From NCBI GenBank assembly GCA_013791885.1, contig VMSZ01000020.1, positions 1-64,000 on the forward strand: a DNA stretch of 64,000 bases, in the 5' to 3' direction. This stretch comes from Sulfurimonas sp. (lineage in GTDB: Bacteria; Campylobacterota; Campylobacteria; Campylobacterales; Sulfurimonadaceae). Below, piece by piece: positions 1 through 64,000 of this stretch. Every line of letters begins with the position of its first letter. Position 1 is the first letter of the stretch. Made by a program: the position numbers and the translations under genes. The notes under the pieces were generated by a model. It saw nothing but the letters and a program-made list of their open reading frames with translations, was not told where the DNA came from and did not search any database.

Positions 1-136
1 GAGAATTATCACCCTCTTTAAAGAAAGTTATAGAATCTATAAAACCGCTTTTTTGTTCTACTTTTCTTAAAATATACTCTTTGAGCGGAGTATTGTAAGA
101 GAACTTATTACCAATAAGTAAAAGATGTAATTTCAT
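1..136 (-). CDS. partial hypothetical protein (N-terminus only)
   Basis: The reverse strand is open from an ATG at 136 to the window edge, giving about 45 residues that begin MKLHLLLIGNKFSYNTPLKE. The rest of the gene lies outside the window. It is divergent from ileS, with about 125 nt between the starts that carries the ileS promoter. There is no signal peptide. The family is not recognised from this fragment, and it is reported only because the frame is open and starts cleanly. Confidence 0.5.
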   Translation of the reverse strand, partial: MKLHLLLIGNKFSYNTPLKEYILRKVEQKSGFIDSITFFKEGDNS

Positions 137-224
137 ACTTTTTTTGCCTTTTAAACGAAATTCAATTCGGGCTTATTATAGCAGTATTTGTACCATATAA
201 AGAAGCCTTTAAACACACAGAAGC

Positions 225-230
225 TATAAT
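225..230 (+). promoter_or_regulatory. -10 box upstream of ileS
   Basis: TATAAT preceded by GC (GCTATAAT) lies 33 nt before the ileS ATG. The same GCTATAAT form recurs ahead of several other genes in the window. No strong -35 box is visible, as is usual for sigma-70 promoters in Campylobacterota. Confidence 0.5.
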
Positions 231-262
231 GCAAAACTTTTTATACAATTTTCGAGGTACAG

Positions 263-3022
263 ATGGACTACAAAGAAACGCTACTTTTACCGACTACAGA
301 TTTTGCCATGCGGGGGAATTTGGTTCAAAATGAACCTAAACGCTACGCTTCATGGGATGAAAATAAAATCTACCAAAAAATGAAAACAAAGCGCAAAGAT
401 GCTCCTGCGTTTACATTGCATGACGGCCCTCCGTATGCAAATGGAAACATTCACATTGGTCATGCACTTAACAAGGTTTTAAAAGACATCATCATTAAAC
501 ACAACTATTTTGACGGCAAATCTGTGCGTTTTACTCCGGGTTGGGATTGTCACGGTCTACCAATCGAGCAACAAGTTGAGAAAAAACTTGGCGGAAAACA
601 AAAAAAAGAGCTTCTTGAAACTGCAGAAGTGAGAAAACTCTGCCGCGAACATGCTGCGAAGTTTGTTGAGATTCAAAAAGGCGAGTTCAAACAGCTTGGA
701 GTTATAGCCGACTGGGAAAATCCTTACGTCACTATGGATTTTAAATTTGAAGCGAACATCTACCGCACACTTTGTTCTGTAGCTAAAAAAGGTCTTCTCA
801 TCGAGAGAAGCAAGCCTGTATTTTGGTCATGGGCTGAGAGAACTGCACTTGCTGAAGCTGAAGTTGAGTACGAGGACAAAGAGTCTCACTCGATCTTTAT
901 TGCGTTTGAGCTCTCTGATGAAGCAAAAGCAAAACTTGGCATTACAGGAAAAGCAGCTCCGGTTATCTGGACGACTACGCCTTGGACTATCCCTGCAAAC
1001 ACAGGTATTTCGCTTAACCCACATGAGCAGTACGCTCTTACTACGACGGGTTACATCGTTGCAAAAGAGCTTTTAAATTCACTTGTTGAGCAAGGCGTTT
1101 TAAGCGGCGAAATAGCACAAACATTCCCTGCAACTGCGTTTGAGAACCTAAACGCAGTAAACCCGCTTAACGGCAGAACTTCTCGCATAGTTTTAGGCGA
1201 GCATGTTTTGGTTGACAACGGAACAGGCTGTGTTCACACGGCTCCGGGACACGGTGAAGATGACTACCGTGTTGGACTTGTGTACGATTTAGAAGTTGTT
1301 ATGCCTGTTGATGAAACGGGTTGTTTTGACGAAACAGTTGTAGGCCTTGGACTTATTCCAAACGCAGAGAACTTTGTCGGCAAGCACATCTTCAAATCAA
1401 ATGACGAGATTATCGAGCTAATGGGTGAAAGCGTTCTTAAAGTATCTAAATTTACGCACTCATATCCACACTGCTGGAGAAGCCATACTCCGCTTATTTT
1501 CCGTGCGACAAAACAGTGGTTTATCTCTGTAGATGAAAAGCCTGTCGGCGAAGACAAAACACTTAGACAAATCGCTCTTGATGAAGTAGAAAAAACTCTT
1601 TTTGTTCCTGCAAGCGGGAAGAAAAGACTCAATTCTATGGTAGAAAACCGCCCAGACTGGTGTATTTCCCGTCAACGTGACTGGGGTGTTCCTATTGCGT
1701 TTTTCAGAGTAAAAGCTACGGGCGAAGTGCTTTTAGATGAAAAAGTTCTCAACTTTGTTGCCATGATTTTTGAGATGCAAGGAAGTGACGCTTGGTACTC
1801 TATGCCATTAGAGCAACTTCTTTATCCGGGTGCAGGTTACAAAGCAGACGAGCTTGAAAAAGTAACAGATATTCTAGATGTTTGGTTTGACAGCGGTTCA
1901 ACTTGGAACTCAGTTTTAAAATCACGCAACTATGACGCGGGCGAATATCAGGCTGACCTTTATGTTGAAGGTTCAGACCAACACCGCGGATGGTTCCAAT
2001 CATCTCTCTTTTTATCTGCTGCAGTTGAACATAAAGCACCCTACAAAGGTGTTTTAACTCACGGTTTCACGGTAGATGAAAAAGGCGAGAAAATGTCTAA
2101 ATCTAAAGGCAATGTTGTCGCACCTGAGCAGGTTTTAAAAGAGTACGGAAGTGAAATCCTGCGTTTATGGGTTGCTTCAAGCGACTACCAAGGCGACTTA
2201 AAAATCTCTCAGTCTATTCTTAAACAGAGTGCTGAGAACTACCGTAAACTAAGAAATACATTTAGATTCTTAATGGCAAACATCAACGATCTTGAAGCAC
2301 TTGTGCCTGTGAGCGAAATGGGTGAACTTGACCAGTGGATTTTAAGCGTAGCAAGAGATGTCTTTGCTGAGATTCACAAATCATTCAGTAACTACAACTT
2401 TGTTCATGGTATGAGTCTGCTCAACAACTTCATCGTAAATGAGTTAAGCGGTATCTATTTGGACATCACAAAAGACAGATTATACTGTGACGGTTCTCAG
2501 GACCTTCACCGTAGAGCATCTCAAAGTGCAATGGCAATGATTACAAAATCTATGCTTCTTTTAGTAGCGCCAATTTTGACTTACACAGCAGATGAGATTG
2601 TAGAGAATCTTCCAACAATCATCAAAGGTAATGCCAAAGATATTTTTGACTTCACATTTGAGAACATTCCAGAAGGTAACTCTGCGTTTAATGCTGAGTA
2701 TATGAACGAAGCAAGAGAAGGTTTTTACGAAGTTGTAGATAAACTCAAAAAAGAGAAACTTATAAAAAGCACTCTAGAGCTTGTCATCTCTACAGACTCA
2801 AAAACAACTCTGGCTATGGACGCAACTGAAGCTGAAGACTGGTTTGTGGTTTCTGAAGTTTCAGACAAAAACGCAACTCAAAACCTTGGAGCTTTTAAAG
2901 TCGGTGAAGATACATTTACGATTGCAAAAGCAACAATGGCAAAATGCCCAAGATGTTGGAAGTTCCAGTCAACTAGCGAAGACTGCACATGTGAAAGATG
3001 TGCAAAAGTTTTAAATGCCTGA
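263..3022 (+). CDS. ileS: isoleucyl-tRNA synthetase
   Basis: Class I aminoacyl-tRNA synthetase that charges tRNA-Ile with isoleucine in the cytoplasm. The 919-residue length is normal for bacterial IleRS. The HIGH signature is at residues 64-67 within a GPPYANG context, and KMSKS is at about 610-614. Between them lies a full CP1 editing domain with the GTGCVHTAPGHGEDDY motif. The C-terminal zinc finger is present (Cys 895, 898, 910 and 913). The start follows a GAGGTA ribosome site. It begins the conserved ileS-gatA-guaB cluster, although gatA is displaced about 5 kb downstream by accessory genes. Confidence 0.98.
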   Translation: MDYKETLLLPTTDFAMRGNLVQNEPKRYASWDENKIYQKMKTKRKDAPAFTLHDGPPYANGNIHIGHALNKVLKDIIIKHNYFDGKSVRFTPGWDCHGLPIEQQVEKKLGGKQKKELLETAEVRKLCREHAAKFVEIQKGEFKQLGVIADWENPYVTMDFKFEANIYRTLCSVAKKGLLIERSKPVFWSWAERTALAEAEVEYEDKESHSIFIAFELSDEAKAKLGITGKAAPVIWTTTPWTIPANTGISLNPHEQYALTTTGYIVAKELLNSLVEQGVLSGEIAQTFPATAFENLNAVNPLNGRTSRIVLGEHVLVDNGTGCVHTAPGHGEDDYRVGLVYDLEVVMPVDETGCFDETVVGLGLIPNAENFVGKHIFKSNDEIIELMGESVLKVSKFTHSYPHCWRSHTPLIFRATKQWFISVDEKPVGEDKTLRQIALDEVEKTLFVPASGKKRLNSMVENRPDWCISRQRDWGVPIAFFRVKATGEVLLDEKVLNFVAMIFEMQGSDAWYSMPLEQLLYPGAGYKADELEKVTDILDVWFDSGSTWNSVLKSRNYDAGEYQADLYVEGSDQHRGWFQSSLFLSAAVEHKAPYKGVLTHGFTVDEKGEKMSKSKGNVVAPEQVLKEYGSEILRLWVASSDYQGDLKISQSILKQSAENYRKLRNTFRFLMANINDLEALVPVSEMGELDQWILSVARDVFAEIHKSFSNYNFVHGMSLLNNFIVNELSGIYLDITKDRLYCDGSQDLHRRASQSAMAMITKSMLLLVAPILTYTADEIVENLPTIIKGNAKDIFDFTFENIPEGNSAFNAEYMNEAREGFYEVVDKLKKEKLIKSTLELVISTDSKTTLAMDATEAEDWFVVSEVSDKNATQNLGAFKVGEDTFTIAKATMAKCPRCWKFQSTSEDCTCERCAKVLNA

Positions 3023-3143
3023 TTTTACCCAGCCCGTTAGCATGAGCTTTGTTCTACTGAGCATAGGTGCCATCTTCGCACTTATAGCTGTCGGCATAGC
3101 TTTTGTTAAATTAGGGAAAAAGTCTCGAAATATAGAGAGTTAA
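3015..3143 (+). CDS. small single-pass membrane protein (42 aa)
   Basis: A short frame starts at an ATG that overlaps the last 8 nt of ileS and ends at TAA 3143. The 42-residue product has one clear hydrophobic helix (about residues 10-31, FVLLSIGAIFALIAVGIAFV) followed by a basic tail, KLGKKSRNIES. This topology and the overlap with ileS fit a translationally coupled small membrane protein of unknown function. There is no independent ribosome site beyond the ileS tail. It is called from hydrophobicity and coupling alone. Confidence 0.5.
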   Translation: MPDFTQPVSMSFVLLSIGAIFALIAVGIAFVKLGKKSRNIES

Positions 3144-3144
3144 A

Positions 3145-3175
3145 AAGTGGAGATTGATTTACAGGGGTGTAATTG
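3145..3175 (+). repeat. 30-bp interspersed repeat, copy A
   Basis: The sequence TGGAGATT-ATT-ACAGGGGTGTAATTG is shared with copies at 4211-4240 (same orientation) and 5290-5317 (inverted). Copy A differs from the others at two positions near the middle. It lies between ileS and the 3' end of the minus-strand lipoprotein gene. Confidence 0.75.
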
Positions 3176-3178
3176 CTC

Positions 3179-3202
3179 ATCACACCTCTCTTGAGGTGTG
3201 AT
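3179..3202. other. perfect 10-bp hairpin
   Basis: ATCACACCTC-tctt-GAGGTGTGAT forms a perfect 10-bp stem with a 4-nt loop. It lies between the converging ileS unit and the minus-strand lipoprotein gene. Neither side is followed by a T-run, so it is a possible weak bidirectional terminator or part of the repeat element, not a textbook rho-independent terminator. Confidence 0.5.
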
Positions 3203-3210
3203 AGATAGTA

Positions 3211-4062
3211 TTAATCTTTGATACAGCGAACACTGTTGGCTTGAGTAAAACCTTTTTCGTTCGTGCTTGCATTGCCAGCGAAGAAGTAGTAATAGTACGA
3301 GTTAGAATTACCCGAACGAGTGCTTGACCATACCACGCCGCCCCTGCCTTGCTCGGACAAGTCACCACTATAGCGGATACCGGCACTTGGAAATTTTAAG
3401 AAGCTATTGAAAGCTTTTAAGTTGTAGTAGATCTCAGCGTCTCCTTCAAACGCCGCATTTTCAGCATAGAGTTCATCTATTGTAGGCACTCTATATCCTA
3501 CAGGGCATATTGAAGTGCCATCTGTCTTGCTCCAGTTTGCGGCTCTTAAGGCTCCATCGCTGTCTGCTGTTGTCCAGTCAATCCAGGTTACATACTCGCT
3601 TCCCGCGTTTATAATATCTGTCGCTTGTGTTTTTGTAGTTGCGCTTGTTGATTTTTCATGCCCATCTGTTTCTCTTCCCCATTGGTAGTAGTCACCATAA
3701 CAAGCTGTGTCATCGTGCGCCGTACATACTTGAGAAGCTCCTAGGTTTCTGTCTAGCCAAACTCTTTGCGTGACAGGAGAGACTACCGCGCCATAGTTTA
3801 CGCCTTTCCATGTTAGGCTTTTTTCAAACGTTGTGTTTTTTACTGAGGCATTGGTTGCCGAGGTATTGTTTGCCGGATTTTCTATTGAAGAATTATTCGT
3901 ATCCGTTTCTCCACTATTGTCACCGCCACCGCTACAACCGATTATACTAAACGGCACAATCATAAAAAGTAGTGCTTTAGCTACTTGTTTTCTCTCTTTC
4001 TCTCTTAAGACGTTTTTGATGGTAGTTTTCACTAAGAAACCTTTTCTTGTTAAATTTTGCAT
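3211..4062 (-). CDS. lipoprotein with Fibrobacter-paralogous/DUF1566-type domain
   Basis: Predicted surface or periplasmic lipoprotein of unknown role. A hydrophobic segment ends in the lipobox-like SIIGC (Cys about residue 43), followed by a Gly/Asn/Thr/Ser-rich linker to about residue 75. The C-terminal ~200 residues carry WLDRNLGASQVCT, YYQWGRETDGH and a CPVGYRVPTIDEL motif, which are hallmarks of the Fib_succ_major/DUF1566 C-type-lectin-like fold. The annotated ATG gives an unusually long basic n-region, so a later start (MIVPFSIIGC) is possible. It contains none of the AAACGCAG octamers found in neighbouring core genes and sits between repeats A and B, consistent with recent insertion. 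Confidence 0.75.
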   Translation of the reverse strand: MQNLTRKGFLVKTTIKNVLREKERKQVAKALLFMIVPFSIIGCSGGGDNSGETDTNNSSIENPANNTSATNASVKNTTFEKSLTWKGVNYGAVVSPVTQRVWLDRNLGASQVCTAHDDTACYGDYYQWGRETDGHEKSTSATTKTQATDIINAGSEYVTWIDWTTADSDGALRAANWSKTDGTSICPVGYRVPTIDELYAENAAFEGDAEIYYNLKAFNSFLKFPSAGIRYSGDLSEQGRGGVVWSSTRSGNSNSYYYYFFAGNASTNEKGFTQANSVRCIKD

Positions 4063-4210
4063 AACTTTAACTAACGATAGTAGTGTATAAAGCTATAAAT
4101 ATAAAACTTTATTGTAAGTCGTTGTTTTGTTACAAAATTACACTAATTTCAAAAATCCAAAAATCCGGAAAATCCGGGGACAGGATACCAATTTATAGAA
4201 TTTATTGCAA

Positions 4211-4240
4211 AATGTGATTCATTCACAGGGGTGTAATTGT
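4211..4240 (+). repeat. 30-bp interspersed repeat, copy B
   Basis: GATTCATTCACAGGGGTGTA followed by ATTG is in the same orientation as copy A and inverted relative to copy C. Copies A and B bracket the lipoprotein gene as direct repeats. Copies B and C bracket the Sel1 gene as inverted repeats. Confidence 0.75.
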
Positions 4241-4359
4241 AAAAATATTAAACTAGCGATACGTTTAATCGCTTTTGATATTAAAATGTTTTATGGAATG
4301 CAAATATGAAACAGCCGTAATAGACAACAAATTGTATCTCAATGAGAAGGCTAATCCTG

Positions 4360-4365
4360 TATAAT
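4360..4365 (+). promoter_or_regulatory. -10 box upstream of Sel1 protein gene
   Basis: CCTGTATAATAATA places a TATAAT 32 nt before the ATG of the Sel1 repeat gene. No convincing -35 element is visible. Confidence 0.4.
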
Positions 4366-4396
4366 AATAAATCTTAATAATACTAAGGCTCTTACT

Positions 4397-5230
4397 GTGA
4401 AAATATTTTTTCTCCTTTTACTCTTAGCCACTGTCTCTTTTGCTATGTTAGACCGCAAAGAACTTCCAGCAACTGAAAAAAAAGCAATCGCCGGTGATTC
4501 TCTCGCACAATTTGAAATGGCTTTATTCTTCGAACCTCTCTTCAAAGATGAAGCTTATAATGAATTTGCCGACATAAAAAAATATATGTATTGGTTGGAA
4601 AAATCCGCTAACAATGGAGATGCTGATGCTCAATGGGCAATAGGTCAAGCTTATTTAGGAGAAGATTTTCCAGAAATTAAACCAAACCTTGACCTGGCAG
4701 TCTCCTATATTGTCAAAGCAGCTAAGGCTGGAAACCCTTATGCTCAAAGTTTTATGGGTGATTTTCTTTTTGCCAGAAAAGAAGTAGCAGAAGCACTTAG
4801 GTGGTACGAACTTTCAGCAAATCAAAATATGGACGATGCTCAAATGAAAGTTATCTTCTTCTATTTTGTTCTTGACTTTAAAGCTGTACCAACAAATGTT
4901 GCGAAAGCAAAACTTTGGATTACTAAGCTTAGTAAAAATCCTTATTTTGAAGAAACAAGAGGACTTTCTGTACTTAATAAAGATTTTATCCGTGATTTAA
5001 AAAAGTATCCACAAGGAATACTCGGACACGCTAAATCAGGTGATAAAAACGCTCAATGGCTGGTTGCAAAATATCTTCCTTCCGCTCGTTGGATTTGGAC
5101 TCGAAATGATTGGATTGAAAAATACTCTTTTGAGCGTGAGGTTTTTTGGCTTAAAAAAGCAGGAGCGCAAGGACAAAAAGATGCCCTTGCCGAACTTAAA
5201 AATATGCGCATTTTGTATGGGGAGATTTAA
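4397..5230 (+). CDS. secreted Sel1/TPR-like repeat protein
   Basis: A 277-residue exported protein. The N-terminus is a clear signal peptide (MKIFFLLLLLATVSFA). The body has Sel1-type helical repeats. The diagnostic pieces are YWLEKSANNGDADAQWAIGQAYL, AVSYIVKAAKAGNPYAQSFMGDFLF and ALRWYELSANQNMDDAQ around residues 65-160, with a weaker final copy FWLKKAGAQGQKDALAEL at the C-terminus. Such proteins are solenoid scaffolds for protein interaction, and no catalytic site is visible. It is an accessory gene between repeats B and C, lacking the AAACGCAG octamer. Confidence 0.85.
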   Translation: MKIFFLLLLLATVSFAMLDRKELPATEKKAIAGDSLAQFEMALFFEPLFKDEAYNEFADIKKYMYWLEKSANNGDADAQWAIGQAYLGEDFPEIKPNLDLAVSYIVKAAKAGNPYAQSFMGDFLFARKEVAEALRWYELSANQNMDDAQMKVIFFYFVLDFKAVPTNVAKAKLWITKLSKNPYFEETRGLSVLNKDFIRDLKKYPQGILGHAKSGDKNAQWLVAKYLPSARWIWTRNDWIEKYSFEREVFWLKKAGAQGQKDALAELKNMRILYGEI

Positions 5231-5289
5231 ATATCCTTTAGTAATGGTACACAACACATCCTGTCATTTACGATATTCGATATTAAAAA

Positions 5290-5317
5290 TACACCCCTGT
5301 GAATGAATCTCCATTTT
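5290..5317 (-). repeat. 30-bp interspersed repeat, copy C (inverted)
   Basis: The reverse complement reads TGGAGATTCATTCACAGGGG then TGTAT, matching copies A and B over about 26 positions. It lies 60 nt after the Sel1 gene and inverted relative to copy B. The B-C segment of about 1.1 kb therefore has the shape of a small element with terminal inverted repeats, but no transposase. Confidence 0.75.
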
Positions 5318-5344
5318 TATCAAACAATCATACAATCTAATTCT

Positions 5345-5402
5345 CCTCGTTCCCACTCTGGAGAGTGTGTATAGACAAGGGACATCATTTACATATGTAA
5401 AG
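5345..5402. repeat. decayed palindrome and ACATATGT inverted repeat
   Basis: CTCGTTCCCACTCTGGAGAG at about 5346-5365 resembles the common intergenic CGTTCCCACGCTC/GCGTGGGAACG palindrome family. A perfect 14-bp palindrome, TTTACATATGTAAA, follows at 5388-5401. The latter could be an operator or a remnant. It lies about 70 nt ahead of the YceI-like gene. No function is shown. Confidence 0.4.
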
Positions 5403-5472
5403 AAAATGACATCTCGGTATAATTCGCAAAAAAATCACTGGCCTTATAAGGCTGCAAAGAGGAAACACATAA

Positions 5473-6108
5473 ATGCTAAAACTGATTATTTCTCTCATGT
5501 TTGCAATTGCAATTGCAAACTCTGCTGAGTTGAAACCTAAAAATAGCTCTGTTTTATCTCAAGAGAGCAAAGTTTTTGTGAACTTTGAAGCGCACAAAAC
5601 ACCCTCAAAAAAGGCTGTTAAAGGTCAGTTTGAAGATGTAAAATTTACACCGGCTAGTGCAAACGGAAATACTTTTCGTGAAGTTTTTTTAGGTGCATCG
5701 TTTATGATCAATTCAAAGAGTGCGGTTATACATTCCAAAGAAAAAGAAGAAAAAGAGAACGAATTAATGAAATTTTTCTTTGACAATATGAACATAACCA
5801 ACATTGGAGCCAGAATAGTTGCCATAAAACCGGACAAAATTGTCAAAGGAAAACCAAAAACAGGAAAATTTTCTGTTGACATATATCTCAACGGAGTGGT
5901 GAGAAACATTCCCATGGATTATAAATTTAACTCCGGTGAACTGAGTGCCAATGGTATAGTTGATGTCTCTGCGTTTAACTCAAAATTGATTTTTGAGTTG
6001 GTAAATCAAGAGTTCCTGAGACAGAAGAAAGAGAGAGTATCGAAAAATGTAAATATTGCGTTTAGTACAAAAATAAAACCTGCTCTCTCTTATGCTGCGA
6101 ATAGATGA
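5473..6108 (+). CDS. periplasmic YceI-like protein
   Basis: A 211-residue protein with signal peptide MLKLIISLMFAIAIANSAEL. The mature part reads like a YceI lipocalin-type barrel. It opens with VNFEAHKTPSKKAVKGQFEDVKF, has an alternating-hydrophobic core, and contains the SGELSANGIVDVSAFN pattern near the C-terminus. YceI proteins bind isoprenoid or amphiphilic ligands in the periplasm; the ligand here cannot be inferred. An AGAGG ribosome site sits ahead of the ATG. It is monocistronic, with about 240 nt of non-coding sequence on each side. The family assignment is from pattern only and is moderately secure. Confidence 0.65.
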   Translation: MLKLIISLMFAIAIANSAELKPKNSSVLSQESKVFVNFEAHKTPSKKAVKGQFEDVKFTPASANGNTFREVFLGASFMINSKSAVIHSKEKEEKENELMKFFFDNMNITNIGARIVAIKPDKIVKGKPKTGKFSVDIYLNGVVRNIPMDYKFNSGELSANGIVDVSAFNSKLIFELVNQEFLRQKKERVSKNVNIAFSTKIKPALSYAANR

Positions 6109-6351
6109 GCACACATATTATTTCTATTAGGTCATAACCGTACAGTCCAGTTCTGCCAGCATAATAAATGTGAGTGCAAGACAAAGAATGCTCTCAAGGT
6201 ATAGCGATGCTTGCGTGCACTACTTCCCCATTATTTATGGAAACATTCATTATCTTCTAAAAAGCAAACTTACTTTGTAAAAAAATTATCTTAGTTTTTT
6301 TTAGTTTTTTTGAGATAGAATTAGGAAGATGAACTATGAGGATTTGTAATC
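6109..6351. other. non-coding intergenic spacer
   Basis: 243 nt between the YceI-like and GGDEF/EAL genes. It contains a poly-T-rich near-tandem tract (TTAG-TTTTTT repeated) at about 6291-6312 that could act as a terminator tail or UP-like region. No open frame with a ribosome site, tRNA or clear hairpin was found. Confidence 0.5.
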
Positions 6352-8223
6352 ATGTTACATAATTTTTTGACAAGTGGTTTTGAATTTACAAAAAATGAAT
6401 TAGAACTAAAGTTGAAATATCAGTTTTTTAATCTCTTACTTGCCTTCAACATGAGTGCCGTCGCCCTCGCCGGTATTTTCAGATTTTATCGAGGTGAAAA
6501 TTTACAATGTTTTGTGGATTTCGTCTATACAATCATCTCTGCTATTATGATTTTTCTAGTCAGACGTAACAAAAAAATATTCCCGCTTATAGTACATTCC
6601 GCAATGATTGTTGCCTTAATAACAGTTTCTCTTACTTTTATGATTAATGTACATACCCACAACTTTATAGGTATCAGTTGGTTTTACTTGGAAGTTTTAG
6701 TCGTCTTTTTCCTTACAGACAAAAAATTCAGTCTTTCCATTATAGCTATTTCTGTGCTTATTATACTCTCGACAATGTACATAGAAATGGGAATGGAGGG
6801 AATTAAAGCCATAGCTTTCGGTCTGATACCATTTTTGGTTTTCAGCCTCTTTGTCAGTTTATATGAGAAAAGAAACAGTATTCAGAATGAACTTCTAAGA
6901 GAACAATACAAGCTCTTAGAAGCTTACTCTTACAACATAGAAAATTTTGATTTTGTCACTGTACTTCCAAACAAAAATCTTTTCATCAAAAATTTAAACC
7001 ATAAGATTGATTCTGTAGAAAAGAGAGAAAAAGCTTTTAGTCTTATTAAGATAAATATAGATGACTTCAAAACTATTAATGATACTTATGGCCATTCTTT
7101 TGGCGATAAACTCTTACGTGAAACCGTGACAAGATTACAAAAAGTTTTATACAAAGAAAATAATCTCAGCAGAATCGGAGCAGATGAGTTCATCGTAATC
7201 AGCGAAAGTATTACGGCAGATGAACTGATGAAAATTGCTGAAGATGTCCAGAAGGAGATGCAGCAAAAAGTCTCGATTGACAATAAAAATGTTTTTATCA
7301 CTTGTTCCATTGGTATTGCTCTTTATGCAAAAGACGGGAATGATGTTGAGACCTTAATGAAAAACATAGACTCTGCACTCCATGACGCTAAAAAATATGC
7401 CAGAAATTCAATCAGATTTTACAACACACAATTAACACAACATACTGATGAAAAACTCTCCATGATTGCAGAACTCAAACACGCTGTAGAGTATAAAGAG
7501 TTTGAAGTCTATTATCAGGCACAGATAGATGCTTCAATAAACAAACTTGTAGGTATGGAAGCTCTTGTACGCTGGAATCATCCAACAAAAGGTTTTATTC
7601 CACCTGACAAATTCATCCCTTTTGCTGAAGAATACGGGCTTATAAAAGATATTGACTATTTGGTTATGCAGCAGGCCATGAAACATTTTATGTATTGGAA
7701 ACAGCAATATCAAGATATTGGCAGACTCTCCATCAATCTCTCAGTAAAATTGCTCGAAACACCAAGTTACCTCCAAGACATCAAGCAAATTATGCAAAAC
7801 CTGAGTTTTTCACCGCATGAACTTGAGCTAGAAATTACTGAGAGTTATATAATGAATGATATTGAGAAATCCATCGAGGTGCTCAGAGAAATAAGTGAAC
7901 TTGGCATAGAATTGGCGATAGATGATTTTGGCACGGGATATTCTTCTTTGGCATATTTACAAAAACTGCCGTTTAATAAACTCAAAATTGACCACTCTTT
8001 CATTAAAAATATTACTCAGGACACTGATGAAGCAAATCTGGTAAAGTCCATTATTCATATTGCTCAAGCGCTCAATCTCAGTGTCATTGCAGAAGGAGTA
8101 GAGACAGAGGCTCAAAAAGAGTTTTTAATTAAAAACGGGTGTAATTTCATACAAGGGTACTATTATTCCAAACCTTTATCTGCTGCTGATATGTTTAGAT
8201 ATATTCAAACATTGCAATATTAG
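6352..8223 (+). CDS. membrane GGDEF/EAL c-di-GMP protein (degenerate GGDEF)
   Basis: A 623-residue inner-membrane signalling protein. Several hydrophobic helices (about residues 25-185) precede a GGDEF domain (about 200-365) and an EAL domain (about 375-620). The cyclase signature is GADEF at residues 276-280 instead of GGDEF, and no RxxD inhibitory site precedes it. Cyclase activity may therefore be weak or lost, and the domain may serve as a GTP sensor. The EAL side looks catalytic: EAL at 403-405, LEITES, the DDFGTGYSSL motif from residue 524, KIDHSFI and EGVET are all present. This predicts a net phosphodiesterase. It has no AAACGCAG octamers. Confidence 0.9.
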   Translation: MLHNFLTSGFEFTKNELELKLKYQFFNLLLAFNMSAVALAGIFRFYRGENLQCFVDFVYTIISAIMIFLVRRNKKIFPLIVHSAMIVALITVSLTFMINVHTHNFIGISWFYLEVLVVFFLTDKKFSLSIIAISVLIILSTMYIEMGMEGIKAIAFGLIPFLVFSLFVSLYEKRNSIQNELLREQYKLLEAYSYNIENFDFVTVLPNKNLFIKNLNHKIDSVEKREKAFSLIKINIDDFKTINDTYGHSFGDKLLRETVTRLQKVLYKENNLSRIGADEFIVISESITADELMKIAEDVQKEMQQKVSIDNKNVFITCSIGIALYAKDGNDVETLMKNIDSALHDAKKYARNSIRFYNTQLTQHTDEKLSMIAELKHAVEYKEFEVYYQAQIDASINKLVGMEALVRWNHPTKGFIPPDKFIPFAEEYGLIKDIDYLVMQQAMKHFMYWKQQYQDIGRLSINLSVKLLETPSYLQDIKQIMQNLSFSPHELELEITESYIMNDIEKSIEVLREISELGIELAIDDFGTGYSSLAYLQKLPFNKLKIDHSFIKNITQDTDEANLVKSIIHIAQALNLSVIAEGVETEAQKEFLIKNGCNFIQGYYYSKPLSAADMFRYIQTLQY

Positions 8224-8292
8224 AAGAAAATGTAACGAAGGCTGCTGAAACCGAGTAAAACCTGTAAAAGAAAAAAATAAACACATTTTGCT

Positions 8293-8298
8293 ATAATA
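8293..8298 (+). promoter_or_regulatory. -10 box upstream of gatA
   Basis: TTTTGCTATAAT ends 30 nt before the GTG at 8329. This placement would put the transcription start at about 8305, only a few bases from the ATG at 8311. That favours the downstream GTG as the true gatA start. Confidence 0.55.
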
Positions 8299-8328
8299 CC
8301 CACCATATTTATGAAGATAGGAAACCTA

Positions 8329-9672
8329 GTGATTACATTAAAAGAAGCCCTCAAACTATCAAAAGAAGAACTCAACAAATTTAAAGAAGATTTACAAGCG
8401 AAAATTGCTGCAAATCCAGAGCTAAACGCATATATTGATGTCAACAACGTCGGCGAGGGAATTCCTATTGCCATCAAAGACAACATTCAAGTCAAAGATT
8501 GGTCTGTAACTTCAGGCTCAAACATCCTTCAAGGCTATATTGCTCCATACAACGCAACCGTTATTGAGAAGATGTTAAACGCAGGTTTGAGTCCGTTTGG
8601 GCGAACAAACATGGATGAATTTGCTATGGGAAGTACGACTGAGTCTAGCTTTTACGGTAAAACACTTAACCCCGTAAACGCAGAGTGTGTTCCGGGTGGA
8701 AGTTCTGGCGGTTCAGCTGCTGCTGTTGGTGCCGGTCTTGCCATTGCTGCGCTGGGAAGCGACACGGGCGGATCAATCCGTCAGCCGGCTGCGTTTTGCG
8801 GAATAGTCGGGATGAAACCGACTTACGGGCGTGTAAGCCGTTACGGTTTAGGTGCATATGCTTCAAGCCTTGACCAGATTGGGCCAATGACACAAAACGT
8901 TGAAGATGCTGCAATTTTGTATGACATCATTAGTGGTCATGACGTAAAAGACTCAACTTCTGCACCTATGGATGACAAAGTTTCGGATAAACTCAACCCT
9001 GAGAGAAAACTTCGCATCGCTGTTTTACCAAAGTATGTTGAAAACGCAAGCGAAGATATAAAAAGTGCCTATGCAAAAGCTATTGAAGCACTTAAAGCGG
9101 CAGGTCACACAATTGTAGAAAAAGAGATGATGGACGCGAAATACGACATCTCAGCGTATTACATCACGGCAACTGCCGAAGCGACAACAAACCTTGCAAG
9201 ATATGACGGCATCCGTTATGGAAACCGCGTTGAAGGCAAAAACCTCGAAGATACTTTTATTCAAACGCGAAGCAACGGCTTTGGCGATGAAGTAAAACGC
9301 CGTATCTTACTTGGAAACTTTGTTCTTTCAAGCGGATACTATGAAGCCTACTATGTAAAAGCACAAAAAACGCGTCACATTATTAAAGATGAATATGAGA
9401 AAATTTTTCAAGATGTAGATTTGATTCTCTCTCCTGTTGCACCGACTGTTGCAAATAAATTTGGAGAACTCTCAAACCCAATGGAAATGTATTTGAGCGA
9501 CATTTATACCATCAGTGTAAATCTTGCAGGTCTCCCTGCTCTCTCTCTTCCAATCTCTAAAAACGCAGATGGAATGCCTATCGGTCTGCAACTCATTGCA
9601 AAAGCTTATGATGAGCAAACATTATTTGACGGTTCATTGAGTTTAGAAAAAGCGATAGGCTACAAGGCTTAG
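8329..9672 (+). CDS. gatA: aspartyl/glutamyl-tRNA amidotransferase subunit A
   Basis: Amidase subunit of GatCAB, which converts Glu-tRNA-Gln and Asp-tRNA-Asn to the amide forms using ammonia from glutamine. The 447-residue product carries the amidase Ser-cisSer-Lys triad: Lys50 in PIAIKDNI, Ser125 in GGSSGGS, and Ser149 in [10 protein letters not shown]. An in-frame ATG exists at 8311, but the GTG at 8329 is preceded by AGGAAA at ideal spacing and starts the usual VITLKEAL N-terminus, so it is preferred. gatB and gatC are not in the window, which is normal in this phylum. Its order after ileS is conserved. Confidence 0.96.
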
Positions 9673-9683
9673 CATCTATCTGC

Positions 9684-9701
9684 TCCCACTCTCATGTGGG
9701 A
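9684..9701. terminator. hairpin after gatA
   Basis: TCCCAC-tctcat-GTGGGA forms a 6-bp stem 12 nt after the gatA stop codon. It resembles the decayed CGTTCCCAC palindrome family at 5345 and 36135, so it may be a repeat remnant co-opted as a terminator. Confidence 0.4.
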
Positions 9702-9763
9702 ATAACTAGTTTTTTTCACAGTCTCTAAATTTAGAACAAGAAAAATTCATCCAAAGGGTTGAA

Positions 9764-10711
9764 GTGTTTAAACTCATACTGCTTGCCTTTATACTTTCAT
9801 ACTTACTCTCAGCAAAAGAACTTTCTCCAAACCTTCGTTTTTATTCTACCGGCTACGTAAACAGCTTTGTGGTCAATGACGAACACTTGTATGCAGGCAA
9901 TGATATGGGAACTGTAGATGTATTTGACATCAAAACGCAAAAAATCATAAACCGCATAGCCCTTCCGCTTCTTACAACTGTAGCAAACAAGCTTATACCT
10001 CAAAATATAATTAGCGTTGATTACCTCAATGGAAAGATTCTGATACTCAGCATAGGAGAAAATGCCTACAGAAATGTATGGATTTATGAAAACTATGAAC
10101 TCAAACAGATTGTCGATGAGAGTAAAAAACTCACAATCAAGAAGGCTCTCTTTGCTAATGACGAGAAAATATTGTTCGGCACCTTTGGCTCTGAAATAAT
10201 TCTGCATGACACGCGGGAAAACTACAATCTATACACAAGCCATGTAACACAAAGCACAATGGGTGGAATCGTCTTAAACAGCGATAAGAGCAAGATGGTT
10301 ATGTCTTACGAAAGCGGGGAAATTAGAGTCATAGATGTCATGAGTTCAAATGTGGAGCATATCTACTCTTCTCAAAATGTAGATAATGTTTACGATGTTG
10401 CCTACAGCAACGGTGTCATTATCACCGCAGGGCAAGATAGAAGAGTTGCAGTTTACAGAGATAGAGAAAAAGATTACCATCTAAAAAGTAATTTTTTAGT
10501 TTACGCTGTAGGGCTGAGTCCGAGTGGAAAAACCGGAGCATACTCCAGCGGTGATGAACAAAACATTCAACTATTTGACACAGAAACAAAAATTCTAGGA
10601 GATACACTTGTTGCCCATAAAAGCAGAATTAATCAAATTTGGTTCAAAAATGAAAAAGAGATATTCAGTGTTGGAAGCAGAAACACTATTTTTTACTGGA
10701 AGCTCGACTAA
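9764..10711 (+). CDS. exported WD40-like beta-propeller protein
   Basis: A 315-residue protein starting at GTG after an AAAGGG ribosome site, with signal peptide FKLILLAFILSYLLSAKEL. The body is a run of WD40/YVTN-like blades. Examples are LYAGNDMGTVDVFDIKTQKIINRI, KMVMSYESGEIRVIDVMS, VIITAGQDRRVAVYRD and the final IFSVGSRNTIFYWKLD. Placement in the periplasm is inferred from the signal. In this phylum a similar WD40-like protein (NapL) accompanies the periplasmic nitrate reductase, but no nap genes are nearby, so that identity is only a possibility. Confidence 0.75.
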   Translation: MFKLILLAFILSYLLSAKELSPNLRFYSTGYVNSFVVNDEHLYAGNDMGTVDVFDIKTQKIINRIALPLLTTVANKLIPQNIISVDYLNGKILILSIGENAYRNVWIYENYELKQIVDESKKLTIKKALFANDEKILFGTFGSEIILHDTRENYNLYTSHVTQSTMGGIVLNSDKSKMVMSYESGEIRVIDVMSSNVEHIYSSQNVDNVYDVAYSNGVIITAGQDRRVAVYRDREKDYHLKSNFLVYAVGLSPSGKTGAYSSGDEQNIQLFDTETKILGDTLVAHKSRINQIWFKNEKEIFSVGSRNTIFYWKLD

Positions 10712-10769
10712 TTTTCGTATAAACCAGATACAGCTAGTACAATATTAAAATACTTCTCAAGGAAACCTT

Positions 10770-11339
10770 ATGTTCAAAAAAATCACCCTCCGTTTTTTAC
10801 TTACACTCTCACTTGCCATGTCAGCTCAGGCAGAAGATGTCGATGCCTTTACTCTGTATGACTGGATGGAATCACTCAGCGGCGACTGGGTACTTTCCCC
10901 GGCTGAAGAACAAACAGGAACAGACTCCTACAAGCATGAGGCCGTATTACCGATTCTTGAATCAAACGCAACGGGCATCTCTTTTAAATCCATCGGAAGA
11001 GACAGCACAATTCAAGAAGACCTTTTGCCGGATTCTCCAAAACAGATGGTTACAATGTACCACTGTAAGGATTTAGAATGCAATATGATAAAAGCGACGC
11101 ACTACTGCGTTAAACAAAATCAGCCAGAATTTATAGCAAATTTGGCAGTGAGTACAAAAGAGAGAATAGTGTTTGATTGTGATATGAGTACCGATATTTG
11201 CCAATCAGATGAAGACCATGTCCACCAAATTATCCATGAAATATCAAAAAACGCAACACATCTAAAAACATCCTATTTAAGCTGGGAAAATAAAAAAGCT
11301 AAAGAAAATAGCTCAATATACCATTTTGACAGGAAGTGA
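10770..11339 (+). CDS. exported protein of unknown function
   Basis: A 189-residue product with signal peptide MFKKITLRFLLTLSLAMSAQA. The mature protein contains SLSGDWVLSPAEEQTGTDSY near the N-terminus, reminiscent of small lipocalin-like or 'heme-binding beta-barrel' openings. Four Cys are clustered later (YHCKDLECN, HYCVKQN, DCDMSTDIC). No known family was recognised. It lies between the WD40-like gene and guaB with good ribosome spacing (AAGGAAACCTT). The Cys pairs suggest disulfides in the periplasm. Confidence 0.7.
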   Translation: MFKKITLRFLLTLSLAMSAQAEDVDAFTLYDWMESLSGDWVLSPAEEQTGTDSYKHEAVLPILESNATGISFKSIGRDSTIQEDLLPDSPKQMVTMYHCKDLECNMIKATHYCVKQNQPEFIANLAVSTKERIVFDCDMSTDICQSDEDHVHQIIHEISKNATHLKTSYLSWENKKAKENSSIYHFDRK

Positions 11340-11366
11340 TTTACCTGTTTTTAACAACTAAAAAGA

Positions 11367-12871
<1,505 letters not shown>

Positions 12872-12980
12872 CATTACTTTTTATTATGGAGGATATGCTT
12901 ATTTTTTTGCATTCCTCTATAAAATAATTTTATAATTCTTTTCTTTTCTCCTTCTCATTTGATATTCTTCCAACATCTAG

Positions 12981-12986
12981 TATAAT
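12981..12986 (+). promoter_or_regulatory. -10 box upstream of the large GGDEF/EAL-like gene
   Basis: ATCTAGTATAATAGC gives a TATAAT 51 nt before the ATG at 13037. The next gene (RDD protein) follows without a gap, so both may be transcribed from here. Confidence 0.4.
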
Positions 12987-13036
12987 AGCTCTCAAAGATT
13001 ACGAAAAACAACAAATGTATTTATTGGAAAGGTGAG

Positions 13037-15538
13037 ATGGCAGTGAATGATTTAGAAACAATCAAAGAACATACACAAAATTTAAAACTTTTATATATTG
13101 AAGAGAATGAAGCAAGCAGAACTGCTACACTTCAAATAATCAAGAATTTTTTTAATGATATTGTTGTAGCGGCATCTCCCCAAGAAGCTTTAGATTTGTA
13201 CGCTCAAGATAAACAAAACTCCTATGACATTGTCATCACTGCGATGGAAATGCAAGAGATAAACGGTTTAGAAATCAGTAAAAAAATAAAAGAACTCAAC
13301 AAAAATCAAATTGTTTTTATCAGCAATGCAACACACGGTTCAAAATACTTTTTTGACTATATTATTTCCATTCTTACTGAAATCATGCAACAGCAAATAG
13401 TTCTTGAAAAATATGAAAATAAAAAATTTGCATTTGAACAAAAAAATGAAATAATTGACGAATACGTATTTACTACGACGTCCGATCTTAACGGAAAAAT
13501 CACCGGTATTTCACAGGCATATTTGGATTTCACAGGCTATACAAAAGATGAAGTACTAGGAAAAAACCATCGTATTTTTAGAAATCATGAACTCAGCCAG
13601 ATAGTTATAAAAAACCTTTGGGACACTCTTTCAGAAGATAAAATTTGGAAAGGCGAGCTAAAAAATACCAAGAGCAGCGGTGAAGAGTATTGGATATCTA
13701 CGATAATCAAACCTCTTTACAATAACAAAAATGTAAAAATCGGCTACATATCTATAAAAGAAGATATTACGACAAAAAAAAGACTTGAAGAACTCTCCAC
13801 AAAAGATCAATTAACTCTGCTTCACAACCGAAAACATTTTGAATATTTTATAAAAAAAGAGCTCAACAAAGCTTTCTCGCTGCAAGATACAATCGCGCTA
13901 TTAACTATTGAAATTGATAACTATCAGGAATATAAAAACAAATACGGATTTTCAAAATCATATAAACTGCTTATTGATGTCTCAAACCTGCTCAAAGATG
14001 TCACGCAAACACATATACATGAAATTTTTAAACTCTCTGAAGCAGAATTTGCAATTATTATTTCAAGTCAAGATGATCTTTTTATCAATGATTTTGCAAA
14101 CACACTTTTAAGTGCCAGTGAAACTTTGAAAATAAAAGATACACACAACAATGTGGACGATTGTTTTACACTCTCAATCGGTGCCGTTAATTTAAACACA
14201 GCAAATTTCAATATCACATGCAACGACCTGTACAATATTGCTGATGCCAATTTATCCAAAGCAAAAAAAAGTGGCGGAAACACCATAGTATCAGATGTTA
14301 ACGAAGAATATATAAAAAATTTGAAAAACAGAGATAACATTACAAAACTGCCAAACAGAAGTGCTCTTGTTCAAGACCTCTCAACTTTACAAGAAGAAGC
14401 TATGCTTATAATTTTACATATGAATCAACTCAATTCACTCAAAGAGTTGTATGGTTTTGAATTTGTCTCCAATATTCTCATAGCAAAAACAGCAGAGATT
14501 CAAGAGGTGCTTGATGTAAAAGAGGCAACACTTTACAATCTTAATCTGCAAGAATTTGCTATTTTAGTAAGCGATAAAAGTTTATTTTACAAGTATTTTC
14601 TAATCCTGCAGCATTCGATTCTTATGGCAAAAGATTCTTATGAAAATGCTCTGGGAACTTATTTTATAGCAGATTTTACCGCCGGAATAGCATATGGAGT
14701 TCAAAATATATTTAATCATGCAGACGTCGTCCTTCAAGAAGCGATAGTTTCGAAAGTAAACTTTAAAGTATATACCAACAACCAATCTGCAAAACAGCTT
14801 CAAGAAGACTGCCTCTCCAGATTGAAAGTTTACAAAAACGCCCTTCATCGAGGAACAATTATTCCCTACTTTCAACCCATAGTAGATGCAAAAAATGGTA
14901 CCGTTGTCAAATATGAAGCTTTAGCAAGATTAGAAACAGAAAAAGGTGAAATTATTTCACCCTACTATTTTTTAGATTCTGCAAAAGAAGACAAAACTTT
15001 TGAATACTTTACAAGACAAATAATGCAAAAAGTATTTCATGTTTTTTCACAAAACAGTATTCCTATCTCGATGAACCTGACCTATGAAAATATAAATTCT
15101 GAGAGTATGGTTGAGTACATTAAAAACAGACTTGAAAAGTATGGCGGAGAAGGCATCACTTTTGAGATTTTGGAGTCTGAAGATATTTTGGACTATAGCA
15201 AAATAGCCTCTTTTATTATAATGGTCAAACAGTATGGATGTAAGATTTCAATAGATGATTTTGGTTCAGGGTACTCCAACTTTACAAATATACTCAAACT
15301 CAACATTGACTATATAAAACTCGATGGTTCCTTAATTGAAAAGCTCAATACAGACATCAACATTCAGCACATGATTAAGGGTCTTATCCTTTATGCCAAA
15401 AATGCAAACATAAAAACAATTGCAGAATTTGTAAGCTCCAAAGAACTTGCAGATACGGTTAGAGAGCTTGGCATAGATTACCTGCAAGGGTACTACTATG
15501 GTGAGCCGAAGCCGCCGGAACATTATGGGCTTTTATAG
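13037..15538 (+). CDS. degenerate REC-PAS-GGDEF-GGDEF-like-EAL signalling protein
   Basis: An 833-residue cytoplasmic protein without membrane helices. A receiver-like domain (about 14-115) keeps the acidic pair EEN but has Ala69 where the phospho-acceptor Asp should be (DIVITAMEM). A PAS domain follows (about 145-255, with NHRIFRN and the GYISIKEDIT end). The GGDEF domain (about 262-420) has SEAEF at 334-338 in place of GGDEF. A second, more decayed GGDEF-like domain (about 430-580) follows. The EAL domain (about 595-830) is largely intact: E627 of EAL, MNLTYENI, FEILES, DDFGSGYSN, KLDGSLI and QGYYYGEP. Predicted to be a phosphodiesterase or c-di-GMP receptor with dead input and cyclase parts. 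Confidence 0.85.
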   Translation: MAVNDLETIKEHTQNLKLLYIEENEASRTATLQIIKNFFNDIVVAASPQEALDLYAQDKQNSYDIVITAMEMQEINGLEISKKIKELNKNQIVFISNATHGSKYFFDYIISILTEIMQQQIVLEKYENKKFAFEQKNEIIDEYVFTTTSDLNGKITGISQAYLDFTGYTKDEVLGKNHRIFRNHELSQIVIKNLWDTLSEDKIWKGELKNTKSSGEEYWISTIIKPLYNNKNVKIGYISIKEDITTKKRLEELSTKDQLTLLHNRKHFEYFIKKELNKAFSLQDTIALLTIEIDNYQEYKNKYGFSKSYKLLIDVSNLLKDVTQTHIHEIFKLSEAEFAIIISSQDDLFINDFANTLLSASETLKIKDTHNNVDDCFTLSIGAVNLNTANFNITCNDLYNIADANLSKAKKSGGNTIVSDVNEEYIKNLKNRDNITKLPNRSALVQDLSTLQEEAMLIILHMNQLNSLKELYGFEFVSNILIAKTAEIQEVLDVKEATLYNLNLQEFAILVSDKSLFYKYFLILQHSILMAKDSYENALGTYFIADFTAGIAYGVQNIFNHADVVLQEAIVSKVNFKVYTNNQSAKQLQEDCLSRLKVYKNALHRGTIIPYFQPIVDAKNGTVVKYEALARLETEKGEIISPYYFLDSAKEDKTFEYFTRQIMQKVFHVFSQNSIPISMNLTYENINSESMVEYIKNRLEKYGGEGITFEILESEDILDYSKIASFIIMVKQYGCKISIDDFGSGYSNFTNILKLNIDYIKLDGSLIEKLNTDINIQHMIKGLILYAKNANIKTIAEFVSSKELADTVRELGIDYLQGYYYGEPKPPEHYGLL

Positions 15539-15553
15539 ATGCAGGGAGAGAAT

Positions 15554-16060
15554 ATGAATGAAATAGAATACGCGGGGTTTTGGGTGCGTTTTGTTGCATC
15601 GCTGGCTGACACCTTTTTTTTAGCGCTACCCGTTGGCATTGTTATCTATTTTTTAAGCAACGGAAACTGGTTTGATTTTTCGGCATATCAGCAAAATATA
15701 GCCTATGCCATGAGTGGAAACGCAGTCAAGGCACTTGCAAATCAACCTCAGACCTCACTTCAATGGGAACTGCTTTTTGAAGTTTCCGTTTTGATTGTAA
15801 CAGTTTTGTTTTGGGAAAAATGGCGCGGTGCCACACCGGGAAAAAAACTCGTTCATATTAAAATAGTCGATGCTAAAACATTACAAGACATAGACAATAA
15901 ACAAGCTATAACACGTTCTCTTGGCTACATTATCTCTACTTTGCTCTTTCTCATAGGATTCCTCATGGTTGCCTTTAGAAAAGATAAACGCGGCCTTCAT
16001 GATCTATTGGCTGGAACTGTCGTAGTGTACGAAGCAAACGACTTGACTATTCAAGATTAA
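15554..16060 (+). CDS. RDD family membrane protein
   Basis: A 168-residue integral membrane protein. RDD hallmarks are the N-terminal AGFWVRFVASLADTFFLALPVGIV and the later GATPGKKLVHIKIVDAKT, plus the DKRGLHDLLAGTVVV ending. There are about three hydrophobic helices (15-40, 75-95, 120-145). The frame is open five codons earlier (ATG 15539), but the ATG at 15554 is preceded by GGGAGAG at proper spacing and gives the standard N-terminus. It follows the signalling gene by a few bases. The transported substrate or role of RDD proteins is mostly unknown. Confidence 0.85.
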   Translation: MNEIEYAGFWVRFVASLADTFFLALPVGIVIYFLSNGNWFDFSAYQQNIAYAMSGNAVKALANQPQTSLQWELLFEVSVLIVTVLFWEKWRGATPGKKLVHIKIVDAKTLQDIDNKQAITRSLGYIISTLLFLIGFLMVAFRKDKRGLHDLLAGTVVVYEANDLTIQD

Positions 16061-16190
16061 AGATATCTGTTACTCTTCATTTTGAAGTGCTTAGGGTTTT
16101 ATTGTGAACTTTAACATTATGCTAAACTCATATAAAAGTGATTTTAGATAGAATTACCAAATAAATATTTATTATACTTAAGGTGAAAAA

Positions 16191-17456
16191 ATGGATTTAC
16201 AGACAAAAGCGCTTCATGCAGGTTACGAGAAAGATACACAAGGGACAATGGCCGTTCCTATTTACATGACAACAGCATATGAATTTCGTGACGTTGAACA
16301 TGCTGCAAATCTCTTTTCCCTTAAAGAGCTTGGAAATATCTACACTCGTTTAAATAACCCTACTACCGATGTTTTTGAGAAACGTTTTGCTGAACTTGAA
16401 GGCGGTGCAGCTGCACTTGCAACATCAAGCGGTATGAGTGCAATCTTTTTTGCCATAGCAAACGCAGCTGAGGCAGGAGACAACATCATCTGTGCAAAAC
16501 AGCTTTACGGCGGAAGTTTGACACAGACTGCGCATACGCTCAAGCGTTTTGGCATAGAAGCAAGATTTTTTGATGTTCATAAACCCCAGCAGATAGAAGC
16601 ACTTGTAGATGACAAAACAAAAGTTATCTTCTTTGAATCTCTGACAAATCCAAGTATTGACGTTGCTGACATCGAAGCTATAACTGCTATTGCCAACAAA
16701 CATAATATTTTAACGGTTGTAGACAACACTGTTGCAACCCCTGTTTTATGCCGTCCATTTGAGTTTGGCGTAGATATTACAGTTCACAGTGCTTCAAAAT
16801 ACACAACGGGTCAAGGTCTTGCAATCGGCGGCATTATGGTTGAGAGAAAAGGTTTGGTTGACAAACTCAAAGGAAACGCAAGATACGCGCACTTTAATGA
16901 GCCGGATGCTTCTTACCATGGCTTAGTCTACACTGACATTCCATTGCCTCCTTACTCTCTTCGCGGACGCCTTTCACTTTTACGTGATTTAGGTGCAGTT
17001 TCTTCTCCGTTTAATTCCTGGTTATTTATTCAGGGAATGGAGACTTTTTCACTTCGTATGAGAGAACACTCTAAAAATGCTTTGGCTCTTGCCGAGTATT
17101 TGGAAGCCCATCCGAAAGTAAAAAAAGTGAACTATCCGGGTTTAAAAAGCAACTCAAACTATGAAAATGCACAAAAATATTTTCAAGATGGCTTGTGTTC
17201 AGGACTTTTGAGTTTTGAAGTTGAAAGTTTAGAAGAAGCGACAAAAATTGTAAACGCAACACAACTTTACTCTTTAGTTGTAAACATTGGGGATTCTAAA
17301 TCTATCATCACGCACCCTGCTTCGACGACACACCAACAGTTAAGTCAGGAAGAACTCATCGCATGCGGTGTTCCATCGGGACTTATTCGTATATCTTGCG
17401 GACTGGAATCGACTAAAGATTTAATTGCAGATATGGAACAGGCTTTAAACGCATAA
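16191..17456 (+). CDS. metY: O-acetylhomoserine sulfhydrylase
   Basis: PLP enzyme of the Cys/Met metabolism family that condenses O-acetylhomoserine with sulfide to give homocysteine. The 421-residue length and the long insertion around SYHGLVYTDI are typical of MetY rather than the ~390-residue MetB/MetC. The PLP lysine is Lys203 in HSASKYTTGQG. The SSGMSAIFFA and YTRLNNPTTD motifs are also present. metX, which makes its substrate, is 520 nt downstream, so the pair provides direct sulfhydrylation of homoserine. Ribosome site AAGGTG precedes the ATG. Confidence 0.95.
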   Translation: MDLQTKALHAGYEKDTQGTMAVPIYMTTAYEFRDVEHAANLFSLKELGNIYTRLNNPTTDVFEKRFAELEGGAAALATSSGMSAIFFAIANAAEAGDNIICAKQLYGGSLTQTAHTLKRFGIEARFFDVHKPQQIEALVDDKTKVIFFESLTNPSIDVADIEAITAIANKHNILTVVDNTVATPVLCRPFEFGVDITVHSASKYTTGQGLAIGGIMVERKGLVDKLKGNARYAHFNEPDASYHGLVYTDIPLPPYSLRGRLSLLRDLGAVSSPFNSWLFIQGMETFSLRMREHSKNALALAEYLEAHPKVKKVNYPGLKSNSNYENAQKYFQDGLCSGLLSFEVESLEEATKIVNATQLYSLVVNIGDSKSIITHPASTTHQQLSQEELIACGVPSGLIRISCGLESTKDLIADMEQALNA

Positions 17457-17487
17457 TAAAAATATCTTTAATGTGTAGGAGAATACA

Positions 17488-17512
17488 ACTCCTGCACAGA
17501 GTGCGCAGGAGT
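17488..17512. terminator. hairpin between converging metY and DUF465 genes
   Basis: ACTCCTGC and GCAGGAGT form an 8-bp stem with a 9-nt loop, 31 nt after the metY stop and just before the 3' end of the minus-strand small gene. It probably serves both converging transcripts. A strong T-run is lacking. Confidence 0.5.
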
Positions 17513-17525
17513 AAATTTCAGCGGC

Positions 17526-17762
17526 TTAGAGAGTGTGTTCTTTTTTATATTTCAAGATTATAGAGTGTGCTTCATCTTTTAATTTTAACTTCTCTTTTTT
17601 CAGTTTTTCAAGTTCAACATCTGTTAGAGGGATATCTCCATATCCGCCTTTTGCAATCTTATCATCAAGCTCATTATGACGGTCAAATATTTTTAAAAAG
17701 TGGGCATTTGCAGCCTCGTTTTCTTTCATATGTGTGATAACGTCACGGTATTCATGTAGCAT
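17526..17762 (-). CDS. YdcH/DUF465 family small coiled-coil protein
   Basis: A 78-residue soluble protein, almost wholly helical. HEYRDVITHMKENEAANAHF and the FDRHNELDDKI segment followed by LEKLKKEKLKLKDEAHSIIL match the DUF465/YdcH pattern. The ribosome site AAGGAGA lies directly upstream on the minus strand. The function of this family is unknown. It is transcribed away from metX and sits in the gap between metY and metX. Confidence 0.85.
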   Translation of the reverse strand: MLHEYRDVITHMKENEAANAHFLKIFDRHNELDDKIAKGGYGDIPLTDVELEKLKKEKLKLKDEAHSIILKYKKEHTL

Positions 17763-17976
17763 TTAATCTCCTTTTCTTCTTTTTTTAATAATAACATATT
17801 TCTACTTATTAGATGAATCTGCTCTCCTTTTTATTATTGCAAAAACGAGAGATTCCGACTTCATAATATTTATGGCTCTCATAATTAAAAAAAGTCCAAT
17901 ATCTTTTTTCCTAAATCAAATTAGTATTAAGTCATTTTCGCTAAAATAGCACTATTAATTTTAAAAGAGCCCAAAT

Positions 17977-19083
17977 TTGTCATTAAACTTGCAAACGCAC
18001 ACAGAACATTTTACCAACCCTCTTTACCTTGAAAGCGGTCGTATTTTAGAACCTTACGATATTGCTTATGAGACATACGGAGTGCTCAATGAAGATAAAA
18101 GCAATGTAGTTGTAATTTGTCATGCACTTACAGGTTCACACCATTGTGCCGGCACTTACGAGGGCGAAAATAAAGCCGGCTGGTGGGATGGTCTCGTTGG
18201 TCCGGGCAAAGCTGTTGACACAGATAAATTTTTTGTTATTTGTACAAATGTTATAGGCAGCTGTTTTGGCTCAACAGGTCCTATGAGCCCTAAACATCCA
18301 CATCACGAACCTTACCGCTACAAATTTCCAGTTGTAACCATAAAAGATATGGTCAAAGCACAGCGTATTTTATTTGACAAACTCGACATTCACAGAGTCC
18401 ACGCCATAATAGGCGGTTCTATGGGCGGTATGCAGGCGCTTCTCTTTGCCGTACACTACCCTAACTTTGCTCAAAAAATCATCTCTCTTGCGAGCACTTA
18501 CGCAACACAGCCTTGGGCAATTGCGTTTAATAAAGTAGCTCAGGAAGCCATTTTAAAAGACCCTGACTTTAAACAGGGCTATTATGATCCCGAACTCATC
18601 AAAGAGCATGGTCTTTCAGGTATGGCAATCGGACGCATGGCAGGACACATCAGTTTTTTATCTCACGAATCTATGAACTCTAAATTTGGCAGAGAGTATA
18701 AAAAAGATGACGGTTTATATGAACTTTTTGGAAAATTTCAAGTGGAATCATATCTCGAATATAACAGCTACAACTTCACAAAATGGTTTGATCCGCTCTC
18801 GTATCTCTACATTACAAAGGCCATCAATATTTTTGATTTGGCTCGCGGGTTTGATTCTCTTGAAGAAGCCATGAAAAAAATACAGGCAGAGCTTCATCTT
18901 ATCAGTTTTAAAAATGATATCCTCTTTAAAAATTTTGAGATGAAAGAGATTTCTGATGTTTTAGACAGAGTCGGGAATAAAAATCATCACTACTTGGACG
19001 TAGACAGCGACTATGGCCATGATGCATTTTTGGTGGAACTAGATAAATTTGACACCTACATAAAGGAAGTATTAAATGGCTAA
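17977..19083 (+). CDS. metX: homoserine O-acetyltransferase
   Basis: Alpha/beta-hydrolase that acetylates homoserine from acetyl-CoA in methionine synthesis. The 368-residue product has the nucleophile elbow GGSMGGMQAL (Ser148) and the C-terminal SDYGHDAFL with catalytic His348. CHALTGSHH and DTDKFFVICTNVIGSC are family signatures. The start is TTG at 17977 with AAAAGAG upstream; no ATG fits. It feeds metY. The stop overlaps the xseB start by 8 nt. Confidence 0.95.
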   Translation: MSLNLQTHTEHFTNPLYLESGRILEPYDIAYETYGVLNEDKSNVVVICHALTGSHHCAGTYEGENKAGWWDGLVGPGKAVDTDKFFVICTNVIGSCFGSTGPMSPKHPHHEPYRYKFPVVTIKDMVKAQRILFDKLDIHRVHAIIGGSMGGMQALLFAVHYPNFAQKIISLASTYATQPWAIAFNKVAQEAILKDPDFKQGYYDPELIKEHGLSGMAIGRMAGHISFLSHESMNSKFGREYKKDDGLYELFGKFQVESYLEYNSYNFTKWFDPLSYLYITKAINIFDLARGFDSLEEAMKKIQAELHLISFKNDILFKNFEMKEISDVLDRVGNKNHHYLDVDSDYGHDAFLVELDKFDTYIKEVLNG

Positions 19084-19267
19084 AAAAGAAGATTTCGAAG
19101 CAAAGCTCGAGAGTGCGAAAAAGACGCTTGAGATACTTACAAATCAGGAAATCACCCTCGAAGAAAGCGTCAAAGCCTATGAAAAAGGGATGAAAGAACT
19201 CTCCGAAGCACAAAAAATGCTTCAAGACGCACAGTTAAAAATTCAAGAAATAAAAGCGCCACAGTGA
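19076..19267 (+). CDS. xseB: exodeoxyribonuclease VII small subunit
   Basis: A 63-residue protein that binds XseA to form exonuclease VII, which degrades single-stranded DNA. The two-helix pattern FEAKLESAKKTLEILTNQEI, LEESVKAYEKGM and LSEAQKMLQDAQLKIQEI is diagnostic. The start is coupled to metX (8-nt overlap), and the stop overlaps the GTG of the next gene. xseA is not in this window. Confidence 0.92.
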   Translation: MAKKEDFEAKLESAKKTLEILTNQEITLEESVKAYEKGMKELSEAQKMLQDAQLKIQEIKAPQ

Positions 19268-20055
19268 GAGCTGCCGTACTTCAGCTCAGTGCGCAGGGAC
19301 TCAGCAGCACAAAGCTCTACAACTACATAAGAGTCGCAAATTCAAAAGGCGTGAAAGTCCTTCTTTTGGGAGAGTATATTCTTAACCCTTTTTTTAAAGA
19401 GCTCGAAACAATGTCTATCTCAATGATTGAGGAACAGGCGAACCAACAGATAAAAATGCTTAAAGAACTCTCTTCTACTTATAAGATGACTATTATTGCC
19501 CCTTTAGCGATTGTTAAACGCAAAAAAGTCTATAAAACCATCGCAAAATTTGCTCCAAATTCTACTTCTTACTACAAACAGCAGCTTCTTATTAATTATT
19601 CACACTGGAATGAAGAGAAGTTTTTTGCCAATGAAATCAAGCCTATAGAATCACCCCTTATTTTTAACATTGGCGGCTTTAAGTTTGCAATTATGGGCGG
19701 CTTTGAACTTCACTTTGATGAACTCTGGACGGAGATAAAATCTAAAAATGTTGACTGCGTTTTACTTCCAAGTGTTGCAACATTTGAATCTTATGAGCGA
19801 TGGAAAAATCTTATACTCTCACGAGCATTTACGCATAACTGCTACATCTTGCGTGCAAACCGTATCGGCGAGTATCAGGATAAAGAGTTTAGCTGGAAGT
19901 TTTACGGCGACTCTTTACTTGCTTCACCAAACGGTGAAATGCTTGAGCATCTTGGGAACAAGGAAGAGCTTATGATTGTAGATATGAGCCACACCGAGGT
20001 CATTCAGGCAAGAAGAGTATGGGGATTTAAAGAAATGAGTAACAAAAGATTGTGA
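19264..20055 (+). CDS. carbon-nitrogen hydrolase family protein lacking the catalytic Cys
   Basis: A 263-residue nitrilase-superfamily fold starting at GTG, overlapping xseB by 4 nt. Of the Glu-Lys-Cys triad, Glu37 (LLLGEYIL) and Lys105 (YYKQQLL) are visible. The 'ICYDLRFPE' element is IMGGFELHFDE, with Gly146 in the Cys position. The downstream RAFTHNCYILRANRIGE and YGDSLLASPNGEM match the family. Unless another residue substitutes, it cannot act as an amidase, and a structural or binding role is likelier. The position between xseB and murC matches the hydrolase seen there in Campylobacter (from memory). Confidence 0.85.
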   Translation: MRAAVLQLSAQGLSSTKLYNYIRVANSKGVKVLLLGEYILNPFFKELETMSISMIEEQANQQIKMLKELSSTYKMTIIAPLAIVKRKKVYKTIAKFAPNSTSYYKQQLLINYSHWNEEKFFANEIKPIESPLIFNIGGFKFAIMGGFELHFDELWTEIKSKNVDCVLLPSVATFESYERWKNLILSRAFTHNCYILRANRIGEYQDKEFSWKFYGDSLLASPNGEMLEHLGNKEELMIVDMSHTEVIQARRVWGFKEMSNKRL

Positions 20056-20061
20056 TATAAT
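20056..20061 (+). promoter_or_regulatory. -10 box upstream of the ThiF-like gene
   Basis: TTGTGATATAATCAC has a TATAAT 29 nt before the ATG at 20090, starting at the stop codon of the preceding gene. AAGGATA provides the ribosome site. Confidence 0.45.
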
Positions 20062-20089
20062 CACTCTTTTTTGAAATAAGGATACACTC

Positions 20090-20761
20090 ATGATGCAATA
20101 TTTTCACAGACAAGTGCAACTTTGGGGAGAAGAGACCCAAACTCTTTTACAAGGTAAAAAAATAGCCGTTATAGGTTCTGGAGGACTAGGAAGTTCTCTT
20201 GCGTTTGCTCTTGGTGCGAGCGGCATCGGTGAAATTCATATGGTTGACTTTGATGAAGTCAGCCTTCATAACATCCACAGACAAATTGCTTTTAAAACCG
20301 GTGATGAGGGTAAAAACAAAGCTGTTGTAAACGCAGCGATTATTGAGCAAAGATGTCCTTTCGTCAAAGCAATGGCTCATGAATGCGATTTTAAAACATG
20401 GTCACTTAAAAATATAGAAGTAGACCTCATAATAGACGCAACAGACAATCTCCCTTCACGCGCAGAGATAAACGCCTACGCAAAAAGTAAAAATCTTCCT
20501 TGGGTGTACGGCAGCGTTGAAGCCTTTCATGGTCAAGTCTCTTTCATTGAAGAGTCATCATTTTCCGATGCTTTTAAAATCGTACAAAAAACACCCGCAG
20601 GTATTGCCGCACCTATTGTTATGCACATTGCTTCACTTCAGGCAAATTTGGCACTGAGATACTTAGCGGGCTTGAGCGTAAAAAAAGACATGCTTTATTA
20701 TCTCTTTTTTAACAACGAGGGCGAACTTATAACACAAAAATTCTCCCTTCCAAAGAGTTAA
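20090..20761 (+). CDS. ThiF/MoeB/HesA-type adenylyltransferase
   Basis: E1-like enzyme that would adenylate the C-terminal glycine of a ubiquitin-like sulfur carrier (ThiS or MoaD type). The nucleotide loop GSGGLGSSLA is at about residues 29-38. The acceptor region VDFDEVSLHNIHRQIAF and the catalytic Asp in IDATDNLPSRAEIN are present. The 223-residue length fits a minimal ThiF. No CXXC zinc pairs are seen, unlike MoeB, so the partner is uncertain. The next gene begins 1 nt after the stop. Confidence 0.85.
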   Translation: MMQYFHRQVQLWGEETQTLLQGKKIAVIGSGGLGSSLAFALGASGIGEIHMVDFDEVSLHNIHRQIAFKTGDEGKNKAVVNAAIIEQRCPFVKAMAHECDFKTWSLKNIEVDLIIDATDNLPSRAEINAYAKSKNLPWVYGSVEAFHGQVSFIEESSFSDAFKIVQKTPAGIAAPIVMHIASLQANLALRYLAGLSVKKDMLYYLFFNNEGELITQKFSLPKS

Positions 20762-20762
20762 A

Positions 20763-21518
20763 ATGATCAAATATTCCTCTCTTTTACTCTTTTTACTTTT
20801 TACGGCTCATGCAAATGAAAATTATAAAGAGTTGCCCACAAAACAAGGCTATTTGAGCTCTATTTCAGCTTGTAAAGAACTCGGCAGGGAATGGCGTTTA
20901 CCGGAGATTTGGGAGCTTTTTGATTTACGTGGCAAAACCGATGAATTTGGAATGGACAAACGCTACTGGTCGGCAACATCACTCAAAGAATCGCGTGAAC
21001 TCAGTACCCATACGGGCAGTGATGAAGTTTTCATACGTGACAATTCCATCCCCGCGTTTGCGTTTTACCTTCAAGATGGAGATATTACTCCGACTCCCAA
21101 AGAGATCAACGCGCTTGCTCTTTGCACAAATCTTCCAAAACGTGAACAAAAAGAAAGCTATTTTACTCTCACAGAGAATGGGGTTGAAGACTCTCTCAAT
21201 AATATTCTTTGGGAACCTCAAGCTAGTAATAATAAAGAGAATTTTGAAGATGCGAAAGAGTTCTGCGAAGAGAAAAAAACAGGGGGAAAATCTTGGAGAC
21301 TTCCAAGCGTAGATGAGCTCTACTCCATTGTAAATTACAACTACGTCAAACCCTCTGTAAATACTGCTGTCTTTTCACAAATGAAGAAAAAATACTATTG
21401 GAGTGAAGATAGTTTTAGAAATGATGAAGCCTATGTTGTAGGCTTCAGTATAGGAAGTGTTGCCACAAGCAAGAAGAATCTAAAAAGCTATTTCAGATGT
21501 GTGAGCGATAAAGAGTAA
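20763..21518 (+). CDS. exported DUF1566 protein with two lectin-like repeats
   Basis: A 251-residue protein with signal peptide MIKYSSLLLFLLFTAHANE. There are two related halves. SACKELGREWRLPEIWELFD with RYWSATS lies at about 33-75, and EFCEEKKTGGKSWRLPSVDELYSIV with YYWSEDSF at about 160-215, ending in SYFRCVSDKE. The W-RLP-DEL signature is the DUF1566/Lcl_C C-type-lectin-like fold, related to the lipoprotein at 3211. Binding partners are unknown. It directly follows the ThiF-like gene, so co-transcription is likely. Confidence 0.8.
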   Translation: MIKYSSLLLFLLFTAHANENYKELPTKQGYLSSISACKELGREWRLPEIWELFDLRGKTDEFGMDKRYWSATSLKESRELSTHTGSDEVFIRDNSIPAFAFYLQDGDITPTPKEINALALCTNLPKREQKESYFTLTENGVEDSLNNILWEPQASNNKENFEDAKEFCEEKKTGGKSWRLPSVDELYSIVNYNYVKPSVNTAVFSQMKKKYYWSEDSFRNDEAYVVGFSIGSVATSKKNLKSYFRCVSDKE

Positions 21519-21521
21519 GCC

Positions 21522-22370
21522 CTATTTTCTTACTAGCTTTTTTGCAAACAAAGCTAGTATTCCAATTGCAAGACCTACCAATAACTCTGCTAAAATTGAA
21601 GGTAAAAATCCTGAAATATCGTGCAAAAGATGTACATTGTGCACAAATATCCCTCCCGCAACCAAAAGCATTGCAAGAGTTCCAACAACTGTTAAAGCTT
21701 TTATAACTTTTGGAAGTCCCTGAACAAGAACATTGCCAATTGCGTGCATCAATTTTTTCGTGTCATTTGCCATCGCAATAAGCTTAAATCCAAAATCATC
21801 CATTCTTACAATAAGCGCCACAATCCCGTAAACACCGACAGTTGCCAAAAGTGCGACTATACTGACTGCAATCATCTGTATAGGGAGTGTTTGTTCTACA
21901 ACCGAACCAAGAGCAATGATGACTATTTCCACCGAGAGTATAAAATCTGTCAAAATCGCCGACTTGATTTTCTCTTTTTCAATTTTCAAAATCTCCTCTT
22001 CACTGAGACTTTCTTTTTCAACTTTAGCGTGTTTATGAGGATAAAAATAGTCATAAATCTTTTCTGCACCTTCGTACGCTAAATAAACGCCGCCAACCAT
22101 TAAAACAGGAACTATGCTCCAAGGAGCAAAGGCACTGAGTAAAAACGCAAAGGGTAAAATAATGAGTTTGTTTTTAAACGAGCCTTTTGTAATGGCCCAT
22201 AAAACGGGAAGTTCTCTTGAAGAGGCAAAGTTGGACGCTTTTTGGGCATTTACCGCCAAATCATCCCCAAGTATGCCCGCTGTTTTTTTAGTTGCCACCT
22301 TGCTCATGGCCGCTGCGTCATCGAGTAAAGCTGCTATATCATCAAATACGGCAAAAAATCCACCTGTCAT
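21522..22370 (-). CDS. DUF808 family membrane protein
   Basis: A 282-residue integral membrane protein of the YedI/DUF808 family. FAVFDDIAALLDDAAAMSKVATKKTAGILGDDLAVNAQK at the N-terminus is diagnostic. About six hydrophobic helices follow (residues 70-110, 140-190, 215-245, 255-280). The function of the family is unknown. It is read opposite to and almost abuts the DUF1566 gene (3 nt between stops). Ribosome site AAGGAAC precedes the ATG on the minus strand. Confidence 0.9.
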   Translation of the reverse strand: MTGGFFAVFDDIAALLDDAAAMSKVATKKTAGILGDDLAVNAQKASNFASSRELPVLWAITKGSFKNKLIILPFAFLLSAFAPWSIVPVLMVGGVYLAYEGAEKIYDYFYPHKHAKVEKESLSEEEILKIEKEKIKSAILTDFILSVEIVIIALGSVVEQTLPIQMIAVSIVALLATVGVYGIVALIVRMDDFGFKLIAMANDTKKLMHAIGNVLVQGLPKVIKALTVVGTLAMLLVAGGIFVHNVHLLHDISGFLPSILAELLVGLAIGILALFAKKLVRK

Positions 22371-22455
22371 TTTTGTTCCTTGGAAATTAAAGTGAGGTAT
22401 TATATTTCAAATGTGATTATTTTATTCTGTAGATTTTTTTAGGAGAAGAGTGTTC

Positions 22456-22486
22456 ATGACACCTCCTTCTGAAAGGAGGATGTCAT
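22456..22486. terminator. strong hairpin downstream of the haem lipoprotein gene
   Basis: ATGACA-CCTCCTT pairs with AAGGAGG-TGTCAT across a 4-nt loop with one bulged A, giving 13 base pairs. It lies between the 3' end of the minus-strand haem lipoprotein and the DUF808 start. The T-run (ATTTTTT) is on the plus side, so the hairpin may also block readthrough in that direction. Confidence 0.65.
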
Positions 22487-22494
22487 AAGATTTT

Positions 22495-23106
22495 TTAGAA
22501 TTTTGAGATATGCTCAGAAATTGCTGTAATGTCTGCATCGCTTAATTTAGATGCTTGACCTTTCATAACGTTTTTCATAGCTCCGCCGTATGTTCCGTCT
22601 TTATAACCATTTAGAGCCTCGGCAATTTTACCTGCATCCCAGCCTTTAATGATTTGAGACTTTCCAAGAGCGACTTTCTCTGCGTTTTGACCATGGCAGC
22701 TTGCACATGCTTTATACAGGTCTGCACCTGAGACAGTTGTTGCAGGTGCAACAACGTCTTCAACTGCAGCTGCAATAGGGGCAACACTTTCTTCAACTTT
22801 TACAGTTGCTTCTTGTGCTGCTTCTTTTATTTCTGCCACTGCTTCTTTTGTAGTTTCATCAACAGTTTTTGTTACATCTGCTACCGCATTTTGAGTCTCA
22901 GCCACAGCTGTTTGCGTCTCTTGCGCTGCTTCTTTAACAACAACTTCTGCTGCTTTAGTCGCATCGTCAACTACTTTAGTAACGGCTTCAGTTTTTTGCT
23001 CAACCACAGTTTGTGTATTTGTACTGTTCGTAGCTGTTTTATCTTCACCGCATCCTATAAGTAAAGATGCTACAGCTATCGACAATACTATTTTAAAGTA
23101 AGTCAT
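22495..23106 (-). CDS. lipoprotein with Ala/Glu-rich stalk and C-terminal cytochrome c domain
   Basis: A 203-residue lipoprotein: KIVLSIAVASLLIGC places the lipidated Cys at residue 19. Residues 30-125 are a low-complexity helical stalk of repeated A/V/E/T (VKEAAQETQTAVAETQNAVA type). A class I cytochrome c domain follows, with CASCH (haem ligands) at about 136-140 and a distal Met probably in GGAMKNVMKGQ. This would hold a haem away from the membrane as an electron shuttle. It begins 3 nt after a paralogous lipoprotein gene that shares its signal peptide, so the two are probably an operon. Confidence 0.85.
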   Translation of the reverse strand: MTYFKIVLSIAVASLLIGCGEDKTATNSTNTQTVVEQKTEAVTKVVDDATKAAEVVVKEAAQETQTAVAETQNAVADVTKTVDETTKEAVAEIKEAAQEATVKVEESVAPIAAAVEDVVAPATTVSGADLYKACASCHGQNAEKVALGKSQIIKGWDAGKIAEALNGYKDGTYGGAMKNVMKGQASKLSDADITAISEHISKF

Positions 23107-23109
23107 GAC

Positions 23110-23427
23110 TTAGTTCTCTGTCTCTTTTGTAACGCCTTCAACAACGTCTGTTGCAGCATCTTTTACATCTTCAACAACATCTGTTGCTACTTCTGCTGTT
23201 GCATCTTTTACATCTTCAACAACTTCTACAGCCGTATCTGTTGCGTCTTGAACAGCAGTTTCTACTTCAGCAGCTACAGTATCGGTAGGCTCTGTTGTAT
23301 TTGCTTCAACAGCATCCGCAGTTTTTTCGATTGCTGTTGTTTGATTTTCATCTACGGTTGTTGTTGCTTTGTCATCACTACATCCGATTAGGAAAAGTGC
23401 AAGAGCGATTGATAGTACTATTTTCAT
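23110..23427 (-). CDS. small lipoprotein with Val/Ala/Asp repeats
   Basis: A 105-residue lipoprotein starting MKIVLSIALALFLIGCSDDK (lipidated Cys16). The frame is open further upstream, but the ATG at 23427 has AAGGA at 8 nt and gives a proper signal, so it is preferred. The mature part is an acidic LEA-like repeat (VVEDVKDATAEVATDVVEDV and on), with 24-nt direct DNA repeats at about 23158 and 23206. Its N-terminus is nearly the same as that of the haem lipoprotein just downstream, which indicates tandem duplication in which one copy gained or lost the cytochrome domain. Confidence 0.8.
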   Translation of the reverse strand: MKIVLSIALALFLIGCSDDKATTTVDENQTTAIEKTADAVEANTTEPTDTVAAEVETAVQDATDTAVEVVEDVKDATAEVATDVVEDVKDAATDVVEGVTKETEN

Positions 23428-23528
23428 ATGATTCATCCTTAAAAATTGAATGCGCAATTGTACAACATTTTTTTCTTCTTGCAGATGCAATCGAAAACAT
23501 AGTTAATGAGTTTGTAAAAGATTTTTGC

Positions 23529-23534
23529 TATAAT
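23529..23534 (+). promoter_or_regulatory. -10 box upstream of the aminotransferase gene
   Basis: TTTTTGCTATAATTCC has the same TTTTGCTATAAT form as the gatA promoter, 29 nt before the ATG at 23564. Confidence 0.55.
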
Positions 23535-23563
23535 TCCACCATTTAAAACAAGCGAAAGTAACT

Positions 23564-24703
23564 ATGAATTTTGAACCCTACCCATTTGAAAAACTTAACA
23601 ATTTACTAGAAAATATCGAAGTTACAGACAAGTATTCTCCAATAGCTCTAACCATAGGAGAACCGCAATTTCAAACACCCGCTTTTATACAAAAAGCCTT
23701 GTGTGACAATGCAGCATTACTTCAGAAGTATCCAAAAACTGCCGGTGAAGATGGCTTAATAAACGCACAATTAGAGTTCATTGAAAAAAGGTTCCACACA
23801 AAACTCAAGCCAAGCCAGTTAATTCCTACATTTGGAACAAGAGAAGTACTTTTTAACTTCCCTCAATTTTTGCTTTTTGACAAAAAAGAGCCGGTAATGG
23901 CTTACACAAACCCTTTTTATCAGATTTATGAAGGTGCAGCTATTGCATCAAGAGCCAAAGTTATTCATCTGAATTTAACTGAGGAAAACAACTTTAAACC
24001 TGAAATAGATGAAACGCAGCTTGCAAAATGCGATTTGGTTATTTTAAACTTTCCAAACAACCCTACTTCCTCAGTGCTTAGCATCGAAGAACTCGTAACT
24101 TGGGTAAAACTCGCACTCAAGCACGATTTTGTTCTGCTTAATGACGAATGCTACAGCGAAATATATACAGATAATCCGATTCCTTCACTGCTTGAAGCTT
24201 CTACTTTTGCAGAAAACGCAGACTTTAAAAATATTATTGTCATCAATTCTATCTCTAAACGCTCTTCTGCTCCGGGACTGCGTTCTGGTTTTATAGCCGG
24301 AGATGAAGCAATATTAAAAGAGTATATGAAATACAGAACATACATAGGCTGTGCTTCTCCTCTTCCTCTTCAAAGTGCGGCGGCAGCAGCTTGGAGTGAT
24401 GAAGAGCACGTGAGCATTTCAAGAGAAATCTACAAAGAAAACTTTGCTTTGGCAAAAGAGATTTTAGGCATAAAAACGCCCGAGGCAACTTTTTATATCT
24501 GGCTCAAAGTAGATGATGCACTTGCGTTTACTCAAAAACTTCATAAAGAGTACAATGTCAAAGTACTTCCAGGCGAATATTTGGCACGCGACAATGCACT
24601 CGCAGATAACCCGGGCAAAGGCTTTGTCCGTATAGCTTTAGTAGAAAATCCGACAAAAACAAAAGATGCGTTACTAAGAATCAAGGAGTGTTTAGGTGAG
24701 TAA
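23564..24703 (+). CDS. dapC: class I/II PLP aminotransferase, probable succinyldiaminopimelate aminotransferase
   Basis: A 379-residue fold-type I aminotransferase. Features are LTIGEPQFQTP near the N-terminus, YPKTAGEDGLINA, NFPNNPTSSVLS, LLNDECYSEIY, the PLP lysine in INSISKRSSAPGLRSGF, and FVRIALVENP. The opening and overall pattern match enzymes annotated as DapC in this phylum, acting in the succinylase branch of lysine/meso-DAP synthesis. Substrate cannot be proven from sequence, and an aspartate- or other amino-acid-specific role remains possible. It overlaps the next gene by 8 nt and is upstream of murC, which suits a peptidoglycan precursor role. Confidence 0.75.
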   Translation: MNFEPYPFEKLNNLLENIEVTDKYSPIALTIGEPQFQTPAFIQKALCDNAALLQKYPKTAGEDGLINAQLEFIEKRFHTKLKPSQLIPTFGTREVLFNFPQFLLFDKKEPVMAYTNPFYQIYEGAAIASRAKVIHLNLTEENNFKPEIDETQLAKCDLVILNFPNNPTSSVLSIEELVTWVKLALKHDFVLLNDECYSEIYTDNPIPSLLEASTFAENADFKNIIVINSISKRSSAPGLRSGFIAGDEAILKEYMKYRTYIGCASPLPLQSAAAAAWSDEEHVSISREIYKENFALAKEILGIKTPEATFYIWLKVDDALAFTQKLHKEYNVKVLPGEYLARDNALADNPGKGFVRIALVENPTKTKDALLRIKECLGE

Positions 24704-25199
24704 AATAGAAGAGTTAAAAGCAGAAATTTTAGCGGCGCAGGAAAATTCGGACATTGCCTCACTTTACGTTTTAGAGCAAAAAGCGCACGATATATTTGAT
24801 GAAGAAACCCTCCATGCATTTTATGCGAACATCCTGGATTTGGCACTTGAGCGCCTTACTGAAGCGCTTGAGACTCATAGAGTTATGGACATGAACGAGG
24901 TGCAGGATTTTGCAACACTCAGAGCATTGTACGAGTATGCCATAGAACACTACAGTGCGGATAAATGTCAAGACGCGAGTGCCTTATTTGAAGTTCTCAG
25001 CGGCCTCAGCAACGACAAAAAATTCTCTGCAGCTCTAAAGTTTCACTCCCTTGCCGCAGCTGAGAATCTCCCTTTAGATGATTTTTTAGAAAACATTGCA
25101 GATATTGACGCAACGCAAAACGCAGGCACTTTTTACATCAGCTGCTTCCAAGAAAAGGCACAAAAATTGCTAGATAATGTCCAAAGCAAGGGGAAATAA
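24696..25199 (+). CDS. uncharacterised helical cytoplasmic protein
   Basis: A 167-residue product starting at GTG, overlapping the aminotransferase by 8 nt and followed within 4 nt by the murC start. It is entirely helical, acidic at the N-terminus, and has TPR-like stretches (LRALYEYAIEHYSADKCQDA and SAALKFHSLAAAENLPLDDF). There is no signal peptide or catalytic motif. Position and coupling suggest a role linked to the aminotransferase/murC unit. The family was not recognised. Confidence 0.75.
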   Translation: MSKIEELKAEILAAQENSDIASLYVLEQKAHDIFDEETLHAFYANILDLALERLTEALETHRVMDMNEVQDFATLRALYEYAIEHYSADKCQDASALFEVLSGLSNDKKFSAALKFHSLAAAENLPLDDFLENIADIDATQNAGTFYISCFQEKAQKLLDNVQSKGK

Positions 25200-25203
25200 T
25201 TTT

Positions 25204-26517
25204 ATGAAGATTCATTTTATCGGCATTGGCGGCATTGGTATCTCCGGACTAGCACAATATATGCATTATAAAGGTCATGAAATTAGCGGTTCTGACATTT
25301 CTGATAGTGTTATTATTAAAAAACTCCGCTCCCTTGGCATAAAAGTTACAGTTCCACATACATACGATGCCATTACAGACCAAGACCTTGTCGTTCACTC
25401 TGCAATTATCCGTCCTGACAATCCTGAGATTGTTGCTGCAAAAGAGAAAGGAATAGAGGTTCTCGCACGCCGTGAAGCCCTGCTTAAAATTTTAGATGAC
25501 AGAAAAGTCTACTCTGTAGCCGGAGCTCATGGAAAAAGTACGACAACTGCTATCCTTACGGCTATCATGGATGGTTCTGCCATCATCGGTGCGGAGTCAA
25601 AATCTTTTGGCTCAAATGTGCGTTATAACGCGAACAGCGATATTATGCTCTTTGAAGCAGATGAAAGTGACGGAAGTTTTCTAAATTCAAATCCTCACTG
25701 TGCTATTGTTATAAACGCAGAACCGGAGCATATGGAATATTACGACTACAATTATGACAGTTTTTACAACTCCTACAAGACTTTCATCAAATCTGCGCCT
25801 TGCCGCGTTTTAAACGCAGAAGACAGTTTTTTATCTACACTTATAGACGAAATAGATGCACATTGGCTTTACCCGAGCAAAGACATTAAAAACATCGAAT
25901 ATATTCTTATCAATAATGAACCTCATACCCGCTTTGAGTTTAGAGATTTTGGAAGTTTTGATGTTTGGGGTTTTGGAGAGCACATTGCTCTTGACGCCGC
26001 ACTTGCAATTCTGGCAGCCAAAGAGTCTATGGATATTGAAACTATCCGTACGAATATTTTGACTTTTAAAGGCATAAAAAAACGCTTTGACATTGTCGGT
26101 CTGGAAGAAAATAACGTCATAATTGACGATTACGGTCACCACCCGACAGAAATTAAAGCGACATTCAAAGCGGTCAAAGAATATGCTTTTCTTAAGGGCA
26201 TAGAAAAAATAACTGTTATATGGCAGCCGCATAAATACTCCCGAACCATAGACAATCTGGATGCTTTCATGAAATGTTTTGAAGGAGCTTCTGAGCTGAT
26301 TATTTTACCGGTTTGGGCAGCCGGAGAGATGCCGAGAGAGATTAATTTCCAAGAAGATTTTAAACACTATAACCTCACTTTGGCAGACAGTATTTATAGA
26401 ATCAACAACACGGTAACGCTCATCAAAGACAAACAAGAGCTTCGCGTCCTTGACCAAGGCATGATTGTAAGCTTCGGGGCAGGCGACATTACCTACCAAA
26501 TACGAGGAATTGCATAA
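25204..26517 (+). CDS. murC: UDP-N-acetylmuramate-L-alanine ligase
   Basis: ATP-dependent Mur ligase that adds L-alanine to UDP-MurNAc in peptidoglycan synthesis. The 437-residue product starts MKIHFIGIGGIGISGLA (Rossmann GxGGxG). It has the ATP loop AGAHGKSTTT (Gly110-Thr113), FEADESDGSFL, the EHMEYYD segment and DDYGHHPTEI. An in-frame ATG at 25177 exists, but the 25204 ATG is preceded by AAGGGGA and matches the family N-terminus. The last base of the stop overlaps the next ATG (TAATG). Confidence 0.97.
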   Translation: MKIHFIGIGGIGISGLAQYMHYKGHEISGSDISDSVIIKKLRSLGIKVTVPHTYDAITDQDLVVHSAIIRPDNPEIVAAKEKGIEVLARREALLKILDDRKVYSVAGAHGKSTTTAILTAIMDGSAIIGAESKSFGSNVRYNANSDIMLFEADESDGSFLNSNPHCAIVINAEPEHMEYYDYNYDSFYNSYKTFIKSAPCRVLNAEDSFLSTLIDEIDAHWLYPSKDIKNIEYILINNEPHTRFEFRDFGSFDVWGFGEHIALDAALAILAAKESMDIETIRTNILTFKGIKKRFDIVGLEENNVIIDDYGHHPTEIKATFKAVKEYAFLKGIEKITVIWQPHKYSRTIDNLDAFMKCFEGASELIILPVWAAGEMPREINFQEDFKHYNLTLADSIYRINNTVTLIKDKQELRVLDQGMIVSFGAGDITYQIRGIA

Positions 26518-26846
26518 TGGCTTATCTTGCCGGACTAATAATAACTGCTCTCTTTTTTATGGCGATGCACTACTTTACAGAACTTACCAAGTCTCAAAAA
26601 GCGACTGCTACGGCCATTATTTTAACTATTATTCTCAGCGCCATTGCTTACAATGCCTACACTGAAGCGAAGCAGGAAAAAATGATGCAGGTCGTCATCA
26701 AGTTTAATCAGGGAAAAACGGTCGTGTGTAACGGAATAGATGTCAATAACACTACTTACTCTTTAAGCGTCGGCACCTATACTTTTATAGGCCTTCAAAA
26801 TACGCCAAATTATGGCCAAATGATTAGCGCGTCCACTTGCGAGTAG
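26517..26846 (+). CDS. small integral membrane protein between murC and mutS2
   Basis: A 109-residue protein with two membrane helices (about 2-18 and 31-50) and a C-terminal exported beta-rich part containing two Cys (VVCNGIDVNNTTYSL and ISASTCE). It starts on the murC stop codon and its end overlaps the mutS2 start. From memory, Campylobacter also has a small membrane protein at this place, so it is probably conserved in the phylum. The function is unknown. Confidence 0.8.
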   Translation: MAYLAGLIITALFFMAMHYFTELTKSQKATATAIILTIILSAIAYNAYTEAKQEKMMQVVIKFNQGKTVVCNGIDVNNTTYSLSVGTYTFIGLQNTPNYGQMISASTCE

Positions 26847-29062
26847 AGAATTCCGCTAAATCTAAAATCGAGCATTTAATCACTCAGCTCGACTTAGATG
26901 AACATATCAACCATTTTAAAAGCTTCTTCTCCCGTGAAAGCGAGCTCTACATCGAAGGCGATCAAGAACTTCACTTTCGTTACATTCAGGCACTTGACAA
27001 AATAGAGTTCAATGCACCTCCCAAAGTTGCAGATTTCAGTACTATTAAACTTCACCTGCTTAAACGCGGCGTTTTAAACTTTGAGCAGATTTTTGAAATT
27101 GTAAAAGTCGTCCGCTTTTTCCGCTACTTTAAAAACCGTCAGCTTGATGGACTCATTGGTGAGTGGATGCAAAAATTCACTATTGATGAGAAGTTCAATG
27201 AAGTTGAAAAATACTTCACAAAAGACGGAAAGTTTGAAGAAAATCTTGATGAACAGCTTTTTGGTCTTGGCGCAAGAATAAAGGAACATAGAACAAATAT
27301 TAATGGCTCCATTCGACGTATGATGTCAAACTCAAAACTCAGCGGCTATCTTGTTGATACACAGGTTCACCTCGTCAACGACGAAGAGTGTCTCCTTGTG
27401 CGCGGTGGTTTTAATCATGTCCTTAAAGGCGCAGTTGTGGGTCGCAGTACGGGTGGATTTTTCTATGTCTCTCCGGACATCATCCTTAAAACCAAAGAGC
27501 AAATCCGTTACATAGAACAAGAGCGCGAAGCGATTTTCTACTCGTATGCAAAAGAATTTTCACTCAAACTTGCCGAACTTCAGGGCTTTATAAATTTCGT
27601 TGACAAAGAGTTTACAAAGTTTGACAATTACCAAGCCCGCGTTTTGTTTGCACGTGCGAAAAACTACCAACTGGTTAAATCAAAAAACGATTCAAAAATT
27701 CATCTCAAAGATTTTTATCACCCTGCTCTGCACAATGCAAAACCGATTAATGTAGATTTTTCAAAAAACATTCTCATGATTACCGGTGTAAACGCAGGCG
27801 GTAAAACTATGTTGCTTAAGTCCATTCTTGCTTCTGCGTTTATGGCAAAGTACATTATTCCAATGCGCATTAATGAAACGCAGTCACACATCGGTTCATT
27901 TAAAAACATCCTTGCCATTATTGACGACCCGCAAAATGTAAAAAATGACATCTCTACTTTTGCAGGACGTATGCAGGAATTTTCCCGCATTTTTGAGTAT
28001 AAAGCTGCACTTGTAGGCGTCGATGAAATAGAACTCGGGACAGACTCCGACGAGGCGGCGGCTCTTTTTAAAGTCATGCTTGATGAGCTCATTAAACGCG
28101 GTCAAAAAGTAGTCGTCACCACGCACCATAAGCGTCTTGCAGCACTTATGGCAGACCGTGAAGATGTTGAGCTTATGGCGGCTATTTATGATGAAGATAT
28201 GCGTATGCCGACCTATGAATTTATGCACGGCATCATCGGGAAGAGTTACGCTTTTGAAACGGCAAGCCGTTACGGCATCTCAAACGCCATAGTCAATGAA
28301 GCGAAAGTAGTCTACGGCGACAATTCGCAAAGACTCAATCTGCTTATAGAACGCGGCTCTCAACTTGAGCGTGAACTCAAACAAAAGCACAAAAAAGTAG
28401 ATGAAAAACTCCATGAGCTAGAACTCAAAGAACTCAGTCTCAAAGAACAGAGAGAACTGCTTGAAAAAGAGCTCGATACACAAAAAGCTTCTCTTAAACG
28501 CAGCTATGAAGAAGCCATCAGAGAAGCCAAAGAAGCTGCAAAAGCCGGTGATACACAGGCTATTCACAGAGCTATGAACAAGGCAAATCAGAAACTTCCT
28601 GTTGAAAAAAAAGAGCCTGAAATTGTTGTCAGAGAATTTAAAGTCGGTGACAGAGTCAAGTACCACTCTCAAAAAGGTATCATCATCTCCATGAAAGATG
28701 ACAAAGAAGCAATTATTGAAGTTGACGGTATGCGTATTCGCGCGAAGACAAAACAACTCAAGCATACACAGTCTCTGCCTTCTAAACCAAAAACACATTT
28801 AAAAGTCAGTGTGGAAAAAAGAGCCGGACTCAAATGCGACCTTCACGGTATGAGGGCAGACGAAGCCTGCGAAGTTTTGGATAAATTTTTAAGCGACGCA
28901 CTGCTCAACGGCTGGGATGAAGTCATTGTCTATCACGGAATCGGCACAGGAAAACTCTCTTATGCGGTAAAAAACTTTTTAACTGCACACCCAAAAGTCA
29001 AAAAATTTACAGATGCACCGCAACACATGGGCGGTTTTGGCGCCAAAGTCGTCACTCTCTAA
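26837..29062 (+). CDS. mutS2: endonuclease MutS2
   Basis: MutS-family ATPase with nuclease tail, 741 residues, connected in other bacteria to suppression of homologous recombination or ribosome rescue. Walker A TGVNAGGKTMLL lies at about 316-327, with the ABC signature region STFAGRMQEFSRIF and Walker B LVGVDEIELGTDSDE. A charged coiled coil (about 500-590) leads to a Smr domain (about 660-741) with the catalytic CDLHGMRADEA and VYHGIGTGKL. The TTG at 26837 is the best start, coupled to the preceding stop. It is rich in AAACGCAG octamers. Confidence 0.95.
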   Translation: MRVENSAKSKIEHLITQLDLDEHINHFKSFFSRESELYIEGDQELHFRYIQALDKIEFNAPPKVADFSTIKLHLLKRGVLNFEQIFEIVKVVRFFRYFKNRQLDGLIGEWMQKFTIDEKFNEVEKYFTKDGKFEENLDEQLFGLGARIKEHRTNINGSIRRMMSNSKLSGYLVDTQVHLVNDEECLLVRGGFNHVLKGAVVGRSTGGFFYVSPDIILKTKEQIRYIEQEREAIFYSYAKEFSLKLAELQGFINFVDKEFTKFDNYQARVLFARAKNYQLVKSKNDSKIHLKDFYHPALHNAKPINVDFSKNILMITGVNAGGKTMLLKSILASAFMAKYIIPMRINETQSHIGSFKNILAIIDDPQNVKNDISTFAGRMQEFSRIFEYKAALVGVDEIELGTDSDEAAALFKVMLDELIKRGQKVVVTTHHKRLAALMADREDVELMAAIYDEDMRMPTYEFMHGIIGKSYAFETASRYGISNAIVNEAKVVYGDNSQRLNLLIERGSQLERELKQKHKKVDEKLHELELKELSLKEQRELLEKELDTQKASLKRSYEEAIREAKEAAKAGDTQAIHRAMNKANQKLPVEKKEPEIVVREFKVGDRVKYHSQKGIIISMKDDKEAIIEVDGMRIRAKTKQLKHTQSLPSKPKTHLKVSVEKRAGLKCDLHGMRADEACEVLDKFLSDALLNGWDEVIVYHGIGTGKLSYAVKNFLTAHPKVKKFTDAPQHMGGFGAKVVTL

Positions 29063-30256
29063 ATGAAAAAAGTAGCAATCATCGGCGGTGGAGCCTCGGG
29101 ACTTTTTTCTGCCATTTTGTGTGCAAAAAACGGTGCAGAAGTTCATCTATTTGAGCAAAACGCAAGATGTTCTAAAAAGATTTTAGTCTCTGGAAATGGA
29201 CGTTGTAACATTTCAAATAAAAACCTCTCTCCAAACGACTTTTTTGGACAAAACCCTGCGTTTGTTGCGTTTGGACTTGGGGAATTCGGCTTCGCTGCGT
29301 TTGAGAAGTTTGTCAATTCTTTAGGACTTATACTTGAGACAAAAGAGGACGGACGAGCCTATCCTCTGAGTAACGAAGCAAAATCGGTGGCAAAGATTTT
29401 TGAAGAAGTGGCAAAGATTTTAGGTGTACATTTTCATCTTGAGTCAAAAATAACAGATATAAAAAAACTTCTAACCGAGTACGACTCCGTAATCGTTGCA
29501 ACAGGTTCTGAGGCAGCAAGTCATTTAGGCGGAAACGCAGACGGTTACAACTTTGCCAAAGAGTTTGGACACACACTCATTCCAACCTACCCTTCACTTG
29601 TGCAACTTCACATTAACTCGCCCCTGCCAAATAAAATGTCAGGAGCGAAGCTAAACGCAGAGGTGACTCTTTTACTTAATCACAAAAAAGTCAGCAGAGT
29701 TTTTGGAGATGTTTTGTTTACAAACTACGGTGTTTCAGGGTTTGCCATTTTGGACATTTCCCAAATGGCAAGTGTTGCGCTCATGAACTATGAAGCGGTA
29801 GATATTTCCATAAATCTTCTGCCGACTTACAACATGCAACTTCTCTCAGCTCACATTGCCAAAGTTGCTCTAAATGTGCCGGAGCTCAGTATATTAGAAA
29901 TTTTAGCAGGACTTATTCCTCTCAAAATTGGACAAGTTCTACTGGAAAGTTTAGAGATAAATCCAAACAGTAAAGCGGAAAACATACATACAAAACTCGC
30001 CAAAAAAATAGCAAACGCACTGTTAAACTGGCGTTTTGAAGTCAGCGACACCCATGGCTTCCGCCACGCAGAAGTCAGCGGCGGCGGAGTAGATACTTTG
30101 GAAATAAATCCAAAAACTATGGAATCACTCAAACAAAAAAATCTTTACTTTTGCGGAGAAGTTTTAGATGTCGTAGGACGCCGTGGCGGTTACAACTTCG
30201 CCTGGGCATGGGCAAGCGCTTATTTGGCAGCTAAAGATATAACAAAAATTAGATAA
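29063..30256 (+). CDS. HI0933-family flavoprotein (BaiN-like)
   Basis: A 397-residue FAD/NAD(P)-binding oxidoreductase of the HI0933 family. The dinucleotide fold is VAIIGGGASGLFSAILC at the N-terminus, with KKILVSGNGRCNISNKN, and the C-terminal VSGGGVDTLEINPKTMES and FCGEVLDVVGRRGGYNFAWAWASA. The physiological substrate of these enzymes is mostly undefined. It begins immediately after the mutS2 stop, so it is probably in the murC-mutS2 transcript. Five AAACGCAG octamers are present. Confidence 0.92.
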   Translation: MKKVAIIGGGASGLFSAILCAKNGAEVHLFEQNARCSKKILVSGNGRCNISNKNLSPNDFFGQNPAFVAFGLGEFGFAAFEKFVNSLGLILETKEDGRAYPLSNEAKSVAKIFEEVAKILGVHFHLESKITDIKKLLTEYDSVIVATGSEAASHLGGNADGYNFAKEFGHTLIPTYPSLVQLHINSPLPNKMSGAKLNAEVTLLLNHKKVSRVFGDVLFTNYGVSGFAILDISQMASVALMNYEAVDISINLLPTYNMQLLSAHIAKVALNVPELSILEILAGLIPLKIGQVLLESLEINPNSKAENIHTKLAKKIANALLNWRFEVSDTHGFRHAEVSGGGVDTLEINPKTMESLKQKNLYFCGEVLDVVGRRGGYNFAWAWASAYLAAKDITKIR

Positions 30257-30287
30257 AATATTCCGCCTCCAGAGAGGATGGAACGAG
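30257..30287 (+). repeat. 31-bp terminal inverted repeat, left copy
   Basis: ATATTCCGCCTC then CAG then AGAGGATGGAACGAGA matches the reverse complement of 30928-30958 at 27 of 31 positions. It begins one base after the flavoprotein stop codon. With the right copy it brackets a single cytochrome gene. Confidence 0.75.
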
Positions 30288-30486
30288 ACAATATACTCAC
30301 GAACATCAAAACTTTTTTCATCTTTCATTTCCTTTTTTCAATGACTTTAAGTTATATAAATAATAAAATAAATATTATTTTTTCTATAAAAATAAAGTAA
30401 TTTATTTAATTACTTTTTATAAGAGTTTAATAATTATGATAGTATCATATATCCCTATTTATGAATAAACACTAAAGGAAAATCAA

Positions 30487-30885
30487 TTGAAAAAAATTAT
30501 TTTAGCACTTGCTACTTTATCGGTAATGGCATTAGCGAACGAATCAGCTGTAAGTAATGTTACAATAAATGCGACAATGAAACTTATGGAGCAAGGCTTA
30601 AGTGATGTGCAATCGGGATTTATTTATCATGACAAAGAGAAATTAACTCGTGGTATACAAACATTACAAGGTGCAAATTCTATTTTTAGCAGTGTTGATG
30701 TATCTGTGTTTATTCCAAACAATGCAAAAATTCAAGTAACAAAAAACATCAATGCAAATCTTGCAAAAGACTTAGAGTCTCTTCAAAAATCTGTAGCTGA
30801 TAAAAAATATGCTGAAGCGACTGATGATTATTCAAAAGTTCTAAACAGCTGTATTTCTTGTCATACAATCATCAGAGGTTGGTAG
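30487..30885 (+). CDS. cytochrome c'-like monohaem protein
   Basis: A 132-residue periplasmic protein starting at TTG with AAAGGAAAA upstream. The signal peptide is KKIILALATLSVMALANES. The body is helical, and the only haem motif, CISCH, lies six residues from the C-terminus (SCISCHTIIRGW). This is the arrangement of cytochrome c'/c556 four-helix bundles, though the haem-distal features cannot be judged. A distinctly AT-rich upstream region separates it from the flavoprotein gene. It sits inside the 30257-30958 inverted repeats. Confidence 0.8.
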   Translation: MKKIILALATLSVMALANESAVSNVTINATMKLMEQGLSDVQSGFIYHDKEKLTRGIQTLQGANSIFSSVDVSVFIPNNAKIQVTKNINANLAKDLESLQKSVADKKYAEATDDYSKVLNSCISCHTIIRGW

Positions 30886-30927
30886 TCACACCACCTCGCA
30901 ATCCTCTATCAAGAGCCAAATAAAACT

Positions 30928-30958
30928 TCTCGTTCCATCCTCTTCCGAGGTGGAATAT
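30928..30958 (-). repeat. 31-bp terminal inverted repeat, right copy
   Basis: Inverted partner of 30257-30287; mismatches are confined to four central/5' positions. It lies 42 nt after the cytochrome stop and about 60 nt before the dacA stop. An extra inverted pair, CCACCTCG (30891) and CGAGGTGG (30946), could fold this 3' region as a terminator. Confidence 0.75.
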
Positions 30959-31020
30959 ACATACATGAAAACTCCCATAATGATGTTTATTAACAATATT
31001 TTTAGCAGCCCATTTTTTCT

Positions 31021-31860
31021 TTACGTAAGATTTTTCGTTGTTTTCTTTGCACTTTTCATAGTTGCATTGAGCACTCTTTTTGCATTTTCCCATCTGTTGC
31101 TGGCATTGAGCATTACAAACAGTATATCTTTATTGTCTTTTTTTGCACGAGCTATCAAACAGGCACCTGCTCCACTTGTGTAGCCGGTTTTTAATCCTAC
31201 AACACTTTTATTTTCTCTTTGAAGTCTGTTACTTGTATAGACTGCAAATCTTTTTTTTGTATTGATTGTTGTAAAAGTATATTTGTTGAGCTTGACTATA
31301 GAATTAAAAGTTTTATTTTTGATAGCGTATTCTGCAAGTTTCATCAAATCTCGTGCGGTTGATTTGTGTTTGTTATCATCAAATCCGGCAGGATTTACAA
31401 AATTTGTATTTTTCATCCCAAGTTTTTTTGCTTTTTTATTCATCATTGAGATAAATTTTGCTTTATCGTTATTTCCCAAATAGTAAGCTATTGAATACGC
31501 AGCGTCATTTGCTGATTTTATGAGAGCCGCATGAACTAAATCTTTGAGTTTTACTTTATCCCCAACTTTTAAACCAAGCTTTGTTGGTTCAACATCTATC
31601 ATAGGTTTTGTAATTGTTACTACTTTATCCATCTTGCCACTCTCAATAGCAAGCATACAGGTCATAATTTTTGTAAGACTAGCCGGCCGCAAGAGTTGAT
31701 TTTCGTCTTTTGCATATATGGTTTTATTTTTTGAGAGATCTTTAACCATAATTGAATCTGAATCTTTTCCAACTATAGTCAATGTTTTCGAATCATTTGC
31801 CGCATAAAGAGCACTAGAAAAGGTGAAAAAAACTGTAAAAACTAAACTGATATATCTCAT
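31021..31860 (-). CDS. dacA: D-alanyl-D-alanine carboxypeptidase (PBP5 type)
   Basis: Penicillin-binding protein that trims the terminal D-Ala of peptidoglycan stem peptides. The 279-residue product has signal peptide MRYISLVFTVFFTFSSALYA and the three active-site motifs: SLTK (Ser61, Lys64), SAN (116-118) and KTG (224-226). The frame is open four codons earlier, but the ATG at 31860 has GGGGA at proper spacing. It ends soon after KTG, so the C-terminal beta-domain and amphipathic anchor of E. coli PBP5 are missing, giving a short soluble type. Confidence 0.88.
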   Translation of the reverse strand: MRYISLVFTVFFTFSSALYAANDSKTLTIVGKDSDSIMVKDLSKNKTIYAKDENQLLRPASLTKIMTCMLAIESGKMDKVVTITKPMIDVEPTKLGLKVGDKVKLKDLVHAALIKSANDAAYSIAYYLGNNDKAKFISMMNKKAKKLGMKNTNFVNPAGFDDNKHKSTARDLMKLAEYAIKNKTFNSIVKLNKYTFTTINTKKRFAVYTSNRLQRENKSVVGLKTGYTSGAGACLIARAKKDNKDILFVMLNASNRWENAKRVLNATMKSAKKTTKNLT

Positions 31861-32083
31861 GAAAATCCCCATTGATTGTAGTTGTATTTTATAACAAAGA
31901 AGCTTTAGTATTCAACCATTATGAGGAAAACAGTTCCTTTTTGTCTCAGGATTGAACTCTTTGGTATCAGAATAAAGAAACTTGACGTGGATAGCACCTA
32001 TCTGGGGGACAAAAGATATAACAAAAGCTTAAAGATAATAAAGATAAAATCAACACTAATTTACTTTCTTTAAGGATTCGCTC

Positions 32084-32641
32084 ATGTCAGTTTCTCTCAT
32101 TATTTTACTCGTTGTCATTATTATTCTTGTGCTCATGTACAACTCGCTTGTTGCAAAAAAGAATCAGGTTGAAAACATCTTTGCAGGTGTAGACGCCGTA
32201 CTCAAAAAACGCTACGACCTCATTCCAAACCTTGTTGCTTCTGTGAGCAAATATATGGAACATGAAAAAGGTATTTTAGAAGAGGTAACAAAACTCCGTG
32301 CCGATGCGAACAAGCCAAACATCAGCGATGCACAAAAAATAGAACTAGACGCAAAAGTAAGTTCAGCTCTTGGCTCAATCATGATAGCTGTCGAGAACTA
32401 TCCGGAACTTAAAGCAAACGAAAACGTTATGCACCTGCAGCATTCACTCAACGAAATTGAAGAACAAATTTCCGCTGCACGCCGTGCTTACAACCAAGCC
32501 GTTACGGACTACAACAACGCCATAGAAATGGTGCCGACAAACTTTATGGCTCAGGCAATGAACTACCAAAGAAAAGCTGTTTTTGAAATAGACGAAACGC
32601 AGCGTCAAAACGTCAACGTAAAAGAGCTTTTTAACGCCTAA
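32084..32641 (+). CDS. lemA: LemA family protein
   Basis: A 185-residue protein with one N-terminal membrane helix (SLIILLVVIIILVLMYNSLV) and a long helical bundle. The family motif KKRYDLIPNLVASVSKYMEHEKGILEEVTKLR is followed by RRAYNQAVTDYNNAIEMVP and the terminal FEIDETQRQNVNVKELF. Its function is poorly defined, but it is often encoded next to a DUF3137 or TPM protein, as here. AAGGATTC precedes the ATG. The last base of its stop is the first of the next ATG. Confidence 0.93.
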   Translation: MSVSLIILLVVIIILVLMYNSLVAKKNQVENIFAGVDAVLKKRYDLIPNLVASVSKYMEHEKGILEEVTKLRADANKPNISDAQKIELDAKVSSALGSIMIAVENYPELKANENVMHLQHSLNEIEEQISAARRAYNQAVTDYNNAIEMVPTNFMAQAMNYQRKAVFEIDETQRQNVNVKELFNA

Positions 32642-33606
32642 TGAAAAGTGTCAGTGAGCTCACAGACTTTTACTACAAAGTTCTCTATCCGACTCTGAAA
32701 AAACTGGAGAAAGATAGAAAACATCTCAGATACCGCATTTTACTTGTCGGTTCCGGCTACACTTTTGTCTTTTTTCTTATTGCCACGACACTGGGTAAAA
32801 ACTTAAACTTCGGCGCAGATTTTTTAGCCTTTGTCTTTTTTGTTTACTTCGGCATAGGCGCCTTTGTTTACAAATTTCTCATTAAAGATTATACAGACGA
32901 GTTTAAAAATAAAATTATTGAACCACTCATTCAAGAACTTGATAACAGGCTCAACTACACGCAGCTTTTGCATGTCCCGCAGCATCTTTTTGAGCGCTCA
33001 GAATTCTTTAAACAAACGGTAGACCGACTAAGAGGCAATGACTATGTTCATGGAGAAATAGACGGTGTCAGGCTGGAATTTTCAGACCTGCACGCCGAAA
33101 AACGCCATAAAGACTCCAAAGGACGAGAGAGTTGGAGTACCATCTTTCAAGGGCTTTTTATTGTCGCTGATTTTCACAAAACGTTTCATGGTAAAACAGT
33201 CATCCTGCCCGACAGTGCACAAAGCACTTTTGGAGACCTCATCGGCGGCTGGCTTCAGTCAAAAAATTTAGAACGTGATGAGCTTATTAAATTAGACAAT
33301 AATGAGTTTGAAAAAAAGTTTGTCGTTTACGGCACAGACCAGATAGAAGCAAGATACATCCTCAGCCACTCACTCATGCACAAACTTCTCGGTTTTGAGA
33401 AGAAGTCCAAACATCCTCTGTACATCTCGTTTGTCGGTCATTCCATACATATTGGAATTGAATACAACAAAGATTTGTTTGAGCCATCAGTATTCAGTTC
33501 ACTTTTAGAGTATAAAATAGCTATGGAATATGTCCAAACGCTTCATTTAGCCATAGGCATTGTCGAAGAGTTAAAATTAAATCAAAAATTATGGAGCAAA
33601 AGATGA
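32641..33606 (+). CDS. DUF3137 family membrane protein
   Basis: A 321-residue protein with two adjacent membrane helices (about 27-50 and 58-78) and a large C-terminal cytoplasmic domain with TIFQGLFIVADFHKTFHGKTVILPD, diagnostic of DUF3137, the usual partner of LemA. It overlaps lemA by 1 nt and the ytfJ-like gene by a few bases. The function is unknown; the pairing implies a membrane complex with LemA. Confidence 0.88.
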   Translation: MKSVSELTDFYYKVLYPTLKKLEKDRKHLRYRILLVGSGYTFVFFLIATTLGKNLNFGADFLAFVFFVYFGIGAFVYKFLIKDYTDEFKNKIIEPLIQELDNRLNYTQLLHVPQHLFERSEFFKQTVDRLRGNDYVHGEIDGVRLEFSDLHAEKRHKDSKGRESWSTIFQGLFIVADFHKTFHGKTVILPDSAQSTFGDLIGGWLQSKNLERDELIKLDNNEFEKKFVVYGTDQIEARYILSHSLMHKLLGFEKKSKHPLYISFVGHSIHIGIEYNKDLFEPSVFSSLLEYKIAMEYVQTLHLAIGIVEELKLNQKLWSKR

Positions 33607-34121
33607 AAATAAAAACTGTAACAGCGAGTTTACTTTTAGGTGCGAGTCTTATGGCACTGAATATTGGAGAAATTCCAAAAAGTGTAACTATAGACAACGA
33701 CAACGGAGGCCTTGTAACAGACGGCTCCAAATGGGATTCATCGAGTATTAAAGACAAGGTTCTTGTTTTGTTTTATGTTGATCCTGATGAAAAAGATACA
33801 AACAATGAATTTACAGAAGCCATACAGGCAAAAAAATATGACCGAAGCCGTTTTGGAAGTATAGGCGTCATAAACCTCGCCGCGACTTGGCTTCCAAATA
33901 TCGCTCTCGACAGTGCTTTAGATAAAAAACAAAAAAAATACCCACACACTGTTTATGTCAAAGACAAAAATAAAGTTTTGGTAAAAGAGTGGGCTGTAGC
34001 GGATGACGCTTCAAATGTTCTTATCTTTTCAAAAGACGGGAAGCTGCGTTTTGAAAAATCCGGAAAAATGAACGAAGAAGAGATACAAAACGCCATTAAA
34101 ATCATAGAAGAAAATATGTAA
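33603..34121 (+). CDS. ytfJ: YtfJ family periplasmic thioredoxin-fold protein
   Basis: A 172-residue exported protein with signal MKIKTVTASLLLGASLMALN. The pattern IGEIPKSVTIDNDNGGLV, KVLVLFYVDPDEKDTNNEF, YPHTVYVKDKNKVLVKEW and VLIFSKDGKLRFEKSGKM matches YtfJ, a thioredoxin-like fold without the CXXC pair. The ATG at 33603 is chosen over 33591 because GGAG lies just upstream and the signal is clean. The start overlaps the DUF3137 stop, and the end overlaps the next start. Confidence 0.8.
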   Translation: MKIKTVTASLLLGASLMALNIGEIPKSVTIDNDNGGLVTDGSKWDSSSIKDKVLVLFYVDPDEKDTNNEFTEAIQAKKYDRSRFGSIGVINLAATWLPNIALDSALDKKQKKYPHTVYVKDKNKVLVKEWAVADDASNVLIFSKDGKLRFEKSGKMNEEEIQNAIKIIEENM

Positions 34122-34906
34122 TGGAAAGTGAAGTAAATACTCTGCGTTTGAGCATAAAAGACCTCTTTACATCCAAGATGATAAAGTATTCTATTCTCCC
34201 TTTTGTGGTGAGTATACTGCTTATGTACACCCTCTTTTTTGTCATGGCGGGTGCAGGTCTGGAGCAACTCGGAACGATGCAGATTGAGAGTACGCAGACA
34301 AGTATACAAAACGGCATTCCTCACACCGACAGTTTTGCCGCTACGCTTGAGGGAACGGCGCTTGTAAAGTTTCTCATGAGTCACGCTATAACCTCATGGA
34401 TAGCGACCTTCTTAGTTTACACCATCGGCACTTTGCTCACACTCTATTTTTCCATTTTTGTAGCACTTATTGTCATTGGTTTTATGACGCCTTTTGTTTT
34501 AAAAGAACTCCATAAACGCCACTACAGCGATGTTGCAATGCTTGGTCATTCAAACATCTTTGAGGGATTGTTTTTAGTATTCAAGTGGATGTTTATTATG
34601 ATTTTCCTTTTTTTGGCCTTCATTCCACTCTATTTCATACCGATTGTAAATATTATTGCGTTTAACCTGCCGCTTTATTACTTTTTTCATAAAATGCTCA
34701 CTTATGATGTCGCTTCAAACATCTGTACAAAGGAAGAAAACGCAAAGATAAAGTTCTTTCATGCGAGTACATTACGCCTTAAAACGCTTGCTTTGTATCT
34801 GATTTCACTCATCCCGTTTGTCATATTTTTTGCCTCGATTTTTTATGTCATCTACCTCGGACATGCTTACTTTTTAGAGGTAAGGAAGATGAGAGCTACG
34901 GCATAA
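34121..34906 (+). CDS. EI24-domain (CysZ-like) membrane protein
   Basis: A 261-residue inner-membrane protein with about four long helices (22-48, 85-125, 145-190, 215-250) and the EI24 pattern SIKDLFTSKMIKYSILPFVV with LPLYYFFHKMLTYDVASNI. EI24/CysZ proteins include a sulfate-uptake channel family, but many members are of unknown role. No Cys-biosynthesis genes are adjacent. It is the last gene of the lemA operon. Confidence 0.85.
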   Translation: MESEVNTLRLSIKDLFTSKMIKYSILPFVVSILLMYTLFFVMAGAGLEQLGTMQIESTQTSIQNGIPHTDSFAATLEGTALVKFLMSHAITSWIATFLVYTIGTLLTLYFSIFVALIVIGFMTPFVLKELHKRHYSDVAMLGHSNIFEGLFLVFKWMFIMIFLFLAFIPLYFIPIVNIIAFNLPLYYFFHKMLTYDVASNICTKEENAKIKFFHASTLRLKTLALYLISLIPFVIFFASIFYVIYLGHAYFLEVRKMRATA

Positions 34907-34928
34907 TATACGATTAAATTATTTTTGT

Positions 34929-34934
34929 TATAAT
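34929..34934 (+). promoter_or_regulatory. -10 box upstream of pentahaem cytochrome gene
   Basis: TTTTTGTTATAATTAC contains a TATAAT 27 nt before the ATG. This suggests transcription separate from the lemA operon. Confidence 0.5.
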
Positions 34935-34960
34935 TACAGCAAATAATAAAAAGGTTTATC

Positions 34961-36070
34961 ATGAAATATCTTCTCCTTAGCCTCCTCTTTTTTTTCAATC
35001 TTTTTGCAAATGACAAAGCCCATACCTTTGCGCCTAGTGAAGATTGTAAGGCGTGTCATCCCCTTATTTACGATGAGTTTAAAACCTCCATGCATGCCAA
35101 TGCCCTGCCTCAAAATGATGCTATCTTAAACGCAGTCTGGGCAAAACATCCAAAACATCTCAAAGCGGAACGTTTTGAGTGCGGCAAATGCCATACTCCC
35201 GCAGCCGACAATTTAAACGCGATGTTAAGCAAAGACCAAAAAGCACTTCCCGATGCAAATAATCCTACGCACCAAGAAGCCATAAGCTGTGCATATTGTC
35301 ACCGCATAAAATCCATAGAACACCATGCCCAAAGCAACACAAATATTATGACAAATACTGAGAAAAACTACTACGGTACACTCAAAGAGCACATGGAATC
35401 GCCTTATCATGGGATTGTAAGTGAAGGCAATGAGCATATGCAAAACGGTAATGTCTGTATCGGATGCCACTCTCACCGCATGAACAATCACAATCTCAAT
35501 GTCTGTTCTACCAATATTGACAACCAAATGGACGGAGCAAATTGTGTGAGCTGTCATATGCAAAAAGTAGCGGGAAGCGTTTCAAATCTACATGAGCGCA
35601 GCGAACATAGCTTTCACGGTTTTGCAGGCTCTCACGCACACTCTGATATGCTGAGTAAATATGTAGATGTCACTTTTGAAGCGCAAGAAAAAGGCTTTTC
35701 CATCGACATAAACAACACAACATCTCATGCTCTGCTTTTACATCCGCTTCGCATGGCAGTTCTCAAAGTAAGTGTGACAAGAGACGCCAAACAAACGCAG
35801 CTTAAAGATGAAGTTTTTGTCCGCGTGCTTGGCAAAGACTCTAAACCCGCAATGCCGTGGATTGCAGACACTACACTCAAAGACACAATGATTCAGGGAA
35901 GTGAAAAACGCAGAGTTACTTATGATTTTGTACTGCAAAAAGGAGACAAAATAGATGCAACTCTCGGCTGGTTTTTAGTCAATCCGCAAGCCATAGAAAA
36001 ACTCAATCTTCAAGATGACGCGGTTGCAAACAAATTTCATATCTTTAAAGAGATGCACTTCACGTTTTGA
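34961..36070 (+). CDS. periplasmic pentahaem cytochrome c
   Basis: A 369-residue protein with signal MKYLLLSLLFFFNLFAND. Five CXXCH sites are visible: CKACH (29-33), CGKCH, CAYCH, CIGCH and CVSCH, the last at about residue 198. The rest is a haem-free beta-rich C-terminal domain (about 230-369). The spacing resembles cytochrome c554/NrfB-like multihaem proteins (pfam13435 type), but the exact subclass is not recognised. It probably shuttles electrons between quinol oxidation and a terminal reductase or sulfur enzyme. No such enzyme is adjacent. Confidence 0.88.
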   Translation: MKYLLLSLLFFFNLFANDKAHTFAPSEDCKACHPLIYDEFKTSMHANALPQNDAILNAVWAKHPKHLKAERFECGKCHTPAADNLNAMLSKDQKALPDANNPTHQEAISCAYCHRIKSIEHHAQSNTNIMTNTEKNYYGTLKEHMESPYHGIVSEGNEHMQNGNVCIGCHSHRMNNHNLNVCSTNIDNQMDGANCVSCHMQKVAGSVSNLHERSEHSFHGFAGSHAHSDMLSKYVDVTFEAQEKGFSIDINNTTSHALLLHPLRMAVLKVSVTRDAKQTQLKDEVFVRVLGKDSKPAMPWIADTTLKDTMIQGSEKRRVTYDFVLQKGDKIDATLGWFLVNPQAIEKLNLQDDAVANKFHIFKEMHFTF

Positions 36071-36254
36071 CTTATGGAGACCTTGAAAAACTAGATTGCC
36101 GCGCTTCGCTTGCAATGACAAAATAATACTCTCGCTTCCATGCTCCGCGTAGGAGTATGTCTATATGTTCTCTGCTTAAGTTATGTGCATTATTGAGTGA
36201 TATGCATTCCTATCGGGACGATGGGGACGAGAGGAGGAAGATGAGAATTTCAAC
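36071..36254. repeat. intergenic spacer made of decayed palindromic repeats
   Basis: 184 nt hold three repeat-like pieces. GATTGCCGCGCTTCGCTTGC with AATGACA lies at about 36092-36118. CTCGCTTCCATGCTCCGCGT with AGGAGTATG lies at about 36132-36160. GGGACGATGGGGACGAGAGG lies at about 36215-36234. The first two resemble widespread intergenic palindrome families. No coding frame is present. Confidence 0.45.
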
Positions 36255-36962
36255 TTAACTTTCTGATGTTTTTCTTATCACAAATGCGCAATATTCTTGC
36301 TGCGTTTGTTTAGGAGTATGATGCACAAACTCATCATAACTTAGAAGTTCCATTCCCTGTGGCAGCTCGGCTTTCATTTTGTCTTCATCATACTGAACAA
36401 TATCCAGTCCTGCACATTGCGTTTGTCCACCCACTCGAAATGTACTAATAATGGCAACACCGCCCAAATGCAAAGAATCTTTTAGAATTTCAAAATATTT
36501 GTCTCTCTCTTTTTTTTGAAGTAAAAAATGAAAAACTGCTCTATCATGCCAAAGATTGAATTTTTTGGATGATTTAAAATTCAATATATCTGAACAAATA
36601 TATGTTGGGACAGACCCATTTTCCTGAAGTCTCTTTTTTACTAGTTCAAGCGAGGTTTGAGATATATCTAAAAGTGTCAAATTTTTATATAGACTTTCAA
36701 TTAAATTATCAACTAAAAATGAAGCTCCACAGCCTACATCGATAATAAAATCTTCTTTTGAAGCATACTCTTGTATAAGATTAAAAGAAATTATAGGTGA
36801 TTCCTGATGCCATAAAACATGGGTGTAATCTTTTGTTCTAAACAAGGTGTCCCAATGTGTTTGTCTAAACTCATTGGCAAGCCCTTTACCCCCGTCGAAA
36901 TCTTTATTCGGATTTTGAGCTAGTTCTGTATAAAGTTTGGTTGTTTGCTCATTTCCAGCCAT
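36255..36962 (-). CDS. class I SAM-dependent methyltransferase
   Basis: A 235-residue enzyme with the AdoMet motif I IIDVGCGASFLVDNLI (about 92-107), LTLLDISQTSLELVKKRL for motif II, and the catalytic-region YICSDILNF then LWHDRAVFHFLL. The central WHDRAVFHFLL stretch is like methyltransferases acting on small thiols or selenite/tellurite (TehB/thiopurine type), but the substrate is not determined. Its ATG overlaps the helicase stop by 1 nt, so the two are co-transcribed. Confidence 0.85.
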   Translation of the reverse strand: MAGNEQTTKLYTELAQNPNKDFDGGKGLANEFRQTHWDTLFRTKDYTHVLWHQESPIISFNLIQEYASKEDFIIDVGCGASFLVDNLIESLYKNLTLLDISQTSLELVKKRLQENGSVPTYICSDILNFKSSKKFNLWHDRAVFHFLLQKKERDKYFEILKDSLHLGGVAIISTFRVGGQTQCAGLDIVQYDEDKMKAELPQGMELLSYDEFVHHTPKQTQQEYCAFVIRKTSES

Positions 36963-39043
36963 TATTCTTCCTCTTTGTCCATCTCTTTTAAAACTAAAGC
37001 TCTATAGGCATCATCTTTAGGAACAAGCCCGGCTTCATACAAAAACTGTGAAGGCATAAAGTTTGTTTTTTTTATCTTGTCGTATTTTGCAAAACTGAGG
37101 TAGAGTATATCTTTTGCACGGGTGACTGACACATAAAAAAGGCGTCTTTCTTCATCAAGAGAGCCGCCGCGCTGCATGAGTTTTCTGTTTGGAAAACGCC
37201 CGTCCATCAGGTCCACGACATACACTTCTTTGTATTCCAAACCTTTGGAAGCATGAACACTCAGAAGGTTTACACCCTCGCCCTGCGTTAAATCTGAAGA
37301 GCCGAGTATCATTGCGTTTAAGAAGCGTTCATGTTCTGAGTAAGGTTTTGAAAGCTCTTCAAGCAGAAGCATTTTTCGGGCAATTCTTGTGAGTGATTCC
37401 TCTTTTTGTTTCTCGTCAATACTTCCGTCTTTAAGCATCGCGCGTTTACTTGAAAGCGTTTCGGAGATGTGCTTGTACATTGCAGAAGCAGCTATTTTTC
37501 TCACTATGGTTCTTGGCTGTTTTATGCCTTTGAGTTCTTTGTAAAGCAGATAAAAATCATGTAAAAAAGTCGCTCCGTCTTTGGAAAGTTTTGGATGTTT
37601 GAGAATCGGATTACTCATAAACTTAGATTCAAAGCCGAGTTTTGCAAATTTCCCCACCGCGCCAAGCTCCAAAAATTCATCAAAAAGCCCCAGCTGATGG
37701 CTTACTTTGCGTTTTTCAAAAGGATTGTGAATCGACTCATCTGCAGCATAAAGCCCATAGAATATGGAACCGTGTCCCAGTGTTTTAAGTGCTATATACA
37801 TCTCTTTTGCCATGGCACTTCCAACACCTTTGGCAAATTCAAAAAGGTGAATAAAGGCCATCATATCTGACTCATTGACAAGTAAAGTGTACAAGTCAAG
37901 CACTGCTTTAACCTCTTTGGAGTCAAAAAAACTCGTCCCGCCCTTGCGTTTACACGGTATGTCAAGCTCTCGAAGCCCGACTTCTATCCCATCAGCCGAA
38001 GAGTTGTTTCTAAAAATGACAGCTATCTCTTCGCGCGGCGTTTGAGTATCTCGTATTTTTGCAGCAATTGCATGGTATTGGTCAAACAATTCTTCATAAG
38101 CTAAAAGTACAGGTGACTGTGCTTCTTTCACACGTGTAACTTCAAGCTGTTTGGGGTAAATTCGCTCGTTGTGTTCTATAACTTTTGTCGCAAGTGCGAG
38201 GATTGGGTATGTTGAGCGATAATTTTTTGTCAGCGTATGGACTTTTGCATCCGTAAACTTTTTCGTAAAAGAACCAATAATGGAAATATCCGCACCGTTA
38301 AACGCATAAATACTTTGGTCATAATCACCCACACAAAAAAGTGAAGGCGGTTTCATAGCATCTATAAGCGTTCCTTGAAGTGCATTCGTGTCCTGGTATT
38401 CGTCTACCAAAACTTCTTTGTAACCTAAATCTCTGCTCGCACAAATTTCTCTGAAGTTTATAAGTAAATCATTAAAGTTTACAAAACCGTACTCTTTTTT
38501 GAGTGATTCAAACTCATCGACTATGTCGGCGTAAATCATAGCAAAAAGCTCATGTTCGGGATAATTTTCTATAATCCAATCTTCAAAATTTCTTGTTAGT
38601 TCAGTATTTTGATAAAAAGAATAAACATCATATAAAAAATTTCCGCCATAAGGTGTTATCTCTGCGTTTATCTGCATAAACGAGCGTTTTTCATGTACAC
38701 TGCGAAAGAGAGTTTTCAACTCTCTTTGTTGTTTTAAAACAACTTTTTTATCCTCTTTTTTGAGCCATCTGTAGCTGACCGCATGAAAGGTTCCGGCATC
38801 TATCTTTGCGGCAATGCCTGCACCAAAAAACGCAGCAACCCGTTCTATCATCTCTGCGGCGGCTTTGTTTGTAAAAGTAAGCAGTAAAATTTCTTCGGGT
38901 TTTACCCCTGCGTTTAAGAGATGTGCTATACGTCCTACAATAGTTGAAGTTTTTCCGGTTCCGGCTGAGGCTATAATAAGATTTTGTGAATACATAGAAG
39001 TTGCAGCAGCATACTGCTCTTGATTGAGGCGAGAAAGAGGCAT
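36962..39043 (-). CDS. UvrD/Rep/PcrA-type DNA helicase
   Basis: A 693-residue SF1A helicase. Visible motifs are the Q motif LNQEQYAAA, Walker A IIASAGTGKTSTIVGR (about 27-42), LTFTNKAAAEM, VDEYQDTNALQ, VGDYDQSIYAFNGAD, LTKNYRSTYPIL, LSVHASKGLEYKEVYV and RRLFYVSVTRAK. Probably functions in repair or replication restart. The annotation could be Rep, PcrA or UvrD, since this phylum carries several. AAGGAGTTTG precedes the ATG on the minus strand. Confidence 0.93.
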   Translation of the reverse strand: MPLSRLNQEQYAAATSMYSQNLIIASAGTGKTSTIVGRIAHLLNAGVKPEEILLLTFTNKAAAEMIERVAAFFGAGIAAKIDAGTFHAVSYRWLKKEDKKVVLKQQRELKTLFRSVHEKRSFMQINAEITPYGGNFLYDVYSFYQNTELTRNFEDWIIENYPEHELFAMIYADIVDEFESLKKEYGFVNFNDLLINFREICASRDLGYKEVLVDEYQDTNALQGTLIDAMKPPSLFCVGDYDQSIYAFNGADISIIGSFTKKFTDAKVHTLTKNYRSTYPILALATKVIEHNERIYPKQLEVTRVKEAQSPVLLAYEELFDQYHAIAAKIRDTQTPREEIAVIFRNNSSADGIEVGLRELDIPCKRKGGTSFFDSKEVKAVLDLYTLLVNESDMMAFIHLFEFAKGVGSAMAKEMYIALKTLGHGSIFYGLYAADESIHNPFEKRKVSHQLGLFDEFLELGAVGKFAKLGFESKFMSNPILKHPKLSKDGATFLHDFYLLYKELKGIKQPRTIVRKIAASAMYKHISETLSSKRAMLKDGSIDEKQKEESLTRIARKMLLLEELSKPYSEHERFLNAMILGSSDLTQGEGVNLLSVHASKGLEYKEVYVVDLMDGRFPNRKLMQRGGSLDEERRLFYVSVTRAKDILYLSFAKYDKIKKTNFMPSQFLYEAGLVPKDDAYRALVLKEMDKEEE

Positions 39044-39182
39044 ACAAACTCCTTGGTAAATTTTTAAAGAGCGTGATTATACCCGCATTTTATTTTTTAA
39101 AAATAAATCCCTAACGGCCTGCAATCTGCTCACGTCAATTTTTCTTTGAAAGTCAATTCATTTCAAAATAAAGTTTGTTCGC

Positions 39183-39188
39183 TAAAAT
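39183..39188 (+). promoter_or_regulatory. probable -10 box (TAAAAT) upstream of diguanylate cyclase
   Basis: GTTCGCTAAAATTACG carries TAAAAT, 34 nt before the ATG. A GCTAAAAT variant also occurs before metX and the SulP gene. Confidence 0.35.
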
Positions 39189-39221
39189 TACGTTATTACA
39201 TTATTTACCAAGGTTCAAAAA

Positions 39222-40052
39222 ATGTCCTCAGATGATAAACTGCTCGAGATAATCTCCAACGAGACAAAAAGCTCTATAAACAGTATGGATATTGTCACTC
39301 CAAGTATTTACACATCCATTTTTTCAAAGTTTGCCACTAGGTACAACACTGACTTAACAGATGAAAATAAATTAACAGACAAGATGCTTGACAAAAAGAT
39401 AAGCCTCATGTCAAATATTCAGAATGAAAATCTGCAAAATGCCACAAAGCTAAGTCAACATACCTCAAATGCCATCTCTGCCATAAAAGAGAAAGATGAC
39501 ACCCTGCTTCAGCAAGTCCTTCAAGAAACAGAGGCACTACGTTTGGAGATAGAGAAACTCAAAGAAAATATGTATAAAGATGAACTTACTGCAGTGTACA
39601 ACAGAAAATGGCTCAATGATACATACCTCAAAGATACTAGTAATGAATTAAATACATCCGGTGTTTTGGCAATTATAGACTTAAACTATTTTAAAATCAT
39701 AAACGACACTTTCGGACATGTTGTAGGAGACAAAGTTTTAATCTTTATTGCAAATCAGCTTAGAAGCACAAAAGAACCGATACTAAGATACGGCGGGGAT
39801 GAGTTCATAATACTTTTTTCAAACTCCATATCACCTGCCGGTGCAACAGACCAACTTAACAAGATTAGAGAAAATCTACTGCACAAGCATCTCAAACTAA
39901 AAGAGCTGTCTTTTAGAACAAGTTTCTCGTTTGGTGTATGCAACTTTTTAGCTGGCGACTCTCTTGCAAATATCATAGAGATTGCAGACAAAAATATGTA
40001 TCAAGACAAACTGCAGATAAAGCAGAGAATTACCGGCATAGACATCGAGTAG
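39222..40052 (+). CDS. cytoplasmic diguanylate cyclase
   Basis: A 276-residue protein with an N-terminal helical/coiled-coil region (about 1-125) and a C-terminal GGDEF domain. The active site RYGGDEFIILF is intact (191-195), with YKDELTAVYNRKW and LAIIDLNYFKIINDTFGHVVGDKVL. The I-site position reads RSTK rather than RxxD, so product inhibition is probably absent. No sensory domain is recognised. It is the only protein in the window predicted to make c-di-GMP without an EAL partner. Confidence 0.92.
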   Translation: MSSDDKLLEIISNETKSSINSMDIVTPSIYTSIFSKFATRYNTDLTDENKLTDKMLDKKISLMSNIQNENLQNATKLSQHTSNAISAIKEKDDTLLQQVLQETEALRLEIEKLKENMYKDELTAVYNRKWLNDTYLKDTSNELNTSGVLAIIDLNYFKIINDTFGHVVGDKVLIFIANQLRSTKEPILRYGGDEFIILFSNSISPAGATDQLNKIRENLLHKHLKLKELSFRTSFSFGVCNFLAGDSLANIIEIADKNMYQDKLQIKQRITGIDIE

Positions 40053-40072
40053 AGAGATTTAAGCAAATCTCT

Positions 40073-40375
40073 CTACTTTTTAAGTTCAACAATATATTTT
40101 GCGAATTTCTCCGTATCTTCAGGTGCAAGATTTTTTAACTTTGTTCTATGCATACCAACATAATTTTTAGATAAAGAAGTAGAACCATCCAAAATCTTTT
40201 TAAGTCGCATTGAGAGTTCTTCCTCACTCAAAGAAGAAAGTTTTGGAGAACTTTTTATCGCTACAAGTTCACCCTGTTTTCCATGACACACTACACAGTG
40301 CTTATATTGGTCCTCACTTTGTATAGCAAACACGGCAGTAGAGAGTATTAACGCCCCAATTATAATTTTTTTCAT
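40073..40375 (-). CDS. periplasmic monohaem cytochrome c
   Basis: A 100-residue class I cytochrome with signal MKKIIIGALILSTAVFA and haem site CVVCH about residue 27. The frame is open 16 codons earlier, but the ATG at 40375 follows AGGATGG and starts a clean signal, so it is used. Distal Met is probably in YVGMHRTKL. It converges on the cyclase gene and is divergent from the haem-porin genes (about 170 nt), so it is a candidate soluble electron partner for them. Confidence 0.85.
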   Translation of the reverse strand: MKKIIIGALILSTAVFAIQSEDQYKHCVVCHGKQGELVAIKSSPKLSSLSEEELSMRLKKILDGSTSLSKNYVGMHRTKLKNLAPEDTEKFAKYIVELKK

Positions 40376-40542
40376 CCTATCCATCCTTTTTATTAATTTT
40401 TTTAAGTTGAACGGCACACTCATACTTAAAAATACATTTAAATTATAACTTTTAAGAACAATTAATATTTCACCCTTTTGTGTGATTTTTTTTATTTTTT
40501 TATCTAATATAATACTTGATATATCTTTTAAGAGGGGTTATT

Positions 40543-41904
40543 ATGAAAAAGATTCATTCACTCATAGTGCCGGGGGCTTTAGCTTTTTTAGCACTCGCAC
40601 AGAGTTTACATGCGGTTCCTGCGTTTGCTCGGCAGACAGGCTTGGAATGTTTTGCGTGTCATACCGGCAGTCAATCAAATCTCAATGCTTTAGGGCGCAA
40701 GTTTGCACAATCGTCGTATATGATGGTAAAAGAGGATACCTCTGAGTCGCTTCTATCAGGTGAGAAAATGGGCGTAGATACAGATACAGTGTTAAACGCA
40801 TCTATAATGCTCAAAGCAAGACTCGAAAAAGGTTATGACGTCGTCAATGGAAAAGGTGAAGTTGTAGAAACACACGACGAGGAAGAGATAGGAGCCAACA
40901 GAGGTGTCTATGAAATGTTTAAAACTTCTACGGCGCATTTAGCCGGCAAGGTTGTTAGCAATGTGGGTACGCTCTTAGAAGTTCGTGAAAAAGAAGGAAG
41001 AGCGCTTTTGGGCGGAAAATTTATTTCATCAATGAAAGTAGATGACGCTTCTTATGCCGGCGTCACTCTCTATTCAACAGATAATTACGGACCGTTTTCG
41101 GGTATGGAGACTTACAACACGGGTCTTTATAAACCTTTGCGTCAATTTGAAAACCATAAGCTTACAAACGCAGCCCAGGCTGCTGATTTAGGTACAGGTT
41201 CTGCAACGGGTATACAAGCTTACTATGGCGGTGAGAGCTTCTTTGCAACGATAGGAGCTTACATTCCTCTGCATCACAGTGATGAAATCAAAGCAAGTAA
41301 CTCTTTGATTCCTTTTGCTCGTCTGGCGTATGAGCAAAAAATTGGAGATTTAAATCTTATTGTAGGTGCTTACGGACTCAAAGGAAAAGCGACAGCCGAT
41401 AACACGATATGGGATACTTCCCTCTCGGGACTTATCCCTAGTACAAATGTAGAAGTAGAAAGAGAAGCGTATGGATTTGATATGCAGCTTGAGGGTGAAA
41501 TGTTTTCCATTCCTTCAATGCTTACTGCTATAGTAGTTGTTAAAAGTAAAACGACTCTTGATAATCCGGAGCTTATGAACTACACACCGCCAGGTCCGGC
41601 ATATCTAGATATTTACGGAGAGCCTTATGATGGAGAAAACAGCGCATATTCTGTTTCTTATGAATTTTATCCGACAGCTGCTCTTGGTCTGAAACTGGCA
41701 TATTTACACGCAGATGATGAAGGTCCGCATACTTATGAACCGGACAAAATAGATGCGAAAGATAAAGATGCGTACAGCATAGGTTTTGACTACTCTTACA
41801 GACAAAACATTGCGTTTACACTTGAGTATTCATTCGTAAAACCGGGCAGAGAAGACATAGAAGACTACTCTGACCTGCTTGCAGTTGTAACTGCATCATT
41901 CTAA
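40543..41904 (+). CDS. fused cytochrome-porin, Cyc2-like outer-membrane protein (first copy)
   Basis: A 453-residue protein with a signal peptide ending about ALAQSLHAVPAF and then ARQTGLECFACHTGS-NLNALGRKF, an N-terminal haem-binding CXXCH followed by the LN-G-F pattern typical of Cyc2 and related haem-porins. The remainder is alternating beta-strand sequence with aromatic girdles, ending in VTASF, the terminal-Phe signal for BAM insertion. Start ATG 40543 is used (AAGAGGGG upstream) rather than the earlier in-frame ATG. It is followed after 15 nt by a paralogue. Role inferred: electron transfer across the outer membrane. Confidence 0.8.
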   Translation: MKKIHSLIVPGALAFLALAQSLHAVPAFARQTGLECFACHTGSQSNLNALGRKFAQSSYMMVKEDTSESLLSGEKMGVDTDTVLNASIMLKARLEKGYDVVNGKGEVVETHDEEEIGANRGVYEMFKTSTAHLAGKVVSNVGTLLEVREKEGRALLGGKFISSMKVDDASYAGVTLYSTDNYGPFSGMETYNTGLYKPLRQFENHKLTNAAQAADLGTGSATGIQAYYGGESFFATIGAYIPLHHSDEIKASNSLIPFARLAYEQKIGDLNLIVGAYGLKGKATADNTIWDTSLSGLIPSTNVEVEREAYGFDMQLEGEMFSIPSMLTAIVVVKSKTTLDNPELMNYTPPGPAYLDIYGEPYDGENSAYSVSYEFYPTAALGLKLAYLHADDEGPHTYEPDKIDAKDKDAYSIGFDYSYRQNIAFTLEYSFVKPGREDIEDYSDLLAVVTASF

Positions 41905-41919
41905 ACAAAGGGGTAAGCA

Positions 41920-43233
41920 ATGAAACCATTTACAAAAAAATTACTTTTAGTTTCGAGTGCTTTGCTCTGCGCGCTTCCTGAGTCGGCAAGTGCTTTAGCT
42001 ATGTTCTCAAGCCAAACGGGCAAAAGCTGTATGGCTTGTCATACGCAAAATATGCCAAAACTAAATAGCTACGGTAAAGAGTTCGCACTCTCAGGGTATA
42101 CGATTTACGATGAGAGTAAAACTGCAAAGCCGCTTATAGTTGGGAGTGATGTTCCTCTAGGTCTTCCATCGACACTCAGCGTATCTGCCGTGCTTAAAGC
42201 GAGCTATGTGAAAACGACGCAGGAAGAAGACGCAACGACGGGTGATTTGGTAGGTACTGAGCGAGGTGAACTGCAAGGACTTAGCGCTTCGGGAATCTAC
42301 TTTGGAGGCCGTGTTGCAGATAATTTTGGCGCACTGGTGTCACTCAAAGGCAACGATGATAAGAGAACTGACATTGTCTATAATGCAAAACTTCTTCTCG
42401 CTTACTCTGCGATGGGCGGATATACAGGAATGTCTCTTATCTCTACTGAAACAAACGGTCTTTTCTCTGGAATGGAGCTGCACAACACAGGACTTAATAC
42501 TCCCGTAAAAATGTTTGAAAATGCTTACGCAACAAACGCAGCTCAGGCAACGGGTGTCGGTAACGGCCCAGCAACTGCTCTTCAAGCCTACTATGGAAAT
42601 GCAAATCTTTTTGTGAGTGCGGGAATCGGCATACCTGCGCAAAACTCTGAAGGACTTGATGCAGGTAAAAGTCTTCTTCCATTTTATAGAATTTCATACA
42701 GCCAGCCAATCGGTGACTGGAACTTTATGGTGGGTGCTTATGCCATCAAAGGCGATGTAGAAGCGAGTGATATGAGTCTCAATGGCGAACTTGTCTCAAA
42801 CCGCGCGGAACTTGTCAAGATTCACAAAGAGGCACACGGATTTGACTTTGAAATGAGCGGCAAACTTTTTGATATGAGCGCCATGGCTACAGTCAATCAT
42901 GTAGTGAGAAATACAGTTGATGTTGATCCGGCTGCCGTACTTACTGCATACAACCTTCAAAGTACGGACAATAAAGGCACTTCTGTTGAACTTCAGATAA
43001 ATCCGATAGACCCGCTAGGGCTCAAAGTGGGATATCTAAGTTATGCAAACAACGATGATGCAGCGACAAATCAAAAGTTTATTAAAAACTATGATTATGA
43101 AGCTTATACGGTGGGTGCGAGCTACAATGTACTTGAAAACTTTTCTGTTGGCATCGATGTAAGCCGTTACTATCCGGAGTCTGATATCAAAAGTTACGAT
43201 GATATCTATGTGAACGCTGCTTTAGCATTCTAA
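41920..43233 (+). CDS. fused cytochrome-porin, Cyc2-like outer-membrane protein (second copy)
   Basis: A 437-residue paralogue of the preceding gene. The signal (LLLVSSALLCALPESASALA) is followed by SSQTGKSCMACHTQNMPKLN and YGKEFALSGY, again a single CXXCH with the PKLN-G-F-GY pattern. The barrel part has matching landmarks in both copies (FSGMELHNTGL, NAAQATGVGNGPATALQAYYG) and ends in ALAF. AAAGGGGTAAG is the ribosome site. Both genes lie in one operon. The two barrels may have diverged for different donors or acceptors. Confidence 0.8.
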   Translation: MKPFTKKLLLVSSALLCALPESASALAMFSSQTGKSCMACHTQNMPKLNSYGKEFALSGYTIYDESKTAKPLIVGSDVPLGLPSTLSVSAVLKASYVKTTQEEDATTGDLVGTERGELQGLSASGIYFGGRVADNFGALVSLKGNDDKRTDIVYNAKLLLAYSAMGGYTGMSLISTETNGLFSGMELHNTGLNTPVKMFENAYATNAAQATGVGNGPATALQAYYGNANLFVSAGIGIPAQNSEGLDAGKSLLPFYRISYSQPIGDWNFMVGAYAIKGDVEASDMSLNGELVSNRAELVKIHKEAHGFDFEMSGKLFDMSAMATVNHVVRNTVDVDPAAVLTAYNLQSTDNKGTSVELQINPIDPLGLKVGYLSYANNDDAATNQKFIKNYDYEAYTVGASYNVLENFSVGIDVSRYYPESDIKSYDDIYVNAALAF

Positions 43234-43317
43234 TGTTTGTCTGTAATGTAAGCTTGGCTAATGCTTCGCTTACATTTAGATGTTACTATTTCTTTATCTT
43301 AATACAAAGGATTTAAA

Positions 43318-43740
43318 ATGAAAAAGTTACTTTTAAGTGTTTCGACACTCCTATTATTAAATGTTGCTGCGTTTGGTGCAGACCAAGATATGACGCAAGA
43401 TCGTGATCAAACAAGACTTCAGACTAAAGACCAAACTAAGTTGGGTGATGGTGATCAAACGCAGACGCGCACTCAAACGCAACAGAGACTCAAAGACGGC
43501 AGTGGTGAGGGTAAACAAATACAAAACCAAAACCAATACCAGCACCAAGAACAGTACAAAGCTGTTCCTCCTGTAGGCGGTGCTAAAAACAGCTACAAAC
43601 AAGGTATCGAAAGCGGTAGCGGTTATGTAGGCGGCGAAGGTTCAGGAGTAAAAGGTCCTAAAGCTAAGAATGCCAATCCTGGCAACTCCGGTTCTATGAA
43701 AGGCGGCGGTATGCAAGGCGGCGGTGGCGGCAAACGCTAG
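43318..43740 (+). CDS. secreted Gln/Thr/Asp-rich repeat protein
   Basis: A 140-residue exported protein with signal KLLLSVSTLLLLNVAAFGA. Residues 21-65 are short imperfect repeats around DQTRLQT, DQTKLGD, DQTQTRTQTQQ, followed by a Gln/Asn/Tyr-rich section (QNQNQYQHQEQYK) and a Gly/Lys-rich tail (SMKGGGMQGGGGGKR). It looks disordered or adhesive; no family was recognised. It follows the haem-porin pair by 84 nt and may be co-transcribed with it. A strong hairpin terminator follows. Confidence 0.75.
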   Translation: MKKLLLSVSTLLLLNVAAFGADQDMTQDRDQTRLQTKDQTKLGDGDQTQTRTQTQQRLKDGSGEGKQIQNQNQYQHQEQYKAVPPVGGAKNSYKQGIESGSGYVGGEGSGVKGPKAKNANPGNSGSMKGGGMQGGGGGKR

Positions 43741-43768
43741 TGAATGTTCTTAGGACATTCTCCCCTAT

Positions 43769-43798
43769 ATTTTACGGCGCTCTCCTCCGCCGTAAAAT
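43769..43798 (+). terminator. strong hairpin after the haem-porin operon
   Basis: ATTTTACGGCG-ctctcctc-CGCCGTAAAAT is a perfect 11-bp stem with an 8-nt loop. A smaller hairpin, GAATGT/ACATTC, lies at 43742-43760. They close the operon beginning at 40543. Confidence 0.75.
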
Positions 43799-43903
43799 CA
43801 AATCAACATTAATTTTATAAACTATTTTACAAATTTCAACTAACACTTCCCTTACACTCTTAGCCTATACTATCCTTCTAACTAAACAACAAGGATTTAA
43901 CAA

Positions 43904-44467
43904 ATGGATACTTCAAAAAGCCGTAGAGGTTTTATAAAAATTATGGGTATTGGAGCATTAGTTACGGCTACTTCTTCATTCGCTGCAAGAAGAACAACAA
44001 AAACAGTAACATTAACTGATGAACAAAAAGATACACTTTTCTTCATCTTCCAAGAAGAAAAAGTGGCCAGAGATGTTTATATTACCCTTGGCAAGCTTTA
44101 TCCTGAGGAGAGCACTTTTGCAAGTATTCAACTCTCAGAACAGGAGCACATATTATCTGCGCAAGTACTTTGTGAACGTTATGGCGTCGATACGTCAGAT
44201 GTAAACCTCTCTCTTGAAGATGATTTTATAGGACAGTTTGAACTTCATGTTATGCAAGAGCTTTACAACCAGTGTATTGAACTTGGTCAAGTATCACTTT
44301 TAGAAGCTCTCAAAGTTGGCAGACTTATAGAAGTCACAGATATTGATGACTTGGAAAGAGCAGCCGAAGGTATGCCAAGCGATGTTGTAAATACTTTCGA
44401 AAACCTAAAAAATGGAAGTCTCAATCACCTAGCTGCGTTTGAAGCGGCAATTTCAAGAGAATCATAA
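43904..44467 (+). CDS. Tat-exported DUF2202 ferritin-like protein
   Basis: A 187-residue protein with twin-arginine signal SRRGFIKIMGIGALVTATSSFA. The mature part is a DUF2202 four-helix bundle: LFFIFQEEKVARDVYITLG (EEK-A-DVY, carboxylate ligands), FASIQLSEQEHILSAQVLCERYGV (ExxH), LYNQCIELG and LEAL-VGRLIEVTDIDDLE. Ferritin-like proteins bind a di-metal centre; Tat export suggests folding with metal inside the cell. Its position between the haem-porins and a regulator suggests a metal-redox role, which is inference. Confidence 0.85.
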   Translation: MDTSKSRRGFIKIMGIGALVTATSSFAARRTTKTVTLTDEQKDTLFFIFQEEKVARDVYITLGKLYPEESTFASIQLSEQEHILSAQVLCERYGVDTSDVNLSLEDDFIGQFELHVMQELYNQCIELGQVSLLEALKVGRLIEVTDIDDLERAAEGMPSDVVNTFENLKNGSLNHLAAFEAAISRES

Positions 44468-44891
44468 AATTTTGTTAGAGATTTCAAATGATTTGAAAGA
44501 GACTCTTAAAGAGTCTCTTCATGCTTATTATACGTCTATAAAGAGAGGTGATTTAATCAAACTTTCCTCTTTAATGACAGGGGAGTCTTATCTTCTCACT
44601 CTAAGTACTTTGGGTTTTAAGAAAGCTTTTAGAGATGAGAGTTTTAAACATCTTTTAGAAGAGATGGAACATGAGCCAAAGTCGCTTTTGGAAGTAGAAA
44701 AGCTTCTCTCAACTGAACTCAAAAACGAAGCCCGTAAAAATATAGTTGATGTTCTCTTCTATGAGCCAAAAGGTTTAGACAGAGTAACTCTGCACTATAA
44801 GCAAGATGCTCAGACAAAAAAAATCTATTTTTCAAAACAAGATGAAATTTGGAAAATTGACCTCAAAGCAGGCAGAAAAAAAGACGACTGA
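44439..44891 (+). CDS. uncharacterised protein overlapping the DUF2202 gene
   Basis: Up to 150 residues. Two TTG starts are possible: 44439, inside the DUF2202 gene, or 44472, five nt after its stop with AAGAGAA upstream. The latter is more natural and gives 139 residues. It is charged and helical, then has a short beta-rich end (RVTLHYKQDAQTKKIYFSKQDEIWKIDLKAG). There is no signal peptide. The family was not recognised. It is translationally coupled to DUF2202 and convergent with the LuxR-type gene. Confidence 0.65.
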   Translation: MKRQFQENHKILLEISNDLKETLKESLHAYYTSIKRGDLIKLSSLMTGESYLLTLSTLGFKKAFRDESFKHLLEEMEHEPKSLLEVEKLLSTELKNEARKNIVDVLFYEPKGLDRVTLHYKQDAQTKKIYFSKQDEIWKIDLKAGRKKDD

Positions 44892-44893
44892 TG

Positions 44894-45664
44894 TTAATAG
44901 TTGCCCATCATCTTGTTCTGCAACTCCATTTTAGAGCTAACGCCATATTTGCTGAAGATATTTTTTGTGTGCGTTTTGACCGTATTAATAGTCACTTTTA
45001 ACTCACTTGCAATCTCCTTATACGGTCTCCCATGCAGAATTCTAAACACTATCTGTTTTTCTTTGTCCGTCAAAATATCCATTTTATTGTCAATATGCAC
45101 ACATTTTGAATGAAAAGTACTAGTGTCAATATTATAAAATGGTCGAATTAAACTCTCAAACATAGTGCTAATCTCTGCCATATTTGTAACATTAGGCATA
45201 TCGTCATGGGTAAATATATAAATAACAAAACCCATTTTTCTATTATTTTTACTTCGAACCGGAAAAATATATGCCTCACTAAAGTTCAAGGCTTCTTCAA
45301 ACTCAAGAGCTTTTGCCTGAGTAAAAGTACCGTCAAAAATTTTATGAAGTGAATCTATAACTAAGTACTCTCTCGTTCCCTCATAATGACTTTGATAATA
45401 TCTTTTAAATTTATTTAAAAACATGTGCTGTGAAGTCAGTTTGTATTCACGCAGTAAAGCTGCAAAACGTCTCTTCTCTTCCATCACCATTTCAATACTT
45501 ACAAAGTCCTCATCACCTACACATATTGCAATGATTCCCGCACCACTTTGTTCCTTAAAAGTCTTCGTCTCTTTTCTGAGTACAGCCTTAACGCTGTGTC
45601 CCTCAAGTATATGATTCTGAATCATTACAGTTTTTTCTAACAGTTCTATATGACTCATATTCAT
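44894..45664 (-). CDS. LuxR-family transcription regulator
   Basis: A 256-residue DNA-binding protein. The C-terminal helix-turn-helix (about 195-250) is LTDKEKQIVFRILHGRPYKEIASELKVTINTVKTHTKNIF, a GerE/LuxR signature. The N-terminal ~180 residues form a sensor-like region of unrecognised type with no receiver Asp or PAS-defining motif. GGGGAACG precedes the ATG. Its location next to the haem-porin/DUF2202 block makes it a candidate regulator of that block. Confidence 0.85.
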   Translation of the reverse strand: MNMSHIELLEKTVMIQNHILEGHSVKAVLRKETKTFKEQSGAGIIAICVGDEDFVSIEMVMEEKRRFAALLREYKLTSQHMFLNKFKRYYQSHYEGTREYLVIDSLHKIFDGTFTQAKALEFEEALNFSEAYIFPVRSKNNRKMGFVIYIFTHDDMPNVTNMAEISTMFESLIRPFYNIDTSTFHSKCVHIDNKMDILTDKEKQIVFRILHGRPYKEIASELKVTINTVKTHTKNIFSKYGVSSKMELQNKMMGNY

Positions 45665-45803
45665 AACGTTCCCCTATTAATATATAAAATTAAGAATTAT
45701 GTTCCTCATGATACCAAAAAAGTGTTAGCGAAGTGTTAAAACTCATAATTTTTATCATAAAATGAGATAAAAGTACATAAGCAAAGCCTCACCTAAATTT
45801 AGC

Positions 45804-45809
45804 TATAAT
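45804..45809 (+). promoter_or_regulatory. -10 box upstream of valS
   Basis: TTTAGCTATAATCGCG contains a TATAAT 28 nt before the valS ATG. Confidence 0.5.
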
Positions 45810-45836
45810 CGCGAAAAATTTTAAGGCCGAATCACT

Positions 45837-48464
45837 ATGTCAACAGAAGCTTACGAACCGCAAGAAGTAGAAAATAAATACTATAAAATATGGGAAGAGA
45901 GAAAATACTTTGAGGTAGATGGGAACAAATCCATCCAACAAGAAGGGAAAAATTTCTCTATCATGATGCCTCCTCCAAACGTTACGGGACGTCTTCACAT
46001 AGGTCATGCGCTCACCTTTACACTCCAAGATATCATTACCCGCTACAAACGTATGGACGGCTACAAAACGCTGTGGCAGCCGGGAACAGACCATGCGGGT
46101 ATTGCTACGCAAAACGTTGTTGAGAAACAGCTTTTAGCGGAAGGCACAACAAAAGAAGAACTCGGACGCGAAAAGTTTTTAGAGCGTGCTTGGGCTTGGA
46201 AAGCAGAATCTGCTGGCATTATGACAGAACAACTCCGTAAAATGGGTGTTTCTCCTGCTTGGGAGAGAGAGCGTTTTACTATGGATGAAGGCCTGCAAAA
46301 ATCTGTAAAAGAGGCTTTTGTACATCTTTACAACCAAGGGCTTATTGTTCGCGGAAACTATATGGTCAACTGGTGTACACATGATGGCGCCCTCTCTGAC
46401 ATTGAAGTTGAGCACGAAGACCATGACGGTAAGTTTTACCACATTATCTACCCTTTTGCAGACGGAAGCGGACATGTTGAAGTTGCAACAACAAGACCTG
46501 AAACATATTTTGGCGATACTGCAGTTATGGTTCACCCTGATGATGAACGCTACCAACACCTTATCGGCAAAAAAATAAAACTCCCGCTTCTTGAGCGTGA
46601 AGTAGCAATAATTGCTGATTCTCATGTTGATATGGACTTTGGAACGGGTGTGGTAAAAGTCACACCTGCTCATGACCAGAACGACTACGAAGTCGGTAAA
46701 CGCCACGACTTGGAGTTCATCACAGTTTTTGATGAAAAAGGTATTTTAAATGAGTATGCTGGAGAGTTCCAAGGTTTAGAGCGTCTTGAAGCTCGTGAGA
46801 TTATCGTTAAACGTCTTGAAGAAGAAGGTTTTATGGTCAAAGTAGAAGACCACAAACACCAAGTCGGACACTGCTACAGATGTAAAAATATTGTTGAACC
46901 GTATATTTCAAAACAGTGGTTTGTCCGTAAAGAAGTGGCAGCAAAATCAATAGAAAAAACAAACGCAGGTGAAGCGCAGTTTTTCCCACCTCACTGGATT
47001 AACTCATACAACTCTTGGATGGGAGAACTTCGTGACTGGTGTATTTCCCGTCAGCTTTGGTGGGGACACCAGATTCCGGTATTTTACTGTGATGAATGTG
47101 AACATGAATTTGTTTCCCAAGAAGAACATCCTGCAGCATGTCCAAAATGTGCCTGCAAAAACGTTACACAAGACCCTGATGTTTTAGATACTTGGTTCTC
47201 TTCTGCTTTATGGCCTTTTTCGACTTTAGGTTGGGGAAATGGCGACGTTGAGATGGACAAACTTTTTCAGTCAAACGATATGAAAGATTTTTATCCAAAC
47301 ACGCTTTTAATTACAGGTTTTGATATCCTTTTCTTTTGGGTAGCAAGAATGATGATGATGGGCGAGAGCTTTAACGGGCAGCTTCCGTTTAACCATATTT
47401 ATCTGCATGCGCTTGTTCGTGACGAGCATGGACAAAAAATGTCAAAATCAAAGGGCAATGTTATTGACCCTCTTGATATGGTAAACAAATACTCTGCCGA
47501 CATCCTGCGTTTTACACTTGCAGTTTCTGCGGCACAGGGGCGTGATATCCGTATGAGTACGGAAAAACTTGAACTTAACCGTAACTTTACAAACAAGCTT
47601 TACAACGCAAGCAAATACTTGCAAATGAATGTAGATGTTTTCCCTGACTTGCAAAGTTTTTGTCTCAAAACGGACCTTGGAAAATATATGGCTTCACGTC
47701 TGAACCAGGCGACAAAAGAAGTTCGCGCTGCTTTAGATGAGTACAAGTTTAACGATGCTGCGACGGTTATTTACAGATTCATCTGGAATGAATTCTGCGG
47801 TTGGGGAATTGAACTGAGCAAGGCGGACAAAGAGAGCATTGTCGAGCTTGGAGCAATCTTCAAAGACGCAATGAAACTGCTTCACCCGTTTATGCCGTTT
47901 GTTACAGAATACCTTTACCATGAACTCTCAGGAACAACTCTTGAAGAGAGTGAATCTATTATGGTCATGGCGTATCCGAGCAAGACTAAAAAACGCAAAG
48001 AAGAGGAAAAATTTGACCTCATTATGGATGCTATTGTTTCCATCAGACGTGCAAAAGTTTTAGTTGACTTAGCAAACCAGAAAATAGAAAAAGCGTATGT
48101 AAAAATCGACGGAGTAAGTGAAGAGGACAAAGCTGCTATGCTGCCTTTCATTACAAGATTGGCAAAAGTTGATGAGCTTCTTTTTACTGAGAGTAAAATC
48201 GAAAACGCAGTGAGTGACATCTCTGATATGTGTGAGACTTTCATTCCGACAGATTCGATTGATTTGAGTTCAATCATCAACAAACTGACAAAACAGGATG
48301 AAAAACTTCAAAAAGAGATAGACAAACTTGGCGGTATGTTAAACAATGAAAGATTTGTGGCTAATGCGCCTGAAGATGTTTTAAGTAAAAATCGTGAGCT
48401 TTTGGCAGATGCGCAGAGCAAACAAGTAAAAGTACAAGAGCAACTTCACTCTCTTCAAAACTAA
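45837..48464 (+). CDS. valS: valyl-tRNA synthetase
   Basis: Class I synthetase that charges tRNA-Val, 875 residues, with HIGH at 54-57 (GRLHIGHALTF) and KMSKSKGNVIDP at about 534. The editing domain contains TTRPETYFGDTAV, and DWCISRQLWWGHQIP precedes a CDECEHEF-CPKC zinc element. A C-terminal coiled-coil tail (about 800-875, TKQDEKLQKEIDKLGGML) is typical. The ribosome site AAGGCCGA is ahead of the ATG. It is monocistronic, with a terminator immediately after. Confidence 0.98.
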   Translation: MSTEAYEPQEVENKYYKIWEERKYFEVDGNKSIQQEGKNFSIMMPPPNVTGRLHIGHALTFTLQDIITRYKRMDGYKTLWQPGTDHAGIATQNVVEKQLLAEGTTKEELGREKFLERAWAWKAESAGIMTEQLRKMGVSPAWERERFTMDEGLQKSVKEAFVHLYNQGLIVRGNYMVNWCTHDGALSDIEVEHEDHDGKFYHIIYPFADGSGHVEVATTRPETYFGDTAVMVHPDDERYQHLIGKKIKLPLLEREVAIIADSHVDMDFGTGVVKVTPAHDQNDYEVGKRHDLEFITVFDEKGILNEYAGEFQGLERLEAREIIVKRLEEEGFMVKVEDHKHQVGHCYRCKNIVEPYISKQWFVRKEVAAKSIEKTNAGEAQFFPPHWINSYNSWMGELRDWCISRQLWWGHQIPVFYCDECEHEFVSQEEHPAACPKCACKNVTQDPDVLDTWFSSALWPFSTLGWGNGDVEMDKLFQSNDMKDFYPNTLLITGFDILFFWVARMMMMGESFNGQLPFNHIYLHALVRDEHGQKMSKSKGNVIDPLDMVNKYSADILRFTLAVSAAQGRDIRMSTEKLELNRNFTNKLYNASKYLQMNVDVFPDLQSFCLKTDLGKYMASRLNQATKEVRAALDEYKFNDAATVIYRFIWNEFCGWGIELSKADKESIVELGAIFKDAMKLLHPFMPFVTEYLYHELSGTTLEESESIMVMAYPSKTKKRKEEEKFDLIMDAIVSIRRAKVLVDLANQKIEKAYVKIDGVSEEDKAAMLPFITRLAKVDELLFTESKIENAVSDISDMCETFIPTDSIDLSSIINKLTKQDEKLQKEIDKLGGMLNNERFVANAPEDVLSKNRELLADAQSKQVKVQEQLHSLQN

Positions 48465-48478
48465 GGCTCTGGCCTTAG
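48461..48478 (+). terminator. rho-independent terminator of valS
   Basis: CTAAGGC-tctg-GCCTTAG followed by GTCTTTT overlaps the valS stop codon. A 7-bp stem with a 4-nt loop and a T-rich tail. Confidence 0.7.
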
Positions 48479-48564
48479 GTCTTTTCACAAAACATTCACA
48501 CTCAATTTTTTTGATTTAATAGAAGAAGAGAAGAAAATAGTTTTATTTTCTTCTTGAATATAAT

Positions 48565-48699
48565 CTATTTGGAAATAGATTTATATATTGCAGCCTGCAT
48601 ACTGATTTTCAACATTAGCTTCTGTGCCTCTTGTGCAGTAATTGCACGATTTGCCAGAGCTTCATTAACAGCAGTTTCAGATAAGTAGATATGTTGCAT
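48565..48699 (-). CDS. 44-residue small protein with strong ribosome site
   Basis: The minus-strand frame starts at ATG 48699 with AAGGAGAC 9 nt upstream, one of the best ribosome sites in the window, and ends with TAG at 48565. The product begins MQHIYLSETAVNEALANRAI and continues with TAQEAQKLMLKI, an amphipathic helix-rich small soluble protein. It has no homologue that I recognise. It lies alone in the valS-lipoprotein gap, and its own ribosome site and AT-rich promoter-like upstream (TATTAT/TAAAAT) support expression. Confidence 0.6.
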   Translation of the reverse strand: MQHIYLSETAVNEALANRAITAQEAQKLMLKISMQAAIYKSISK

Positions 48700-48831
48700 A
48701 TTATTTGTCTCCTTAATAATAAATATTATAAAATAGTATGATATTTATTATTAAAAGAAACTATATTTTTTATGTAAGAGAGAAGAAAATAGTGTAATTC
48801 CTAAAATATTATTTAGGAATTACATATTTTG

Positions 48832-49401
48832 TTAGTAGTTGGTTAATCTCGATGTAATATCGTTAATACTGTCTGCAAAAAGCGTGTATAAGAAAGGCTC
48901 AATATCTTTTGAATTGTATGACGGAGCAATCCATTTTGACGCTTTTTGTCTAAAACTCTGCGTTGTCACTTTTTGACCTCTGTCTAAAACAACTTCAATT
49001 TCAATCTCACCTTTTAGGTTTTTGTCAAAGTTTTTGTCGTTATAAACAAGCTCTATATTTTTAATCATAACATCCATAACAACAGTGGCATCATTAGGAT
49101 TGGAAACCGGTCTAAAACCTGCAATATCAAGAGCGTAATTCAAACCCTCTTTGTATTTGTTTGCAAAATCCGCATCACTGTAAAACGATTGGTATTTTGC
49201 ACCATCTTTCATAATGTAGCCAATAGTTTTTTGGCTTGTTCGCATATCTTTGACTGAACGAAGATAAACTGTCTTATTTTTTGGTGCAATTTCTCCCGAA
49301 TATTCACCTTTATAAGCATGAAGATTGATAGCCTCATTTTTATAAGCACAGCCACCCATAAACAACATGGCACCTACAAGTAGGAAAAGTATTTTTTTCA
49401 C
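48832..49401 (-). CDS. YajG-like lipoprotein
   Basis: A 189-residue lipoprotein: MKKILFLLVGAMLFMGGCAY with the lipobox MGGC. The mature part, KTVYLRSVKDMRTSQKTIGYIM and DATVVMDVMIKNIELVYND with EIEIEVVLDRGQK, follows the YajG/YajI-like outer-membrane lipoprotein pattern (D-R---IG followed by a long beta region). The assignment is modest; another lipoprotein family is possible. AAGGAG lies upstream. It is divergent from the radical SAM gene. Confidence 0.65.
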   Translation of the reverse strand: MKKILFLLVGAMLFMGGCAYKNEAINLHAYKGEYSGEIAPKNKTVYLRSVKDMRTSQKTIGYIMKDGAKYQSFYSDADFANKYKEGLNYALDIAGFRPVSNPNDATVVMDVMIKNIELVYNDKNFDKNLKGEIEIEVVLDRGQKVTTQSFRQKASKWIAPSYNSKDIEPFLYTLFADSINDITSRLTNY

Positions 49402-49500
49402 GATAGAACTCCTTTTAAAATTTACATAAAGTATTCATATTATACACTTAATAGCAAAATAATAGAATCATAAAGTTATACTTCCAAAAAAAGAGTTCTC

Positions 49501-50382
49501 ATGCATTTTCACCGTGTTCACATAGAAATCACCAATATTTGCGGTTTGGCCTGCAGTTTTTGTCCTCCAAAACTCCAGCCGACCAAAACTATGACTCTAG
49601 ATTTTTTTGACACCATTCTCACAGAGCTCAAGCCCTACACAAAAAGCCTTGCGTTTCACGTTATGGGCGACCCTCTGACACTCTCAAACCTTCACGAGTA
49701 CCTAAACGCAGCCCACAAAGAAGGCTTTGAAGTGGAACTCACCACAAGCGGCTATTATTTGCATAAAACGCAGCTTGAAACACTCTTTCACCCCTGTGTG
49801 CGACAGCTTAATATTTCTCTTAACAGTTACAATAAGAACGCTCTGAATCTCAGTTTGGATGATTATCTAAACGCAGTGCTGAATGTTTGTAAACAAAAAA
49901 CAGAAAATTTTCCAAAACCTTTTATTAACCTCAGACTATGGAACATTGACGAAGCACAAAGCGAACGCTCTTTTAATCAAGAACTCTTTGAGAGATTTTC
50001 TTCTTTTTTTGAGATTGACATAAACGCAGAAAACTTACATAAAACGCAGCCAAAATCACTGCGTTTGGCCTCGAAAGTGTTGCTGCATTTCGACAACTAT
50101 TTTGAGTGGCCTTCCATGAACAGTTCTCATGACAGCGATGCAACCTGCTACGGCTTAAAATCACACATCGGCATACTCGCAGATGGTACAGTTGTCCCTT
50201 GCTGTTTGGATGGCGAAGGGCTTATCAATCTCGGTAATCTTCATGAAACGCAGCTTGAAAACATTCTTCATTCAAACCGTGCGCAGGCTATGATAAAAGG
50301 CTTTGCAGAACATAAAGCCGTAGAAGAGTTGTGCCGTAAATGCAGCTACAAAGATAGGTTTCAAAGTCAAAACACTCTATAA
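49501..50382 (+). CDS. radical SAM/SPASM enzyme
   Basis: A 293-residue radical S-adenosylmethionine protein. The cluster motif is CGLACSFC (Cys14, 18, 21) in an EITNICGLACSFCPP context, followed by HVMGDPLTL and ELTTSGYYL. The C-terminal SPASM-type region has CYGLKSHIGILADGTVVPCC and CRKCSYKD, holding an extra iron-sulfur cluster. These enzymes modify peptides, cofactors or sugars; the substrate is unknown and there is no precursor peptide beside it. It carries seven AAACGCAG octamers in 0.9 kb, the highest density in the window. Confidence 0.9.
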   Translation: MHFHRVHIEITNICGLACSFCPPKLQPTKTMTLDFFDTILTELKPYTKSLAFHVMGDPLTLSNLHEYLNAAHKEGFEVELTTSGYYLHKTQLETLFHPCVRQLNISLNSYNKNALNLSLDDYLNAVLNVCKQKTENFPKPFINLRLWNIDEAQSERSFNQELFERFSSFFEIDINAENLHKTQPKSLRLASKVLLHFDNYFEWPSMNSSHDSDATCYGLKSHIGILADGTVVPCCLDGEGLINLGNLHETQLENILHSNRAQAMIKGFAEHKAVEELCRKCSYKDRFQSQNTL

Positions 50383-50383
50383 T
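50378..50383 (+). promoter_or_regulatory. -10 box upstream of the RNA helicase
   Basis: CACTCTATAATAACACC gives a TATAAT overlapping the radical SAM stop codon, 28 nt before the helicase ATG. Confidence 0.4.
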
Positions 50384-50410
50384 AACACCAAATAAATTTA
50401 GGATTTTTTC

Positions 50411-51658
50411 ATGCCATTCTCATCTTTTAAACTCTCTAGTCAAATTCAAAAAGCAATTACAAAAAGCGGTTTTACAAAAGCCACACCCATTCAGGAAAAA
50501 GTTATTCCTCTTGCACTTGAGGGCAAAGATATTATGGCAAGAGCACAGACGGGAAGCGGAAAAAGTGCAAGTTTTGTTTTACCTGTTTTAGAGCTTTTAA
50601 AACAGAGAAAAGGTGAAGGAAAAGCGAAAATAAAAGTGCTTGTTCTCACACCAACGAGAGAACTGACTCTTCAAGTGGCCGAAACCTTTGACACATTTGG
50701 CGAATTTTTAGAGCGCAAACCAAAGGTTGTAAGTATCATCGGCGGTGAGGGCATCGGTGAGCAACTTTATGAAATACAGCAAGGCTGTGACATTCTTGTG
50801 GCAACTTCTGGACGATTTCTCGATGTACTAAGCAAAAAACAGATGAATCTCTCACACATAGAGTTTTTCATTCTCGATGAAGCGGACAAAATGCTCGACC
50901 TTGGTTTTGCAGAAGAACTTGAACTCATTTTAGAAGCCATTCCGCAAAAACGCCAGAACCTTCTTTTTTCTGCAACCTACCCTCCAAAAATGCTACAGAT
51001 TGCTTCAAGAATCACTAAAGAAGCCATTGAAGTCAGCATAGAAAATGAAGAGCCGACCGTGGCAAACATCACTCAGCGTGCCATTTCTGTCAACAGTGAA
51101 AATCGCGGGCCGCTTTTGCGACACCTTATTGTAAGCGAAAAACTTGAGCAGGTTTTGGTTTTTATGGCGAACAAAAGAGCTTCGGACAACATTGCGGCGA
51201 AATTTAGAAAGTACGGTTTTTTGGCTGAATCTTTTCATGGCGACTTACTTCAAGAAGAGAGAAACGCAACGCTGCGTGATTTTAAATCTAAAAAACTCCG
51301 CATCCTTTTTGCAACAGACTTAGTCTCACGCGGTTTGCACATAGATGATGTCAGCTGCGTTATAAACTTTGACCTCCCCCGCTCTCCCGCGGACTACATT
51401 CACCGCATAGGAAGAACCGGACGCGCAGGCAAAACAGGTCTTGCCATCTCCTTTGTAAGCCATGAAGATAACGAGCACTTCAAACTCATAGAAAAACGTT
51501 CAAACATCAAACTCCAAAGAGAACAGATAGAAGGTTTTGAACTTAGCGGCGAAGCACCAAAAAAAGTCAAAGGCCCAGAGCCCGTAAAAGGAAAAGGCAA
51601 AAGCAAAAAAGACAAACTCAGAGAAAAAGCCCTTCAAGAAGCAAACGCAAAGAAGTAG
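50411..51658 (+). CDS. rhlE: DEAD-box ATP-dependent RNA helicase (RhlE type)
   Basis: A 415-residue DEAD-box protein. Motifs: SSFKLSSQIQKAITKSGFTKATPIQEKVIP (Q motif), AQTGSGKSASF (I), PTRELTLQV (Ia), FILDEADKMLDLG (II), LLFSATYPP (III), FATDLVSRGLHIDDV (V) and HRIGRTGRAGKTG (VI). A basic Lys-rich C-terminal tail is typical of RhlE. It unwinds structured RNA in ribosome assembly or RNA decay. An AGGATTT ribosome site precedes the ATG. Confidence 0.93.
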   Translation: MPFSSFKLSSQIQKAITKSGFTKATPIQEKVIPLALEGKDIMARAQTGSGKSASFVLPVLELLKQRKGEGKAKIKVLVLTPTRELTLQVAETFDTFGEFLERKPKVVSIIGGEGIGEQLYEIQQGCDILVATSGRFLDVLSKKQMNLSHIEFFILDEADKMLDLGFAEELELILEAIPQKRQNLLFSATYPPKMLQIASRITKEAIEVSIENEEPTVANITQRAISVNSENRGPLLRHLIVSEKLEQVLVFMANKRASDNIAAKFRKYGFLAESFHGDLLQEERNATLRDFKSKKLRILFATDLVSRGLHIDDVSCVINFDLPRSPADYIHRIGRTGRAGKTGLAISFVSHEDNEHFKLIEKRSNIKLQREQIEGFELSGEAPKKVKGPEPVKGKGKSKKDKLREKALQEANAKK

Positions 51659-51686
51659 GCTCAAACACTAAAAATATTCAAAAACC

Positions 51687-53585
51687 TTATAGTGATTTTA
51701 AATAGGCATAAAAAGCTTCACTATCCAATGGCACAGAAAAAAGATACCCCTGCACGCTGTCACATAAATTATCTTCTAAAAATTTTCTTTGAACTTCTGT
51801 TTCTACTCCCTCGGCTAGAACTTCAAGTTCTAGGTTTTTTGCCAAAGAAATAATAGTTTTAGAAATCGCTCTATCTTCGTTGTTATCTGCTAAATCTTTG
51901 ATAAAAGAACGGTCTATTTTCAATTTATCAACAGGTAATTGTTTGAGATAACTCAGGGATGAATATCCGGTACCAAAATCATCAATCGATATATTAAAGC
52001 CTAAATTTTTTAAATTTCGAAGTGTCTTGATTGATTTTTGAGGATTTTTCATAATATAACTTTCGGTAACTTCAAGCTCTATATCTGTGGGTTGGATATC
52101 CATCTCTTTGCAAATATTTTCTATTGTAATCGCAAAGTCATCTTCTTCTAGTTGAACCGCAGATATGTTGATAGCCAGTATTCCCTCAAACAAATTATTT
52201 GATTTCCATCTTAACAGTTGCTCGAGAGACTTTTTAAATACAATGATACCTATCTTGATAATAGTTCTATTCTCTTCAGATTTTTTTATAAACGCATCGG
52301 GGAACACTAATCTGGAATTTGGTTTTTTCCATCGTACAAGCGCTTCTGCACCAATTACTTTTTTAGAATTTAAATTAATTTGAGGTTGAAAATATACGAC
52401 AAACTCATCATTTTCTATCGCTTTTTGAATTTCATTATCTAGTTTGACTGATTCAACAATGCTATCTGTCATCTTTGTTTGATACATTTCGTATCTATTT
52501 TTGCCATTTTCTTTGGCCACATACATAGCTATATCCGAATTTTTAAATAATTCTTCAAAATTTGTACCATCTTTTGGAAACAATGATATGCCGATGCTGA
52601 TACCTAAATGAATCTCTAGACCTTTAATAATAAATGGCTTTTCTAAAACTTGTATGAGTTTTTTGCATTCCTCTTCAATCGTGTCTATATTTTGCTTTAA
52701 TATAACAAATTCGTCTCCGCCGGCACGTGCTATAAAATCAGATGTATTCATTGAATTTTTAAAACGTTCAGCAACTTCTTGGATAACCTTATCGCCTTCA
52801 CTGTGACCATAAAGATCATTTACATTCTTAAAATAATCCAAATCCAAAAATAAAAAAGCAAACTTTATATCTTTTTGAGAGTGTATTAAAGATTCAAGTT
52901 TATCTTTTAAGTAAAACCTATTTGGTAGCTTGGTGAGAGGGTCATTGAGTGCTAAAAATGAAATTTTTTCTTCTGCTTTTTTTCTGTTACTGATATCTTT
53001 GTGCGTTCCTGCCAATCGTAACGGTTTGCCACTTTTAGCATCTACTGAAACTACAGCTCCTGAGCCTTCAATCCAAACCCAATGTCCATCTTTATGAAGC
53101 ATTCTAAACTCTATTACGTAAGGTATAAAATCTTCTATTGTTTGTGCTATTGCGTTTGTAGTGATTGCTATATCATCAGGATGGATTCTTGCTGACCAGT
53201 CGATGATACTATTGGCTATATCATCTCTTTGGAGTCCTAAAAAACTTAACCAAGTATCGTTTACAATTTGTGAATTCGTTTCATAGTTCCAATCCCAATA
53301 GCCTAGATTTGCACCTTGTATAACAAGCTCTAATCTTTGTTTTGTGCCTTCAAGTTCTTTTTGCACTTTGTAGAGTTTGGAAGTATGCGTTTTTATCAGA
53401 AAAAATAAAATTGTAGAAGTTATAGTTATAAAAAACAAGCCTTTATATGTCTGCCAGGAGGCTAAGGTGTTCATGTCCTTAATGAAAAATTCCAACACAA
53501 AATCTGAAAATAAAATCCAGCCAGAAGCAAAGATAAAATAAATAAATACTATGCGCAATTCACTTAAATGTCTAGACATATGCAT
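51687..53585 (-). CDS. membrane PAS-GGDEF-EAL protein
   Basis: A 632-residue protein. N-terminal helices (about 12-60) are followed by a PAS/PAC region (about 85-205, DTWLSFLGLQRDDI to RLAGTHKDISNRKK), a GGDEF domain with ARAGGDEFVIL intact, and an EAL domain with GAEALVRWKKPN, NISAVQL, LEVTESYIM, DDFGTGYSSLSYL and KIDRSFI. Both catalytic domains look competent. The I-site position reads NTSD, so it lacks the RxxD. It is a bifunctional or context-switching c-di-GMP enzyme. Confidence 0.92.
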   Translation of the reverse strand: MHMSRHLSELRIVFIYFIFASGWILFSDFVLEFFIKDMNTLASWQTYKGLFFITITSTILFFLIKTHTSKLYKVQKELEGTKQRLELVIQGANLGYWDWNYETNSQIVNDTWLSFLGLQRDDIANSIIDWSARIHPDDIAITTNAIAQTIEDFIPYVIEFRMLHKDGHWVWIEGSGAVVSVDAKSGKPLRLAGTHKDISNRKKAEEKISFLALNDPLTKLPNRFYLKDKLESLIHSQKDIKFAFLFLDLDYFKNVNDLYGHSEGDKVIQEVAERFKNSMNTSDFIARAGGDEFVILKQNIDTIEEECKKLIQVLEKPFIIKGLEIHLGISIGISLFPKDGTNFEELFKNSDIAMYVAKENGKNRYEMYQTKMTDSIVESVKLDNEIQKAIENDEFVVYFQPQINLNSKKVIGAEALVRWKKPNSRLVFPDAFIKKSEENRTIIKIGIIVFKKSLEQLLRWKSNNLFEGILAINISAVQLEEDDFAITIENICKEMDIQPTDIELEVTESYIMKNPQKSIKTLRNLKNLGFNISIDDFGTGYSSLSYLKQLPVDKLKIDRSFIKDLADNNEDRAISKTIISLAKNLELEVLAEGVETEVQRKFLEDNLCDSVQGYLFSVPLDSEAFYAYLKSL

Positions 53586-53779
53586 CCCTTATTTGCTTTA
53601 AAAAATGAATGATTATATCATAGTTTCTTCTTATAAAAGTCACTCAAATTTTATACTCAAAGGGAGCTAAAACGCATAAATTTAAGTATTTATCACTATC
53701 TGATTTTCATGCTTTTATTCGATATTAGCACACTAATTTGAGTAAAGTAGATACAATATTCTCATTCATGCAAACAGTA

Positions 53780-54196
53780 TCAGCTAAACATCAACTGAGA
53801 TAAAAAAATAATTATTACGACTAAAATAAACGGGAAGGTATGGCTTTTAAAAACCAAAGGCTGAATGCCGAAAAAGACTTGCAAAACGCCGCGCACTCCT
53901 AACCATAAACCTAAAAATGCTTTAATACCAAGCAAGATTTGAAAGTTTGACAAACCTGCCTCGCTTATGGGGCCGAAGTTGACGCTTATAAGATAAATGC
54001 CTGAGAGTACCGCAACTATTAGACTTTTTGGAACTACTTGTCTGACGTACTTCATAAAGTATTCTCGCACGCGGCTGTGCTCCTCTGCGTTTAAATCATT
54101 TTTTATTCGTGACAAAAATAAATTGTCTGTAAATAAAAACCCGCCGTAAATAAATACTGAAAATATATGCAGAAGATGAATAATCAGATATGTCAT
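53780..54196 (-). CDS. small four-helix membrane protein (CopD-like pattern)
   Basis: A 138-residue protein with about four membrane helices (2-25, 58-80, 88-110, 118-137). YLIIHLLHIFSVFIYGGFLF has His8 and His11 in a pattern seen in CopD/DUF2269-type membrane proteins, which may bind haem or copper; family assignment is tentative. It is transcribed divergently from the SulP gene. No signal peptide cleavage is expected. Confidence 0.7.
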   Translation of the reverse strand: MTYLIIHLLHIFSVFIYGGFLFTDNLFLSRIKNDLNAEEHSRVREYFMKYVRQVVPKSLIVAVLSGIYLISVNFGPISEAGLSNFQILLGIKAFLGLWLGVRGVLQVFFGIQPLVFKSHTFPFILVVIIIFLSQLMFS

Positions 54197-54357
54197 AAAA
54201 ACCCTTTGTATAAATGTGTCATTTTATCATTTTGAGTCTCTCTTCTTCTAGTCCTAAATCAAGAAAGTAAATAGAAATGTACTTACAAAGCCAGCCTTCA
54301 TCACTCTTTAGCTAAAATTAGGCCATCATAAATACTTCATTTAAAGGTTTTCTTACA

Positions 54358-55896
54358 TTGTTTGATTTAAAAAACACCTCATCCAAAAACATCAAGAATG
54401 ACATTCTCTCAGGTTTAGTCGTTGCTGTCGCGCTTGTTCCTGAAGCTATTGCGTTTTCTTTCATTGCCGGAGTGAGTCCTATTGTCGGGCTTTACACTGC
54501 GTTTATTCTTGGGCTTATTACCTCTCTTATAGGCGGTAAACCTGGGATGATAAGCGGTGCGACCGGTGCTGTTGCCATTGTTCTTGTTGGTTTATCCCTT
54601 GAAGCAAGTGCTTTTTTATCTGCACAAGGTTTAGCGGGAGAAACACTTGCCATCGGCGTTTTACAGTACATTCTTTTAGCTACTGTTGTTGCCGGACTTA
54701 TTCAAATAAGCATAGGTCTTTTAAAACTCGGCAAGTTTATACGCCTTGTTCCGACACCAGCTATTCACGGTTTTGTAAACGGTCTTGCTATTGTTATTGC
54801 CACTGCCCAGTTCAAGTTTTTTGAAGGGCAGGGATATATGATGTACGTTTTAGTAGCTATTACAATGGCTATTATGTATTTTCTTCCTAAGCTTACAAAA
54901 GCAGTCCCGGCTGGTCTTGTAGCAATTATTGTTTTAACTCTTGGTGTTTACTTTACAAATGCAGACACGCTTTTACTCAGCGGTTTAGCTGACATGAGTC
55001 AATTTGCCGGTCAGCTTCCTAGCTTTGGCATTCCTGCGTATCTCCTCAGTTTTGATGCATTCATGATGGTACTTCCTTATGCAGTTATCGTTGCACTTGT
55101 GGGCATAATCGAATCACTTCTGACACTTTCGGTTTTAGACGAACTCAGCAACACAAGAGGCTCTGCAAATAAAGAGTGTATTGCTCAGGGAACGGGGAAT
55201 GTGACTTGTGGCTTTTTTGGCGGCATGGCTGGTTGTGCGATGATTGGACAAAGTATCATCAACTACACTTCAGGGGGAATCGGCAGACTCTCTTCATTCG
55301 TTGCGGCTGTCGGACTCATCATTCTGGTCGTCTCCATGAGCGGCGTTTTAAACGCCATTCCTGTGGCTGTTTTGGTTGGGATTATGTTTATGGTAAGTAT
55401 CGGTACCTTTGAGTGGTCAAGCTTCTCTAGGTTAAGCCGAATGCCACGTACGGATGCCTTTGTAATGGTGGCTGTAACGGTCATCACCGTTGTAGAAGAT
55501 TTGGCTATTGCGGTTATTGCCGGCGTTATTATCTCTGCTCTTGCGTTTGCATGGAAACATGCACGTATTTGGGCAAAAACGCATGTTGAAGAAGACGGAA
55601 CAAAAGTTTACACGCTTGAAGGACCGCTCTTTTTCGGAAGTGCTTCAACTTTTGCAGACAATTTTGACATTCTTCAAGATCCGCCAAAAGTCGTCATTGA
55701 CTTTAAAAACGCAAGAGTTATGGATTCTAGCGGGGTTGAAGCAGTTGATGCAATCACTAAAAAATATGAAGATGCGGGGAAAAATCTTTTACTGCGTCAC
55801 CTCAGTCCAGACTGTAAAGCTATCCTCAAACAAGCGGGCCCGCACTGTTCTTACGAAGAAGACGATCCGACCTACAAGGTTGCGTTTAACTACTAA
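54358..55896 (+). CDS. SulP family inorganic anion transporter with STAS domain
   Basis: A 512-residue transporter starting at TTG with TAAAGG upstream. The N-terminal KNDILSGLVVAVALVPEAIAFSFIAGV and SGATGAVAIVLVG match the SulP core (about 10-12 helices). A C-terminal STAS domain begins about residue 415 (PPKVVIDFKNARVMDSSGVEAVDAITKKY). The substrate could be sulfate, bicarbonate or another anion. The protein is shorter than plant-type SulP but typical for bacteria. It has two AAACGCAG octamers. Confidence 0.92.
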   Translation: MFDLKNTSSKNIKNDILSGLVVAVALVPEAIAFSFIAGVSPIVGLYTAFILGLITSLIGGKPGMISGATGAVAIVLVGLSLEASAFLSAQGLAGETLAIGVLQYILLATVVAGLIQISIGLLKLGKFIRLVPTPAIHGFVNGLAIVIATAQFKFFEGQGYMMYVLVAITMAIMYFLPKLTKAVPAGLVAIIVLTLGVYFTNADTLLLSGLADMSQFAGQLPSFGIPAYLLSFDAFMMVLPYAVIVALVGIIESLLTLSVLDELSNTRGSANKECIAQGTGNVTCGFFGGMAGCAMIGQSIINYTSGGIGRLSSFVAAVGLIILVVSMSGVLNAIPVAVLVGIMFMVSIGTFEWSSFSRLSRMPRTDAFVMVAVTVITVVEDLAIAVIAGVIISALAFAWKHARIWAKTHVEEDGTKVYTLEGPLFFGSASTFADNFDILQDPPKVVIDFKNARVMDSSGVEAVDAITKKYEDAGKNLLLRHLSPDCKAILKQAGPHCSYEEDDPTYKVAFNY

Positions 55897-55912
55897 AACT
55901 TTTGTGGCTATC

Positions 55913-55946
55913 TTTTAGTTTCACCTCTTCTAAGGTGAAACTAAAA
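55913..55946. terminator. bidirectional terminator
   Basis: TTTTAGTTTCACCT-cttcta-AGGTGAAACTAAAA is a perfect 14-bp stem with a 6-nt loop lying between the converging SulP and transglutaminase-like genes, 17 nt from the SulP stop. T-runs occur on both sides of the stem, so it can stop transcription from either direction. Confidence 0.85.
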
Positions 55947-55950
55947 TCAT

Positions 55951-57390
55951 TTAACTGCCTCTCACCACAATAAAACTCTCAGGTCTCAGCGGTTTATATT
56001 TTGGCATACTTTGCCCGACTCTTGCGTTTATGTAGGTTGGGTCTGCAAGAACGAATCTTCTGTTTCCCGCATTGACACTATCTCCAAACATAGGAATGTA
56101 GAGCCCTGTCGCCATATGGTCTTTATATTTCACACCAATAACGGGAACTCTAAAAAGCTTTTTCACAAGTCTGGAAAATAAGACGGCTCTGTCTTCGCAA
56201 TCTGATTTGTCAAAGAAGAGTGTCTCCTGTGCAAACATAACTTTTTCTCTGCCAAACTGCTCGGCGTCACGTTCATATTCAAAAGCATTTTGAACAAAAC
56301 TCAGAACAAAGTTAATTCCCAAACTTGCCTCTTTTTGGTCAATCTCTTTTTTCAGTTCTTTGGCTATTGAAAAATATGTTTGCTCATCTAAAGGCGCATT
56401 AAAATAAGTTTCGTAATCCGCTTGAGGATAACTGCCCATAAAATCTATAAGATTTTGATTGTACTCGTACTTAATCTGCATCTCTTTTGAATTATATGTA
56501 AATTTCAATGTTTTACTTTTGATATTTTGCTCAAATTTTGGAAGCGTTGTCAAAGACAAATCTAGTGCTTTATCTGCCTCGGGATAACTTTTATCGTAAG
56601 AGTATACAGAAGAAGTAGTTGATTTTGAGTACTCCGAGAGAGCATAAAACTTCTTATCTGAAAAAGTATAATTAGGTGTACTGTAAATATCTTTTTCTGA
56701 GTGCAGCATAAGAGTTATGTGTTTATTGGCTAATCCGACTTTAGCGTTATATCCAAGCTTATTGAAGATGAACCATGCAAAAAGCTTTGATTCATCCCCT
56801 TCATGAAAAAGTGTCTCAGACATCTTTGTAACCAACATATAAAGAGCCCAGTCATTGAGTTGCATATCATCTTTTACTGCGTTTATATCCGCGAGTAAAG
56901 GCTTATATGCGCTCAATGCGAGAGTGTTAAAAAAATTCGCTATACCTGCTTGGTTTTGCGGATAAAAATTTGCACTTTTAATCTTCTCATCAACATGAAA
57001 TGCCAGCGTAGTTCCATAAAAATTAAAACTAAGCTCTTTTTTAAGATCAGATACCGTTGGAATAATTTCCTCAGATGACGAAGGTTTTAAAGGAGTTTGT
57101 TCTTGAGGATTTTCAAGTTTTATAAAAACTTTTGGTCCAACAGGGATGACCTCTCTTGGTTGGGCCGAAGAAATTACTTTTGGTTTTGGTTCTTCATAAA
57201 GCGGTGCACCGATATGAACTCTGTACTCTTTAAATTGTTCATCAAGATAAGTTCTAAAGCCATTGTCCCGCTCGTCCGCATACGCAGCAAAAGATTTCGC
57301 CTGAGAGCTTTTAAAATCTGCAAAACTCTCCGCATAAACAAATGAAGTACAAAAAAGTAATACTAAATTAAAACGGCCAGATAGCCTCAA
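55951..57390 (-). CDS. exported transglutaminase-like protein
   Basis: A 479-residue protein, starting at TTG 57390 with GGGGA at about 10 nt; this gives signal peptide RLSGRFNLVLLFCTSFVYA, while the upstream ATG frame would run 98 nt into flgH with no signal. The C-terminal ~150 residues have the transglutaminase-like triad: Cys in FDKSDCEDRAVLF, His in YKDHMATG and Asp in VLADPTYINA. The N-terminal half is unrecognised. It overlaps flgH by 23 nt, so translation is coupled. A protease or peptide-linking role is possible. Confidence 0.8.
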   Translation of the reverse strand: MRLSGRFNLVLLFCTSFVYAESFADFKSSQAKSFAAYADERDNGFRTYLDEQFKEYRVHIGAPLYEEPKPKVISSAQPREVIPVGPKVFIKLENPQEQTPLKPSSSEEIIPTVSDLKKELSFNFYGTTLAFHVDEKIKSANFYPQNQAGIANFFNTLALSAYKPLLADINAVKDDMQLNDWALYMLVTKMSETLFHEGDESKLFAWFIFNKLGYNAKVGLANKHITLMLHSEKDIYSTPNYTFSDKKFYALSEYSKSTTSSVYSYDKSYPEADKALDLSLTTLPKFEQNIKSKTLKFTYNSKEMQIKYEYNQNLIDFMGSYPQADYETYFNAPLDEQTYFSIAKELKKEIDQKEASLGINFVLSFVQNAFEYERDAEQFGREKVMFAQETLFFDKSDCEDRAVLFSRLVKKLFRVPVIGVKYKDHMATGLYIPMFGDSVNAGNRRFVLADPTYINARVGQSMPKYKPLRPESFIVVRGS

Positions 57391-58090
57391 CTGTTTTTGT
57401 TCCCCATCCTTGTTCTGTTGCACGGTCCACGTCTCCTTGTGTTTTGTAAAGAATTTTAGCATCACTCATTTTTGAAGAGTTTATGCTGTTGTATTGGTCA
57501 ATATCATAAGGACGGATTACCCCGCTTATTTGTATAACCTGTTTTTGCTGGTCAATCAATATTTCACGTTTTCCGGATACAAAATAGTTTCCATTGTGAA
57601 GTACTTTTACAATTCTGGCAGAAACTGTTGTAGTAAACGCAGCATCTTTTGTTGCACTCCCTGCTCCCTTGTAAGAACTCGTAGAATCTGCTCCAAAACC
57701 TACATTCGTTAAGCCGCTTAAATGTCCTGCCGCAGCACTGACCGCTGCGTTTCCTCCGCCGGAACTGAAAAGACCTCCGCCTAGAGAAGCACTGTCAGCT
57801 TCACTCAGCTGCTTCGCCCCAGAACTTGAACTTTTGGCAGTTTCAGAAATAATGACAGTTACAATGTCGTTTACATGCATGGCTTTATGGTCTGAAAAGA
57901 GCGGTGAATCCCCTTGGCCAAAGATACTTCCCGTAGAGACAAAGTCCTGTTCACTTTCACGTGCGGGCATCTGTTCAACATAGACAGGCGGCTCAAAGTC
58001 TATCTCTGGGTCCATCAGATGCGCGGTACAGCCGCTAAAAAGCAGTATGGTATATAGACTTGTAAATATCAGTAGGAAGTTATTAATCAT
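57368..58090 (-). CDS. flgH: flagellar L-ring protein FlgH
   Basis: Lipoprotein subunit of the flagellar outer-membrane L-ring, 240 residues. The lipobox LLFSGC places the lipidated Cys at 21. GSIFGQGDSPLFSDHKAMHVNDIVTVII and GNYFVSGKREILIDQQKQVIQISGVIRPYDID are diagnostic. Other flagellar genes are not in the window; scattered flagellar genes are normal in Campylobacterota. The C-terminus overlaps the transglutaminase-like gene. Confidence 0.96.
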   Translation of the reverse strand: MINNFLLIFTSLYTILLFSGCTAHLMDPEIDFEPPVYVEQMPARESEQDFVSTGSIFGQGDSPLFSDHKAMHVNDIVTVIISETAKSSSSGAKQLSEADSASLGGGLFSSGGGNAAVSAAAGHLSGLTNVGFGADSTSSYKGAGSATKDAAFTTTVSARIVKVLHNGNYFVSGKREILIDQQKQVIQISGVIRPYDIDQYNSINSSKMSDAKILYKTQGDVDRATEQGWGTKTVEAIWPF

Positions 58091-58120
58091 TATCTCTCTT
58101 TAAAAGTAGCTTGTTTTGCT

Positions 58121-58126
58121 ATAATG
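58121..58126 (+). promoter_or_regulatory. -10 box upstream of yqeY
   Basis: TTTTGCTATAATGATAGC contains TATAAT in the same TTTTGCTATAAT form as gatA, 29 nt before the ATG, in the divergent gap with flgH. Confidence 0.55.
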
Positions 58127-58154
58127 ATAGCAAAAATAGTACCAAGGACATTCA

Positions 58155-58598
58155 ATGAGTTTAAGAGAAACAATAAACGATGATTTAAAAAATGCTATGA
58201 AAGCAAAAGAAACGAAAAAACGCGACGCCCTTCGTCTTTTAACGAGTGCTTTTAAGCAGATTGAAGTAGATGAACGTAAAGAGTTAACGGATGAGGATGT
58301 CATCAAAATTATTCAAAAACAGGTCAAGAGCAGAAACGATTCTGCAACGCAGTACAGAGATGCCGGGCGTGATGACCTGCTTCAGATAGAGCTCGATGAA
58401 ATAGCTGTTTTTGAAGTCTATCTTCCGAAACAACTCAGCGATGAGGAACTCACGGCAGCCCTTCGTAAAATTATAGAGAGTGTCGGTGCGAAAGATGTTA
58501 AAGATATGGGAAAAGTAATGGGAGCAGCTTCTAAAGAGCTTGCAGGTCTTGCTGATGGAAAAAGAATCAACGAGTGCGTTAAAACATTACTGGCTTAA
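58155..58598 (+). CDS. yqeY: GatB/YqeY domain protein
   Basis: A 147-residue soluble protein with the YqeY signature: MSLRETINDDLKNAMKAKETKKRDALRLLTSAFKQIEVDE at the N-terminus and the GatB-C-terminal-like helical domain ELTAALRKIIESVGAKDVKDMGKVMG. It binds tRNA in GatB; the function of the free domain is not firmly known. It converges on the EAL gene, overlapping its stop by 4 nt. Confidence 0.93.
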   Translation: MSLRETINDDLKNAMKAKETKKRDALRLLTSAFKQIEVDERKELTDEDVIKIIQKQVKSRNDSATQYRDAGRDDLLQIELDEIAVFEVYLPKQLSDEELTAALRKIIESVGAKDVKDMGKVMGAASKELAGLADGKRINECVKTLLA

Positions 58599-60916
58599 TG
58601 TTTTAACTCTGAAGTTGAAATGACCTGACAGAATCCTCCGGTAGATGTAAAGAAAACTTCAAAGTTTTTTACATCCATCGGTCTTGAGCAGTAGTATCCT
58701 TGCATATAGTCACAATATCTTTCCTGTAAAAAAGTGTACTGTTCATACGTCTCTACCCCCTCTGCAATCACTTCCAAATTGAAATTTTTTGCAATTGTGA
58801 GAATAGTGCTTATCAGCTCCTTATCATCCACATCATCTTGTATATCCTGAATAAAAGATTTATCGATTTTAAGTGTTGTAAAGGGAAGTTTCTTCAAATA
58901 AGCTAACGATGAATATCCTGTGCCAAAATCATCTATAGAAATTCTAATACCGAGTTTTCTGAGATTATTCATTTTTTCACGAATAATCTCCACATCTTTA
59001 ACTATGATTGACTCTACAAGTTCTAATTCAAGATGATACGGACTTATTCCCGTATCATCTATAATATCTTTCACTTGCTTTACAAATCCGGAATAATTAA
59101 ACTGACGTACACTGATATTCACAGCAATTCTACTAAAGGAATCAACATGCGGAAACTCTTTTTTCCAAGCTACAAACTGTTTCACACTATTTTTCAACAC
59201 CCAATTACCTATACTGACTATAAGCCCGCTCTCTTCGGCTACAGGGATGAATTCATCAGGCATGACATGTCCAAACTCTTGAGAATTCCAACGTAAAAGT
59301 GCTTCTGCACCCATAAGTTTACCGGTTGAAAACTCAATAATCGGTTGATAATGTATTTCCAGCTCTTGATTTTCAATAGCACTTCTGAGGCCATTTTCTA
59401 TAGTAAGACGTCTTTTAACCCATTCATCCATTTGGTGTTTATAAAATGTTGTTGTATTTTTACCCGCTTTTTTAGCCTGATACATTGCAATATCTGCATT
59501 TTTAAGCAAGTCGTGTTCATTTTGTTCTTTGTCATCTACAAGCGCAATTCCTATACTTGAAGATATATTGAGTTTATATCCATCTATTTCAAATTGTTGT
59601 TTTAGCACTGTATGGACTTTTTGTGCAATATACTCTGCGTTTGTTGCAGATTTCTTTTCATCAGTTCCTAAGTCCGGCAATAAAATAACAAATTCATCCC
59701 CGCCTATTCTTGCAACCGTATCTTCAATTCTGATAATATCTTTTAACCTTGCTGCTGCTTGTATAAGAAGTTTATCTCCTATCGCATGTCCCAAAGAATC
59801 ATTAATATTTTTAAAATTATCTAAATCAAGAAATATAAGACCAAAAATAGCGCCATGTCTTTGATATCGAATACTTTCATACTTTATTTTCTCAAGCAGA
59901 GTTGCACGATTTGGGATATTAGTAAGCTGATCATGACTTGCCTGATATTCATACTTAAGCTGTGTCAGCATTCTTTGTGTTATATCGGAAACAATAGCAA
60001 TTCCGCCAATAATATTGTGGTTTGCATCTTTAAGAGGCGATGTACTCATAGAGATCCAGAGATCTTTTTTTATGTACTTTGTCTGATATTCTCCTTCATA
60101 AAAACCTTCTACATCATCTAAAGTTGATTGTAATGTCGGTAATAATCTTTGATCGGGTAATGTATGCAGATCAAGTCCTATCAAAAAATCATGCGGAGCT
60201 TCTAAAAATTCTACTATCTCCTGATTTGCTTCTCGAATAATTAAATCACTATCATATATAATAATTCCAAGCGGCGCTTGGTTAAAAACTTTTCCAAAAC
60301 GTTCCTCTGAACGTAAAAGTTTCTCCTTCTCATCCTCATACATTTGACGGGATTCTACAATGTCAAGATAATGTTCATGAAACAGAGTACTAATTTTATA
60401 TATTAGCAGCAAGTAAAGCGTTATGAGTATTGCAAAAATATTATGAATATAGGTATCTTGCATCAGGAGCTGTGCAATTAAAGGTACAATTAAAAAAAAT
60501 ATAAAAATTCTGGATGCACTTCTTAGAGATGACAAACTGCTAATTGCGCCGGCACTCAGTCCCGCGACAATAACGATTAACATAGCCTGATGCAAGTAGC
60601 TCTCAGGTACAAAAAAGAAAAAAGAAGCAAAACTCCATAGAATCGATGACAATACAAGCGGAAGATAAAATATATATTTCCACTTTATAATAGAATATTT
60701 ACTTTTATTTTTGTCATAATAAATTGAGGAAGAAAATCGGAATATGCTAACAAGAAGAGTTATACTTAACCAAGGAATCAAAAAAGTATCACTGACATTT
60801 TGATACATAATCACGCTCAAGACAAGTGCATTTACCACGATTGCCAAAGACGAAAGCTTTAAATTTTTATACGCTCTACTTAACAACTCTTCATAATGTA
60901 ATTCTATTGGTTTCAA
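58595..60916 (-). CDS. membrane PAS-GGDEF-EAL protein with intact I-site
   Basis: A 773-residue protein. There are about six hydrophobic helices (17-180), a PAS region (about 205-315, FGKVFNQAPLGIIIYDSDLI), GGDEF with ARIGGDEFVILLP, EAL with GAEALLRWNSQEF, and DDFGTGYSSLAYLKKLPF. The cyclase domain keeps RIED (RxxD) upstream of GGDEF, so product inhibition is expected. Both catalytic cores look active. It overlaps the 3' end of yqeY. Confidence 0.92.
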   Translation of the reverse strand: MKPIELHYEELLSRAYKNLKLSSLAIVVNALVLSVIMYQNVSDTFLIPWLSITLLVSIFRFSSSIYYDKNKSKYSIIKWKYIFYLPLVLSSILWSFASFFFFVPESYLHQAMLIVIVAGLSAGAISSLSSLRSASRIFIFFLIVPLIAQLLMQDTYIHNIFAILITLYLLLIYKISTLFHEHYLDIVESRQMYEDEKEKLLRSEERFGKVFNQAPLGIIIYDSDLIIREANQEIVEFLEAPHDFLIGLDLHTLPDQRLLPTLQSTLDDVEGFYEGEYQTKYIKKDLWISMSTSPLKDANHNIIGGIAIVSDITQRMLTQLKYEYQASHDQLTNIPNRATLLEKIKYESIRYQRHGAIFGLIFLDLDNFKNINDSLGHAIGDKLLIQAAARLKDIIRIEDTVARIGGDEFVILLPDLGTDEKKSATNAEYIAQKVHTVLKQQFEIDGYKLNISSSIGIALVDDKEQNEHDLLKNADIAMYQAKKAGKNTTTFYKHQMDEWVKRRLTIENGLRSAIENQELEIHYQPIIEFSTGKLMGAEALLRWNSQEFGHVMPDEFIPVAEESGLIVSIGNWVLKNSVKQFVAWKKEFPHVDSFSRIAVNISVRQFNYSGFVKQVKDIIDDTGISPYHLELELVESIIVKDVEIIREKMNNLRKLGIRISIDDFGTGYSSLAYLKKLPFTTLKIDKSFIQDIQDDVDDKELISTILTIAKNFNLEVIAEGVETYEQYTFLQERYCDYMQGYYCSRPMDVKNFEVFFTSTGGFCQVISTSELKH

Positions 60917-60952
60917 TATTCCACTTTGTATTAATTTTGTCGGATTTAGTAT

Positions 60953-61738
60953 TTAACCAAATTTCAATTTTCTTAGCGCATCTTCTTCGTTATCTTGTCG
61001 CATTAAAGACTCACCGACCAAGAACGCATCTACGCCGGCCTTACTCAAATCTTCAAGTTGTCCATGTTCATAAATTCCACTCTCCGCTACAATAATCTTG
61101 CCGTTTGGAATAAGCGGAATCAGTTCATAAGATAAATTCATATTCATCTCAAAAGTCTGTAAATTTCTATGGTTAATCCCTATAATATCACTTCCGGCAT
61201 AAATTGCTTTCACTAAATCTGACTTATCGTGCACCTCAACCAAGGCTTCCATCCCCAAATGTCTCGTATAAGCAAGCAATTCTTTAAGTTCACCTTTACT
61301 CAGTGCTGCGGCAATAAGCAGTATAAAGTCTGCTCCATGCACTGTTGCTTCTAAAATTTGGTACTTTGAAACAATAAAATCTTTTCTCAAAAGAGGAATA
61401 CTCACATAACGTCTAATACCGCCAAGATAATCAAGAGAACCTTGAAAATAGTGAGGCTCTGTTAAGATGGAAATAGCACTTGCTCCACCTCGCTCGTAAC
61501 TTTGCGCAATAGCAAGCGGGTCAAAATTCTCACGTATAACACCCTTTGAAGGAGAAGCTTTTTTTACCTCGGCAATAATTCTGTACGGATCTTCTTCTGT
61601 TGCTTTTAAGTAAGGAATTACATCTCTTGGCGCTCTAGCATTAAACGCAAGCGAACGGCCCAGCCAGTCAAATGAAAACTCTTTTTCACGTTTGACTAAA
61701 TCTTCTTTTGTTTTTTTGATAATCTCATCTAAAATCAT
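60953..61738 (-). CDS. trpC: indole-3-glycerol-phosphate synthase
   Basis: TIM-barrel enzyme of tryptophan synthesis that cyclises carboxyphenylamino-deoxyribulose phosphate. The 261-residue product has the motifs [40 protein letters not shown] and [12 protein letters not shown]. It stands apart from the other trp genes and overlaps the TPR lipoprotein gene by 4 nt, so they are translated together. Confidence 0.96.
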
Positions 61739-63042
61739 TTCTTACCAACCTTTTTCATTTTTAAACATTGTTCTATAGCTTTGACATGAAGAAGTACTTC
61801 TTCATTATCTCCGCCCTCTAAATTTTTAACTTTTTGCATAATGTCACTCGCTTCTTGGCATTCACCTAATTTATAATGTCCCCAAGCGAGTGAATCAAGA
61901 TAATAAGAAGAATTTGGCTCTTTTTCTAAAGCTTTTTCAATGTACTTCATTCCCTCTTTTATATTTACATCATGGTCAATAAGAATATAACCCAAATAAT
62001 TCAGATATAAAGCATCACCATTCAGTTCAAGTACACTTTTAAGATTTTCTATGACCTGCGTAAGCATGATTCGGTCAGTTTTATCTGCATAACTTTCATA
62101 CTTATAAATCGCACTTCTACCCAAATAGCTTACATCACCGGTTTTTTTATACAAACTTCTCGCGACCAAATGTGCTTTGTCATAATTTTTCATATTTGCA
62201 TACAGCTGCAGAAGTGTATCATCATCGCTTTTAGAGTTCTCTAAAAAAGAGATTAACGATAGGGAATCTCTTTTGTAAAGATAAATTTGAACAATTTTTT
62301 TCGCTATATTTGCATCTTCTTCAAGCTCATATATTCTCAAATAAACATCCAAAAGTGCTTCAAGATTATTTTCTTTGCTGTAAAATCCTGCAAGTCTCAT
62401 ACATATTTGTAAAGAACAGCCATGGATACGGCTATGTGATTCAAGTCGGGTAATAGCCTCTTGCGTTTTATGTAAATGCACATATAAAACAAGTGATATT
62501 GTGTCTAAAACTTTTTCGCTATAGTTTTTTGCATAAGCTCGCTCAAGCACTGCCAAAGCATTGTCATACTCACGAAGCTGAACATGGATATCACTCAGTA
62601 AAAGATAGTCATCAAGTTCTTCAGACTCTTCCAAAAGCTCATGTGCCAAAAATTTTGCTTCCACTAAACGTCCGACTCCCATTAAAGCAACAATTTTTAC
62701 ACGCATCAGTACAAAATCACTGATACCTACATTATTGAGCGCATTTACCCTCGTAATAACCTTGTTAAATTCCGGCACAATCAAATCGTTTTGTAAAGAA
62801 CGATACAGATACTCTTTTTTGCCCGTATTGTCATAAAGTAAGCTAAAGATGTCTGAAGCAGACTGAAAGTCTCTTAACTGCTCGGCACGAAGAGCAAAAA
62901 GTATGTACGAATCTTCATACTCATAAACTTTTTTGTTTGATTTTACTCCCTGCTCCGTTGCTTCTACTTGCGGTGTTTGATATAGACAGGCACTCATCAT
63001 AAACAGTAAAAAAATCGGCATTAGTAATTTATACATCAACAA
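61735..63042 (-). CDS. TPR-repeat lipoprotein
   Basis: A 435-residue lipoprotein: [22 protein letters not shown] with lipobox MSAC (Cys19). The remainder is a helical solenoid of about ten TPR-like units ([27 protein letters not shown] is the clearest, with the C-terminal [30 protein letters not shown]). It is probably an outer-membrane scaffold; no catalytic site. It shares an operon with the YkgJ-type gene upstream and trpC downstream. Confidence 0.85.
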
Positions 63043-63409
63043 TCCCCGGACACTCTAGCTTCAATTCATCTACTCGCGTTTTAAAATAATCCCAAAAAGG
63101 AAAAGTTCTGCATTGCGTTGGTCTTGCCTCGTAAATTTTACAGCCATTTGTATTTCTGTCATAAAAAATGCATTCATGGGAATCATTATACACTTGTTCT
63201 TTTATGGAATATTTGTACCCCTTTTTAAAAAGGTATTCTGCAGCGAATACTTTGATGTCCATTTCTAAAAGTTTTGCAATTTTTTCTATTTCAGCCATAC
63301 TTACATAAATATAGCCGCTCTCACCTGTGCAGCATTTGCCTTGGCAACTTTCACATGCGGACGGATTGAACTTATAGTCATATCCTTCTTGGCTTATTAA
63401 ATCTGACAT
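63029..63409 (-). CDS. YkgJ family cysteine-cluster protein
   Basis: A 126-residue cytoplasmic protein with Cys-rich motifs CESCQGKCCTGESGYI near the N-terminus and ECIFYDRNTNGCKIYEARPTQCRTFPFW later. This CxxCxxxCC...C...C pattern is the YkgJ/UPF0153 zinc- or iron-chelating family; the function is unknown. Its stop overlaps the TPR start, and its start overlaps the tRNA methyltransferase end by 13 nt. Confidence 0.9.
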   Translation of the reverse strand: MSDLISQEGYDYKFNPSACESCQGKCCTGESGYIYVSMAEIEKIAKLLEMDIKVFAAEYLFKKGYKYSIKEQVYNDSHECIFYDRNTNGCKIYEARPTQCRTFPFWDYFKTRVDELKLECPGIVDV

Positions 63410-64000
63410 TTTATACTCTGTGTTGAAGCTTTTTTATACACTTCTTTTGCCTGCTCTGAAAAGTCGTCTCCATTAAAACTAATAAATGGCTCCCAAATTT
63501 TCATCAAAGATTTGGAGCCGTTTCTTGCATGTATCATAACTAACGAAGCCCCTCTGTCAATTTTCGGGTGTACAAACTGCACATCCACCGCTTTAAGTTT
63601 TACCCTGTCTAATTCTGCGCAAATCACCCCGAATTGTGAAGCATCATAACAAAATATGAAGTGTGATTGAGGCTTTAATACTCTTGAAACTTTTTTAAAA
63701 AAATCACGCAAGGGTAAATTAACATTATATCGTGCGTTAAATAACATTTCATCTTCGCTCTTTGTCACGCCATCGTGGTAAAAAGGAGGATTTGAAATGA
63801 TGTAGTCATATTTTTCACTCTCATCAAGTTCTAAAAAATCACTCTCATGCATCTTGTAATCTATTTTGTTTACTCTAGCGTTTGTTGTGGCATAATGAAC
63901 AAAAGCTTCCTGCTTCTCAACTGCTTCTAGCTTTACTTTTGGATTGTCACGAGCAACCAAAAGACCGACTATACCGCAACCGGCACCGACATCAAGCACC
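63397..64000 (-). CDS. tRNA1(Val) (adenine37-N6)-methyltransferase-like protein, partial
   Basis: The N-terminus lies beyond the window; about 200 residues are visible. AdoMet motif I DVGAGCGIVGLLVA is at the start, and the amino-N6 methyltransferase motif NPPFYHDG is present (ISNPPFYHDGVTKSEDEM), matching the TrmN6/YfiC type. It probably methylates an adenine in tRNA. A ribosomal RNA or protein-glutamine target is less likely but not excluded. It leads the operon ykgJ-TPR-trpC. Confidence 0.8.
   Translation of the reverse strand, partial: VLDVGAGCGIVGLLVARDNPKVKLEAVEKQEAFVHYATTNARVNKIDYKMHESDFLELDESEKYDYIISNPPFYHDGVTKSEDEMLFNARYNVNLPLRDFFKKVSRVLKPQSHFIFCYDASQFGVICAELDRVKLKAVDVQFVHPKIDRGASLVMIHARNGSKSLMKIWEPFISFNGDDFSEQAKEVYKKASTQSIKCQI

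Follow-up and report, generated by a model that had tools for sequence, protein, structure and literature searches.

A conserved gene module around two old Cyc2 paralogues in Sulfurimonas, candidates for outer-membrane electron uptake

Two adjacent genes in a Sulfurimonas genome each appear to encode a cytochrome fused to an outer-membrane porin. They raise the question of which family the proteins belong to, why there are two of them and what electrons they might carry. The window, a stretch of 64,000 nucleotides, belongs to a genome of 2.52 Mb (99.99% complete); the pair lies on contig 29 and these two genes, termed A and B below, are the only copies.

Table 1. Genes of the pair and of the surrounding module in the window
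Feature	Position	Strand	Description
Cyc2-A	40543..41904	+	453 aa, ATG; signal peptide, CXXCH at residues 36–40, predicted 16-strand barrel, C-terminal Phe
Cyc2-B	41920..43233	+	437 aa, ATG; signal peptide, CXXCH at residues 37–41, predicted 16-strand barrel, C-terminal Phe
Divergent secreted monohaem cytochrome c	40073..40423	-	Pfam Cytochrom_C; the actual start probably lies downstream of 40423
Small secreted low-complexity protein	43318..43740	+	Gly/Gln/Lys-rich; kept after B in 5/6 species
DUF2202 protein	43904..44467	+	Twin-Arg (Tat-like) signal; related to solved MJ0754 (E 1.9e-20)
Protein of ~140–150 aa	44439..44891	+	No family match; kept in 6/6 modules
LuxR-type (GerE HTH) regulator	44894..45664	-	Convergent; kept in 6/6 modules

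Family and predicted fold

The initial annotation described two adjacent open reading frames, each with a signal peptide, a single CXXCH site and a terminal phenylalanine: the description is accurate and its coordinates are exact to the base. The two genes share a strand and are separated by 15 bp, each is preceded by a Shine-Dalgarno-like GGGG, and the short gap indicates that B is probably co-transcribed with A. Both N-termini are hydrophobic signals ending near an alanine, assigned by eye rather than by a predictor. The putative haem ligands are C36-C39-H40 in A and C37-C40-H41 in B, all among the first 41 residues, and are embedded in the common context F-(A/S)-x-Q-T-G-x-x-C-x-x-C-H...LN--G-(R/K)-x-F. 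An ARQTG-C--CH motif had been attributed to both proteins; the overall context is indeed present in each, but B of the window reads MFSSQTG, with SSQTG in the place of ARQTG. The arginine is absent only there, being kept in five of the six B proteins (that of genome G016 included) and in 49/49 other cluster-1 rows. A and B are paralogues, as had been proposed (BLASTP E 9e-71, 33% identity), and are 33–36% identical across their full length.

Searches of Pfam, NCBIfam and PDB sequences yielded no family for A, and B gave no real match in Pfam and NCBIfam, which reflects a lack of models and not a lack of kin. A profile led by A, run against 84,980 named species genomes, retrieved three records of the same genus first, followed by matches of 24–34% identity, many of them full length, in Sideroxydans, Gallionella, Ferrigenium straubiae, Ghiorsea, Mariprofundus, Chlorobium, lucinid symbionts, Thiobacillus, Nitrospirota and others. 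Such organisms are the taxa of Cyc2 cluster 1 (PMC7029218, PMC12442345). A maximum likelihood tree of 79 proteins (LG+C20) places A, B and the single-gene types ii, iii and v of the genus, together with nearly all the proteins from iron-oxidiser taxa, in a clade of 70 rows (support 100/100, branch 1.92) that stands apart from the FARQTG-C--CHTVFPELTPFGR type. This clade of neutrophilic iron oxidisers is recognised as cluster 1 by its member organisms, the tree containing neither the Cyc2-PV1 sequence itself nor those of Sideroxydans lithotrophicus ES-1. Within it A (100/99), B (100/100) and A+B (100/99) each form a clade, and type ii is sister to A+B (100/99). Zetaproteobacterial rows come next, a placement that has no real support (86/49).

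Structures were predicted with AlphaFold2 from input alignments of 69 (A) and 49 (B) sequences. The models (pLDDT 80 and pTM 0.82 for A, 84 and 0.84 for B) both display short helices around the haem site, at about residues 27–57, followed by 16 strands, as counted manually from DSSP output; the first loops contain additional short strands. The nearest solved folds are OprB (4gey), OprO (4rjw) and OprP (2o4v), with Z of 21.8–23.1. Keffer et al. (2021) predicted Cyc2-PV1 to be a 16-strand porin with a haem plug and likewise named OprO and OprP (PMC8406198). The 16-strand barrel for which structure prediction had been suggested as a check is thus supported by the strand count in both models, as an OprO/OprP-like porin behind the haem domain. 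MtrAB, MtoAB and PioAB, in which the gene of a 26-strand porin stands beside that of a decahaem cytochrome, are organized differently: A and B have 16 predicted strands and one haem site each, and the cytochrome encoded next to them is monohaem.

Full-length homology, position in the tree and the 16-strand models together support A and B as members of Cyc2 cluster 1, beyond "Cyc2-like". The identity that the initial annotation had read from motif and architecture is therefore sustained, and the similarity to haem-porins, whose absence it had regarded as a refutation, is clear. With Cyc2-PV1 of Mariprofundus ferrooxydans and the proteins of Gallionellaceae and Chlorobium the pair has in common the signal, one CXXCH, the ARQTG-C--CH...LN--GR-F context, homology over the full length, the predicted barrel and the clade of taxa. 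It differs from them in consisting of two old, diverged paralogues per genome, in certain residues that are otherwise nearly invariant and in its gene neighbours.

Duplication, selection and residue changes

The view that such a conduit is not usually described in Campylobacterota was overstated, as cluster-1 Cyc2 was reported there in 2025 (PMC12442345). That dating study places the epsilonproteobacterial sequences within those of Zetaproteobacteria and explains them by transfer; A, B and type ii also adjoin zetaproteobacterial rows, if weakly. Its text, which was compared here rather than its sequences, differs in containing neither a tandem pair nor a gene module. In 397 good genomes from across Campylobacterota, the profile has a match of E ≤ 1e-10 in 16, of which ten align with most of the profile and the others mainly with its N-terminus: Cyc2 is hence rare in the phylum. 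A single clade of all Campylobacterota cluster-1 proteins is rejected (AU p 0.0006, for a group named after the tree had been seen), so that Cyc2 was probably acquired at least twice. Type v proteins of two further genomes of the genus, G192 and G188 (L162, L163), group on the Gallionellaceae side, possibly as another acquisition.

The pair occurs in six of the 135 genomes of the genus (G000, G016, G032, G056, G072 and G075), others of which have sister-type single proteins. Between the window and the five other species the pair is 53–77% identical. Relative to the nearest species, dN is 0.15 and dS 1.44 for A, and 0.16 and 1.38 for B, a dN/dS of ~0.1 at a dS near saturation: both genes are under strong purifying selection. 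Retention in five other species under such selection argues that the pair is not a chance occurrence. As all A proteins form one clade, all B proteins another and A+B a third, a single old duplication preceded the split of the six species. Elsewhere in the genus, the Cyc2-like gene at G047:C12:23048-24378 (L050) is interrupted by stops (TAA, TGA).

A comparison of the A and B proteins, six of each, with 49 other cluster-1 proteins reveals changes specific to each class. The basic residue, Lys or Arg, that follows a conserved phenylalanine (F54, hence position 55 in A) is lost in 12/12, being Ala in all six A and Ala or Ser in all six B. P45 is lost in every A. All B proteins carry E146S and Q315E, where the 49 others have E/D and Q, respectively, without exception. 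Judging from the alternation of polar residues, sites 146 and 315 should face the pore, and B may have had a carboxylate shifted from one strand to another. Such changes at near-invariant sites imply that the redox partner or the substrate could have shifted. Taken together with purifying selection on both genes, the class-specific residues mark A and B as two distinct proteins that have both been kept, and not as a recent redundant copy.

Adjacent cyc2 genes are known from S. lithotrophicus ES-1, which has three (Slit_0263-0265), 37–50% identical, preceded by regulators and differing in their responses to Fe(II) (PMC8788666). The gaps there measure 437–604 bp, in contrast to the 15 bp of the Sulfurimonas pair, and the two duplications appear to be separate, given that A+B form a clade of their own in a tree that lacks the ES-1 sequences. 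In view of the 2025 report and of ES-1, neither a Cyc2 in Campylobacterota nor a tandem cyc2 is new by itself. What is new is that A and B stem from an old duplication and have both persisted in six species of the genus, along with the class-specific residue changes and the conserved module described below. The literature on Cyc2 in Sulfurimonas and Sulfuricurvum, covered with few subscription papers, contained no report of the A/B pair.

The type ii proteins (L044-L049, L148, L153), despite being the sister clade, differ from A and B in that they are encoded by a single gene, retain the basic residue after the phenylalanine and have no module partners nearby in the six loci compared. In G005 and G065 (L044, L047) the type ii gene is flanked by ammonium-transporter/PII-like genes on one side and a gyrA-like gene on the other, and the vicinity contains no cytochrome gene. 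A single type iii gene (L051:6212-13011, G011) has close neighbours that appear from their sequence to encode a multicopper oxidase with a twin-arginine signal and a P-type ATPase for metals, a hint that the role of this branch may be linked to metals.

A conserved gene module

The finding extends beyond two genes, as the pair is part of a conserved module of about seven (Table 1). The genes for cytochrome c, the 150-aa protein and the LuxR-type regulator stand beside the pair in all six species, and that for the DUF2202 protein in five, the sixth copy being located elsewhere in G032. Close DUF2202 copies (76–83% identity) are present in 6/6 pair genomes and 2/129 others, figures to be read as counts outside any formal test because the species are related. 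The fold of DUF2202 and MJ0754 is one that we take to be ferritin-like; among the papers listed by a literature search, none was on MJ0754. Close copies of the cytochrome c (43–63% identity) are confined to the six A+B genomes and G182, and this protein is likely to be the periplasmic electron partner of the pair. In G032 and G075 the module occupies another chromosomal site, which indicates that the linkage is not due to a mere lack of rearrangement. The open reading frame after B in G016 was considered as a broken version of the small secreted protein and rejected, as the correct frame is intact.

A decayed module, in effect a natural near-deletion, is found at L061:7525-8621 (Sulfurimonas sp. 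STC_53, probably G182). Here the cytochrome c gene is intact and A is cut to 206 aa, diverging after GPFSG; B, the small protein, the DUF2202 protein, the 150-aa protein and the regulator are all missing from the interval that separates the helicase gene from valS. A tblastn search for the module partners at the cyc2 loci of known iron oxidisers returned none, with weak generic cytochrome c matches only. The window also encodes, at 34961-36070 on the forward strand, a secreted protein with five counted CXXCH and matches to the Cytochrome_C554 and C7 families, for which those A+B regions of other species that were compared contain no counterpart.

Proposed electron uptake and alternative roles

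On present evidence the pair is probably a two-component outer-membrane electron-uptake system, with Fe(II) as the probable donor, that works through diverged cluster-1 Cyc2 paralogues. Both proteins would reside in the outer membrane as 16-strand porins, with the N-terminal single-haem domain placed where the pore faces the periplasm. A small donor from outside the cell, Fe(II) or another, would enter the pore and reduce the haem by one electron. From there the electron would reach the periplasmic cytochrome c, whose gene is divergent from the pair, and would then go either to a cbb3 oxidase or backward, to supply reducing power. Handling of the resulting iron would probably fall to the small secreted protein and the DUF2202 ferritin-family protein, and control of the set probably to the LuxR-type protein. 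The genome does contain a haem-copper oxidase locus consistent with the cbb3 type (a CcoN-like gene of 498 aa, a next gene of 230 aa, then a cytochrome), which provides its only COX1-family match. For the Cyc2 of Mariprofundus, oxidation of Fe(II) has been demonstrated (PMC8406198; cited so in PMC8788666).

The homology of the family, the tree, the models, the six-species module, the ferritin-family neighbour, the cbb3-like locus and a co-occurrence at Sandtown, reported below, are all consistent with Fe(II). Against it stand the ~25% identity to the Cyc2 of iron oxidisers, the changes in A and B at near-invariant sites, module partners that do not accompany cyc2 in iron oxidisers and a genus whose known metabolism is mainly the oxidation of sulfur and hydrogen. 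Residue changes in both classes and a sulfur-oxidising host would also suit electron uptake from a different donor, such as an iron sulfide mineral, Mn(II), an electrode-like surface or a reduced sulfur compound, and the family is found in many organisms not known as iron oxidisers (PMC5566968). The characterised Cyc2 homologues nevertheless oxidise Fe(II), and a single haem in a narrow pore favours a small soluble donor (PMC8406198), which renders a different donor unlikely.

Oxidation of Fe(II) at the surface might also serve to keep iron out of the cell rather than to gain energy, the ferritin-family protein acting as a periplasmic sink. Such detoxification has already been raised for Cyc2 elsewhere (PMC10734525) and would agree with the nearby DUF2202 gene; a dedicated cytochrome c, conserved next to the pair, speaks instead for use of the electrons and makes a purely protective role quite improbable. 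Outward flow, by which the pair would export electrons to Mn(IV) or Fe(III) oxides, is very improbable: Sulfurimonas marisnigri reduces Mn(IV) with sulfide (PMC9122950, PMC11748539), but characterised Cyc2 proteins serve Fe(II) oxidation and the module includes no multihaem surface cytochrome.

Within the favoured reading, that of electron uptake, a more specific proposal is offered tentatively. The paralogues might have split their roles, for example by using different donors or potentials or by forming a hetero-oligomer, and together with the dedicated cytochrome c and the secreted ferritin-family protein might constitute an iron-oxidation island specific to Campylobacterota, in bacteria regarded as users of sulfur and hydrogen.

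The findings suggest that some sulfur-oxidising members of the genus may also be able to feed on iron; an abundant plume Sulfurimonas species is explicitly reported to be without Cyc2 (PMC10066037). Should Fe(II) prove to be oxidised by the pair, one of the most abundant sulfur-oxidising genera would include some iron oxidisers as well, a metabolism rarely credited to its members, and the module would be a marker for the trait. The named partners (cytochrome c, DUF2202 protein and regulator) and the natural near-deletion genome make the function directly testable. A literature search for the Sandtown site together with Sideroxydans found no paper. One pair-bearing genome and the remnant-bearing genome both derive from Sandtown samples, which are also the source of Sideroxydans and Gallionella genomes.
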